Below are positions 1 through 64,000 of a stretch of DNA of 64,000 bases, piece after piece. Position numbers and translations under genes: made by a program. The notes below the pieces were generated by a model. It did not search any database, was not told the origin of the DNA, and worked only from the letters and a program-made list of their open reading frames with translations. Source of the DNA: Amyelois transitella (Eukaryota; Arthropoda; Insecta; Lepidoptera; Pyralidae). The stretch spans positions 50,001-114,000 of the forward strand of contig NC_083512.1 in NCBI RefSeq assembly GCF_032362555.1, in the 5' to 3' direction. How positions within the stretch are numbered: the first letter of the stretch is position 1; each line of letters opens with the position of its first letter.

Positions 1-3000
1 ATTTAAACCTAACCCCACCGATTTAAACCTAACCCCACCGATTTAAACCTAACCCCACCGATTTAAACCTAACCCCACCGATTTAAACCTAACCCCACCG
101 ATTTAAACCTAACCCCACCGATTTAAACCTAACCCCACCGATTTAAACCTAACCCCACCGATTTAAACCTAACCCCACCGATTTAAACCTAACCCCACCG
201 ATTTAAACCTAACCCCACCGATTTAAACCTAACCCCACCGATTTAAACCTAACCCCACCGATTTAAACCTAACCCCACCGATTTAAACCTAACCCCACCG
301 ATTTAAACCTAACCCCACCGATTTAAACCTAACCCCACCGATTTAAACCTAACCCCACCGATTTAAACCTAACCCCACCGATTTAAACCTAACCCCACCG
401 ATTTAAACCTAACCCCACCGATTTAAACCTAACCCCACCGATTTAAACCTAACCCCACCGATTTAAACCTAACCCCACCGATTTAAACCTAACCCCACCG
501 ATTTAAACCTAACCCCACCGATTTAAACCTAACCCCACCGATTTAAACCTAACCCCACCGATTTAAACCTAACCCCACCGATTTAAACCTAACCCCACCG
601 ATTTAAACCTAACCCCACCGATTTAAACCTAACCCCACCGATTTAAACCTAACCCCACCGATTTAAACCTAACCCCACCGATTTAAACCTAACCCCACCG
701 ATTTAAACCTAACCCCACCGATTTAAACCTAACCCCACCGATTTAAACCTAACCCCACCGATTTAAACCTAACCCCACCGATTTAAACCTAACCCCACCG
801 ATTTAAACCTAACCCCACCGATTTAAACCTAACCCCACCGATTTAAACCTAACCCCACCGATTTAAACCTAACCCCACCGATTTAAACCTAACCCCACCG
901 ATTTAAACCTAACCCCACCGATTTAAACCTAACCCCACCGATTTAAACCTAACCCCACCGATTTAAACCTAACCCCACCGATTTAAACCTAACCCCACCG
1001 ATTTAAACCTAACCCCACCGATTTAAACCTAACCCCACCGATTTAAACCTAACCCCACCGATTTAAACCTAACCCCACCGATTTAAACCTAACCCCACCG
1101 ATTTAAACCTAACCCCACCGATTTAAACCTAACCCCACCGATTTAAACCTAACCCCACCGATTTAAACCTAACCCCACCGATTTAAACCTAACCCCACCG
1201 ATTTAAACCTAACCCCACCGATTTAAACCTAACCCCACCGATTTAAACCTAACCCCACCGATTTAAACCTAACCCCACCGATTTAAACCTAACCCCACCG
1301 ATTTAAACCTAACCCCACCGATTTAAACCTAACCCCACCGATTTAAACCTAACCCCACCGATTTAAACCTAACCCCACCGATTTAAACCTAACCCCACCG
1401 ATTTAAACCTAACCCCACCGATTTAAACCTAACCCCACCGATTTAAACCTAACCCCACCGATTTAAACCTAACCCCACCGATTTAAACCTAACCCCACCG
1501 ATTTAAACCTAACCCCACCGATTTAAACCTAACCCCACCGATTTAAACCTAACCCCACCGATTTAAACCTAACCCCACCGATTTAAACCTAACCCCACCG
1601 ATTTAAACCTAACCCCACCGATTTAAACCTAACCCCACCGATTTAAACCTAACCCCACCGATTTAAACCTAACCCCACCGATTTAAACCTAACCCCACCG
1701 ATTTAAACCTAACCCCACCGATTTAAACCTAACCCCACCGATTTAAACCTAACCCCACCGATTTAAACCTAACCCCACCGATTTAAACCTAACCCCACCG
1801 ATTTAAACCTAACCCCACCGATTTAAACCTAACCCCACCGATTTAAACCTAACCCCACCGATTTAAACCTAACCCCACCGATTTAAACCTAACCCCACCG
1901 ATTTAAACCTAACCCCACCGATTTAAACCTAACCCCACCGATTTAAACCTAACCCCACCGATTTAAACCTAACCCCACCGATTTAAACCTAACCCCACCG
2001 ATTTAAACCTAACCCCACCGATTTAAACCTAACCCCACCGATTTAAACCTAACCCCACCGATTTAAACCTAACCCCACCGATTTAAACCTAACCCCACCG
2101 ATTTAAACCTAACCCCACCGATTTAAACCTAACCCCACCGATTTAAACCTAACCCCACCGATTTAAACCTAACCCCACCGATTTAAACCTAACCCCACCG
2201 ATTTAAACCTAACCCCACCGATTTAAACCTAACCCCACCGATTTAAACCTAACCCCACCGATTTAAACCTAACCCCACCGATTTAAACCTAACCCCACCG
2301 ATTTAAACCTAACCCCACCGATTTAAACCTAACCCCACCGATTTAAACCTAACCCCACCGATTTAAACCTAACCCCACCGATTTAAACCTAACCCCACCG
2401 ATTTAAACCTAACCCCACCGATTTAAACCTAACCCCACCGATTTAAACCTAACCCCACCGATTTAAACCTAACCCCACCGATTTAAACCTAACCCCACCG
2501 ATTTAAACCTAACCCCACCGATTTAAACCTAACCCCACCGATTTAAACCTAACCCCACCGATTTAAACCTAACCCCACCGATTTAAACCTAACCCCACCG
2601 ATTTAAACCTAACCCCACCGATTTAAACCTAACCCCACCGATTTAAACCTAACCCCACCGATTTAAACCTAACCCCACCGATTTAAACCTAACCCCACCG
2701 ATTTAAACCTAACCCCACCGATTTAAACCTAACCCCACCGATTTAAACCTAACCCCACCGATTTAAACCTAACCCCACCGATTTAAACCTAACCCCACCG
2801 ATTTAAACCTAACCCCACCGATTTAAACCTAACCCCACCGATTTAAACCTAACCCCACCGATTTAAACCTAACCCCACCGATTTAAACCTAACCCCACCG
2901 ATTTAAACCTAACCCCACCGATTTAAACCTAACCCCACCGATTTAAACCTAACCCCACCGATTTAAACCTAACCCCACCGATTTAAACCTAACCCCACCG

Positions 3001-3120
3001 ATTTAAACCTAACCCCACCGATTTAAACCTAACCCCACCGATTTAAACCTAACCCCACCGATTTAAACCTAACCCCACCGATTTAAACCTAACCCCACCG
3101 ATTTAAACCTAACCCCACCG
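1..3120. repeat. Subtelomere-like satellite, 156 x 20 bp
   Basis: The unit ATTTAAACCTAACCCCACCG is repeated 156 times with no substitution or indel visible, and stops abruptly at CCCGGGTAAT (3121). Each unit contains one CCTAA, the insect telomere pentamer, in the strand orientation expected at a left chromosome end. The array touches the first base of the window, so its true length is unknown. A subtelomeric satellite is my inference. A collapsed or artificially extended assembly region is an alternative. Confidence 0.97.
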
Positions 3121-4869
3121 CCCGGGTAATATTCGTTTACTTGTATATTTTGTATTGCGAGTCAATATCGCGTTTTATTTAGTGTTCAGCGCCATCTTAT
3201 GACATTTTGTAAAATTGAATATGAGAAGTCATAGTAGTAAATGCGCGCTAGTTTAACATTTAAAATATTTAATTAAAAGTGTTTCTTCTCACTTGGCATG
3301 TTTCTATCCTAGTTGCACTTTCCGGACTTGGCCGGGAGTCCGCTTTTCTGCTTTAAATTACATTAATGAAAGAATGGTACCTATTCGTGTGGTCACATAG
3401 AGTTAGTTTAAAGTCTGGTCATTAATTAAGAAGATATTCCAGGGAACATCTCAAAAATCAAAGGAACAAAATCTGCAGTTATGGTAATATGTAAATAATG
3501 GTGTATATGGCAAAGGCCCCTATAATGAGCATTATGCGCATTTATCTATATCTGTGACTAGTTAAAACTAGAAGGTACAGTCAGCAGCGTATTAAGCTTA
3601 CTTGAAAAGAGCTAATAGAGAGAAAAGGAGCTGATGTTAAGCAATCACGTAATTTACGTAAATTAAAAAGCATCTAATAAAAAAAATTATGAAAGATTAA
3701 AACCGACCAAGGACTTAATTTTTTTATTATGGCTATTTCGTAAAATGCAACTAAGTAGGTATGGTTAAAGTAAATTATACCCAGTGTAACACACACGATC
3801 GAAGCTTGTTTACGTTTCTTTGTTTACAGAATGTCGAACGACGTGAGTAGAGCGAGAGTACTCGGGCATAGGGTATACAGATAGACTTTGAATCCAGTTA
3901 GCTTAATTCAAGGAAATTATTCAATAAGGTAAATAAAAAATACATGTTCTTAAAATACCCCGAAAATCGGAGACACAGCTTCGCGGAATAATCAGCTGCG
4001 CGTAGACTAGACAGGTAGGTACTTACATACATAGGTACTACGGCCGGGCGGCGAAGTTCGTTGACCGCTTCACTCTTACCATAACTAATTACGAAAATTG
4101 TCAGTAATCAAGCTAGATCCATAAGTTGCAATATCCCTTATCGTTCACCGTATCCTTCGCATTACTCAAGGATTTCATCTTCTCTTCGACGATCGAGCGA
4201 CGAGCAGCTGGTCCACTTGCAAAATTGTCCCGAGGATAAGGGAATCGTGGCATTTGATATTCCCTGAACACGAGAGCGGGAAATACTCTTAGTCTCTACG
4301 CGCTTCATGTTCATTTTCTCCACTTAAAATGACAGTCGAACACATAGTAAATACATACTCTTTAATTCGAACCATTTCGTAGTACCTTTACTGTACTTTC
4401 GCGAAGAATACCTACGACATGACGTATGTTCCCGGTTCGCGGCAATTACAAGAAAAATTGCCCCTGCGCACAATGGTCTCGTGACAGATGCGTGTGGGCG
4501 ACTAATTGACTTGACTGGCGGGGGCGGGCGGGCTGCGAGCGGGGCGTGCAGGGTTCTCGGCGGGTAGGGTTGAGATGCGGCGCGGTAGAGCAAAGCTATG
4601 TAATATCTGTGCTGTGCCATGTTTCGGCACAGAGCGGCGCGTACCTACGTAGGTACCTATCTAGCGACAGAACTAGGTCATTGAATATATTGCTAACCAT
4701 TTGTTACAAAAATTTAAAAAAATATTTTCATTCCAATGCGGTTCTGCATTCTATTATTGATAGTGATTCCGACATTTTAATATAGCTCATTGATTCAAAG
4801 TCTTACTGTATGATACATGTAATAGTTTATGAAGTCATTTCTTATATTTATTTTAATTAATAGTTTATA
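3121..4869. other. Gene-free AT-rich spacer between satellite and first SINE
   Basis: Mostly AT-rich single-copy sequence. It contains several GTAGGTA/TACCTAC words, including a near-palindrome at about 4642-4665, and a GC-rich patch at about 4515-4600. The short open frames here have no recognisable domain and no coding-like third-position bias. I see no gene. Confidence 0.6.
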
Positions 4870-5134
4870 CATACATACGTACATATAATCACGTCTGTAT
4901 CCCTTGCGGGGTAGACAGAGCCAACAGTCTTGTAAAGACTAACAGGCCACGTTTAGCTGTTTGGCTTTAAGATGGAATTGAGATTCAAATAGTGACAGGT
5001 TGCTAGCCCATCGCCTAAAAGAAGAATCCCAAATTTATAAGCCTACCCCTTAGTCGCCTTTTACGACATCCATGGGAAAGAGATGGAGTGGTCCTATTCT
5101 TTTTTCTATTGGTGCCGGGAACCACACGGCACAC
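4870..5134 (-). mobile_element. Full-length SINE-like retroposon with target-site duplication
   Basis: This is the reference copy of the commonest repeat in the window. Read on the minus strand it starts GTGTGCCGTGTGGTTCCCGG, passes through the blocks TTAGGCGATGGGCTAGCAAC and GGCTCTGTCTACCCCGCAAG, and ends in a (TATG)n-type tail. It is flanked by an 11-bp direct repeat, AATAGTTTATA, at 4859-4869 and 5135-5145. That is a target-site duplication and points to retroposition. No protein is encoded. A tRNA-like head was not demonstrated, so SINE is a working name. Confidence 0.85.
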
Positions 5135-5370
5135 AATAGTTTATAATTGTTCTTAAATGTTTTTGTTCGAATAATAAATGTTAAATTATACTATGTAGGC
5201 GTCAATGAAAATAACAGTAGTATTGGGATTATTCTACCAATGACAAGGCAATATGGTCTTTGTTCTTAGGCAAGTTTCTTTTATGAGTGAAAATACCTGT
5301 AACAAAATACCTCTCTGACATTTGTCAAACTAAACGTCAAGTCATAGAAGTCAAATAAACACCGGCCGAA

Positions 5371-8300
5371 ATGTCATCAACACGTTGCGCGGCCGCTTTG
5401 GTGGCTCGATCAATTCCGGTTTGGTTATCGGTGACGAGGCAATCACTGCTGTGTGCCGGATTCAACACCAGTGCTATAAGTGCAGTCCGCAGTAGATTCG
5501 CTTCCTCGGCTACTTCGCATCACCTCAAAAGAGCAGCCAGAATGTACATCGCGGAAGAGAGAGGATCGGCTTACTCGCCAGATTATCGGGTCTATTTCAG
5601 TAAGTAGAAGAAGGAAGCAAACAGCCAATGATCTCAATATATATTAGGGAATTTATTATCATTGGCTTAATAGTGAAGATCAATCTTCCAGACGTAGTAC
5701 TTAGGGTAACAAGATACGCAATGATGATCTTTGGACCTATTTCGTTATCATGGTTGTAGTGTATGTTCTACAAGTTAACTCAATAGTTTTGTGTCAAATT
5801 GGAATGTTTAATGATTTACTGACCTTGCGGGTCATTTGAAGTTTTAGATAAAATTAATATATGCTGGACAGATTACACAGATTGAGTCAGCTAATATGCC
5901 ACATACATGACTTATAAAACTGTTACGTATTTTTAAAATGTGGTTTCCATCACTGGTTTCCTAACAACTAGTTTGCTCTAACTCTCAACTAACTTAAATT
6001 ACATATTATTTATTTCTTATTTACAACAAGTTGAATATACAGATAATGCATGTTTATCATCATGTTGGTGGTAACATAAACAAGACAAGGTCATCTGTTC
6101 TTATCTTTAAGTACCATGTAAATGCAGGAACTCGGGAATTGAACCGGAAGTCCACACCTTCAAGTAAGAAGTATAGCTGGTAACCATTTGCTGCTAGAGC
6201 AGTGATGGTTGTGTAATTACAATATCAAAGTATTTAGATAATATGTTTTAGGTTTATTAATATCAGTAAGTTTATGTGAGTTTATATCTTAATTATTATG
6301 TACACAAGCCAATGCCTTTCTTTACATTTTCCTGTTGTGGGCCTGCTGGAACAATTTTCTCAAGAAATAAGTAGTGCCCTTGTACTGAATTTCTCTTTAA
6401 AGTTTTATTCTTAATTTCCTTGATGTACATAAATATATAAATAAATTCATTTCCATGGTGAAACTCTTCATAGCTTAAGAGTGTTGTTGAGTGTCATTTG
6501 GTTTGTTATTCATCAATATCCAACTATCATAAAAGAATCTGCTTTGACTAAAGCAAGCCAAAAGCCATGACAGAATTTATTTTTACTACGCTTTTATTAG
6601 CTTGGGTTGTATGTATGTATGTAGGTATGTATGTATGTATGTAATGGAATCTTTGACGTTAATTTTCACTGGTTTCTAAACGTCTGATCAACTTGGAACT
6701 TTGCACACTATTAAGGACCGATGACAATGCAATATTTTGATAAGAGTTACTCATTATCCTTATTAAAACTGCCAGGATTAATAAATTCATTTTTAGATCC
6801 TTCGTAGGAGAGTAAGAGAGACAGAGCTAGCAATTTCCATACAAGAAACCGAGAAGTTCTGACGTATAAGGAGTCCAAATAAAATGTAATATATTTCCAT
6901 ATAATGTTACTATTAACCTGAGGCTTTTTTATTTCATCGCATCGCTCCATTTAGAATTACCATTAGAAACAATAGTAGAATTAGTAGAATATTTTAAAAC
7001 AATAAAAAATATATAAATAATAAAACAAAAGTAATAAATGAAAATTTAACAATTAAATTTACAATAATACAAGAATAAAGTTACTACCTACAGAACTTTG
7101 CGATATTTAATACGTATTTAACATATTAATGCAATTCTTGAATTAACATTAGGTATCTTTTGCCTATTTATAATAGCAACACTGTAATACTCGTTTGGAA
7201 AATGAGTGACAGTTTATTTATGTCAAATAAGTTTTGCAGTAAGTTTTGAATTCGATTCGAACACCTGTAAACTTTCTTTCTTTTTTTTTTTTACCGGTGC
7301 CTGTGTATTTACCTATTTGCACTTTGTTTTGTGCTGATAACTTGTCGTTATTTGGAGTTTGGAATCTCCCGTTGAGTCGTGCTTTGTTCTTCCGGATATT
7401 CGTGTGATTTTATCATCTGAGATTGGACTCTGACTGTGTTCACTGTGTTGTGCAGATATTTTGAGATAGGACTCCTGTAAAAAGTGCCTGATTATTTGAG
7501 ATAGGACTCCCAAGTTTGTGTTTGTTTTTGTGAAAGACAGATTTTACAACAAAAGTGCCACGATGTCTTCAGATAAACATTGTTGCGTTCCTGGTTGTAA
7601 AGGCGGATGAGGTATGTTCTAATATAATCAATAATATAATCTAACTAGTAGTAGTTAGTATAAAAAAACTAAAAAACTACCCGTTTTATTGCTAATCGAA
7701 CTAAAAAATAGAAAATAAATAATAGTTTAAAAAAAACTAAAAAACTACGCTTTTATTGCTAATCAAACTAAAAAATAGAAAATAAAAATTAATGACAAAG
7801 GAATTCAGTAGTAGCAAGTCGAACAATCAGTTATAGTCAGTTGTAGTAGTAATTACCTCGGATTAAAATTATAACAAAATTAAATTTATTAACAAAACAA
7901 TTTAAATCGGAGTAAAAAGCGTGGGGTGCATTTTACTTCATTTTCATAACTCTCTTGTCATAAATATATGCTTATAGAATGATTTTAATATTTACTACAT
8001 CAGGCACCCCATTACACACAAAAACTCAAATTCTTTCTACATGAAAGAAAGAATTTGAGTTTTTGTGTGTAATGAATAAACTCAAACTAGGGACCAATTT
8101 TGATGAAATTTTGCCCATAGATATACTATATCTTCAGGAGAAACATGTAAATTAATAAAATAAGGGAATAGGGTAACTTCACAGAATAAAGGAGTTTCAT
8201 CACATGGTTTGGTAAGTTTGTTGCAAAGAATTCAGCTCAAGTAAATAAAAGAACTCCATTTGTTTCAGAGGACGAGAGCGGCCCCATATCGCCCCTGCAC

Positions 8301-10103
8301 GACATCCCGCTGTGGGCGGACCGCGACCAGCGGCTCGTCAACATGGTGGTGGAAGTCCCGCGCTGGACCAACGCCAAGATGGAGATCAGCCTCAGCGAGC
8401 CGCTCAACCCCATCAAGCAGGACGTGAAGAAGGGCGCGCTGCGCTTCGTCAGCAACGTGTTCCCGCACCACGGCTACATCTGGAACTACGGCGCGCTGCC
8501 GCAGACGTGGGAGAACCCGCGCCACGTGGACCCCGGCACGCAGGCCCGCGGGGACAACGACCCCATCGACGTGATCGAGATCGGGCAGCGCGTGGCGGCT
8601 CGCGGGGACGTGGTCGCCGTCAAGGTGCTGGGCGCGCTGGCGCTGATCGACGAGGGCGAGACGGACTGGAAGCTGGTGGCCGTGGACGCGCGCGACCCGG
8701 CGGCGGCGGCGCTGCGCGGCGTGGCGGACGTGGAGCGGCTGTTCCCGGGGCTGCTGCGCGCCACCGTGGAGTGGTTCCGCCTCTACAAGGTGCCCGACGG
8801 GAAGCCCGTCAACCAGTTCGCCTTCGACGGGGAGGCCAAGGACAAAGAGTTCGCCTACAAAGTCATTGACGAAGTAATTACGTTCTACTCAGGTTATTTA
8901 AGTGGATTGGGCATATTGAAACATGCTACTATTTGTACCGTGGGGATCATGGATACAAAAAAAATTAAAACTCAATTCTACCATCAAGCTAAGCAGCTGA
9001 ACGTAGCCTGTCAGTCTTTTCAAGACGGTTGGTTTGTAAGGGATAGAGATGTGATTATAAGTATCTATGTACTGTTTGTTCCTATTAATCATGGAATATA
9101 CATTTGTCTTCTCATAGATCTAGATCAAGCATTCTACCGGTTCAGTTGTTTCTTTCTTTAACAATAAAACCGTCTTTAATATACATATTTATAAATGTTA
9201 TACTTTGGTGAGTAACATAGGGCTATTGTCATATTGCAGGTGCACGAGTTCTGGCGCGCGCTGGCGAGCGGCGAGGTCACAGACGCTGCGGATATCTGCA
9301 AGTGAGCGTTGTCTCTTTTCTATTACTTATTTCTAAAAAAGTTTAAAATGTGCTTAATTATATTTTATTCTCCAGATTTTGATTGGAATCTCTCAATTAA
9401 AGTACCTATATATATTTTATATATTTTGCTTAGGATAAAAAGAATCGTTTAGGCGTATAGGGAAAATACTCATTACGGCAACCGACTCACTAATAATCGC
9501 TTAAAAAATAATAATTGATCTCTTATGAACGAGTAAACATGTTTGTATACTTAAAGACACTACATCCAATGAACAATTTAAAAATCTTGAGACATAGCCC
9601 TTATGAGAAATAGTCCAAATTAGAAGTAGCTCAAGTGAGAAGTAGCTGTGAGAAATAGTCCATTAGCGAGTCGGTTGCAGCTATGAGCGCACGGAGGGGT
9701 GGGTAGGCTGGTATAGGACCCGGAGGGTTGTCCGTAAAAAGGATTTCCCCTTCGATATCAAAAAACAATGTATTTGTTTCCCGAAGTTTAATTTATATAA
9801 AACATTGTAATTAAAGTTAAGTGTCGCGGCGTGGTTGCAGGACCAACGTGTCGCTGCAGTGGTCGCCGAGCCGCGTGGAGCGCGCGGAGGCGGGCGCGCT
9901 GCTGGCGGGCGCGGCGCCGCGCGGGCTGCCGCGCGCGCCGCCGCCGCACGGTGCGTACCCGCGACCCGCCGCGCTCAGTCGGACGGACTTGTGTGATTCA
10001 AATCATAAATAATGTATGCGAATAATGCTTGAATTAATAATAACATGATGTATTTTCATTTCTTTTTGCAGTGGACAAATGGCACTTCGTGTCGAACATC
10101 TAA
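5371..10103 (+). CDS. Nurf-38: Inorganic pyrophosphatase (soluble family I), 5 exons
   Basis: Exons: 5371-5599, 8269-8873, 9240-9301, 9841-9950 and 10072-10103 (stop TAA). Phases agree at every junction and give 345 aa. The enzyme hydrolyses pyrophosphate to phosphate; the Drosophila orthologue is also the NURF-38 subunit of the NURF chromatin remodeller. Family I active-site residues are all present: E105, K113, E115, R135, Y150, the DNDPIDV signature (D172, D174, D177), and D204, D209, K211 in DEGETDWK. The spacing matches yeast PPase with an offset of 57. Residues 1-57 are rich in Arg, Ser and Ala with almost no acid, like a mitochondrial presequence. Met58 (5542) could start a cytosolic or nuclear form. 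The C-terminus ends in a DKWHF-type motif, as in animal PPases. Intron 1 (2.7 kb) is full of repeats. The gene is convergent with Cow. Confidence 0.95.
5542..5544 (+). promoter_or_regulatory. Nurf-38: Alternative internal start codon (Met58) of Nurf-38
   Basis: This ATG is in frame within exon 1, at the point where similarity to cytosolic PPases begins (MYIAEERG...). Use of the first ATG at 5371 adds a 57-residue basic, Ser/Ala-rich leader. Leaky scanning or an alternative promoter could give two compartment-specific forms from one gene. This is inferred; no separate promoter was seen. Confidence 0.4.
6380..6445 (+). repeat. Dispersed repeat, partner at 45863-45920
   Basis: A stretch of about 55 bases (GAATTTCTCTTTA...TTCCTTGATGTACATAAATATA) recurs on the same strand at 45863-45920 with one short insertion and a few substitutions. 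It is probably a fragment of an AT-rich transposable element. It is too short to classify. Confidence 0.5.
6597..6770. repeat. (GTAT)n microsatellite plus adjoining repeat fragment
   Basis: A GTAT microsatellite (about 6608-6641) leads into a segment containing TTGGAACTTTGCACA. That word recurs near 43727 with similar flanks. The layout suggests a decayed non-autonomous element joined to its microsatellite, in intron 1 of Nurf-38. Confidence 0.4.
7563..7616 (+). pseudogene. Possible THAP-domain transposon first-exon remnant
   Basis: ATG at 7563 opens [15 protein letters not shown], then TGA (7608-7610), followed one base later by a consensus splice donor (G|GTATGT). A CC-V-P-x-C motif at the very N-terminus is typical of THAP zinc fingers, which occur in P-element-like transposases. 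The premature stop and lack of downstream domain suggest a dead fragment. It lies in intron 1 of Nurf-38, upstream of another dispersed repeat. The motif is short, so chance cannot be excluded. Confidence 0.35.
7662..7922 (+). repeat. Dispersed repeat with internal 67-bp tandem duplication; partner at 36937-37132
   Basis: Positions 7662-7729 and 7730-7797 are two similar copies of a unit containing ACTAAAAAACTAC and TTTTATTGCTAATC. Positions 7721-7922 match 36937-37132 in inverse orientation over about 200 bases with few differences, down to the shared word GAGTAAAAAGCGT. This is a mobile-element family with one copy per strand; the class is not evident. Confidence 0.7.
8010..8074. repeat. 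29-bp perfect inverted repeat (hairpin) in Nurf-38 intron 1
   Basis: Arms 8010-8038 and 8046-8074 are perfectly complementary (29 bp) around a 7-base loop. The stem contains ACACACAAAAACTCAAATTC. It lies about 195 bases upstream of exon 2. It may be a recent palindromic rearrangement, a mini inverted-repeat element or a small-RNA hairpin; sequence alone does not decide. Confidence 0.85.
9470..9685. mobile_element. MITE-like element in Nurf-38 intron 3
   Basis: The ends carry inverted CAACCGACTC(A/G)CTAAT motifs (about 9478-9494 and 9662-9679) with one mismatch. The interior has direct sub-repeats (GAGAAATAGTCCA twice, AGAAGTAGCT twice). The length is about 200 bases, with no coding capacity. 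It is a candidate non-autonomous DNA transposon; a target-site duplication was not identified. Confidence 0.45.
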
Positions 10104-10510
10104 CGCGGCCGTCGCGCGCCGCCGTGTCGTGTCGTGAGCGGGCTCCTGCGGCCCGTCTGTTTATTTATTGCTGACTCGCATCTCGACGATGTCGTTAAGC
10201 TAGGGTCTAAGTGAGAATATTATATAAGTGTAATGTAAAACGTGTTAAAATACACTATTTCTGAAAACTCGCAGTTTTTTTCGCAAAATTCCTCTGTTTT
10301 AGAAAAACGACCGAAATCAGTTTATTTTCCAAAATTGTCGTCTTTTCCTCGCAACGTCTTAGCCATCAGTTGTAGAAATAGAATACTCAATCTTATCGTG
10401 GCGTCAGTCACAATCTACGTCAAAGATAAAAAAGAAACTTAATCAAGATGTACTATTGTTGATACCAATAGGTATGTAGGTACGATTAAATGTAATGATG
10501 AGGATAGGAA

Positions 10511-10516
10511 AATAAA
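10511..10516 (+). terminator. Nurf-38: Probable poly(A) signal of Nurf-38
   Basis: AATAAA lies about 410 bases after the Nurf-38 stop codon and is the first canonical hexamer there. It sits just ahead of an oppositely oriented AATAAA for Cow, so the two transcript ends probably abut or overlap. Confidence 0.6.
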
Positions 10517-10538
10517 CTCAAATTTATATTATAATAGC

Positions 10539-10544
10539 TTTATT
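10539..10544 (-). terminator. Cow: Candidate poly(A) signal of Cow
   Basis: TTTATT on the plus strand is AATAAA on the minus strand. It would end a Cow 3' UTR of about 1.3 kb. Other minus-strand AATAAA hexamers lie closer to the stop (for example near 11048), so a shorter UTR is possible. Confidence 0.4.
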
Positions 10545-11855
10545 ACAGAACCTACAGTGTTTGAGATTTAAAAAAGTGCAAATGATCTAGTATAATAAGA
10601 TCGCGAGACAGCCCGCCGCCGCTGCACGAACTGTTCCACAGACTACAACACATCGTAATGTCAGAATCAAACTATAGGCCTACTTTTACAATACAGTTTA
10701 AAAGTTAATTAGTAATTTTAAGTCGCTATTGGCGAAATTAAATCGAACTCGTGTCAGAAATCCAGGTCCGAGTTACGACTGAAAGAAACTTCCTTCTACA
10801 TTTGTACTTCTGTAAGGGCATCCAATTTGCTGCAGTCGCGGAGATATTTGTTACTTAACTAAATAATAGTAAATGTTTATCTCTACGTAATGATTAACTA
10901 GTAATATCAAATTCATAAGCTTAGTTACCATATCAGAGTTACACGTTAGGATACACTGTACATCAGCAACAACAATCATAATAATTTCATTTAGTAGAGT
11001 ACACGCGCTCGGAGCCGACTATACAGCGCCTTCCAAAAATATTATGTACTTTTATTTTATTTTATATAGTTATCTTGACTGGGTAATGGAGTAAGGGAAT
11101 GTTTTCTAACGCTGGAAGAAGTGAAATTATGTTATGTATTGCAAACATTATAATGTTGTGTTGGTGCATTTTAGCACCGGAAATTAAAAGGCCATTCATT
11201 ACAACATTCGCGTCTCCCGTGCGGACGGTAATATTCATTGGCTTTAGGCCCTTTTAGGCGTACGCATTTTGTAGGTCTATAATTACTTAGAAATATCTTC
11301 TGCATCTACAAATAAAATTTTAATTTCCTAATTCGCAAAAAGTTACATGCCGTGTAAACCAAATATCACAAACAATGATCATTAACGAGATCTAATTTAT
11401 AACAAAATTTAAGTAGGTACATGAGTACAATTACTTTAGTTTGTGAATCTACTAGTTGAATAACATTGTCGACGTTGTCATATCTAGGATTCACAAACGA
11501 ATTGATAGTCTTTCCATTCATGTGTGTAAACGAACATTCTTTTAACACTTCAATATTAGTCAACGCTGTAAATGTGTCCGCTAAATTAGTACATAGGTGG
11601 TCGTCAGCTCTATACTGATAATAAATTAGGGAACACGTCCACATCTACACCTAGATCGTCTAGACCACAGCGCTCGGTCTACAACTTCATCTCTTTCTTT
11701 GAGTTCTAAAACTAAGGTCTATTTTAGTCGCGATTACTGTTTTACCAGCGTTAAAAAAATTGACGCTCGATTAATTACCGTTCTGAAAGTAGATCTACCG
11801 TCAATTGTAGAAATGTAACTCTCGAGCGCCACCTACGGGGCGGAGTGACCGCCGA
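10545..11855 (-). other. Probable 3' UTR of Cow / convergent intergenic region
   Basis: No coding exon is visible. The sequence is AT-rich with one GC-richer patch near 11000-11020. Short open frames here lack coding bias. Its position between the Cow stop and the converging poly(A) signals makes it the likely Cow 3' untranslated region. Confidence 0.5.
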
Positions 11856-14800
11856 CTAGAAGCGCAGCTCGCCGTCGCCGCTGGCGGGCGCGTCCTCGTC
11901 GTCGGCGGGCGCGCCCTCCGCCGTCTCGTTGCTCAGCGCCGGCGCCGCCTTGTCGCCTGCAACCACAGCCGGGAGGGTCGCGGATATACTTTAGGATCTG
12001 TTGTCTAGTGTGTGTGGTGTGAGTGTGTGTGTGTGTGTGTAGTGACCTGCGCAGCGGAGCGCGCCCTTGCCGCGGGAGCCGGGCAGCTCGGCGCCGTGCG
12101 GGTCCACGCACCAGCACACGCCGAGCGCCGCGTGGCACTGCCGCGGCCGGTAGAACCCGCGCGCGTCGCACGACGGCACGTACGCGCCTGCGGCCCGGCG
12201 CCGCGCCGGACGATGTCGGAAGCAAAGACAAAACATGCGCCGATTTCTAATAATTTTGCTAAGATATATCAAAAATAATAGATAGTTTCATGGCTCAGAT
12301 ATAAGCCGGAGGTTGATCGTTCCTCATTTTCTCAAGGTTCGAGAGGAATTCGATCACACACAAAAAGTACCAAATTTTAATATCGACAATTTATACTTAC
12401 GATGTACATAATATAAACAAGAAGTTATCGATATATTGATATAGTACCGGGATGCGGGTCGGGGTGCGCCCGCGCGAGCGCGATGCAGGGCCGCGCGGCG
12501 CGGCGCAGGCAGCCGCACCACGCCGCGCGCGACACCCCCGCGCCGCCCGCGCGCCCCGCGCGCCCCTCGCCCCCCGCGCCGCCGCACGACGACAGGAACG
12601 GCCGCAGGCAGCGCTCGCGATCGTCGTGCCCTGGAAAGTTATGTTTGCATAAGTGGATAAATCCAGTCATATCGGTATAAGCTAACGAATGACTTACTCA
12701 ATCTCTTGTAATAATAGATAGAACCCTTTCACAATAACAACACAAAGGCGGACTTATCGCTAAAGCGATCTCTTCCAGTCAACCTTTGGGTGGAAGGAAA
12801 CCAGACAGAAGATTGGAATTGGAGCGATCGAAATAAATAATGCAGTGAGCACATAATAAGGACAGCCTGTACAGTGAATGAGTGGGAGTAAAAATAAGTG
12901 TTGGATTTCGGTAATCTTAGTCGTAGGGTGACCGTGCTACGCACATTGCAATTGGCACCTTGGGCATCGCGGAATGTAAATCAGCCAAGGGAGAGTGACA
13001 ATAAATCTGCAAATCATCCGCATAAAGATGGTAGCAAGACCGAAGGTTATGTTATGACATATAGATAAGTATGTTAAAACCGCGAACAGTAAAGGAGAGA
13101 GAACGCCGCCGCCTTGAGGTAGGTACTCCAGCCGAGATATGACAACACGATGATAGGTTATCATCAATACGGATAGACTGCTGGTGGCCACTAAGGTAAG
13201 AACTGAACCAAATAATTACGATGGAGAAATGTTCGGAATGCGCATCAAACTAAGTAGAACATCGAAAACACACTCACGGAGCGAATACAGGTTGGCAGCA
13301 GAGAGCAAACCGTCGCCGTCGGTGTCCAGGTGGGAGAACATCCAGCGAACCTCGGGCTTGCAGTCCGCGGGAAACCCTGTCAACAAGTAAGTAGGTAAAC
13401 ATTTACTCTCCAATCGTCAAATAATTTGTCTTTCATTAGTTCTTTAGTTGCTACGAAACAAACAACAGGAAAGAAAAAATACGAAATTAAAAATACCTTC
13501 TTCAGGCCCCGTAGTCGCCCCGGCTTCCTCCATTAGTACCGAAAACCAGTCTAGTAATCTGTTTGCCATTTTATCAAGCGCACATCCCTCGGATCCTGGA
13601 AAATCAATTAGTTTAAAATCACAAATCACAGAGAGCAATGCGCAGTTATAAACAAGCCGTAATTATAACCTATGATCAAAATTACCTTGGGATAGCCGCC
13701 GCCGAGATGATCGCTCTGAAAGTACTTCATTGTGGCCCGAGTCTGATTTTCGTCGCCTCCAATCCTGAAACGAGTACATTCAGAATTCCGACTTCATTTT
13801 GCAAATATCCCAAAGATTGTAGGGTAGGCAAAGAAACGGTCGATTCGACACCGCAATGGCATAGTTATTTTCCAGGTGTACACGCATCTAGTTCAGATTT
13901 GGCCAAAGGGAGTAGTAGTAGTAAGTAGAGTAATAGGTATGGAGCATTTAAAACACACTTTTTTCAAGATTTCAAGCTCCTGAGTTATCTTTGGGCATAA
14001 TTGTTGAGTCGAGAATCGAGTACTCACATCATCGTAGTCGTCATTACGAGCCCTCGCGGGTGCGTTGTTCCGGGGTCGGGTCCTAGGCCGGGGGGCGCAG
14101 GGACAGAAGCCGCGGCAGGCGGGCTGCACCGGGCGCGCCGGGCGCCGCACGCAGTTGTGGAGGTCGAGGCGGCACAGCGACGAGTACGTGCGGTTATCCG
14201 ACCCGCAGAGGAAGCGCGCGCGCACGCGGGCCGGGCATCCCACGCAACTGAGCACACACATGAAACGCTATTGGTCTTGGAGCAGGTCAATATGAAAATG
14301 AAATTCTGCTGTGGTTATTATAAGTATATCAATCGGATACAGACCGTTCGGGTTTGGATTCCGGTTCAGGCACATCCGGAGCGTCGAGAGCGTCGACGCG
14401 CGCGCCGCCGTCGTAGAACACGTCGTCGTCGCCGTCGCCGCGCCACGCCGCTCCGCTCGGCGGGGCGTCGTCTTCGTCCCATATACTCTTGGTCGTTGTC
14501 GATGTTACAATAACATCACTAAAATTATTTTTGTGCAATTTAATGTGGAAAATAAATACGACTGTAAAAAAACCACACAAAATACACGAAAATGTAATAA
14601 GTAATTAGTGTTCTGTAAACTACAATAAAACGACTTTAGTCAGCCTAGTTGTTAGCTTCTATTTAAAGTTACCGCATTCATTCGGCTTGAAAAGACATGA
14701 CATCATACTGATACCTACTGTAAAACTGACTAACATTATTTTTTACTTTTTTATTCCTACGTTCGTATTAACCTGACGGCAATTTAATTTGTAATCTGTC

Positions 14801-16729
14801 ATCAAGTGCACCGTACGTTCTATGAAGTGTATCAAGTTTAACGCTCAATATACTTTAAAGTCTATCAAGACTTTCTATCGTTTCTATCATAAACTTAGTA
14901 CCAAAACAAATGAAATGTGACCTGTCAGTAACTGACAAGCTGGCTCACCCTCTGCGGAGCGCGTCCTTCTTGTTGACGCACAGCGCGGTGAAGGCGTCCC
15001 GCAGCAAGCACACCTCGCGCTTCTTGCATATCAGAGACTGGCACAGGGAGTCTGCAGTCACACAAGCATTCTGTGTCAACAGTAACTATTCAACGGTGAA
15101 AACATAATGCTTGTGATAAATCGTTTACTTTTATTGTACCAGTGAAAAGTTTCATGACAAATCCCACAAGAATTGTCTTGTTGGAAATTGTCATGATTTT
15201 TTTTTACTTGATGAAAGGTATTGTTTTCATCTTAGAATTATTTAAGTAACGCCGTAGGTTAGGTAGGAACAATCAGAAAGTTATACAAATATATTTCACC
15301 GTTTATAAAAGTTAGGTAGTTGCGGTTAAATATGGAAGTACTGACTGTGGGGGTCGTAAATGTAGCGCCGAGGTCGCCGCGAATGCGCTGCGCCAGCGCT
15401 TGCGTCCTGGAATGAACCGAAAATACCGTATTAGCAACTTTTTTCAAACTTTACATTGCACTTCTGTTACACTCCCGTGAAGTTAAAGGCGAAAGTTAAT
15501 TTGAAAGACAATGTTTTAAATCTAACCTTAATGTCACGCTGTATATCGCTGTAAAAACGAACCTCTAGTGGTCTCACATAAACCTTAGTAAGGATATCTT
15601 GGTCAGCGCATAGCAGCAAATGAAAGTGGACACGGCACCACCCTGATCGTTCAGGGTCTACGGCATCGGTTGGCTCCAACCTAGATGTTGCTAAAGGCTA
15701 CTGAGTAGGTACTCTGATGTCTTAAAGATGGAGGGATGTCTTAGATAGTGAAATCTAGTAAATTGTTCAGTGTTAGTAAGGTTTCAGTAAATCTTAGAAT
15801 TGCCAGAAACGCGAAAGGGAGGTAAGAATTAAGACATACCTCTACCTCTCAATTGCACTCTCTATCACTATATGCTCCAGAACCTGACAAGTATACCTAT
15901 CCTACACTGTTTGACAATGACATCGACCACGAAAAAATTAAACTAAACCCATCTACTCAGTTATAAATGTATAATCTTCGATTTCATAAACAACTATAGG
16001 CTACAGTTTTACTATTTCGTATGAAGCTGAAAGTCAAGCAGGCTTTTGTGTAAAAATATGTCCTCGCCGTAGCCATCGGTAGGCTGGGCATATTAAGTCT
16101 TACATTTGAAAAAGTGTGGGAGAGACCCTGAGGGAATGGTTGTACTCAAATTCAATTAAAGTTTATGACGTTACGGGTAAGTAGGTTATAAGTTATTTAT
16201 TGCTGCACGAGCGGGTCGCTCTTACGCGCAGGATCTCTTGTATTATTCACAGTACAGTTGACATTCACAACGAGTATTGGTAAAACCTTTATGGCTGTAC
16301 ATAACATGGGCTACACCCATACCTACAAAACTATACATGTACACAAGTGAGGTCAAGCAGTAGATATAATGCGGGCAAACTTCGCACAACATTCTGAACT
16401 AAGTATAAAATCTATAAGAATAATCATACCAATTGATATAATTGTGACAAAAGTATATAAAAAATCTATTGTGATTTTCATAGGACATGATTATGCCAAT
16501 TTCTTTAAATAACATTAAAAAACAAAATGGCATCATAAATCGTAGCGTTCGGCTTAGCAGCCTTCATTCGCCCGCGGGTCTCTGGACCAGTTCTGCGAGG
16601 CGCGGGTGGCGGAGGGGCGGGAGGAGAGCTCACCGCATCGTCGTCGAACTCGAAGTCCTGGTCGCGCGCCGCAGCCACCGCCAGCACGGCGCCGAGGGCC
16701 GCCGCCGCCGCCCACACTCGCGCGCGCAT
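11856..16729 (-). CDS. Cow: Testican-family secreted proteoglycan (Carrier of Wingless), 11 exons
   Basis: Exons in transcript order: 16634-16729, 15346-15406, 14949-15051, 14345-14518, 14028-14247, 13686-13764, 13497-13595, 13278-13376, 12448-12630, 12047-12187, 11856-11956. All phases agree, giving 451 aa. Residues 1-21 are a signal peptide (MRARVWAAAAALGAVLAVAA). Then come a Cys-bearing SPARC/testican N-terminal region (LCQSLICKKREVC, residues 55-67), an acidic linker, a Kazal-like module (LCGSDNRTY..., about 146-196), and a SPARC extracellular Ca-binding region (about 247-372) with EF-hand loop D295-T-D-G-D299. A thyroglobulin type-1 domain follows (373-417, CWCV at 396-399). The C-terminus is acidic with a Ser-Gly dipeptide suited to glycosaminoglycan attachment. 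Drosophila Cow is a heparan-sulfate proteoglycan that binds and carries extracellular Wingless. The acceptor of exon 10 has a weak pyrimidine tract. Confidence 0.93.
12005..12041. repeat. (GT)n microsatellite in Cow intron 10
   Basis: An interrupted GT run lies directly beside the exon 10 donor (GTCACT on the minus strand), so it reads (CA)n in the transcript. It is a low-complexity tract, echoing the CA tract next to a donor in ST7. Confidence 0.8.
12725..13170 (-). mobile_element. Degenerate LINE fragment with reverse-transcriptase motif, in Cow intron 8
   Basis: On the minus strand, 12937-13150 encodes a decayed reverse transcriptase. LPQGGGVLSPLLF is visible in one frame and the catalytic box YADDLQIY in another, so at least one frameshift separates them. 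Downstream (about 12740-12790), GACTGGAAGAGATCGC...AAGTCCGCCTTTGT resembles a LINE 3' end, and a similar end occurs alone near 59380-59415. This is a dead non-LTR retrotransposon within an intron. Confidence 0.8.
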
Positions 16730-17293
16730 GTTCCGCTCGACACGCAGCCTCTCTCCCGCCGTCGGGGAGCGCACTGCCGCGGCGCCGCTCCGCGCTTGCC
16801 CGCGCCTGCGCCCTCCTAAACCTTTCTCCTCCCGCCGCAGGCTCCACCGCTTTAGATGCAAGCCCTCTTCCGACCTTATCCATTATCGCATACGAGTACC
16901 TGACGTTGTTTGTAAACAATCTGGAATTTCATTCGATCACGAGAATCCTGACTTCAAAATGTTATTACTCTTTTTTTATAATAAAAACCGGTCAGATGCA
17001 GCAAGAACCCGGGATGCGGATTCCCTTCTTTTTTTTTCATTTTCCGTCCCTACTTCGCATGGGCAGCATTTATAGATAGGTAGGTACTTACAAACCTTCC
17101 TCAGAAAACGATCTTTCCAACATTTCAAACAGGAGCATAATCTGTCCACCACTTCTGAGATTAGGGCATACATACAGACAAAGAAATAAGGGATTTACTA
17201 TAATACTTATGTACCTAAGTTGTGATGAAGTGATACATTGGTAGAGTACTAGGCTTACAAGACTTACATAAGAAGGTACCTCATTCACTCATT
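16730..17293 (-). other. Region upstream of the Cow start: GC-rich 5' UTR, then AT-rich
   Basis: The first 130 bases upstream of the Cow ATG (to about 16860) are GC-rich, consistent with 5' UTR. No upstream in-frame ATG is preferable, because the signal peptide begins exactly at 16729. The rest is AT-rich without recognisable features. Confidence 0.5.
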
Positions 17294-17529
17294 TATAAAA
17301 TTACGTCTATATCTTTTGCGGGGTAGACAAAGCCAGCAGTCTTGTAAGACCGACAGGCCACGTTCAACTAAGTATTAGGCTTAATGATAGAATTGAGATT
17401 AAAAGAGTGACAGATTGCTAGCCCATCACCTAAAGTAATAATCCCAAGTTTATAAGCCCTTTACCTTAGTCGCCTTTTACGACATCCTTCGGAAAGAGAT
17501 TTTTTTTATATTGGTGCCGGGAACCACAG
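17294..17529 (-). mobile_element. SINE-like retroposon copy
   Basis: Same family as 4870-5134, read tail-first on the plus strand (ACGTCTATATCTTTTGCGGG ... TTGGTGCCGGGAACCACA). It has diverged and carries small deletions near the head. It lies upstream of Cow. Confidence 0.8.
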
Positions 17530-17924
17530 CGAAGAAGGTTACACCTATGCATTAATAAACGAACACCTACCTAATTGGTAGGTATTCATGCTGATGTGAA
17601 TATTAAGCTGTAAAATATTTAGTCAGACCTATGTGCGGCACCTTCACCGGCAAGTGAAAGTCGCATTTGATAAATAATACGTGCTAGTAGGATTGGCATT
17701 AACTTGGTTTTTCGATTTCCAGGAGATACATACCTAATTGGGTTTGGGCTCATTCAAGATAGTACTATCATTTTTGAATTCTTGCACGCAAAAATCTCTG
17801 ACGTGAAGATTTAACCTTCAAGTTACGATTTGTATGAGTGTCGCAATTGCAAGTACCTTATATGCAAATGAACTGGTCCGACATTTCGAGGTTACAATAG
17901 TAGATCTATCGCTGAATGTTTGTT

Positions 17925-18060
17925 GACGAAGCATCCGTCCGTCGCTGGCCGAGACGGCGAGGCAGCGCGGCGAGTCCGGGCGGCGCCGTCGTGTGTCGCC
18001 TTCGCCGATCGATACTCCGAGGACAACCGCGCGGCGATGTCTACTCTACCTCGAGGAAAC
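17925..18060. promoter_or_regulatory. CpG-rich island upstream of Cow
   Basis: This is a sharp GC- and CpG-rich block (GGCGAGGCAGCGCGGCGAGTC and neighbours) in AT-rich sequence. It lies 1.2 kb upstream of the Cow start codon and 1.8 kb downstream of UQCR11. It could be a distal first exon or promoter of Cow. The open frame it contains has no recognisable domain. I saw no convincing splice donor on the minus strand. Confidence 0.3.
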
Positions 18061-18306
18061 TATCTACCTAATTTTCCAATGTATGATCTGTTCCAAAGAT
18101 AATATATATTTTCCCTGAGGTATACGTACTTTTACTTGCCGCGATCCCTGTAAATCCCTGATATGTAGGTAGGTACTTACGAAGGTAAACATATCAGGGA
18201 TTGATTGATTGAGGGATGATTCATATGGATGAAAATCTATATTTTATGAAGAGGGAAACTTATTGTCTTCATTGAAAAGCTCGAACAGCTAGGAGGTATA
18301 CCTATG

Positions 18307-18372
18307 TAGCGGGAGTAATGATTCGGCTCGACCGGCACCAAAGGGAAGATCTTCCGCCAGGCTAAGTGTTAT
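18307..18372 (+). repeat. Dispersed repeat, partner at 20821-20886
   Basis: About 65 bases (TAGCGGGAGTAATGATTCGG ... AGATCTTCC ... CAGGCTA) recur at 20821-20886 on the same strand with about ten differences. This is an unclassified mobile-element end. Confidence 0.6.
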
Positions 18373-18684
18373 GCTTGGGGAACCGCGGCTTCAACGATGT
18401 TGTGTCGGAGGTTGTATATATGCTCCAATGTGTGAAATCTTTGCTTGCGCAATTAAGACTTTACGCTGTTTTTGACTGAAGCGTCACGTGACTTTGTTTT
18501 TGTGACTTGTGGCGTATAGATGTCGCCAGTCGCCACACCTATTATACCAGGCTTGAGTTTGGCTTATAGTGGTTAAAGTACTTCATAAAAAGTAAATTAC
18601 AGCATTGAAATATAAGTTCTAATAGGAAGCTAGGTTTAAGCCATGTCAACAAAACAATACCTACTATCTATCTCCTCCACATGT

Positions 18685-18860
18685 ATATTGGCCATCTCCA
18701 ACAGTCTAAAAAAACTAAAAGGCCACATTCAGCTGTGTGGCTTAATGATGGAATTGAGATTCAAATATAGACAGGTTATTAGCCCATTGCTTACATCCAT
18801 GGGATAGATATGGAGTGGTACTATTCTAAGGTCTCGGGAATTACACGGTACGGTACTAAT
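18685..18860 (-). mobile_element. SINE-like retroposon copy, internally deleted
   Basis: Contains the family blocks AGGCCACATTCAGCTGTGTGG, TTGAGATTCAAATA and CCATGGGATAGATATGGAGTG. The block between the GGGCTAGCAACC region and the CATGGG region is missing. Confidence 0.65.
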
Positions 18861-19126
18861 AGGTACCTACATTATATAGTGGATTAAGATTATTCATAAT
18901 ACTCATTGGGATTCAATTTGAGACTTGATAAATAGGTCTCCCACATTTTCATATTGGAAATTTGTATATTTATTTATTTAAAAATTTATCGGGTCTTAAA
19001 GATACAATAGGTGAGCTAAATGCATTATTAACAGCATTCTGTACCAGTCACACTTTAGAAAATAGCAAACAGATAAATGAACAGGGTATCAATTCATGAG
19101 AAAAATAATCAATTTTATACATACAT

Positions 19127-19375
19127 ACATAAAAACACACCTTTTTCCTGGAGGGGTAGGCAGAGACTCTTTCCACAATCTCTGCATACTTCCTTCATTC
19201 CATCCACATTCATAACTCTTTGTGCACGCTCAGCAGTTTCAGGAACTCTTGACCTGACCCTTTGCCAGGTCATCCTTAATTTGATCAAGATACATTCATC
19301 TAGGCCTTCCCACTCCGACCTTTCCCTCCACTCTCCTTATATCTGTTTTCATTTATCCTCTCCACAATGCCATAT
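19127..19375 (-). mobile_element. LINE ORF 3'-end fragment with (TATG)n tail
   Basis: On the minus strand a decayed frame reads RRVEGKVGVGRPR and ends near a SLCLPLQEK-type remnant of the SAYPSG terminus seen at 29460. It is followed by TTTTTATGTATGTATG. Such basic GRPR tails close the reverse-transcriptase ORF of several lepidopteran non-LTR elements. Related fragments lie at 29396-29505, 46420-46610 and 61698-61850. The (TATG)n tail is the same type as that of the SINE-like family. Confidence 0.65.
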
Positions 19376-19863
19376 TTGTAGAATAAATAAGAAAAGTGAT
19401 TAACATACAAACATTAATCACATAATATGTACCTAATGTTTGCTTTCTTATTAGCAGTGTACACTTTTTATAAGATTATGACTGTCAATATAAGTCTTCC
19501 GGCAAGGCATCCCAGGATCTAGTTTTTAGGGTAAAAGTTTTGACCATGAACCCAGAGCCATTGCAATAGTTTCAGTGATTACCAGTTATGGTCATGAGTA
19601 TCAAAAATATACTTCAATTTCAATTTTAAAACTCAGGTGAGATATGTATAGCTTCGATAGCCTAACTAATCTAGCAGTTACGAAAAAACTATATATTCAG
19701 TAAGTATGCTTGAATAAAAAGATGTGTATGCATGATTCAATCATCAGGAATGAGAAGACGGAAATAAAAGGTTTTCAGATGATTCAATAACTTATTGTAT
19801 TTACATCTAAAGAAATCACAATGATACGATATAAATTGCTCGCTCAATTAATCCAGCTAATGT

Positions 19864-20046
19864 TCACTTTATTTCTTCTTCTTCAAGACCCTTAAACTTG
19901 CCATTGTAGTACGGGATGTTGGTCACGAACACCTTCCAGTCGGTGAAGTACAGCAGGGTTACGAAAGCGGTACCTCCGAATCCTATGGCAGTGCTCGTGA
20001 AGGCTGCCGCCATTTCAATATGTTTTTTTCCTATGCGGCCCAACAT
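19864..20046 (-). CDS. UQCR11: Cytochrome b-c1 complex subunit 10 (UQCR11-like)
   Basis: A single uninterrupted frame encodes 60 aa, start ATG 20046-20044 and stop TGA at 19864-19866. The family is a very small one-helix subunit of respiratory complex III in the mitochondrial inner membrane (about 56-64 aa in animals). A hydrophobic segment (FGGTAFVTLLYF, about residues 23-34) precedes the family-typical TDWKV...IPYYNGKFK stretch (human form: TDWRL...VPYINGKFK). The acidic tail GLEEEEIK is longer than in human. AATAAA overlaps the last codons (GAAATAAAGTGA), so it may double as a poly(A) signal giving a tiny 3' UTR. The gene is head-to-head with ST7. It has no intron, so a retrocopy is possible, but the frame is intact. 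Confidence 0.85.
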   Translation of the reverse strand: MLGRIGKKHIEMAAAFTSTAIGFGGTAFVTLLYFTDWKVFVTNIPYYNGKFKGLEEEEIK

Positions 20047-21513
20047 CTTTTAGCAATAAGATCACTAAATGAAATTATACCTTTATTACGTAAAGACGAC
20101 TGTCTGTATCAAGATAATCATTACCTAACCTCATAAAGAACTATCTGTCATATCAGATGACATTACATTGACATTTGACAGACATGATATGACAAAGACA
20201 ACAACGAAACGTAATGAAAGAAAGAAAATCACTGACATGAATAATTACCACAGATTTAAAAACATTATACTCCCTAAACAGTCAAAGCAAAGTTTAGTTA
20301 GTCGGTTCTGCGACTCACTTGTATTGTTGACCTCATATGTCTGTGATAATTAAAACTGGGCCGCATGTTCCACACAAATTGACAAAAATGGTAAGTTTTA
20401 TGCCGTTATGGCCTCTATTTGAAAGCTGGACAAGTGGTAAGCACCAGCGGTGGGCTTCACAGTTTAAAAAAAAATTACCAGTTGGAAAATCAAAATGTGC
20501 TAATAATAGTTTCAAAGTTATTACAATGTCGTTTTTAAAGAAAAATTTAAATTACTGATTCTTTTAACTTGTTATTTCTACGACATAAATTAACGATTTG
20601 GACTTGACATAGATTTAAAAATTTAAATTAACATTACATATTATGTACCTATACTATGTCAGTGGGATTTGATTAAAGCGGAACATAAAACGTTTTTCGT
20701 TTGGAAACTTGTTTGTCTATCGGTCAAAGGTTAGCGCGTGCAAGTGTCCATTCGCATAATTGGCCGATATAATCTTTCTGATTTCTGGATTGGTCTAATT
20801 TTTACAATCCATTGAATTTGTAGCGGGAGCGATGATTCGGCTCGATCGCCACCAAAGGGAAGATCTTCCCCAGGCTAGGTGTTATTAAATTATAGATAAC
20901 ATAATAAATAACTGATCTCTTAACAGTGAAATCAGTTTTTCTTTAGTTCGGGGAATTCGATAATAACATTGCAAAGACTTGGAGTACAAACGTAACATTT
21001 TTTTTATTTAATGGAGGCGAATGAAACTGACGATACAGCTATTTCACGAGTTTTTAAGTAGTTAACTCTTATATCGGCAACACTGTAATATTACGGATAC
21101 ATTCAACTTATTGTAAATAATTTAAAGGTATCGCATATCGATTTGAAAAATCGAGGTTACGGGTTGAAAAATTGATTTAACTAGTGTCAGTGACAGTGAC
21201 ATGTCATGTCAGGCTCTTAGAGTATATTAGGTATACCTACTTTAGAATCTGTTTGTCAATCAGTTCAACGAAATAAAGAGGAGAAAGAGATAAGAAGTTT
21301 CCAAAACAAATAAAACTATAAAAAAATATTCTTCCTTCTGTCCCGCGGTTTTAATTGTGTGGTTATTTACTACTACTATGTATGGATACAGATCGATTGA
21401 AGAGATGAAATGCAAAGAATAACAGTGTGTTGTTAAGTAACATTGTAAATTTTATTGGTAATAGATAAACATTCAAGACGGCGGAGACGGAGGGGCGCGA
21501 GGTCCCGCAGACT
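20047..21513. other. Divergent intergenic/promoter region, UQCR11 to ST7
   Basis: 1.47 kb separates two divergent start codons. A possible untranslated first exon of ST7 ends at AAAATG|GTAAGT (donor at about 20391). The region also holds the dispersed repeat at 20821 and a spot (21070-21090) that resembles sequence near 7178 (GCAACACTGTAATA). No other gene is seen. Confidence 0.45.
20821..20886 (+). repeat. Dispersed repeat, partner at 18307-18372
   Basis: Second copy of the TAGCGGGAG...GATGATTCGG family described at 18307. It lies in the ST7 upstream region. Confidence 0.6.
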
Positions 21514-24500
21514 ATGTGGGACTCCTCAACGTTTCTGGGCGCTCTGACGCCGAAGTTCTACGTGGCTCTGACCGGCACATCATCTTTGATCTCGGGATTG
21601 ATCCTGATCTTCGAGTGGTGGTATTTCCGGAAGTATGGCACGTCGTTTATTGAGCAAGTGTCGCTCACCCATCTGGGGCCTTGGCTGGGTGGCGGTGGCG
21701 CGGCGGAGCCCGAGCCGCCCGGCGAGTGCAAGGTGTGGCGCAATCCCATGGCGCTCCTGCGCGGCGCGGAGTACGGCCGGCTGTGGACAGTGGCGCGCCG
21801 CGCGCCGCTCACCTACTACGACATGAACCTGTCTGCACAGGAGCATCAAGCTTGGTTTTCATGCGGCGCCGAGGTAATAAATTATGGGTTTGACAAATGT
21901 TTGTAATAATTTTACTGAAAAAGATATAAATGACTTGCCATGGCGTACTTACCTTTTAATAATCCCTCCGGATATTATAATGCCATAAGCAAAATGAAAT
22001 AACAGATGTAAAAATAAACGCCATCAAAAACATCCTGTAAAAAAACCCAAGTCTCGCAGCTCAGTTTTCTACCGTAAAAAGTTGTGAGGTCCATGTAATA
22101 CCAAGTAGGTTAATCTAGTCTCTACTTAAATGACCTTATGTCTTAAGTTATTGCATAAGTTATTATCATGCCAATATTTAAAGTTTTAATCAAATAGATC
22201 GACTTGGTCATCGTTGTGTTTGTGTATTCGCAATTTGTTGATGTCAATAAATAAGCGATACCTTGTATCCTATTTTGAATATTAATCTATCTTATTATAT
22301 TTCAAATGCATTTTAAACAAAGTGCAATATTATGATTCTAAAGAAAATAGGCTGAAGTTAAATGAGTGGCCGAGGGGCAAGTTGTAATTTTACAGGTTCT
22401 TTTTACTACCAATTATTCACTAAAATCAAAACTTCATTAAGAGAGTATAAAATGCCATGTGGTTACTGAGACCTGAGATTTTGTTTTGTTTGTTGTGGTA
22501 CTTTCAACTTTTCAGAACCACTTTAAACTTTTCACACCTTAAGTTTGCTAGTGTAATGGTTTAATGAATTTTAATCTTGTGATATAAATGATTCAATAAT
22601 TTTGCACTTAAAAATTACAAAGTCACCACCATGACACACGTATTTAGCAATGGTCTCTCGACTAACGGTAGTCGTTTCTTGTATATCAGATCCAGGATTG
22701 TGTTCATAGCCAAAGTCTGGGCTTCTCACCAGAGAGAAACAACACAAGGTGTGTATTGGCCGTATGCCACGTGTGGGTATTGCAGGGCCCGGCGGAGGAG
22801 GCGATGGCGCGCGCGTGGCGCGAGCGCGAGCCCGGCGCGCGCGTGGCGGCGGCGCGCGCGGCGCTGGCGGCGCGGCCCGATTGCGCGGCCGCGCTGCTGC
22901 TGCTGGCCGAGGAGGACGCGCCCACCGTGCTCGAGGTTCGCGTGCCACCAGCTTGGATGTTTATCTATACAGGGTGACATTTAAAACAACTGCATCCTTT
23001 TAAGCATAGACTATACCCATGCTTCTGAGCCGTTTGAGCCTATTTTTATTTAAATTAAACGTCATCATTTTCACATTTAAAAAACCCTCAAAAACTGCCT
23101 CACACGCTTTATTAAAGACTACAAAGACTACCAAAACAAATTAAAACTAAACATGTAAATAAATGCCTGAAAAATAAATTATTTTTCTAGTATCAAGATC
23201 AAGTAAAGTACAGAGTTGTCGAGATCGCTCAGCTGAATGAATTGTGTCGTTTCCTACGCATCTTACGCGTCGCTTTTCCGGCCGGGGTGATATGACGTAT
23301 TTAGGATCGTGGATTTTGATACTTTTATTTTTTTTCGTACTTTCTGAAATATGAACCGATATTTTTCTTTTGACGTTTTTAAATATCCTTTAGATGAGTA
23401 CACTTAACAGTTAATTTTATGCAGGTGAATTTAAAGTCACCCTGTATATGTATTTATTGTAAAACATAGCTTCATTGAGTTAGTATCTTGTAACACAAGT
23501 CTCGAACTTACGAAAATTACGCATGAAATTTCAAGAAGATTACGCGTGTAGAGTAATCAAACAAACTTACATATATATATATATTATATGATTATGTTCC
23601 TTATCTGTGCTTGTTTTTACGCAACCCTTCATATGCGAGTCCAACTTGCACTAGGTGACTTTAAAAAATGAAAACACGCGGCAAAATACTCGACTTAATA
23701 TGTACTAGCTGTGCCCGCGACTTCGTCCGCGTGGAATAGTTATTTTGGGCATCATATTTATTTTTGCAAACATCCTCCTAGGCTTTATCAATTATAGCTG
23801 CTAATTGTTATGCGACTTGGCGACGACTTGGCCCACATCATTACCCGCGACGGAACGGAGACCGTATAGTGAGATGAGAGGCCTATGCCCAGTAGTGGGC
23901 GTCAGGCGGTCACGCGTATTAGAAAGAACGCTGGTTCGCCGTATTAAATGTTTCGCTGCAAATTGCTTATAACGACTATATCTCAAAACCTATTCGTCTG
24001 ATTTATATACTGTAAATAGAAATTTTAGTCTACATGAAAAGCCGAAAGTAATAAACATATTTATTTGGATAAGGATTAATACTGAATTAAAGAAAATTGG
24101 TTTCAAAATAACTGATGTTTATAATGAAAAAATAATCTTAAAAAATGAACATAAAAGTGGTTATTGTAAGTAAACCTTAAGAGATAGATATATGCTCTCG
24201 CGGACTTTTTTGTGGCAAAAAATGAGTACTTCACATCTTTAGTACATTGTTTTACTATATCTTTGTTGGTTTGCGCAGCGTTCGCGTGGAAAGCTCGCAG
24301 ATGGCCGACTCATTCAACTTTCACCTGCATTGTTGACGTTTCCCGTAGGAAATCCGGGATAAAATGTAGCCTATAGCCTTCCTCGATAAATAGACTATCT
24401 AACAGTGAAAGAATTATTCAAATCGGTTCAGTAGTTTCTGAGATTAGCGCGTTTAAACAAACAAACAAACAAACAAACAAAACAAACTCTTCAGCTTTAT

Positions 24501-25421
24501 AATATTAGTATAGATGTGGATTGAAATAATAATAAGAAATACCCGCTGTCGTCAGGCGGAGCGCATCCTGAAGCGCGCGTGGCGCTGCGCCGAGACGGCG
24601 TGGCGCGCGTCGTCGCTGGCGCACGGCGCGGGCTCGGAGGCGGCGCGGCGCGACGCGGCGCTGCTGCTGCACGTGAAGCGGCGCTGCGGCGTGGCGGCGC
24701 GGCGCCTGGGCCGCCTGCGCGACGCCGCGCGCCTGTTCCGCGAGCTGGCGCGCGACGCGGCCGGCGCCGCGCCCGCCGCGCAGGCGCACGAGAACCTCAT
24801 CGAGGTGCTGCTCGAGCAGCGCGCCTATGCGGACGTGCAGGTCGGTTACGTTTATATCGTAAATTTATCAATCTTTCAGTTTCGCTTTTCACGTCAGCCT
24901 CACTGGAAGTAAACATATTTTGACGAAGCCTATTACAAATATTTGAATACCTTATGTATAATTTGTTGTTGATTAGGGACTTTATTAAAAAAATTCTATC
25001 AGTAGAATAAATATTGAAAAAACGTTTTTTTTCCTTATTGCTCCAATATTAAATATGTGTTACGTTGACAAATATTAAAATTGAAATTTTTGACCTGCAC
25101 GTAGAATTCACGTCCAGATGATATGTGAGGATTCCGACTGACAGGAAGCGACTGCATAAACTGGGCAAAACTTCATGTCTATTCTACCAAAACGTCTATT
25201 CCATAGGGATAATGACGTAGTAGTTAACTGTAGTTTAAGTAGACAATAAAGAAGTAATAGCATTGGTGTGTGTTTGTGAGGCGGTGCTAGCGCGCCACGC
25301 GGACGCGTGCCTGCCGGTGTCGGCGTGCGTGCTGTACACGAGCGCGCTGCTGCGAGCCCGCGCCGCGCTCGCCGCGCCGCCCGCCGCCGCGCGCGCCGCC
25401 GAGCTCGCCGCCGCCGAGGTG

Positions 25422-25475
<54 letters not shown>

Positions 25476-25562
25476 TACACGAGCGCGCTGCTGCGAGCCC
25501 GCGCCGCGCTCGCCGCGCCGCCCGCCGCCGCGCGCGCCGCCGAGCTCGCCGCCGCCGAGGTG

Positions 25563-25620
<58 letters not shown>

Positions 25621-25707
25621 TACACGAGCGCGCTGCTGCGAGCCCGCGCCGCGCTCGCCGCGCCGCCCGCCGCCGCGCGCGCCGCCGAGCTCGCCGCCGC
25701 CGAGGTG

Positions 25708-25761
<54 letters not shown>

Positions 25762-25848
25762 TACACGAGCGCGCTGCTGCGAGCCCGCGCCGCGCTCGCC
25801 GCGCCGCCCGCCGCCGCGCGCGCCGCCGAGCTCGCCGCCGCCGAGGTG

Positions 25849-25904
<56 letters not shown>

Positions 25905-25991
25905 TACACGAGCGCGCTGCTGCGAGCCCGCGCCGCGCTCGCCGCGCCGCCCGCCGCCGCGCGCGCCGCCGAGCTCGCCGCCGCCGAGGTG

Positions 25992-26049
<58 letters not shown>

Positions 26050-26136
26050 TACACGAGCGCGCTGCTGCGAGCCCGCGCCGCGCTCGCCGCGCCGCCCGCC
26101 GCCGCGCGCGCCGCCGAGCTCGCCGCCGCCGAGGTG

Positions 26137-26214
<78 letters not shown>

Positions 26215-26301
26215 TACACGAGCGCGCTGCTGCGAGCCCGCGCCGCGCTCGCCGCGCCGCCCGCCGCCGCGCGCGCCGCCGAGCTCGCCGCCGCCGAGGT
26301 G

Positions 26302-26363
<62 letters not shown>

Positions 26364-26450
26364 TACACGAGCGCGCTGCTGCGAGCCCGCGCCGCGCTCG
26401 CCGCGCCGCCCGCCGCCGCGCGCGCCGCCGAGCTCGCCGCCGCCGAGGTG

Positions 26451-26508
<58 letters not shown>

Positions 26509-26595
26509 TACACGAGCGCGCTGCTGCGAGCCCGCGCCGCGCTCGCCGCGCCGCCCGCCGCCGCGCGCGCCGCCGAGCTCGCCGCCGCCGAGGTG

Positions 26596-26663
<68 letters not shown>

Positions 26664-26750
26664 TACACGAGCGCGCTGCTGCGAGCCCGCGCCGCGCTCG
26701 CCGCGCCGCCCGCCGCCGCGCGCGCCGCCGAGCTCGCCGCCGCCGAGGTG

Positions 26751-26794
<44 letters not shown>

Positions 26795-26881
26795 TACACG
26801 AGCGCGCTGCTGCGAGCCCGCGCCGCGCTCGCCGCGCCGCCCGCCGCCGCGCGCGCCGCCGAGCTCGCCGCCGCCGAGGTG

Positions 26882-26935
<54 letters not shown>

Positions 26936-28641
26936 TACACGAGCGCGCTGCTGCGAGCCCGCGCCGCGCTCGCCGCGCCGCCCGCCGCCGCCGAGGTGAC
27001 GCACACACACACACACACACACGCACACACGATACACGGCGCGCCGCTTTATTGCATCATACCTACGCATTATAACTTTTATTTTTACTGACCAACCACG
27101 AAACTGTTAAAATCAAATTAACTGTTGATAAGAATATAAATCATATTACATCATATTTTTACATAATTATAATATAATTTAATCGCAAAATAAAAGTTAA
27201 ATTATTAATATATTTTTTTATTTATGATACCGTGTGCGTGCGTGTGGCAGGCCGTGCGGCGCGCGGTGGAGTACAACCCGTTCGCGGCGGAGTACCTGCT
27301 GGAGCTGCGGCCGCTGTGCCTGCCGCCCGAGCACGTGCTGCGGCGCGGCGACAGCGAGGCGCTCGCCTACGCCTTCTTCCATCTGCGGCACTGGACGTGA
27401 GTCTCCCATTCCGAACACGCGTACTAGTCAGTCAGCTCATCATTATAACCAAATACGAATAAATTCATTCCTAAGAATGATTTTTGTAAAAAGTCAATGT
27501 CGGAACGCATCAAGAGAGAGGGTTGATATTAAAACGAGAAAGAAAATTTATCCGCCTCGGAACCATATTCAACCTAAAAATATAGCAAAGTGAGAGAAGA
27601 CAAGACATAGCAAGGCGGTTGGTTCACGAAACTGGATAGAGCTTAAAAAGAACTTAAGATAGAAAGAGAGAATAGATTATCCATTTGTTTAGCTATTCTC
27701 TCTTTCTATCTTAAGTCATCACAAACACCGCAATGACGTCATTACGGAGTTGGTGATGACTGAATAATTTTTTATATTGTGAGTTAATACTTTTTTAAAC
27801 TGTTAAATAATATTTATACATAGCTTCCTCTTGTAAGCGATGGGCTTGCAACTATATGTATGTAGTTAGTTTTTATTGTGATTGTAAGAAGTGGATGTTT
27901 GTTTGTTCGTGCGCGGCAGCAACGCGGAGGGCGCGCTGGCGCTGCTGGCGGCGGGCGCGCGGCGGGCGGGCGCGCGCGCCGCCGCCGACGCCGAGCTGCT
28001 GCCGCCGCACCACTGCCGCCCGCTCGCCGGTACTGGCTCGCTGTATCCTGATCAGGACCGACACGAGGCTCTTAGTAAAACGTCGCAGATGCGAGAAAAG
28101 ACAGATCATTGAAAAATTTGTAGAATAAAGACAATCTTTTTTTAAACTAATTTTACAAGTTAAAGAGGTAGTGGGTTTAAAGCTAAAGCACGAGATCCAG
28201 CAAGTAGCCGGTAGAAAGCGAGCGACTTGGTGAACACTGATGCGCGTGCGCGTTTTTATACCGAAGCAGCACAACGTCACAATAGGTACCCTCAATGCAA
28301 AGAAATGCCTTCATTCTTGTCTTGGATTTTTCTTAAAAGATAGATGTGCCGTTTGGTTCTTGTTACTAATAAAAAAGGACCATTTCATCTCGTTCCCATG
28401 GACATCGTAAAAGGCGACTTAGGGGCAGGCTTATAAACTTGGACTTCTTCTTTTAGGTGATGACGTGATGATATATATGTATGGTATAGCTATTAGACAA
28501 TGGTAAATGTGTCCGGCAGGCGGCGCGCCGGCGCTGCTGCCGCTGGCGGCGGGCGCGTGCGTGGTGTCGTGCGGCGCGGCGCTGGCGGCGCACCGCTGGC
28601 CGCCGCAGCTCGACCTGCGGCGCCTGCTGGCCGCGCTCTGA
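21514..28641 (+). CDS. ST7: ST7 family protein (suppressor of tumorigenicity 7 homologue), 7 exons
   Basis: Exons: 21514-21873, 22786-22935, 24556-24840, 25281-25418, 27251-27396, 27920-28029, 28520-28641 (TGA). All phases agree, giving 436 aa. ST7 proteins are conserved membrane-associated proteins of uncertain biochemical role. Near-identical family blocks are visible: [99 protein letters not shown]. Residues 12-34 form a hydrophobic membrane segment. The start MWDSS matches the insect form as I recall it; the vertebrate N-terminal extension is absent. The protein is short for the family (about 530-585 aa). The region after exon 5 is shortened and Ala/Arg-rich, and the last block is diverged. 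Exon 4 begins after a weak acceptor (TTTGTGAG) and its 3' end is amplified (25335-27038). Splicing must skip that array to reach exon 5. Confidence 0.92.
22966..23449. mobile_element. Inverted-repeat DNA element in ST7 intron 2
   Basis: The left end TATACAGGGTGACATTTAAA (22967-22986) and right end TTTAAAGTCACCCTGTATA (23430-23448) are inverted repeats of about 19 bases with one indel, flanked by TA. The element is about 480 bases, AT-rich and has no ORF. It begins only about 30 bases after the exon 2 donor. It is a probable non-autonomous TA-targeting DNA transposon; the superfamily is not settled. Confidence 0.6.
23705..24514 (-). mobile_element. Non-autonomous Helitron in ST7 intron 2
   Basis: In minus-strand sense it begins TCTATACTAATATTATAAAG and ends in a short GC-rich hairpin (CGCGGACGAAGTCGCG) about 9 bases before CTAG, inserted between A and T. 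These are Helitron hallmarks. A (GTTT)n run follows the 5' end. An unrelated repeat containing GGCCTATGCCCAGTAGTGGGC (about 23880-23900) appears nested. A short copy of the family is at 50795-51069. The 5' end stops 42 bases before ST7 exon 3. Confidence 0.85.
25335..27038 (+). repeat. Tandem array of ST7 exon-4 end + splice donor + (CA)n, 12 copies
   Basis: The 84-base exon end (28 codons, from TACACGAGCGCG to GCCGCCGAG) begins at 25335, 25476, 25621, 25762, 25905, 26050, 26215, 26364, 26509, 26664, 26795 and 26936. A truncated TACACG remains at 27033. Each copy is followed by the donor GTGACG and a (CA)n tract. Periods are 131-165 bases, differing mainly in CA length. Coding parts look identical except copy 12, which lacks 24 internal bases (in frame). 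The first copy is the real exon 4 end; the rest lie in intron 4. Every repeat junction reads CACGATACACGAG. Confidence 0.97.
27652..27716. repeat. 24-bp perfect inverted repeat (hairpin) in ST7 intron 5
   Basis: Arms 27652-27675 and 27693-27716 (ACTTAAGATAGAAAGAGAGA... and its complement) pair over 24 bases around a 17-base loop. The stem is purine-rich on one arm. It may be a mini inverted-repeat element or a small-RNA hairpin. Confidence 0.85.
28372..28466 (+). mobile_element. SINE-like retroposon fragment in ST7 intron 6
   Basis: Contains AAAAAAGGACCATTTCATCTC, CCCATGGACATCGTAAAAGGC and AGGCTTATAAACTTGG in sense orientation, then stops within TTAGGTGATG. It is truncated and lies about 55 bases upstream of exon 7. 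Confidence 0.7.
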
Positions 28642-28730
28642 CTGCCTGCTGTCTGATGCCGCGTGACCCTTCTTGTCACTTGATTACAGCAGAACGGATA
28701 TTTCTGTCCTACTTAAGAAATTCAGTAGCA

Positions 28731-28740
28731 AATAAATAAA
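28731..28740 (+). terminator. ST7: Poly(A) signal of ST7
   Basis: Two overlapping AATAAA hexamers lie about 90 bases after the ST7 stop codon. They would give a short 3' UTR. Confidence 0.7.
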
Positions 28741-29286
28741 TACTTCCGGTATTTTAAGACTTTTTCATTGATAGAAACCAATTCATGTTGATATCTAGTC
28801 CGAAATCTTTCTGTTTTATCAATTTAATGTATTCTTATTTTATGTGAAATATCTAAAATATTCTTCACTTTTGAAAGAATTCTGTGAATCAAAATACATT
28901 TTCCTAGTCTTTGTTTTCGATCTGAAATAATGTTTATACTAACGTAATACTTAAATTATCTTATTAAATTGTGAACTTCTTAAGTGCTATGATAAATGAC
29001 TCTATGGATGAGCATTTTCTAAATACCTATCTCTAATTCCAATAAGTATTTTAAGGTATAAAATCTTTTTTCCGAAAAACTAGTTGTCTTTTGTTATCAT
29101 GAGTGATTGTTTTAGAAATAGTAGTCGTGCATCAAATATGTATGTAGTATGTACGTAACTACCAGTCTAAGTAGGCATACAAGTATTTTATCAGCTTGCT
29201 TGACATTTTAAATAAATTAATTAAACATTCAACCGTTCTTTTATTTCAAATAATGTATAAGGGGATGTAATGGGTAGGGGGAGGAA

Positions 29287-29303
29287 GGGGGGGGGGGGGG
29301 GGG
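29287..29303 (+). repeat. Poly-G run (17 G)
   Basis: Seventeen consecutive G follow a G-rich lead (GGGTAGGGGGAGGAA). It could fold as a G-quadruplex on the plus strand, and is also a sequencing-error-prone tract. Confidence 0.9.
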
Positions 29304-29395
29304 TTAGTAGTTGACATATTAAGCAATAACGTTTGAACTCCATATGTTTATTAATAACATGATTCCTGAAACCGACGAGCTCTCATAAGAGAGCC

Positions 29396-29505
29396 ATGAA
29401 TGAGGATGAAACAAAAGAAGAAACGAAAGAAGTATGCAGGGGTAGTCGAAGTGTAAAGATGTACTTAGTCTCTGCCTACCCCTCCGGGAATGGGAGGTGC
29501 TATTT
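29396..29505 (+). mobile_element. LINE ORF 3'-end fragment
   Basis: The plus-strand frame ends LVSAYPSGNGR, the typical terminus of a lepidopteran reverse-transcriptase ORF. It belongs to the same family as 19127-19375 (minus strand). It is 5' truncated and inactive. Confidence 0.6.
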
Positions 29506-29529
29506 TGTCTTTTCTTTTTCCTGGGGATT

Positions 29530-29765
29530 TAGCCTCGCTTGCATCGTTTTGACTAGATGGACTCGTATGGTTTTGACCGTGGATCCTGGATCGGGTGAGT
29601 CAGGTTTTTACACGAAGTTTTCCCATCTGGTCTCCGCGTGGTTAGCAGGAGAACATAACCGTATTGGATCCATCATGCTTACTCCTCCAGTTTCCAGAAT
29701 GTGCAGGATTCCTTACCATGTTTTCCCTCACCGTAAGAGCATCGGTAAGTATGTACATACTCGTA
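29530..29765 (+). repeat. Dispersed repeat (GATCCTGGATCGGGTGAGTC family)
   Basis: Contains GGATCGGGTGAGTCAGG, CCGTATTGGATCCATCATGC and TTACCATGTTTTCCCTCACC. The first block recurs at about 31468-31500, after the first exon of the 31-kb gene. It is an unclassified interspersed repeat. Confidence 0.5.
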
Positions 29766-30451
29766 ACATTGAAAATAGTCATTAGTTCATGGCCGAGGTG
29801 GGCTAGGGTAGTTATTTTTAGTATATATGTATTGCATTGTATTTTTTTGTGTGTTTCGAAGGCGACTCCCTCAAAATTAGTTGCAAATGTGTTCAGGATT
29901 TAGTGAAAATATGGTGTGGATAATTTTTAAAAATTGTTCCATATAAGTTAAGTTCCTCAACCTGTCATTAGATGGCGTTGTTTGTTATTATTTATATTTG
30001 GATCGCGCTATGGTTTCTCTTTAATAATTTACTACACTAACAAATATTCTTTCGATCTCATATTAGAAGTTTAATTTTGTTATGAGAGGACTATCGTCTT
30101 AAAGCTAAGTAAGTATTGGATTGTACATGGTGTGTGAAGTGAATTAGCAAAAAGAATTGTGAATGTTGGAATCATACTGTGAAAATCAATTAAGCGAGTT
30201 ATGTTATGGGGGGTACGTATGTGTTATTTTGAACGAAAAGCCGGCTGTAAAATTGAAATCAATCATGAAAACTACACAAGTGTGTCATGTCATCTATCAT
30301 CAGCATACACCTTTCGGCGAGTTCCTTTTCCTTGTTCATTTGATTGGCGAAAAACTGTTAAACCTTTCTCGTATTTTCTATGTCATAAGGTGTAAATTGC
30401 GAGAATTCTTAGAACTTTTGCAAATAAGAGAAACGAATTTAATTCGAGGAC

Positions 30452-30482
30452 GATGATGGATTAGTAGCGCTAATCCATCATC
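30452..30482. repeat. Small 13-bp hairpin
   Basis: GATGATGGATTAG and its complement are separated by 5 bases (TAGCG). No poly-T follows. Its role is unknown. It precedes the GC-rich putative promoter at 30560. Confidence 0.7.
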
Positions 30483-30559
30483 TTACTTTGTCCAAGTAAA
30501 TTCAGTTGCAAAACAAATGGACCGTGATTGGAAACGTTGCGAAGTGATGAAGAGTGCGC

Positions 30560-30700
30560 AGTTTTCAGAGATATTCAGTTCAGTTCGGAGGCCGCCCGAC
30601 TCTCCGTCAGTGCAGGGCGCGCGGCCGCCGACAGCGCGGGCTGCCACGCGGATCGCCGGCGGAACTTCGTCGCGGCTGAATACGAACTGAACAAGTGCAC
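30560..30700 (+). promoter_or_regulatory. GC-rich putative promoter / 5' exon of the 31-kb gene
   Basis: An initiator-like TTCAGTTCAGTTCGG (30567-30581) opens a GC- and CpG-rich block of about 100 bases, 450 bases upstream of the first coding exon. The context fits a transcription start and untranslated first exon. No clear donor was assigned. Confidence 0.35.
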
Positions 30701-31152
30701 TGGGACATCTATATACATACATACATTAAATATATATTTAATTTCGGGGAAATACCTCTAAATAATTAACGTAGTTCCATCCCTCGTACCTAAACATTTT
30801 GTTTTAAGAGTTTGATAGACGCGTAACTTCATTAAGAATTAACTAAACTGTTAGTTGTTTCTATGTAGTAAACGCAAGGCGGGAAACATAATTCCCTTCT
30901 CAACTTTTCTATTAATGTATTTAATTCGTTACATGCAGTCTTAGAATAGCCTTGGCTTGTCCCTAACGAGGACATAACTGGGATTAACGCCGAGAGGATG
31001 ATGATTTTAAACTCTGTCTCATAACTTTTTAGTACAATTTTCCTCTGAGCCAAAGCCACCCTCGTTTTGTGTCATTGGATCACAGCGTCGGTGAGCATAC
31101 CTTGGACAGTTTTAAAGTTGTGTGACAGTTTGGATGGTGTGTCGTGAGCGCG

Positions 31153-32071
31153 ATGGCGGCGCGCCGCCTGGTTCTGAACGGCCTGACGGCGGAGGTGGGC
31201 GCGCTGCCGGCCGCCCACCCCGACCTCGACAAGAAGGACGGCTCCCCGGACTCCATGGAGTTCTACCACGAGCTGGAACTGTACCGCCAGCTGCTGGCCC
31301 TGCCGCCCCCCGCGCCGCAGCCGGAGCCGTCACCCCCGCGCTCACCTGTGCTGGCCAGGAGAGCCAAGACACCGGATCCGCAGCCTGCGGTCAAGGATCA
31401 TGGTGAGATATGTCTATTTATATACATATTCTTCTTCTTCCGGCCGAAGGTGCGCCTGCGACCATGACCCTGCATCGGGTGAGTCACGTATAAACGCGAA
31501 GCGTGTGTGCATCCACACACCTTGTTCACGCAAATTACGTTGGCACATATGTTTCGACCTCCAACGCTCTTAGTCTATTTAAATACATAGCCATTAATCT
31601 TTGATGCAAGTAAGTTGAAACAGATTCATTAATAATAAATATTACATAAACTTGACCCCCGTTAGTCGGTTGTAGCTGGAACCTGAAGCGAGTTGATGCC
31701 TCACTCACCGCCACGATAAGAATATCTAAATTAGATCGTGGCCACTACGGCACAATCAACTTATATGATATTCTACGAGAAAGACTGATTTCTATCTGTC
31801 TTAATTAAAAGAGTGGTAACTGGTTGTAGATTTGGTATCTACCTATATATTACATGATGGTCACCTTACGCGCCACCAGAGGGCTCTACTTTCGGAATCT
31901 CCTTTCGATACTTAACGTGCAGCTGGTTGTCTGCGTCATGTGCTGGTGCTCGTGGTCTCTCACCGCTGGTTTCCGACCTCCACAGAGCCCTCGCCGCGCC
32001 GCAGCCGCACCCCGGGCGCGCGCCGCCCCGCACCCGCCGCGGCGGACCAGCCGGCGGCGAGGCCAGCTAAG
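31153..32071 (+). CDS. Unknown protein, first two coding exons (gene incomplete at 3')
   Basis: Exons 31153-31402 and 31986-32071 join in phase (codon split G|AG) and give 112 aa, ending at a good donor (AAG|GTAAGT). Strong GC third-position bias in this frame supports coding. The sequence has one ordered-looking stretch (DSMEFYHELELYRQL, about residues 33-47). A Pro/Ala/Arg/Ser-rich, probably disordered region follows (SPRRSRTPGARRP). I do not recognise the family. An AG acceptor at 31128 may mark the exon start, with an upstream untranslated exon near 30.6 kb. An out-of-frame ATG at 31134 precedes the chosen start, but its frame looks like a shadow. No later exon was found before 64000. Confidence 0.6.
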
Positions 32072-35000
32072 GTAAGTTAACTGGTAATATCTTTTGGTGG
32101 AGTTAAGTCTTAATACATGAAGATGTTCATAGAACCAACTTTATTAAAATTATATTACCACTCACTCAGTGATGATAAAAGTTAGGTGTGGACATAAAAA
32201 TAAACTCAATTAATTAATGTTTATTGTAATCAAAATCGCACTTCCTTTTTCGCGACGCAACAATTGCCACATAAAAAGTTTAATGTGTTGTCAAATACAG
32301 GTGTGATTTTCTAACAAAATTAGGACTGCGATACTTGTAACACCATTTCTTATTCCGCGCCCACCTACTTTATGTTTTCTATTTATAATTTTGTCTTGAT
32401 GAAAATGTTCAGTTCATTTGTTGGTGAGCAGGCAACTGTAGGCAGTTTCCGCCTCGAGCCACCTGTTGCGCTCCCGCGGGACTCCGGGCAGGCGCTCGCT
32501 CGTCAGAGGCCTGATATCTTTCAGTTTACGAATTCAGATACCAATACTGAATACACCTCTTACTGCAAACACACTTATGTGCAATGTGTGTGTTTACGGG
32601 AAGCTCTTTTGACGTAGCAAACCGACATTGTTAGCTGTATTTCCCGGTAAGAAAGATTTTATCGCATTAGCTTTACTTCCCATGTGAATATGAGTAAAAC
32701 ATCTCAACATCAAACCGCAAATATAACGGGATTTTATAATAAGTAGTTGTGCATACTCCTTATTTTATTGGAAATATAAGATCCTTTGATCCCGATCTAC
32801 TTGCTGACAAGCGAGATGAGGTTTAAAATTGTACACGCAAACTCAAATAATGCCTTGTCACTGAAGACATTCAAAAACACATCTTGAATCTCATTCATAT
32901 AAACAATAATAATAATTGTTAATCATCTACAAGAAGCAATAAAATTTAGACCCGATTTCTACTTGTGGCTGGTCGAGCTAGCTTTACTTATTCTCACCTA
33001 CACCCGCTTGAGTTTGTGACAAATAACTTTCCAAATTAGGAAATATCACCAAACGCAGGTCTATCAATTGGACATTAAGATAGCATAATACACCTCATTT
33101 ATCTCGAAGTCTTTTAAAAAGTCATAAAGTGATAACTGGTTAGAACACCATAAGATATTTCAGGTGTTGTGTATCGACAACGCGTCCCTGTGAGCTGCCG
33201 CGCTCTGCATGTTCTGCTGAAGTAAACTCCTAATGAAGCAGCTGCATAATTCCACGATATTATTATAAAGTTCGTTAACGAACCGCAGCCAATGAGGAAT
33301 ATTTCATTTATGAAGTAACAGGAACTCGGGAACTTACCACACTGGCTGCCAGCCGCAACTTATTTATTACCCTAGGTTCGTTTTTGTTTTTAAATTAACT
33401 CAATCATTGAAATCAACTCAGCTGATTTCGTTGTTATTTAATATCTTAATGGTTAATGAATATCAAGAGAGTAAAAAATAATTATGTTCTCAGCCGAACC
33501 AATTCATTCATTCAAATAATCACGTCTATAGCTTTTGCGACGTCAACAGAGCCAGCAGTGTTAATAGATTGATAGGCCACGTTCAGCTGTTAGATTTAAT
33601 GATAGAATCAGCTGATCCAAGTATGATCAAAAATAAAAAAGAATTAATTAAACTGACGGGCGTGGTGTGAGTGATAGTAGCATATACCTCATACATACAC
33701 CTGCCGCTTAGGATGTAGCTGCGTAGGTACCGTGGTTTAAGATATGGAGACGAAATTCTAAAATTCCAAAATATATGTATTATCTTTATTATTTGCTTAA
33801 TGGTTTTCCATTTTGACGAGACGTTTGAGTTCATCTCAGGTAAGAACACTACCTCCTTTACTTCGATTTATAAGTGGATAGGTATCGGCGAATTGTCAGG
33901 CTAAGTGTCCGGGGTGAAGGACCCGAGGACGAGGGACACAATGTGTGTGATCCACTCGAATCGCGGGAGAAATCTAATTAGGACACAGGACCTTCCGAAG
34001 GAGGGCCGCGCGTGACGTCAAGTAACTCGGATGTCGGCAGCCGGCAACCGCCTGTTACAACACTATCAAGGAGCTATTTACGTCGATATTGTTTCTTCAG
34101 TGCTGTTTATAGTTATTTTTTCTTGTATGAAAGATCGCTGATTTGTAAAAAAAAGTAAGAGAAAGCAATAACTTTCAAGCGATGGAGCTGTATGCGATCA
34201 TTTCAGCATTGCAGTGAAACTATGGTTCCGATTTAAAAGAAATGGAACACAAATGTGTCTGATTGTTTATTTCGTAAAATCTTAATTTTTTTAAGCTTAA
34301 GACATTAGAGAGTAACTTGCTACAGCTATGTTTAACGCAGAGTGTACTTAATTGTATAAGTCGTGAGAAAGTGCATACTAAACAGCTGAATGTAAACAAG
34401 AATCTCATGAATCGGGAACTCGTTGCGGCCGCGGCTGCAGACGTCGGGAACTGAAGACACGGCCCCCGAAGAGAACTTAATTAAAATCCGACGAAATAGT
34501 TAGCAAGTTCGGTGGAGGCGCGAACTATTCATACGTGGAGAATATCATGTCATTTTTTTTAGAGAAAAATTATTTCACAGATTATTGGACGCACTCGCTT
34601 GAACTTGCCTATTTAGGATTCCTTTTAGGCGAAACTATTTGTTGCTAAATGTGAAAATTGACAACTTCTCTGCTTAAGATTAATAATATCATTGTTTTAT
34701 CTTGTCATAGAAATCAGAATAATGAGGAGAATAATTAGTATTTTTGTAACTAAGCAGGAGTGCACATACACACGGACCATGAGAGTTCCTGGTGGACGAC
34801 GGCTAACCAAAACATGGGCCTTAAATTGAAGCGGGAGGAATCGCGAGGCACAAACTTGTTAATAACAATAAAGTTAGCGGACAGATTCTTCAAATCTGTT
34901 CGCGCACCTTTCAAACTCTTTACTCGTCTGATTTACATAAGTTTTAATCAAACAAGTTTGGAACCCTGGAGACACTGCTCTCCGACACTTTAGGCACTCT

Positions 35001-35990
35001 CAGACACTTCCGCCGACACTCGACACACTTCGGGAGACAGAAGTACAGCAATTGAAAATTAATTATTCTATTTTTGTAAAATCCGGATGTTCTTGGTTAT
35101 TTTCATTATTTGAAGAGGGAATATAAATCTTTTCACTTGCCGTTGTCACGATCACCGGATGCTTCTTTATATTCATCCACATACATTACTTTCTTTGTAT
35201 AAGATCCTTGTTTTAAAGTGTGATCTTTGAAATGATGCCTATGCTCTCAGAGAAAAGGTTTAGTAGGTACTTGTCCACTCGCGCCCCGCGCTGCATCATC
35301 CGATACCAGCCTGCGCGTCTCCGCCCATTACTTGTTCGAGGGCCGCAGCCGAGTTGAGCTCGCTGAGTTGCCGCATACGACGATTTCAAACTTTTAACTG
35401 CTCTTTATGTCTCATTGGTGTCTCGTTATTGCTGACAAACACGACCGTCCACGATAAAAGTGAAGTAAAACAAACGGTTCTGTTCAACTTTTATTGTATG
35501 TCAACAAAATTATGTTTTTCCTAAGATATTATGACTGGAATGGAATACACGTTGAGAAAATTTGTATTTAATTAAATGTATGTGGAAAAAAATATGAAAG
35601 TATTAATAATAAAGACGTAAGCCTGGATAAGATAAAACTCGATATATTTATGCGTCTTATTTTCAGTTAATGCAACGGAGTATCTTTTTTAGAAAGATTT
35701 GGGAGTGCACGCGAGGCGGGCGGTATATTTTCGCGAAGCTAAATTTCGCTGATTGCCCCTTGTTGCAGTAACATTGAGTTTCAGTCACAGTTCGTTACAC
35801 GCGCGAATGAGCATTCATTACGATGCGAAGCTCGAGATGTTTTTCCAAACTAATTCATTTTACATGCATTTTGAAAGAAAATATTTTTTTAGTTCAGCTT
35901 CGTTTAGTTTCGCTAATTTATTTGCCTCATAAATATTTATTTGTGAAAACTTTGAGTAGTATTGTGTATTAGAGAGTTTTTTTTATCAAA
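32072..35990. other. Gene-free region (possible long intron), first part
   Basis: AT-rich with isolated GC-rich islets at about 32432-32515, 33905-34060 (contains TGACGTCA at 34013) and 34425-34470. A decayed SINE-like fragment is at 33500-33612. At 34970-35035 a degenerate run of GACACT words recurs. No exon could be supported. Confidence 0.5.
33500..33612 (-). mobile_element. SINE-like retroposon fragment
   Basis: Contains AATCACGTCTATAGCTTTTGCG, AGAGCCAGCAGTG and AGGCCACGTTCAGCTGTTAG of the family, read tail-first. The head half is missing. Confidence 0.65.
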
Positions 35991-35999
35991 TTTAGAGTT

Positions 36000-36936
36000 A
36001 AACTCAAACTCAAAATATTTATTGCATAACTGTGTAGACATATTAGATGGCATTACATTAACAGTATCAACAGTTTGCCCCTTTAGGCATGCAATATTTT
36101 TTAGTATTGAAAATACTAACATATATAATGTATAAAATAATACAGACATAAAACTTTTTCTAAAAAAAAACCAATTACATAGAATATTGTTTATACATCT
36201 AAATTTTTATGTTTAATTTGTGCAATGGTCAAAATATTCAACCAAATTATAAAAAACATTATTTAATAACCAAGCTTTTAATTTATTTTTGAATAAAATA
36301 GTATTATATATACTTTGGGCTAGCAACCTGTCACTATTTGAATCTCGGTTCTATCATTAAGCCAAATAGCTGAACGTGGCCATTCAGTCTTTTCAAGACT
36401 GTTGGCTCTGTCTACCCCGCAAGGGATATAGACGTGATCATATGTATGTATGTATGTATATATACTTTTAATTTCTGTAGGTAAATGGTTAAATAATTTA
36501 ATGCCGTTTATAAAAGCACTTTTGTTGAAAATTTCACTATTTACATTTGGTATGAACAGGTCATCCTTATATAGTTCTCTTTGGTTACTTCTGAGATCAA
36601 TTTTTTTCTTAAAGTGTATCATGTTTTTTCTTACGAAAACACATAATTCGAGAATGTATATATTAGTAAGCGTTAGGTATCCTTCTTTCTTGAATACATT
36701 TCTTAGTGTTTCGTCTGAATACATTTTATAGATTTATATGTAAACATTTTTTTTGAAGTACAAAAGTAGACTGAATATTAACAGAATTACCCCAAAATAT
36801 AATTCCATAAGTGAGATAAGGATATATATTTCCAAAGTAAGCCGCTCGGGCAACATCAATTGAAGAGTTTTCTGACAATATTGAGAGCGCATAACTATAA
36901 CTAGAATATTTTTTGTTAATTTTTAATAAATGTGCT
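36000..36936 (-). mobile_element. LINE remnant: reverse-transcriptase ORF C-terminal part and 3' UTR
   Basis: Minus-strand frames show ARAAYFGNIYPYLTYGIIFWG, then after a frame break LTLTNIYILELCVFV and NGIKLFNHLPTEIKS. This order is characteristic of the C-terminal end of insect Jockey/CR1-like reverse-transcriptase ORFs. The ORF end is interrupted by a SINE-like insertion (36317-36458); beyond it the frame resumes and closes. An AT-rich 3' region runs to about 36000. The element is 5' truncated, with frame breaks. Confidence 0.8.
36317..36458 (+). mobile_element. SINE-like retroposon, 5'-truncated, inserted in a LINE, with TSD
   Basis: Starts at GGGCTAGCAACC and runs through GCCATTCAGTCTTTTCAAGAC and CTACCCCGCAAGGGATATAG into (TATG)n. 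It is flanked by TATATACTTT at 36307-36316 and 36459-36468. The 5' truncation, 3' tail and target-site duplication together indicate LINE-type retroposition. Confidence 0.88.
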
Positions 36937-37132
36937 ACGCTTTTTACTCAGATTTAAATTGTTTTGTTTATAAATTTAATTTTGTTATAATTTTTATCAG
37001 AGGTAATTGACTATAACTGATTGTTCGACTTGCTACTACTGTTTTATAATTCCTTTGTCATTAATTTTTATTTTCTATTTTTTAGTTTGATTAGCAATAA
37101 AAGTGTAGTTTTTTAGTTTTTTTTAAACTATT
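36937..37132 (-). repeat. Dispersed repeat, partner at 7721-7922
   Basis: Inverse-orientation copy of the element in Nurf-38 intron 1, similar over about 200 bases. It directly abuts the LINE remnant. Confidence 0.7.
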
Positions 37133-37139
37133 ATTATTA

Positions 37140-40100
37140 TATGGTCTGTATGCCTGATTTGGACACTACATGAAATTTGCTCCAATTTACCACCGCCGAA
37201 CTCGTTCAGAAATCAGCGAGCGCGGACAAGTGGCAACTTATTCCGCGACGAATCAAACGTGAGGTCGCCTTTGACAATTACGCAGAGCGCAGTACGCCGG
37301 GCCCACACAGGACGTGAGCGGACGCTGCTCTGTGGGGGTCGTCAGGGGACTGTATGCTTTGGGAATTTAGATGAAGTGACACGGGAGACTTGTGAATGAA
37401 TGAAAATGGGCATTAAATTAGATGAAAGCTAAACCTACGCCTTAAGTACTGCGGAACAATTACCTAATTTTTATTTTTGTCATTGGACCAAACACTACTT
37501 TAGCATTTTGAACCACTGAAACGAAGATGAAGATTGGAAATGTCGCTGAATGTATTTATAACATAGCGTATTTGTTGATTGTGCACTCAGTACACTCGTT
37601 GATATCTTTTATTCCTAACTTCACAATATTTTTATTCTGCCTTACAGATCTGGCGCATATTAAGTGCTGCAATAAACTGAAAATAATCAAATCACGTCTT
37701 TATCCGTTAGTTTAAACTACAATTCTGTTTATAAAAAAAACAATGTTCATTTTGGATAGTAAATATCAAATTCTGCTGCTATCACATCTCCTAGTGAACA
37801 CGTTCTCAGAATAAACACAATCAAAATGAATTGATCACGAGAATCCTCACAATTCGATAAAACAAATTACTTCCTACAATCCTGGATTTTTTAAATATTC
37901 ATCAACTTGCTATCGGATAGTTTTGTGCATGATTGGTTTGTATGGATGTAGTTTCGAGTGCATGTTAATTTGGATGTTCGAGGTATATTCGTATGGAAAT
38001 CCATGTTTACAGTTACGCGTTAATAAAAATTTAAATAAAGCAATCAGTTTCAATTTTGTGTTTGTGCGTCATGACCTACATTGAACTGTTAATTCTACAA
38101 TCATACATCGTAATTAGTTTTATAAAGTAAGTCCTGCGCTAAACTAACTAACTACCTTAATAGACCTGCGTTTGAAGGAGTATAAGCACTCCTACGTATA
38201 AAATGGTGACTGAAGGTTGTGTGTAAGTAAGTCCGCACTTGGCAGCGGCCGCAGCAGGCGGCGCCGAGCCGAGCGGCCGCAGGTGCGCTGGGGCTGCACT
38301 TTATAACAATCAAAGTTTAAGCCGCGTCTTAACGACTGCGCCGCCACTAAATCAAATTAATGAGATTCCTTCCAAAGTATCCATAACTCGCTGCTATTAA
38401 CGCAACCAGGTGTTTTAATGTGTCGGAAACGAACGTCTAGAGGTTTAGATACGAGTATTACTCGCAGGCACAAAGTTCAAACGATATTCGTATCATTTAC
38501 TTGGAAATTAATTTTGTTACTTATCTTATTAATGCTATAGCATAAATACAAGAGCCGCCAATGGTTCAATATTACTGGAATACGACAAAATAAGAAAGCA
38601 GGAAAGCCGCTTAGCGCGCGTCGTTTCCACCGACACGTCTTGTTCCGGATCGAGATCTAACACTCTCGTCACCGTATGCTTATTGAAATATAGGTTGCGG
38701 CTATATACGGGGACAAATTTGCATTCAGTTATCTTAATCTTTTATATCAAATATCACAGTACGCTTCGACTCGATAAAAGGAAGCATTATTGAAGGGCAC
38801 TTATTTGCATAGAAATAGAAGTCCTTAACATTTTACTTCCTTATTATCTCAAAAAACAAGTAAGAGTAAGTTTGACAGTCGATGATAAGCGTCGCTTCTG
38901 CGATAAAGATTGCATAAACCAATTTTATTTGAACGATGTTTCTAAAAATACGTTCAACGAAAAGTTTAAAATAAACAAGTTTACGTGGATGCAATGCTTC
39001 CATCGAATAACAGGAATTGGTGTTGTCCCGGCGGGTCGCGGGGGGCGCCGGAGACAACAACTCACTATTTATGTGCAAACTTCACTACGATCGATTGAAG
39101 AATAGCTTGCGACAGCCACTGTGGTGAAGAAGAGAGGAGTTATCTTGGAAAATCATTATATTATAATCATGATTGTACCATAAAATGAGGGTACCATCCT
39201 TACCCTTGTAGGGCTCTACCCTACATTACGTAAAATAATAAAATTCATCTCTCATTTGGATTCCTACGAAAGTATATGAATTTCCTAGGAAGTTTATCAA
39301 TTTGCGGTTCTTGTTACTTTTTTGTGACATATATACCACTCTGGTTGATTGAGAAAATCATTTTTTTTTCTCTTTTTCTGCAGCGGTCGTTAATAAAACG
39401 AAGTTGAGACAAAGTTGATTAAAGTAGGAACTTCTCTTCTTTTTTAAATATGCCTGAAGCTACACAAACATGGGTAAAACCAGTGCACTGTCCAATTACT
39501 ATTTTCAGAACGTTATGGGAATTAATGATTATGTCTTCATACTTTATGGGATTTAAAATAGACGTGCTGCAAACCGAAGCTACATAAGTTTAATCTGCAT
39601 TCTAAACTAGATTTTTGTCGATACCCTCGCTCCCCTACGCCCGTATGCCTACAAAGCCTGTTTTACACTAGTTTATACCGAGGTCACAATTCTTCAAAGT
39701 AAGCAAAGTTTTTGTTTTTATTTCGTTACAAACAAAAGTAAACATTTTATTTCTATAAACGTACTATTAGTACCTAGGCTTATATTTTAAGTCCCTTATA
39801 ACCTTCATAGGGCATTAACTGTGATGTTTTTATGTAAGACAAGGGTAGCAATAATCCGGGATAGGCGGCGACATAGAACAATGGCGTTCCCGGGCGTTCC
39901 CGCGGGAAATCACGGCGCCGATTGCCCGGAGCCGATCAGTACACTCCGCCGCGAAAAATACGGAAAATTTAATTTAAAAAGCTACATCATTGGAGAGGGT
40001 ATTAGTGTGACATTAAAATTACTTATTTTTTCTCCCTGATTAAAAAAACCATTCTTATGCAACCTATGTCCTATTTTATCTTTAAGTCACATATCTAAAA

Positions 40101-40991
40101 GTTGCTTTTGAATTTTGTGTCTATGGGCTCTATATTGCTAAAGTACTCCGTTAGGAATTAAGATGCAAGTCTTAGTCGTTAAATCTGTTTATTGAAAGAA
40201 ATTATATTGGTGTGTGTTTGTTTGTGTGGTTTGCTTCGTTATATATTGCTTACCTATTGGGTTTTAAAATAAAAGGAGTGGAGTGAGAAATACGTCTTCG
40301 AAATTAAGATTGTCTAAATGACAATTAATAGTGTTTCAGCAACTATTTATGGTGTCGAATGCTTTGTAATTAGCATGTAGATATAGTTCTCTGAGACAAC
40401 CATCTCACGTGCCCTTTCCCGGATTAAGGGCATATCCGTAACAACAACAGATATTTCCATAACACGTAGCACTTGATTACGGTGCGGGGGTGACTGTACC
40501 TGCCCCCGGAGGCTCCCGTAAGCCGCTTATGATCTATTTTGCTAATGAAAACAAAAGCAGGACAATATTTAGCTATTCAAATTTATGATAAGGTAGTTGT
40601 GTTAATTTTTATCTTGCGGTTATGTACAGGATGCCTGGTAAATCGCATTACATATTGAAAAGGTGCGCTCACATTACATTCAAGGTTCAAAAAATAAGAA
40701 AAAGGGCTCAATATTTTACCTAATTACCCAGCGAAAATTATAAGGGTGGGAATCCATGCGAGCGGCGCGAATTTAAAGCTCGACAGCGCGGCCGGCCGCT
40801 TGGTGCGCGCGGAGTGCGCGGTGTCCAAACATTCTGACACAGTTTTGAATATTTTTGTCTGTTAAACTAGTGAGTATTTTGTTGGTTTTTTGGTTGGTTA
40901 TTTTATAAAGGAAAATACCTAAGTTTATATGCATAAATTTTGCAATGTTTTTTTTTCACTTAGTTCAGTAACTTTTTTGATATGACTACTA
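37140..40991. other. Gene-free region with GC-rich islets
   Basis: AT-rich, no coding exon supported. Distinct GC-rich islets lie at 37185-37345, 38225-38300, 39860-39955 and (just before the MITE) 40755-40825. They are repeat-free and could be regulatory. Confidence 0.45.
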
Positions 40992-41147
40992 CTAGAAAAA
41001 TCCAAGATTCCCAGGTGACCCCCGTAAACATAACTGTTTCTTAGAATATTATTTAAAGAAATTTAAAAATACTGAGTCTTATTTATATAGTACAACTATA
41101 TAAAGATATGTTTACGGGGATCACCGGGGAAGCTTGGATTTTTCTAG
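40992..41147. mobile_element. 156-bp MITE with 44-bp imperfect terminal inverted repeats
   Basis: The left arm CTAGAAAAATCCAAGATTCC... (40992-41035) and right arm (41104-41147, ending GGATTTTTCTAG) pair over 44 bases with 4 mismatches. The short AT-rich centre has no ORF. This is a non-autonomous DNA transposon; no clear target-site duplication allows a superfamily call. Confidence 0.8.
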
Positions 41148-44100
41148 ACAAAGTCAAGGTTTGGGGAAAAGCATTCGTGTCCATATTTCTTATCACCACA
41201 TACATAATGTTAATCAGTATTTATCGAGATATAAGATCTTTTTCTGAAAGCGTCTAGTTGTACAAGCAAAATATTGCATAAGTACGTAGTACTAGTGAGC
41301 CTACAACAATATCCTCCCCATTAATATTGTGCCTCCTTCGGTGCGGTCGAGTCAAGTTAACATTGGAGAACCCTTTTCTTCCTCGCCAGGGGTACAGCCC
41401 TCGTCGTTCGCTCTAATATAAATTCTTGGAATGTTCGCCTCTCGTCCGAGGCACGGCTGTGTTGGTCCAATATTGTTTGCAAACAAAATACTAAACTCAC
41501 GGAAGTAACCAATAATAAGCAGAAAAATTAGGGCAAATGATTCACGCGTCCGTTCAAACTGTTACCGTCACGAATCATCTCGAGCTTCTTAGTGTTGACA
41601 TTTCGTCGATCTTTACTTATAAAACCGCTTCAAACGCACTCAAATTATTATTAAATGGTGACAGCGTAAGGCGTAATGACAAAATAATAAAGTTTTAGGT
41701 AGCGTTTCAGCTACTTCTTTTCTCTCGTAGATTCTAAAAGCTAATCAAGGGAAAGGTTTTAAACTTGAGATGAATCTTTTAGGTTTTACCCTTATAGTAG
41801 GGTGAAACTAAGTGATTGTAGTAAAAACTTAGTTTACCTTCTCTATAAAGTACGAGAGAAGAAACAGCGACGTGCACTCTGTCATGCGGCGAAGCAATGT
41901 TTTCCAGCAAGACACTGCACTACACGGTGGGCGGCGGCACTTAGCATTGCTAAACACCGCTAAACTAACTTCGTTTGATCAAACTCGTTTCATTTTTGGG
42001 AACTTTGCCACCAAATGGAATAATTATGATAATTTTGTGAAGCGCCATAAATTAGTGTTTTTCATTTAATATAATTTTCTAAATCTAACTCAAAACATGA
42101 CGTGAATGCTTTATTTATAACTACTACATATCTACTCTTAAAAAATCATATTTTTGTTTTTAAATATATTTTTATGATTATATATTTTTTTGAAGGAGAG
42201 AGACACTGTTTAAAATGGATTTGAATATTTATTAAAATTTTCAGAATAAGCTATTCTCAAGCTTAAGAAAAACCACTGTATGTTGGCTGCTTCTCTTCTC
42301 ATGGGGATTGTAAAATACAATCAAGGGAAGGGGTAATAACCTTGGTATTGGCGACGAGCTGTCAATTAAGGCATACAGCTAAAAGTAGCCTTACAGTTTC
42401 TCCAAGACTGATGGCACTGTTTACCCCTAAGAGATTAATTTGATTGGTTATACGAGTATGTATGTAAGTTAAAACTACTTCCATAGCAGGCAGTAATCTG
42501 CGAATTTCTGTTTATTGTGGCAAAGGCGGACCGCTTTCAATTTAGTTACAGCAGCATCTTGATATCTGTCGGGCAGTTCGCGTCCTCGACGATATGAAGC
42601 GCTCTCCGAAACGTCGCAAATTGCGGGTTATTACCGCACTGCTGGCGACACTGGGACGGTGCCGCAGATTATATGAACAAGGAGATATTGATCAATACCT
42701 TACCATGTATTTCATACATGCGGAAAGACCACATGTTAAAAAAATCAATACATCATTAAGCCACACAGCTGCACCTGGTCTTCGAGTCTCTCAACAATGC
42801 TCATTTTCACTAACGCAAATATTTTCTATGGCAAGCATATTGCACGAATTGCATATTTGACTAATGGTTAACTTAACAATGAAATAGGTAATTGAAATTT
42901 TCATCGCTATATCTCCTGTACTCCCTGATCTGAAGAGGAATGTTAGCTTGACGTGCGGATGTGACGTCACGGGTGCCGGCGTTGTGACGTCACAGGACGC
43001 TGAAATATTAATTGTAATTATGTTACGTATTGTTCGCTCTGAATGTGCCGTAGCAAGTACGAGCGGAAAGGATCCTGATGAGTGATGAGTGAGGAAACCC
43101 ATTGCGACCTTTGAGTATGGCGAGAAATTAATCACAAACCGCTTCGGTGGTACACCACAGCTTTCCTTTTTATATGTATATATTAATTTACAAGGAATCT
43201 TTTCCAGTGACCACATCTTTTCACTTGGGTGAAAACTACAAAAGTTGTAGCTTTTCGATTGTTGAACTGCTATTAAAGCACTAATAAGAATTATTAGGGA
43301 GTCAAGAAAGGGTGCGCTGTTAGAGAGTTGTCCAACTGCTCATAATTAGCAGTTCGACGTTCTATCAAGTACTTGACAGAAGTACATTGATGCATGTAGT
43401 GAATATATCGATATTAAAGATTTGCCTTAAAAATTGTCTTATAGTGAGTTTATTAAGGAACTACATTTGAAAGATGACATCAACAGTTGTTTTCAAGGCG
43501 AATGCGAAGATCGTGACTGATTTTATTTACTCGATGTTTTACTGAAGCTAGACTTAATGGCTGTAAACTTTTTGAACGTTTCTCAAAAACATTGATGTCA
43601 TCATCCGCGGAGATTGTGATATATATACATTATATTTATATACTACGTTATATTTAGATAATACATTATATTTTCCACATCCATATTTACATTTTTTATT
43701 TCTTTATCTACTTGTCCAATCAGTTTGGAACTTTGCACAAAGCTAGTTGAAACTGTTAAGAGGCATATAGGGTGCTATGATTAAATATTATCCCAGAAAA
43801 CAGTACTGTGTAAGCGGTCGAAGCCGCGGCCAAAGGCTTACCTGATATTGTTAGTAATACAGCTCAGAGTTAGACATACGAGTATACCGGTGTGTCACAG
43901 CAACAAAGTGTACAGAAGATCTATTGCAGAGACATGTCTGAAAAATGTTTGGTTGCCCACGCTGTCTACGGTTTGAAGGCTTTGAAGATGTAGACTTTTA
44001 AAACTACAATAATTTTAATCAATGCATCTCAAATTGGTTAGAACAAACAGCTAAATCTGAGCTACCCATTCCACAAAGTTTAGTTCAAAAAATATTTTGT

Positions 44101-45000
44101 TATCGCTTTCCATTCGCTGATGTCAAAATTTCTATAAATAGACCATACGCAGCCGATTGATTTAATATGTGTCGAATTGTATTTAGACATTGCTATGAAT
44201 CATGGACTAAGATTTCCGTGCTTCTCAATGTGGTAGGGCTGTCACGTAAGGTAACCTTTTTCTTATTAGCCAAAGCCTTTTCTATCAGAAGGGCAATCCT
44301 TTATACGTTTCATTTTCGATACACACATACAAATTTATTCCAATCTACAATACAAAAGTTGCAATAATCCCCATTTAATAACAATAATAATTAAAATTCC
44401 TCAAATGTACTCATGTATAATTTAGCCGGCAATCTTCTTCTGAGGTCGCTCTGTTGTTTGCGGTAAGGATTATACAGGGTAAAGTAAATATGGCGACACA
44501 GCGGACAAGGAAAATAAACGGGAACAAACACACTCTTGATAATTCTATTTCAACGAAACAAAACCGATTTCAGGAATAATCTTTGTCTCTGTTTATTCTA
44601 TAAACCTGCTGATCAGATTGTGTCGTTATGAAAATAAAATAAACATACTGAGAAAACTTAACCTTATTACAAAAATAAAAATCGTTTCACTCTTTGCCTG
44701 TCTTGTCTGTTTATGACTATGTATTTCCTCATAAAAATGTTTCCTTTTTATGTTTTTTCTTAAAACAAAATGTATTTTTTTATCTGTACTCATAGAACTT
44801 GTATGTGAAATAAATATGTAAAAAATGTGCATAATTGAATGATCTAACAGAATAAAAAAGAAATGATTTTATAAATTTTGTCAAATAAAATCTTACGATG
44901 GATTCCAAGTTTCAAAGCAAACAAACTAAAGACAAGACAGCAAACGGAGCGAAATAAATAAAGGCCGGTAAAACATTACGCTGCAATGAATCTTCAGACG
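41148..45000. other. Gene-free region
   Basis: AT-rich. It holds a very decayed SINE-like copy (about 42335-42475), a GC-rich patch at 42560-42670, two TGACGTCA sites (42962, 42985), and a segment at 43690-43790 related to 6653-6760. Open frames of up to 141 codons here lack domains and coding bias. Confidence 0.45.
42962..42992. promoter_or_regulatory. Paired CRE-type sites
   Basis: Two perfect palindromic TGACGTCA octamers start at 42962 and 42985, 23 bases apart (about two helical turns), in a locally GC-rich patch. TGACGTCA binds CREB/ATF bZIP factors. Function is inferred from the motif alone. Confidence 0.4.
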
Positions 45001-45004
45001 GGCT

Positions 45005-45150
45005 TTGTAGCACACGGCTACGTCGTAGCAGCTACGGCGTAGCGGCTACGACGGCCGTCGCCGACAATGTGCGCCGCGGGACTCCGGCCGATACAATGCG
45101 AGACAATGAAAACTGCACAATGGCGATTATTCACGATAACAATCTTGTTC
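45005..45150. promoter_or_regulatory. GC-rich islet with near-palindromes and an ACAAT cluster
   Basis: At 45010-45060, three near-palindromic modules built on GCTACG/CGTAGC are in tandem. Directly after, ACAAT occurs five times (45064, 45093, 45103, 45117, 45139), four as ACAATG. ACAAT is the core site of Sox-type HMG factors. A regulatory role is inferred only. Confidence 0.35.
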
Positions 45151-45862
45151 TTTAAACATTTAACTTGTTTTGTTCATCTATTTATATTGAGTAACTTCTG
45201 GAGTTTAAAATGAGTCTCGTTAACTAAAATAAACAACCGCGATGAATACGACTATTAAATAAAAGTAGATTTAAATTTACGTGGACCATTCATTTTAAAA
45301 AATATTTAGATTATTTTTTCATGATTGATCTTGCTAAATGTTGCTACAATATTTGATATTGCCTTTGCAACGATGGGTCTAAAATTTGCATATGTATTAT
45401 TGTCATTACTGGAAAGTAATTACATGAAAAACAGTAGGTAAATTGCTTTGAAGAATAATTATGTAATTGAGTCTTTGAATGTTCGTGCTCAAAGAACGGA
45501 TTTTACTACGGCTGTAATAGGTACTCGTAATGGGTAGTATTTATAGAGTCATCTCATTTGCTGGGAGGGTGTTCGTGTGGCGGCGAGGGGGACCACCTGC
45601 CCGGAGAGCTATCTCATTTCTCAGCTCGTAAACCTTAGTGGCTGATTCTTATGACACGTTTCAAAATAAAAAGTAATTATTACAGACGTTAAGTCTGTCA
45701 AGAAAAATAATAGAAAGCGGGCATTGACCTGAACGTACAGAACAATAACTATAAATGTGATGTGAGGTGACAGAAACGCAAGTAACGCTGTAAAAGAGGA
45801 AGATTAAAAGGGATATTAAAAAAAAAGAAAAAATAAGTAAATCTCTATAAATAAGTTTTTTA

Positions 45863-45920
45863 TGAATTTCTCTTTATTTTAAGTTTTATTCTTATTTTCC
45901 TTGATGTACATAAATATAAA
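45863..45920 (+). repeat. Dispersed repeat, partner at 6380-6445
   Basis: Second copy of the GAATTTCTCTTTA...CCTTGATGTACATAAATATA segment. Confidence 0.5.
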
Positions 45921-46419
45921 TTAAAATAAACAATTTGCTACTACCGATATTCGTTGTATGTTTCAAATTAAAAAAACATCGCAGATCCAGTTATATGCTT
46001 ACTAACGAAGAGGATTATACGGACAAAAGTAACGGGGCCCGCAAGAAGCTTACGCCGTAAATTAAATCAGCGTTAATTTTAATAAATCTTTACAACTCCA
46101 CATTCGTTGCCGGTAACTGGAGCACCGAGTGTGTCAAGTGCTGCCGAGCAGTAAAGGGAGTATTACGTATAATAATAGAAATATGGCAAGTTCTGCAGCT
46201 ACGAATGGGGTGTTAGTCACGTATTTGCAAGTCAGGAGGCAAATAGTTGGAATGTCGTAACTTTGAACTCCGTATCACCCAATTTGTTCAGTTTTTTTTT
46301 AGTGATTGTCCGAGCTGTGTCCTACCTGAGCGCCCGGACACGAACGTTGACGAGGCATATGCTATCTTCTCTCTCTTAAGTTCAATCGATAGTAGATAAT
46401 ATTATGATACTGCAAAATA

Positions 46420-46610
46420 CAAATGAGAATGTTGGAAGAGGACGGCCAAGGCAAAAAATCGTAATCCAGTAGTGGTGACGTTATAGTGAAATCAGGTAAA
46501 AAGTACCTAAAATTACGAGTCTGCGTGAAATGATTGATGAAAGCAGATGAAGTAGTATAGTCAGCAGAGATCGTGGCAACGTGCACTTCCGGAACAGAGG
46601 TATGAATAAT
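46420..46610 (+). mobile_element. Decayed LINE 3' fragment
   Basis: Contains GAGAATGTTGGAAGAGGACG and GGCCAAGGCAAAAAATCG, followed by AGCAGAGATCGTGGCAACGTG. Such blocks belong to the end of the reverse-transcriptase ORF family also seen at 19127 and 29396. It is heavily degraded. Confidence 0.5.
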
Positions 46611-46842
46611 GTTTCCCAGCATCGAATAGCATGTTTTGATAATCTCAGATTAATTTCACGACATGAAGTTTGCCGTCACTGCTGCAACAAGACTACGTAA
46701 CAAGCAATATACTGTCATCCGCGCGGAAAACAACCCGCGGTTATTTTCATGACAAACTCTCAGCTTGGGATCGCAAATAGTCAGCTGATCGCGGTGACGT
46801 CACGGGTTCGCGGGTAATGAGCTGCCTGTAGTGTTGGCAAAG

Positions 46843-47182
46843 TATCGATAGTTTAACAACCGACAGTTGATCTCGCAAATCATATCGATAGTACGATTTT
46901 GCTGATATGCCAAGCAAATATAAGTTAAATAAAAAGTTTTTAGTATACGTAGTTCTCTTACAAATACTAGATTTCATAACTGCTTATTATCGAATTTATC
47001 GATAGTATTGCTCTACAATATTGCATAAACTTTTGTTAGTGTAATAGTTATCACATTTCGCTAGTTTCGGTATTATTCTTTTTTTAGCAATAGTATATTG
47101 CGCCAAACTGGCTATTAAAATACTATTGATACTCTGGGTAGCTGTCGACAATATCTATTGCTTTTTTTTCAAATTATCGATA
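46843..47182. promoter_or_regulatory. Cluster of four TATCGATA (DRE) motifs
   Basis: Exact TATCGATA octamers lie at 46843, 46883, 46997 and 47175, each followed by GT. A TGACGTCA site is at 46795. TATCGATA is the DREF-binding element of insect core promoters. The cluster has no visible gene beside it. It could be an unannotated promoter, an enhancer, or part of an old mobile element. Confidence 0.4.
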
Positions 47183-47189
47183 GTTGAGT

Positions 47190-50099
47190 ATAGAGCGGCA
47201 ACATTGTTCCCAGCCGAGCGGAATACATTACGTGGTTATTTCGCGCTCCATTGCTCGCGAAGAACGCTTTACAACTTATAATGTGGTGTGTACAAGGGGT
47301 AATGGAAATCCGTGCTTTGTCACTTCCAAGATATTGAAGTGGTAATTGGCTGTGGATGATTTTTTTAAAACGTATCTTCACGGCAAATATTAGGGTTGTA
47401 AGAAAAGATTTAACATTCTCATTGCGACTTTAGATTAGGGCTACAATTGTAAGCTTATACCAAGTAACAAAATACCAACACCAATCAACATTACAAAACA
47501 ACAGAAGAGAAAATCAAATTGCCACAACCATTAATCATACAATTATTTGATTACGTTTTTGCATAAAATTATCGCTTGAAATATGCAACGTCGATATTTT
47601 AAATTGTCTTACCAAAGTATTGACTTACCAATCGTCACAAATATGATCAAACAAAAATAGTTCGGACCCGGCGGGCAGCCGGACTAATTGATTCTCGTCC
47701 GGTTATAGACGCCGCACACCTACGATTGTCGCTACGAGAGGGCAGGTTACAGGCAATGTCATTAATTTTTTTCTATTTAAAAATCCTTCACGTTGAATAA
47801 GTGCCTGAAATGTATGAACATTGCCACCATCTGTTTTCTTTACTCCGCTGCAGAAAATATTAAAACGCTTTGTACTATACAAATCGTTTCTAGTGAAGAA
47901 AATACTGAGACGTATACAGGGTACCTAGTTCAGGGTGCTATGTTCAGGTAGCACTGTAATGAAAAGTGATTTTTAACTCCGCTTTTCCGAAGGTTCATTC
48001 GATATTTATTTTAACTGGCAAAATTGCAATATTTAAATTTTAAATTATCATCTATTAGTAGTAGTTCAGTTGTTAGCCCGGTTATGTATTCTTAAAAAAG
48101 GCTTATTACATAGATTGCTAGACTCACCAATCCTGGTATCTCCAATCACCAGTCTGGCGGGTAATAAAGAATAATACTTAGATATCCACATTAATTAATT
48201 ACTTGAAACGGCAACAATTTTCATTGCGTCATTACAAAGATTCAAATTGCCAGTCCGTATCGCACGTCAAACGGTTGGAACAGTATTTATTTCCGCGAGG
48301 CGTTCGATCAGTCGCAGGCTGTGTGGAGCGGACACATCGATCACGATCCGTCTGTTGGCCGCAACATGTTGCGTGGAGCGGACACGTCGATCACGATCCG
48401 TCTGTTGGCCGCAACATGTTGCGTGGAGCGGACACGTCGATCACGATCCGTCTGTTGGCCGCAACATGTTGCGTGGAGCGGACACGTCGATCACGATCCG
48501 TCTGTTGGCCGCAACATGTTGCGTGGAGCGGACACGTCGATCACAATCCGTCTGTTGGCCGCAACATGTTGCGTGGAGCGGACACGTCGATCACAATCCG
48601 TCTGTTGGCCGCAACATGTTGCGTGGAGCGGACACGTCGATCACAATCCGTCTGTTGGCCGCAACATGTTGCGTGGAGCGGACACGTCGATCACAATCCG
48701 TCTGTTGGCCGCAACATGTTGCGTGGAGCGGACACGTCGATCACGATCCGTCTGTTGGCCGCAACATGTTGCGTGGAGCGGACACGTCGATCACAATCCG
48801 TCTGTTGGCCGCAACATGTTGCGTGGAGCGGACACATCGATCACAATCCGTCTGTTGGCCGCAACACGTCGCGTCGGGCCCGAACATTACCAATATCCTG
48901 TATCTTGTCGCAACTGTGTCGGCTCACCTGATGTTTTCAATTTCAAAAGATGCATGTGAGATTAAATGAAAATGTTTTGATGCTCAAATGACAATGATAC
49001 TATATTATAGTTGGTGTGTCTTTGCGTGTTCCCAGTGGCCTTCCAGTGTAAAGGCTCTAGGTCTGCTTCTGACTTTATGTCTTGGTATGGCTTTCAGTAA
49101 AAGTAATTAAGTTTGCAAAGGCAGATATTTTATTAATATTATATTCAGCGTTCTATGATTGCAAACTAGAAACAACTTCACAGACAAAGAAGCAAAAGGT
49201 TCTTCATTAGAATACTATAGTCCATTCTATATTATAAATGTAAAATGTTTGTCTCCCTTTTGCAAAACCGGCGGATTAATGACAACTGGTATGAATATAG
49301 TTGCTTTACCCGAGAAATTCATAGATTAATTTACTCTAAAAATCACTAAGGCAAAGGAAACGATAGTTATAGTTTAACGCGGACGAAGTTACGGTAAAAG
49401 CTTGTATAGAAAACAAGATTCGAATCACGTGAGTGGTGTCGATGAATGGCGGCGTCTGCCTGAACCAGGAAATGAGTTTCGGAGGTCGGGCGCGCGGGGA
49501 GGTTGTCCTGAACACTTATCAAACTTTACACGTATCTTTATTTATCAAAATATTATGAAATGATCGTTGCAATGTTCAATGCTACCACCATACTTGATAT
49601 ATTGCCGCCACCAGAAACCGTTTTGTGTTGCGTTTTGTTAACTCTATATAAATAAATAAATAAAATTTATACAAAGTGTTAACAATGTTGTATAACTGAA
49701 TTAATACTGAATAAGTACTGCATTTAAATAATAATTGAATTAAGAATAAATACCGATTCATCACAGTGTGATTAATCATAATGTGATAATTTTTTTTTGC
49801 TTTTGAGAGAAAAAATGATAAAGACTGAATTTCAATGAAATATAAATAACAAATCTAAAAAAGAAACTAGTCTATTTTTTTACTGATAACCATATCAAGA
49901 CACTCTCAAAAACTGGATTGAAAAAGAAAAAAGCTGAATCTAAGGCACACTTCCCGTCAAGTTATGTTCCCGAATAGTGTCCCTGAGAGTCTTACTTCCA
50001 GAAAGTTGCGTCCCGAGTGCGGGAGTTGGACCGGGACACTCGACGGGACGTCCTCCTTGTTTGTAGCAAAACTTACAAACACTGAACATTCATCAGTTG
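47190..50099. other. Gene-free sequence flanking the minisatellite
   Basis: Apart from the 11-copy array, this stretch is AT-rich with a GC-richer patch at 49440-49510. No exon or recognisable RNA gene was seen. Confidence 0.45.
48321..48870 (+). repeat. 50-bp minisatellite, 11 copies
   Basis: The unit begins GCGTGGAGCGGACACGTCGA and ends GGCCGCAACATGTT. Eleven copies in register span 550 bases. Variation is almost only two A/G sites (GACAC[A/G]TCG and TCAC[A/G]ATCC). The first copy starts GTGTGG and the last ends CACGTC. Each junction creates the 12-bp palindrome GCAACATGTTGC. There are no stops in any forward frame, and the three frames rotate with each 50-base step. No known domain appears, and the frames' conservation follows from the repeat, so I do not call a gene. 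Confidence 0.95.
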
Positions 50100-50239
50100 A
50101 TACGTACATTGATATATATGATCACGACTACATCCCTAGCGAGGTAGACAGAACCTACAATCTTGAAAAGACTGAAAGGCCCCGTTCAGCTGGATGGCTT
50201 GATGATGGAAGTAAGATTCAGATAGTGTCAGGTTACTAG
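50100..50239 (-). mobile_element. SINE-like retroposon copy, 5'-truncated
   Basis: Reads tail-first: GATCACGACTACATCCCTAGC, AATCTTGAAAAGACTGAAAGG, ATAGTGTCAGGTTACTAG. It ends where other truncated copies do, near GGTTGCTAGCCC. Confidence 0.75.
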
Positions 50240-50794
50240 TTGTATGTTAGGATTTGTATTCCAGTTGAAACGCATGAACTATTAATTCGATATAGATTTA
50301 GGTACAGTTTGTTAGAAGTTTAGTAGGGTTAAATATATTTTATATTTTAAAATTTTCTAAAAGATGGCTTAGATCTTGGGGAGTTACAAAAGCTATTTTT
50401 ATTTTTATCCATCGTAGGAGTAATTTTATCTCGGAGCAAAAGCTTTTTTAATCATCTCTCGCTGGACAGATTACAGATATTACTCGTACTTAGGAGTTTT
50501 TTATAAATTTTAATTTTCTCTTCAATTTCATAAACCATCATAAATATGTCATTAATTATAGTTAGTGTTACAATTTTTTTTCTCATTTATTTATAACATG
50601 TCAAGGCTATAAAAGAAACAAATTTTGTACGAACTGGAAGTCAATATCATGAAGAGTCTAGTGTAAAATAAGCCTCGACGAGCCCTTGTGAAATATGTTC
50701 CGCATTAGAGTTACAGGCGCGGCGGCTCCGCAGACAGATCGCGGCCATCACCGGCCGGCTCCTGCGGCCGGACCTATGTACTTTGTATACTGCA

Positions 50795-51069
50795 CTAGCT
50801 GTGCCCGCGACTTCGTTCGCGTGGAATAGTTATTTTGGGCATCATTGAAGCCCTCAAGGATGTTTTGAATAGTTTTCCCCGTTTTTTTCACATTATCCAT
50901 TACTTATTCGCTCCTAAAAGCTGCAGCGTGATGTTATATAGCCTTAAGCCTTCCTCGATAAATGGTCTATTCAACGCAAAAAGATTTTTTCAATTCGAAC
51001 CAGTAGTTCCTGAGATTAGCGCGTTCAAACAAACAAACAAACTCTTCAGCTTTATAATATTAGTATAGA
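50795..51069 (-). mobile_element. Short non-autonomous Helitron
   Basis: Same family as 23705-24514: minus-sense 5' TCTATACTAATATTATAAAG, 3' hairpin then CTAG, between A and T. At 275 bases it lacks the internal material of the ST7 copy. Confidence 0.85.
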
Positions 51070-53999
51070 TTAAAATTAAACACTTAAGTATTACTTTTTA
51101 CTATATTCAAATATGGGTAATGTCATCAAATTAATAATATAATGTACAATACTATAATCAGCTTGTGGAGATCAGACGGGTGACGGGAGTCGCTCCGTGT
51201 AAAACTCTGATTTACTCAATCCAGGACGCTGGTTGCAGGCGCATCTCAGGCTTCTCTCTGACAGGTGATGGTGAGGTATAGCAAAATACTACACTACAAG
51301 TCTGGGTGTTGTAAATTTACAGCCCACGTTCCACTTCGCTGCACTTGAAGCTAATCTACCGCGCACAAAATATTCCCAGCTTTTTCTTCTTAAACTTTTC
51401 TTGTAGCAAATACGAGTACAAACGAGTTGTGAACACCCTGTTTAAGCAGCCGACGCGATCACTCGCTTGAGCGCACTTGCTTGAGAAACAGTGAGAAACA
51501 AACTGCCCCTGAGATTCGTAGATGACCGTATGAAATATTTTCCTTTGGTGATTGAGTTGATTTGCTACGGCCCTAGTAAGTGGAATAAAATGTAGTTCCC
51601 TCTATAATAGAATAATCAAAAGAGGAACAGGCATGGATACTTTATATTAACAGAAATACGAGTATTTCATAACATGCAGGCAACATTAACTTGACGTAAT
51701 GTAATTACACTAAGTTTAAATTTAGCTTGCAAATGACAACAATTTTCTTGCTCACGTGCACAAAATATTTCAATAGAATTGCGCAAATAACTGCGCTGCG
51801 TAGTCACGGAACCTCTTATATTGCAGAAATGGAGAATGATACTTATATCGAAAATAGGTTCCCGTTTGAGACGACTGCGATTGTGTGCGAGAGAATATAG
51901 AAATGTTTGCTTGTAGAATTGCTTGGAGAGCTTTTCTTCGCACGTTCGCTTGTAATTTGAGACGAGTTTACCGTCGCTGCTGTTCCGCCGATACGCTGTT
52001 GTACCAGTACTTTGATAATATTTACTTTATAGTTATGACTATTGTACACAAACAATAGCAATAGGAAATAAATTGTGATTATTTCACTGAAAGGTAAAAA
52101 CAGAAGGATTGATACTTCAGTTTCAGATATGATTGGAAATTATCAAGAACATCGAGAGATAAATAAATAATATTTTTAACATACATACATACATAAAATA
52201 ACTTATAGATGTATATAATAACTTACGAGTCCAGTTCTTTTGAGAAAGAGAGAGTCTACCCCGTAAATGATATAGACGTAACTATATGTATGTATAACAA
52301 CAAACCTAGATACTTATTCTGATCATTTCTAGAGTAATAAACTAAACATTGTCAATCAATCACTGACAAAATTAAAGTCTCAAAGCAAAAGATACAAAAC
52401 ATACACGTATACAGAAAATTAATCAACCTGAAATTCAGATGTAGTTACTCCAACTTTGCAGATTTGTTTACATGTTCACAACGTGGTAACGAGTGAAACT
52501 GGCGTAAAACGCGTATGAAATGAAGTTGGCCGGTCGGGTCGCGGACTCACGAACACCCGTTGCGGCGGCAACTTGTCTCATTAATTTGTTGCCGACTGGC
52601 ATGAGGATGAGACAATTGGTGACTCACTCTACTTCACACATTTATTATGAGAATTAGATGGATAATCAGAATGAGAAAAAGTTTTAATTTTACAACTATT
52701 TGAAGTGAATTGTTTTTAATTTGGAGTTCTGTATTTAGGCGATGGGCTAACATGTGTCATTATCTGAGTCTCAAATCTATCAGTAAGCCATCCAGCTAAA
52801 CAGAGACTTCGTATTTTGCTCTGTTTATCACGCAATGGATAAATACGTTACATTATGTGTATTTATTATGTATAAAAGTAGTGGATTGAACTGAAGTCAA
52901 TAAATTCGTTTCATTTGAATTTAACTTATTATTATTATTCCATTATCCAATTTATGGATAAACAGGTATTAAACACACACGTAACGTACTTTTATTATAT
53001 CTCGGCTGTTTCGAATCATGTGTGTTTAATACCTGTATTATCAATAAATAGCATTTTAATTTAATTAATTAAGGAACGATCATTTTGAAATAAACATTTT
53101 TGACGTAGCTTACAATGTCATTAAAGCACGCATCTAACATTTTGCACACTAAAAAATGATAACAAAAGAATCTAAAACGTCTCTAAAATCAGTTGAACGT
53201 AGACACACAATTGCCAAGCGAGTTTTACGACCGGCTATAAACGAGCTTTATTAATTTTTAACTTTCCGCTTATGAGCCACTAAACTTAAGTTATGCTGGA
53301 GCTAGCAGCTAAAAAGTTATGGTTCGTAATTTTGTACTTTTTTAATAAAAATATTATATTTGTACCCTCATATAAAAGTAGTTTCTGCTACTTAAGTCAA
53401 ATATTTTTTTTAATTTGGCTTACACGCCCTTACGGTTTTCTATTGACATGAATTGATAGCCTGAATATCGCTTCCATTACCAAGCCATCCAGCTGTACAC
53501 GTGCAGCCAAAAGCCACGGCTTTTGATTATTGCTTCTGTCTACCCCATTACTCATAAAGATGTGATATGTGCATGACCGAGATTCTAGGCTGTGGACTGA
53601 AAGACAAAAATACAGATAGACAGAGCAAATTATTAACGTTCCTTGCTGACTGCAGAACCCCAAAAATGACAAATTTACCGTCGCGTCGCGGCGTCGCTAG
53701 TTAGTCCCATACTGAAAATTCTATTTATATCTCGCACGTGTGACAGGCACTGGAAATCTGATAATCGCGTAATTCGCTCGGAACGCTTTGCGTAGGTACT
53801 CGTACTGTTTAATGAACGACGGACCAACGCACCCGGCTGGCGGCGTCCGCGTCACTCTGCGGCGACGCGACGTCGCGGCAACTCTAATTATCTTCAAAGA
53901 ATAATTGCCTCTTGTTTATTAAATATAAGGTTGCGTGGAGGCTGCAGCTGATTGCTAGCTTTGATTTCTTATTGAAGTTTTGAAAACAAAATATCATAC
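51070..53999. other. Gene-free region with three decayed SINE-like fragments
   Basis: Partial copies in sense orientation are recognisable at 52215-52300 (GTCTACCCCGTAAATGATATAG), 52735-52862 (AGGCGATGGGCTAACATG) and 53440-53580 (AAGCCATCCAGCTGTACACG). A GC-rich islet lies at 53820-53885. No gene is seen. Confidence 0.5.
52962..53036. repeat. 18-bp perfect inverted repeat
   Basis: ACAGGTATTAAACACACA (52962-52979) and its complement (53019-53036) are separated by 39 bases. It is probably part of a small inverted-repeat element. Confidence 0.7.
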
Positions 54000-54235
54000 A
54001 ATACATTGAATGAGAACCACTCCATGATTTTCGTATCCTAAAAGGATGGATAGATAAGGGGATGTCCTTAAAGGCGACAAAGGGATAGGCTTATAAACTT
54101 GGGATTCCTCTTGTAGGCGATGGGCTGGCAAACTGTCAATATTTGAAACAAAAAAAAAACGTAAAACTATACAGCTGAACGTGGCCTTTCAGTCTTTTCA
54201 AGACTGTTGGCTCTGTCTACTTTGTGTATGTATGC
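54000..54235 (+). mobile_element. SINE-like retroposon copy
   Basis: Sense-oriented: GAACCACTCCATGATTTTCG, TAGGCTTATAAACTTGGGATT, TAGGCGATGGGCTGGCAAAC, GGCCTTTCAGTCTTTTCAAG, then TATG repeats. It lacks the extreme head. Confidence 0.8.
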
Positions 54236-54454
54236 ATCAGCGCTAATGTGATAAGGATACGAATTTGTTTACCCAATTTATTTACCTTCTTGTTATGAAG
54301 ACTGTAATTGTATAAGCAAATATACGAATTTATCAATGCCACAATTTCATGTCGCATCTTAATTTTATTCCAATTGTTTTGTTAATAAAACCTTATACAA
54401 TACAAAATAATCTTTTTGCAAATCTCGCATCAACAGCACTATAACGTTTTTGTA

Positions 54455-54610
54455 CAATAGGCCCCGCGTCCAAATCCGATCTCATTACAGCAGTGGGCCC
54501 GCCGGTGCGCGACACGCGGCGCGTGCGCCATAATCCGGCGATCCAGCGGCCGGCAAATTGAAAACCTCGCGTAATGGACCCGCTCCAAAAATAATCTCCC
54601 GTGATGAACA
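54455..54610. promoter_or_regulatory. GC-rich islet, candidate conserved non-coding element
   Basis: Sharp compositional contrast to its surroundings, no repeat signature, and several homeodomain/Otx-like words (CCATAATCC, CAAATTG). Overlapping minus-strand frames show no domain. This is typical of enhancers in large introns, but is inference only. Confidence 0.3.
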
Positions 54611-55572
54611 AATACGTGCGCCAAATTTATTTCATGTATTATCGTTTGCTAGTGAAATGTCCCGGATTTGGTATATCTTATGAAATAATTTAAAACATAG
54701 TATAATGAATATGTTCCTGTTTACTGTGTGGGATAAGGAATCAAGGTGTAATTAGAAAAAAAAAAAAAAACATCTCATTAATTTATAGTTCAACGTTCCC
54801 TTATCAGCAACATGCGTCATCAAATTACAACAAAATATATTTTATGATATGGTGAAATCCTAGCCCAATTAGTTTAGTTTTGTAGTTCAGAAATGGCCGT
54901 CTATAACAGTAATCCCAAATCCATACCTACCTACCTATACCTACTACTAATAAGTGTAATAAATGAAATGTAAGTTTTTTTGTTGTCTTTTCACGCGTTA
55001 TATCTATTAAATCAGACTTTCTTCTTTTTTCATTTCGGCAAAACTTGTTCCCGTGGGATTTGTGAAAAACCTGTGGGTATTCTTGTAAAAGGCGCTGAAA
55101 AACATACCTATTGCATTTCTCGAAGTTGACTGTTCTGTGTTCACTTGTCTTGTGTGTCGTGTTCACAACTATTAATAGTTATTTCTTAGAATATGGTGGT
55201 AACACGATGTTGCTTGGACTCACAACAGCTGTGAAAGAATTTCTAGAACCTTCTTAGGAATCCGAGCTCCAACCAAAAGCTCAATGTAGGTACATATGTT
55301 AAAGGAATCGTTGTGAATGTATAGGAATAACTTATTTGTTCGCCAGAGAGAGAGCATTCTCTGTAATGTATGAGATGGCATGTTCGCCGCGACTCGCGAA
55401 TAGTTTAAAAGTATAAGGCGGCATGATTGATGAGATGCGACGGTATGAGGTGGTCATTAATTTCAGCGGGACAGGTGAGCGAGCGGTGTGTGGCTACGAA
55501 ACCGGCGGGTTGACATCGCTGCTGGATCAAGTGTAATATCTTTTAATGGTGGTCAATATATTTTTTGCCGAG

Positions 55573-55805
55573 TGGATCCCGGCACCAGTACAAAAAAAAA
55601 AAATAGGACCACTCCATCTTATTCCCATGTGATAGGCTTACTTACTTGGGATTCTTTTTTAGGCGATGGGCTAGCAACCTGTCACTAGTTGAATCTCAAT
55701 TCTATCGTTAAGCCAAATAGCTGAACGTGGCCATTCAGTCTTTTCAAGACTGTTGGATCTGTCTACCCCGCAAGGGATATAGACGTGACCATATGTATGT
55801 ATGTA
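55573..55805 (+). mobile_element. SINE-like retroposon, nearly full length
   Basis: Sense-oriented from GGATCCCGGCACCAGTAC through an A-rich stretch, GGACCACTCCATCTTATTCCC, GGCGATGGGCTAGCAACCTG and CTACCCCGCAAGGGATATAG to (TATG)n and (TA)n. It has a short deletion after CCCATG. Confidence 0.85.
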
Positions 55806-58800
55806 TATATATATATTTCTTGAATACTACTTTACAACAAAATAAATACGTTAATAAAATATTTTATATATATAAAAAAAAACTTAACCAATTGTTGGGT
55901 AGTAACAGTTAGGTATATAATTTTCAAGGATTTAACATGAATAAATAAAAAACCCAGGTATCATACAAACACAATATCGTTGCTACTATCAGGTTTTAAA
56001 TTATTCAGAATACTTACGCACGAGAGGACACAGTATACTGTGTAGTCTATAGACTACTTTGGCAGAAATTAACCAGAAGACCCGACCACCACTTATATAG
56101 TGGGACAAGGGAAGGTGAAAGAAGTATCTTCTTTGTGCGGCATGTTAAGCCTCAAAAAATTGCGTGTAATTTTGTTAGTGAGTGAGTTTCGTGGCCCCGC
56201 CTTGTTAATGCTCGGAACAGAAGCCACGCCGGCGTTATCGCGACGACCACGCTGCTTTTCCTATACTAATATAGAATAGCCTCGTTTAATTTTGTATATT
56301 TCTCTATTTGGACTTCTTCTCTTTCTTCTTATTTTGCTCACGTTAACTACACGGGCACGAGGGGTTTTGTATAAAACTTGATCAATTGGTTTTGACTTTT
56401 CGTGGTGCAGTGGTCAGCTCACGATTTGTTATTAGAAGCAACAAATTGTCAGACAAATACTGATCGGATAACAGGTCAGGTCTCCAGAAAGGTTCAGATT
56501 TTTGTGGTTGACTTGACATTAATTTACTATTAATTATATTAATCAAAAGCGATATATAAATTGCTTTTCTATATTACGACAAGACCAAAATACACAATAT
56601 CTGGTTGCATTCTGATGGCAGATGCAATTTTCATCAAACAACTTATTTGATATTATTTTACTAGAATATTCAGCATACTCGAGTGAACTGAATCCAGTGT
56701 AAGGCGAGTGCACACTGCCGCCGTGACTCGCATCGCAATCAACTGCGGCGGCTGTATTTAAATAGAACGGGTGTAATTAAACGCATTGTTTGTTGTAGTT
56801 TGTGTAGTAGCTGGGTTGACAATATGAAATATACTTTTATAAATTCAAATTAAAAAAAAATATTCATTTGTGGGACATTTCAACATCACTTAATAATTGT
56901 AATTTCTATTGGTTTCACGACATTGGTTGACGTCAGTTTGAAACTAAGTTTACTGCCCTTTCAAAGCTTCAGTGCAGAAGAAGCGGTAAAAACTGCACTG
57001 CAGCATTTTCCTCAACAACATCAACTTCACTTTGTTTACTTATTTTTGTGATGAGCTTTGCAGATATTTATGTAGATAACAATATGTTGGATAACATTGA
57101 AATAGGAGATCATTTATAAATCACCGTCAGGCCCAGCACAGCGGCTCGTTTGCGTCTGAGATACACAGTCCTAAGTCTGAATCACGGCTAAGTAAGGGCA
57201 TGGTGAAAAATTAGTTTCTCTAATTGGCCTGGGTAGGAACTTAAGAAATTATTATAAAATATTGTTTCTTTTTATCTACTTATTTTACTTACGGTATACA
57301 CAATAGGTTCCAATCGAAAACATCGTCCAAATTAATCTAAAGTTAACACTACGATCGAGATTGGAACCTAAAACAACGTGCACATAAAGCATGGTATCGT
57401 TAAGTTAGTATTCTAATGACAAGGGAGAACCGTATTAGAAAAGTGATTTATATAATTATATAAGAAGAACAAAAATATATATTCTTGCAATTAAGTAATT
57501 TTTCAATACTTTATAGAACTAACCCCGAGAAAGTTAAGAAGTAAAAGGAAATAATACGATTACTTTAGAAATCTAGGAAATACCTTCATCTCTTGTCCTC
57601 AAAGCACTGTCAATGCCCGAGTGCTCGGAATGTCATTCCTAGTTATTTTCCACATATTGGCCTCGCAGCGGCACGTGGCCAAGAGGCCGGCGTTCAGACT
57701 CGTGCTGTTAGAAGTTATTGTCGATAGTTCTCATCTCATACATACATATAATCATGTTCTTTTCCTTTACGGACACAGAGCCGACAGTCTTTCAACTGTA
57801 CCGATTATTGATGAAAAGTTTTGTTATTATAAATGACTACACCAGTCGCCCCAGCGTGGCAGGCACGATATCGTTTTTATCGCACAAAAATTGTCTCTGT
57901 TAGCTTTTTAACGTGAAATGAAACAGCAACATAAGTACGGCGCCGCGAGCGCCTGCTCGCGGGCTGCTCTCTTATTAATGCTGGCTGATGACGATGAAAA
58001 AAAGAGCCCAAAGGTTTGACTTGCTTTTATGATTGGATTCCGAGAGCTTGCCAGATAAGACGATAACATCGATCGGCGACACTATCTCCTAGTCTCAGAT
58101 GGAGGAAATTGGTGTCGGGGAGCCGTCTCGCAGACACGCGGCCACTTTGTCCTGCCTGGCGACTGCCTGCGGAATGCATGCAAAGCATTCTCGCATATTC
58201 CGTCGCCGTTATGCATTCAAAATTGCTATGATTTTTTACACATAAAAGCATGTTAATATGTGGTAAGTAGATTAAATATGAAATTAACTTTTTATTAATT
58301 TTATGTTTTTTTTTGAGTTTCTACTAATATACTATTAGACTTATTCTACTAATGGTAGAATTTCAGTAACATGTTGCCTTAAATCATTTTGCTCGGAGAA
58401 AGAACACTAACGACCATCAAAAATAAATGTTCGCTTTAACTGAAAAAGCTTCCGCAGCAGCGTCTTCAAAGAAACGCTATTTGCGATACAATTACCCGCC
58501 CCCGCCGCGCCAGCAACGCTGCGGCCGCGGTGAAACAAAACATTGTAAAGTTATTTCTCAACATTAATTTGACTCCTTCATGCGAGTGAAGGAGACATAC
58601 TCGTAATTAATTGCACAAAATACTAAATTTTATAATAATGTCTTTTATAAAATCAAAACTATTCTCTCATTTATTTCAATTTCAAACAGATTTTGAAAAG
58701 AATAAAGGGTGGTTTACCAACCTACCACCTATCGATATCTCATTTTTTTTAAACACATATGTTTTTTTACTTGTAAAATTTTATGGATAATATGATTAAA

Positions 58801-59289
58801 GTTTGCTATTAACCACAAACCTGACTTCGGAATTGACGTCCAAGTTGTCACTGTTATCTTGTCTTTACTCTGAATGGCATCACTATGATGAAATCGATAC
58901 GTGATTACGTTACTAAGAACAGTTCATATACCTCACATTGTGTTGCTGTCAATACCCCGCGGTCTCCGGTGACGGTGTGAGGATGGAGCTCCTCACGGTA
59001 ACTACAGCATATTGGTCTGATGAGCGCTCTCAGTGGCGCGCCGCTGTCTATCACAACTGTGAGATGTTACCTTGTATTGTATTGTAGAAGATAGTAATGG
59101 CAGTAACGTGATAGGCATTATTGCGTATCCTAAAGGGAACCGGTGAGAACTAAACTGAACTTCACTTCCAAAGTAATTGGTAAAAATAAACTGTCGTGAT
59201 CTGATTATCTATCAATAGATATTGTTACGTTTTCATTAAGAGAATGATTGACTGTTTAATGATAGCACGAAAAAGTGTATTTACGGGCA
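55806..59289. other. Gene-free region
   Basis: AT-rich. It has a 12-bp inverted repeat (57304-57315 with 57359-57370), a SINE-like tail fragment at 57735-57800, and GC-rich islets near 56700-56750, 57930-57975 and 58490-58530. No exon was supported. Confidence 0.45.
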
Positions 59290-59430
59290 CAAGAGGTTTT
59301 TGTTTGTTTGTTTGTAATATCTTTATTGTACATAAGAAAGGACAAAAACACAGTAAATTGGCAAGACAAAATATACAAAGGCGGACTAATCCCATTTAGG
59401 GATCTCTTCTAGTCAACCGATGAATAACAA
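59290..59430 (-). mobile_element. LINE 3'-terminal fragment
   Basis: On the minus strand GACTAGAAGAGATCCCTAAATG and TTAGTCCGCCTTTGTATATT lead to AATAAAGATATTACAAACAAAC. This is the same 3'-end type as in the Cow intron 8 LINE, ending in an (ACAA)n tail. Confidence 0.7.
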
Positions 59431-59604
59431 AGAGGAGAGTTACTTGAATAGGACAGAAGTACGTACAGATCCTTAGTGACAATTTGTTAACAAAACAGCA
59501 AACAGATTGGGGCGTAAGTTAATTTTCATTTTTCCTGATTAAGAAATCTCAGAGGGTCATAGAAAAACTATTCAATGAATATAATAAGGTCCAAGTAGAT
59601 GCAA

Positions 59605-59735
59605 GCATAACATACATATAATGACGTCTTTATGCCTTACGGGTAGACAGAACCAACAGTCTTGCAAAGACTGAATGGCCACATTCAGCTGTATAGCTTA
59701 ATTACGTAATTGAGTTTGAAATAGTGACAGTATAC
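59605..59735 (-). mobile_element. SINE-like retroposon copy, 5'-truncated
   Basis: Tail-first: ACATACATATAATGACGTC, AACAGTCTTGCAAAGACTG, CACATTCAGCTGTATAGC, AATAGTGACAG. The head half is absent. Confidence 0.8.
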
Positions 59736-61324
59736 GATACAGCTAACATAACGAGTAGGAAGGATCCCTACAATACGATGTAGGTGCCGCAGCACAAGGC
59801 GTGTTCAAGGTGGAGCGGCCGGAGGAGATCCGCCGACGACACCGAAATGCACTCCCGCGGCAACAATACGGGGACCGATACACGTGATAAGGGCATATTT
59901 AAAAGGAACTATGAAGGAATGTGCTCTGAAGTAAACTGTATTCTTGATTTTGAAAAATGTGGATGTATCTGCTTGTATGTAGTGAAGTAAGTTTTACGAG
60001 CATATGATATTACATACTATACACAAACACGCCTATATCTGCTTGCATTATTACACATATTTCCATTACTATATAGGCAAGTAAACCTGTATAAGTATAA
60101 GAATTTCTTAACGTTGTAATTATTACGTATATTATAATAGTATAAACAACTCCTATATTGAACGAAATCTAAGAAACATTTTAAACAGGGCTACGACAAT
60201 GCTACGTACATCGTCCACGAAATTGCTACAGCGTCCGCGATAGTGCCGCGCTAGCACCAATTTATAGAATATCTTTTAAGTCTTGTCTGATTACAATCGC
60301 ATTTTCCACATGCCAATACTCTCGAAAGACTTGAAGGTCACGCTCAGCTCGGTGGCTTTGAGATGAAATTGAGCCTCAAATAGGTTATATACTCAATAGG
60401 TAAGTTATAGGTTGCTAGCATATTGCAAGAAGTATCTTAAGTTTAGCAAAAAAATAAATATTTTTTTTCATATCTCTTTAGTTCACATGTATAATTATCT
60501 AATATTTACACTCAAAACAAAATACTTGGCAAAACTCAAGCCATCGTACATTAGCGAACATACGACGGCGTCGTATCACAGCGCTTGTTATTTCATCTCT
60601 AAACAAAACAATGCATAAGTTTCCGTCGGTTCACAGTTTCCTAAACTTGTGTTGTGTAAGCATTCAGTACGGAAGACATTGCCACAAAGATAACTGGCAG
60701 AAAATAGAGCCCCTCATTTTGGAATTTAAAGCAAAAAGAGTAAGTTAAATGATACAACTCTTTGATATTTGAGCTTCACTCGCTTGAAATTGGAATTGTG
60801 ATTGCTGATGAAGAAGGAAAGGAACTAGTCAAAAACGCGTTGTAGTTAGAAATAACATTCGGAATAGAGCCAGTAAGCGCATTTATCTAAAAAATATTAT
60901 AAGCATGCTCATCATAATAAACTCAGTCATATACAGCTGTACATAATATTTAATTTGTAACTCAATTTATCTTCCAAAAGTAGCATTTAGGACATAAGAT
61001 GTATAATAGAAGTGGATGTAGGAAGTAGATCTTTTATATAACCCCCTTACACGGGGAGAGTGTACTAATGGCTGGATGTGGAGAACACCTTTATTCATCT
61101 AATATTTACGATTCCACCGACGAAGTAAACGCCAAATTTTAGTTGTGAAACACTGAAGATGCAGAAAGTAAGCTCGTTCGCTCGGTAGCGGGTTATTTTT
61201 TTATGAAATATTGTGTTTTACTGTTTTATAAATATAGGTAAACTAAGCCACATCTTCGATGAAGCTGCGGACATATTGGTTGTAGTTCAGGCGACGGTCT
61301 CTCGAAATGTTCTATTCACTTTGT
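59736..61324. other. Gene-free region
   Basis: AT-rich with one decayed SINE-like piece at about 60300-60425 (CTCGAAAGACTTGAAGGTCAC ... GGTTGCTAGCAT). No gene is seen. Confidence 0.45.
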
Positions 61325-61404
61325 CACGTCTATATCCCTTGCGGGGAAGACAGCTAGCAATCTTGAAAGACTGACAGGCCACGTTCAGCTGTAAGGCTAA
61401 ATGA
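61325..61404 (-). mobile_element. Older SINE-like fragment interrupted by a younger copy
   Basis: CACGTCTATATCCCTTGCGGG ... CACGTTCAGCTGTAAGGCTAA of the family. The full-length copy at 61416 landed directly downstream of it. Confidence 0.75.
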
Positions 61405-61415
61405 TTTAATTACAG

Positions 61416-61686
61416 CATACATATATACATACATATAATCACGTCTATATCCTTTGCGGGGTAGACAGAGCCAAAAGTCTTGTACAGACTGATAGGCCAC
61501 GTTCAGCTATTTGGCTTTAAGATAGAATTGAGATTCAAATAGTGACAGGTTGCTAGCCCATCGCCTAAAAGAAGAATCCCAAGTTTATAAGCCTACCCCT
61601 TAGTCGCCTTTTACGACATCCATGGGAGAGAGAGAGATGGAGTGGTCCTATTCTTTTTTCTATTGGTGCCCGGAACCACACGGCAC
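61416..61686 (-). mobile_element. Full-length SINE-like retroposon with TSD
   Basis: Very close to the 4870-5134 copy over its whole length. It is flanked by TTTAATTACAG at 61405-61415 and 61687-61697, an 11-bp target-site duplication. The low divergence suggests a recent insertion. Confidence 0.88.
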
Positions 61687-61697
61687 TTTAATTACAG

Positions 61698-61850
61698 ACA
61701 TACTAAAAACATCCCTCTTTCCCAGAGCGGGTTAGGTAGGAACAATACTCACTTGCAACGAATTCCTAAATACTTCTTTTGTTCATCCACATTTTTAAAT
61801 TTGTTTTGGCTTAATGATAAATCGCGTACTCTTTGTGACCAGCGCTGATG
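61698..61850 (-). mobile_element. Decayed LINE ORF-end fragment
   Basis: Words such as CTTTCCCAGAGCGGGTTAGG and ATACTTCTTTTGTTCATCCACA match the 19127-19375 element in the same orientation at lower similarity. Confidence 0.45.
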
Positions 61851-63086
61851 TATATTTGGGTTGGATATTATTGCTTCGAACTCCATTACGTTAACATAGA
61901 TATTTGATAACACCAATCCTGTAACACACGTAACTTGTAATCGTGAAGGCCTCGCCGCGTGATTCGATGGCGCGGAATTAATTCGTACCGTTTGCTTCCG
62001 CTCTCAGTAAACACACAAACATATAGCTTCGCCCTTCACCCCACACCTCTCACTCTCCTGGGACTGTGAAATCAGTAGCCAAGGTTTTAGCCTAGATTTT
62101 TATAGTTCGTTGTATCTACGCATCGTTACGTTTATTAATCCAAGTATCCATAAACAATAATGAAAGTTGATGATTTATTAACAATTTAATTCAATTAATT
62201 GAAATAAAAATGGTTGTTTAAACAGGTACTATAGAAAAACACACACTTTATCCCGAGTTATCGTGATTACCTTAAAAAATAAAACTTGTTTTCAAAATTA
62301 ATCGAAATCTTTATTGTTAAGAAAACTAACAATAGAGATAACGAAATTATTTTGAATTGTTATGTTGCGTGGGAGACCGCAACTGCGGAACCCAAGTGTC
62401 CCGTCACGTCAAACGGGTCATTCCCAGATTTGATTGATTGGATGAGGTAATCAAATATAATTTTGTTTGGGAGTATTTGGTTCATAAATGGAATGATTTA
62501 TGAACTCGATTTGAGTTATAAGATGACTGGAGTAGCCGCCCGCGTAAAATAAATATCCCGCATATTTCCGTTACCGCGGGAATTTCGGGAAATCACCTTT
62601 ATAGTGCAGATAAAGGTGCACGCGACCTACATGTCAAACTTAAAATATCTACACCCAGCGGTTTGAGTTGTGCGTTCATTTATCAGTCCATTAGTCAGTC
62701 AATTACCTCTTTTAAATAATAAGATACATATTCGAGTTATGTTCTAAAGGTTGAGTATCGATAAAGTATATAGCGGTCAGATTGCGGTTCGCTTCCAAGT
62801 TTACGAGACATGCTAGCCCAGAAACAATGTTACGATATTGCGGGCGATGTTCGTTATTCATATCGATTATGGTTGTTGTTGTGTTTTCGGAGTTTATTTT
62901 ATTGGAGAGTGGCAGTTATTGAGATTTGATTGCTTGCGTTCTGATTCTGAAGCATAAATTACCTACTTAAATGAATTTGGATACTTTACTAGATTGCAAC
63001 GGTTGCTTTGTATTGCTTACGTTGTCACGAGACATAACTAAGTTCACTTAATTGACTGTGCAGTCTTTGTAAGAATTTGCATTAGT
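61851..63086. other. Gene-free region
   Basis: AT-rich single-copy sequence with a GC-richer patch near 62535-62600. No exon, RNA gene or repeat was recognised. Confidence 0.45.
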
Positions 63087-63308
63087 AGTAGTATAATCAC
63101 GTCATATTCGCTGTTACGACGTTCAGTTGTTTGGCTCAATGATAAAATTGAGATTTACATAAAGACAGGTTGCAAGCCCATCGCCTAAAAGAAGAATCCC
63201 ATGTTTACAAGCCCATTCCTTAGTCGCCTTTTACGACATCAATGGGAAAAACATAAAGTGGTCCTATTCTTTTTTCTATTAATGCCGGGAAAACCACACG
63301 GCACTCAT
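63087..63308 (-). mobile_element. SINE-like retroposon with TSD
   Basis: Tail-first copy with an internal deletion near the tail. It is flanked by a 13-bp duplication, AATTTGCATTAGT, at 63074-63086 and 63309-63321. Confidence 0.85.
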
Positions 63309-63334
63309 AATTTGCATTAGTGATTTGTTGTAAT

Positions 63335-63420
63335 TAAAATTAAACCTGAATGGCCACATTCAGTCTTTACGAGGCTGTTGGCGTTGTCTACGGGAAGGTA
63401 TAAACACGTGATTATACGTT
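63335..63420 (+). mobile_element. SINE-like tail fragment
   Basis: Sense-oriented CCTGAATGGCCACATTCAGTC, GGCTGTTGGCGTTGTCTACG and CACGTGATTATACG. It is strongly 5' truncated. Confidence 0.6.
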
Positions 63421-64000
63421 AGCATGTAAAATTCACAACTGAATAAGTAGCAGGCACTAAAAGTTATGGTCGAATTATACTAAAATAGCTAATTAAATTA
63501 AGCTAGTAGTTCCCTTGACAGTACGGGATAATTACCTAAAATTCGTACCGGAGAAGGAAAAATCAAAAGGGTCGGGGCGCACAGAGCTAGGTGTGGCGCG
63601 GGAGGACTCGCCAATTATACAACAACTCGACAACGCGGCTATTACCGCGGACCGTGAAATAAAGTGGACGTTGTAAACGTCTGTTCCCATCTCGGAATTG
63701 TTCGGTTTTACCAAATTTTCGTGAAATAATCTTTGAAATAGTGGAAAACATATGCTGATAGAATTTTGTATATAGTCTCAGAACAAATATGTATGTAAAC
63801 ATTATCTTTAAGCAGACTTTAGTGGTATTTGGATTTTTGAATTTTATGACTTGCCTAGACATGAGAACGCCGCTTTCCTCGCATTTTTCTAATAGCCACG
63901 ATCCCTGCATAAGTTTTTATTCTTTATAATCGCTATGTTTATTTTTATTAAATTTCATTAAAAAAGTAAAAAGTAAACTTTGAGTGTTTTAAGTCATTTT
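63421..64000. other. Gene-free right edge of window
   Basis: AT-rich with a GC-richer stretch at 63560-63660. A minus-strand open frame covers it but has no domain or coding bias. Confidence 0.4.

Follow-up and report, generated by a model that had tools for sequence, protein, structure and literature searches.

A twelve-unit tandem array carrying the exon 4 splice donor of an ST7 gene

Introduction

When the end of a coding exon is repeated twelve times together with its splice donor, which donor joins the next exon, and what becomes of the protein? The question is raised by an ST7 gene in the 64,000-nucleotide stretch of DNA analysed here (the window). Donor strength usually confounds donor choice, and the ST7 array holds donor sequence nearly constant. 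Because the donor flanks are shared, RNA sequencing of this natural gene would show, in one experiment, what position does with little else varying. Positions are those of the window, and all features described lie on its plus strand.

Results

Identity and exon structure of the gene

The gene had been named ST7 from the letters alone, and the profile searches bear this out. Searching the assembly with the Pfam ST7 profile (PF04184; curated cut-off, 24.3 bits) yielded four exon matches, all above the cut-off and all within one gene. These correspond to coding exon 1 (21514..21873, ATG at 21514, donor GTAATA), which scored 190 bits over 21526-21873 and lies in the spliced frame, and to exons 2 (22786..22935; 47.5 bits), 3 (24556..24840; 65.6 bits) and 5 (27251..27396, acceptor GTGTGGCAG/GCC; 76.1 bits), whose splice sites hold. 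Exon 4 (25281..25418), which is ended by donor 1 and comprises 46 codons, the last 84 nt being the first repeat core, scored 18.6 bits by itself, below the cut-off, over profile positions 310-338; inside the spliced product it is continuous with the remainder of the match. Exons 6 (27920..28029, mostly past the Pfam match) and 7 (28520..28641, stop TGA at 28639-28641) were inferred from splice sites and an open frame.

Splicing from donor 1 leaves the frame open across the seven exons, giving 436 aa and a stop. This product scored 480.2 bits against Pfam ST7 in a single stretch, residues 6-371 aligning with profile positions 37-421 of 533. Profile positions 422-533 are unmatched by the spliced product, and exons 6-7, although open, appear to be either diverged or mis-modelled.

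Anatomy of the array

The array (25335..27038) consists of 12 head-to-tail units, each comprising the end of exon 4, GTGACG and a (CA)n run, and ends with TACACG at 27033-27038. The sequence-only reading had described it as a 1.7-kb array with CA runs of varying length, and both points were confirmed. Units 1 to 4 occupy 25335..25475, 25476..25620, 25621..25761 and 25762..25904, with donor GTs at 25419, 25560, 25705 and 25846 and n = 24, 26, 24 and 25, respectively. Units 5 to 8 (25905..26049, 26050..26214, 26215..26363 and 26364..26508) have donors at 25989, 26134, 26299 and 26448 and n = 26, 36, 28 and 26. Units 9 to 11 (26509..26663, 26664..26794 and 26795..26935) have donors at 26593, 26748 and 26879 and n = 31, 19 and 24. 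In unit 12 (26936..27032), the donor at 26996 is followed by a run of n = 10 and then an interrupted CA stretch. The native exon flanks unit 1 on the left and the native intron flanks unit 12 on the right.

Start-to-start spacing ranged from 131 to 165 nt over the 11 distances. Tandem Repeats Finder reported 25335-26991 with a period of 145 (score 2675) and a double period of 286 (score 2794). Allowing up to two mismatches, GTGACG(CA)7 occurred 12 times in the window and in 0 of 100 shuffles. The coding parts had been described as identical. This is true of 11 units, whose 84-nt cores (28 codons) match exactly, and not of unit 12, whose core lacks 24 nt and so measures 60 nt.

All 12 donors are letter-identical (GAG/GTGACG), which upholds the proposal of 12 equivalent donors. 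The array contains 12 GT dinucleotides, one per unit and every one within AGGT. The surroundings are equally uniform: the 84 nt upstream are identical at 11 of the 12 donors, and at least 26 nt downstream are identical at all 12.

Acceptor potential inside the array

Neither CAG nor TAG occurs among the 47 AG dinucleotides in 25335-27038. By sequence, no pyrimidine tract precedes the AGs of the array, and those of the units are GAGs. Given the absence of CAG and TAG, donors alone have been multiplied. This bears on whether units could be removed stepwise, either by recursive splicing or through dual-specific AG/GT sites. In human UBC and VCX3A, tandem repeats carry dual-specific splice sites, and repeat number and splicing interact; UBC repeats are spliced in this way (PMC10809524). 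As in those genes, AGGT lies within the ST7 repeat unit, at all 12 donors. Unlike the sites described there, which serve as donor and acceptor, the ST7 array has no visible usable acceptor; the UBC units, moreover, are described as frame-keeping, unlike those of ST7. With GAGs that lack a pyrimidine tract and no CAG or TAG, stepwise removal is most improbable, and we rejected a dual-specific splice-site repeat on the latter ground: judged by sequence, the repeat sites fail as acceptors.

Copies elsewhere and the reliability of the copy number

The first 266 bases of the array were searched against the assembly (327 Mb, 33 contigs); this search skips simple repeats and scores the best candidates only, so that its counts are lower bounds. 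It returned at least 21 matches. At least 11 lay within the array, at 120-480 bits, and at least 10 weak ones lay outside, where none among the matches listed exceeded 67.1 bits or 76 bases.

Near-identical units are open to miscounting, and the animal might have fewer copies than the assembly. We judge such an artefact very unlikely: the units differ in length, unit 12 is distinct, the array is no longer than 1.7 kb, and the contig that carries it runs as far as (CCTAA)n at its beginning, an indication of a long-read assembly.

Predicted products of the twelve donors

Frames were followed with the last exon extended to 29300. Four of the 11 extra donors (2, 5, 8 and 10) are in frame with donor 1, six (3, 4, 6, 7, 9 and 11) shift the frame and run through the modelled exons without a stop, and donor 12 leads to an early stop. 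The in-frame predicted proteins are of 436, 483, 626, 779 or 879 aa. It had been suggested that in-frame copies could lengthen the protein by repeated modules. Lengthening is thus predicted for four extra donors, but not as a clean series of modules: the inserts of donors 5, 8 and 10 are partly read in another frame and are Arg-rich, unlike the ST7 module.

Two of the 12 products, those of donors 1 and 2, were scored against Pfam ST7. The donor-2 product, with a 47-aa insert, scored 479.5 bits, its match broken into two stretches. The unbroken match of the donor-1 product favours use of donor 1; the difference of only 0.7 bits between the two scores speaks against it.

Frame 0 is open up to 26879, a run of 547 codons that was matched by 2.5% of random unit-length orders. 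This openness, noticed after the fact, could hint at translated copies and so counts against an intronic array. The minus strand is open across the array in all three frames as well (623, 589 and 646 codons), so that composition accounts for much of the open frame 0, and we rejected the idea that selection has kept a frame open across the array. Changes of 2 nt in CA length shift the frame freely and about one third of the extra donors (four of 11) are in frame; there is thus no sign of selection on coding length.

Splicing from donor 12 would produce an intron of 255 nt, against 1832 nt from donor 1. On account of the short intron, proximal donors 11 and 12 might dominate, making the array a loss-of-function or down-regulating ST7 allele. 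The predicted donor-12 product ends at TGA 26880, which the GTGACG of unit 11 supplies; with the last junction 369 nt further downstream, its message is a candidate for decay. In human CBS, activity is reported to fall as repeat units increase (PMC5188458). The Pfam search, however, found a single ST7 locus in the assembly, otherwise open and spliceable, and we give dominance of the proximal donors only a small chance of being correct.

Predicted pairing between the CA runs and the exon 5 acceptor

Complementary runs of dinucleotide type stand at both ends of intron 4: (CA)10-36 after the donors, and a GU-rich tract, CCGTGTGCGTGCGTGTG (27230..27246), interrupted by a C, just upstream of the exon 5 acceptor. 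Energies for the predicted CA:GU duplex are -24.1 kcal/mol with any of units 1-11 and -26.7 kcal/mol with unit 12. When the acceptor was dinucleotide-shuffled 500 times, -24.1 was never reached; of 675 CAG-ended 40-mers in the window, one reached it. The matched ends of the five other ST7 introns gave -9.9 to -18.5. In a partition function over 25200-27300, 13.4 of the 17 nt of the GU tract were expected to pair with CA regions, 9.3 nt with unit 12 and 2.6 nt with unit 11. Such pairing, with units 12 and 11 preferred, predicts competition among donors; the preference for these units over unit 1 also speaks against donor 1. Binding of the CA runs by hnRNP L is plausible.

Each (CA)n might accordingly dock to the single GU tract of exon 5, with pairing picking the donor and with copy number and CA length tuning the isoforms. 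Beyond the duplex energies and the expected pairing, this idea draws on zebrafish, for which a review describes U2AF2-free splicing mediated by dinucleotide repeats at the two ends of an intron (PMC9198270). Several observations nevertheless make docking unlikely. The acceptors of ST7 exons 4 and 2 are GU-rich too, and three of the five other ST7 acceptors are predicted to pair with the donor-1 CA run at -19.1 to -22.2; the GU tract may therefore be habitual throughout the gene. Pairs of unmatched donors and acceptors from other introns reach -25 to -26, so that the energy of a duplex has little specificity by itself. Upstream of the exon 5 acceptor there is, moreover, a U-rich tract, and U2AF is thus not obviously dispensable. 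Favouring donor 12 would lead to an early stop. Finally, the assembly has only two instances of AGGTRAGT with (CA)7 no more than 12 nt downstream, against no occurrence of the reversed pattern. This points to no general device here, and CA beside a donor was rejected as a genome-wide one. A copy-number-tunable selector is likewise improbable; in it, one GU tract would be contested by 12 identical donors, each equipped with a CA run for docking.

Paired repeats at intron ends, the subject of work by Lin and colleagues dating from 2016, are said to be AC and GT. ST7 intron 4 resembles the paired-repeat introns in having CA by the donor, GU by the acceptor and a predicted stem; it differs from those zebrafish introns in having 12 CA runs for one GU tract (Lin et al. 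2016).

Discussion

The array is probably a boundary-spanning minisatellite, produced by recent tandem expansion and mostly intronic (intron 4), with donor 1 yielding normal ST7. The units past donor 1 would then be mostly intron 4, donor 1 being joined to exon 5. The identical downstream donors would compete at a lower level, giving longer, frame-changed or early-stopped messages.

The edges of the array suggest how it may have arisen. TACACG (6 nt) stands at the start of the array (25335) and again at its end (27033), a microhomology present in exon 4 and intron 4. Matches of 6 nt are not rare, numbering 29 among 32,868 exon 4 by intron 4 position pairs. Five bases, CACGA, precede TACACG at the junction of units 1 and 2 and again at the right edge, as expected if the unit spans one TACACG to the next. 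Tandem duplication between the two copies would have captured the exon end, the donor and (CA)n. Slippage or unequal exchange may then have raised the number to 12, recently enough, or with enough homogenisation, to leave 11 identical cores with differing CA runs; homogenisation by gene conversion would look like recency. The contig begins with (CCTAA)n, and about 75 kb separate the array from that end, the kind of location in which minisatellites are frequent. A suggested route of birth is microhomology combined with a CA run that adjoins a donor close to a telomere.

A repeat unit containing an exon/intron boundary had been called unusual. It is unusual, but it is not unprecedented, since a 31-bp VNTR of human CBS, c.1444_1467+7(16_21), has the same architecture: it spans the exon 13/intron 13 boundary in 16-21 copies (PMC2630376, PMC1395315, PMC5188458). 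One of these sources places the repeat in non-coding boundary sequence (PMC5188458), and the name in another gives it 24 cDNA bases (PMC2630376). As in CBS, where the name indicates 24 coding nt and 7 nt of donor, the ST7 unit combines coding sequence (84 nt of exon 4 followed by GTGACG in 11 units, but 60 nt in unit 12) with the donor, in 12 head-to-tail copies. In both, unit length is not a multiple of three. The units differ in size, 31 bp in CBS and 131-165 bp in ST7. The CBS repeat is reported to be polymorphic and to be associated with enzyme activity, whereas the ST7 array is known from one assembly. The additional CBS donors are reportedly used in cells, a result associated with Lievers (2001).

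Intron gain by tandem duplication across the intron 1/exon 2 boundary is described for a potato RdRp gene (PMC4974935). The ST7 duplication likewise crosses an intron-exon boundary. Unlike the potato case, in which one duplication made a new intron, it presents a donor twelvefold with no new intron evident.

The ST7 array adds a case resembling the human CBS repeat, probably in an insect. Were the selector reading true, repeat number and CA length would set, for each individual, which ST7 proteins or frame-shifted, decay-prone messages are made, and the locus would be a naturally repeated test of distance and pairing at constant donor sequence.

Structure of the exon–intron array

Direct reading and measurement gave 12 head-to-tail units at 25335–27038, with unit starts 131–165 nt apart, and Tandem Repeats Finder recovered the same array. 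Units 1–11 each comprise an 84-nt core (the end of ST7 coding exon 4), GTGACG, (CA)n, and CGA. All 11 of these cores are letter-identical; the coding parts had been described as identical, which does not extend to unit 12, where the core is short by 24 internal nt and the CA stretch at its end is shorter and interrupted. The CA runs vary as first noticed, from 10 to 36 repeats. The observation of the array is sound and was well described. GTGACG(CA)7 occurred 12 times in the window and never in 100 shuffles. Searching the 327-Mb assembly with the first 266 bases of the array listed 21 matches, 11 in the array (120–480 bits) and 10 elsewhere (at most 67.1 bits), counts that are lower bounds as the search passes over simple repeats. 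AGGTRAGT followed within 12 nt by (CA)7 was found at two sites in the assembly, one on C8 (1557764–1557797), the contig that carries the window at 50001–114000, and one on a second contig, C28 (3773817–3773849).

Donors and reading frames

Across the whole assembly, Pfam ST7 gave four matches, all within 21526–27406 of the window. Seven exons spliced at GT/AG sites yielded an open frame of 436 codons plus stop, exons 6 and 7 being defined by splice sites and open frame alone. As modelled, exons 2–7 (22786–28641) have a G+C content of 73–87% and many Ala and Arg codons. Pfam ST7 was run on the products of donors 1 and 2 (2 of 12). Using donor 1, with exon 4 ending at 25418, the product scored 480.2 bits in a single stretch (residues 6–371, profile 37–421 of 533); as this alignment is unbroken, closing exon 4 at donor 1 agrees with the family and calls for no large insert. 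The donor-2 product scored 479.5 bits with the alignment split in two, so that the broken alignment, not the score, tells the two apart. Exon 4 on its own scored 18.6 bits, under the cut-off. The C-terminal fifth of the profile had no match in the donor-1 product; this end of the gene is therefore diverged or mis-modelled.

All 12 GT dinucleotides of the array lie within AGGT, and neither CAG nor TAG occurs in 25335–27038. Donors have thus been multiplied without the usual acceptor on offer, and the 12 equivalent donors of the sequence-only reading are present at the sequence level. For the product frames, each donor was joined to exon 5 (acceptor at 27251) and the last exon was continued as far as 29300. 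Donors 1, 2, 5, 8, and 10 led to the ST7 stop, with products of 436, 483, 626, 779, and 879 aa, respectively. Donors 3, 4, 6, 7, and 9 were frame-shifted and stopped at 28737 in the last exon, and the donor-11 product stopped at 28664. The donor-12 product stopped within the array, at 26880. This stop precedes the last junction by 369 nt, and the message is a candidate for decay. In-frame lengthening, as had been proposed, is therefore available to 4 of the 11 extra donors, near one third, and not to the other seven. The clean Ala/Arg modules joined by Thr-His apply to donor 2; products of donors 5, 8, and 10 also traverse other core frames. The earlier interpretation was thus partly right. 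Judged from sequence, the array is most likely functionally intronic, with leakage.

An open frame of 547 codons reaches 26879, crossing units 1–10 and the core of unit 11; when the unit lengths were put in random order, 2.5% of trials matched this run. We gave it no weight as a sign of translation, since it was noticed post hoc and all three minus-strand frames are stop-free over 25111–27106, a span that includes the whole array. The stop-free minus strand is a compositional trap for gene finders.

Predicted CA:GU pairing at the exon 5 acceptor

Directly upstream of the exon 5 acceptor lies CCGTGTGCGTGCGTGTG. Its predicted duplex with the CA runs was −24.1 kcal/mol (−26.7 for unit 12). A duplex at least as strong as −24.1 was reached by none of 500 shuffled acceptors and by 1 of the 675 window 40-mers that end in CAG, and the other five ST7 introns gave −9.9 to −18.5. 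In the predicted ensemble of 25200–27300, the partners of the acceptor tract were chiefly unit 12 (9.3 expected pairs) and unit 11 (2.6), with 0.0 for unit 1. Introns with paired repeats are known from a passage of PMC9198270 and make docking worth testing. On this model, the CA runs would pair with the GU tract and favour units 12 and 11. We consider it improbable: unmatched donor/acceptor pairs reach −26, the donor-1 CA run can likewise pair at −19.1 to −22.2 with three of the five remaining ST7 acceptors, and GU-rich tracts occur at other ST7 acceptors as well. Docking, if real, would disfavour donor 1 and thus either be overridden in cells or lower ST7 output.

Origin and surroundings

That the cores are identical while the CA runs differ suggests that the array expanded recently or is still being homogenised. 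TACACG occurs at both array edges, in the exon on the left (25335) and in the intron on the right (27033), where the five preceding bases repeat those at the junction of units 1 and 2. Edges of this kind are expected when a tandem duplication arises between a pair of 6-nt repeats. As 6-nt matches between the exon 4 and intron 4 stretches are not rare (29 of 32,868 position pairs), the edges support this route without proving it.

The contig starts with (CCTAA)n, the insect-type telomere repeat, ~75 kb from the array; together with an assembly of 33 contigs, this may point to a moth or butterfly. In positions 1–3120 (C8:50001–53120), a 20-bp repeat containing CCTAACCCC is present 156 times without a mismatch, and the 2500 bases immediately left of the window are N. 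Another contig, C7, starts with a related 20-bp repeat, ACCCATATAAACCTAACCCC; the two look like a subtelomeric satellite family. A 50-bp tandem repeat at 48323–48874 (11 copies, 98% matches) has long open frames on both strands.

Comparison with known repeats

The human CBS 31-bp repeat, c.1444_1467+7(16_21), by its name spans 24 cDNA and 7 intronic bases in 16–21 copies (PMC2630376, in part). It sits at the exon 13/intron 13 boundary, according to a passage of PMC1395315, and has the same architecture as the ST7 array. An excerpt of PMC5188458 describes it as non-coding boundary sequence and, citing Lievers 2001, reports lower enzyme activity with more units. Extracts of two further papers describe human repeats in UBC and VCX3A, where an AGGT-type site in the unit serves as both donor and acceptor (PMC10809524), and a new potato intron made by tandem duplication over a boundary (PMC4974935). 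The ST7 array belongs to a kind already known, with a larger unit and a CA run in every copy. Its value is as a natural experiment on donor choice in which the donor sequence is constant.
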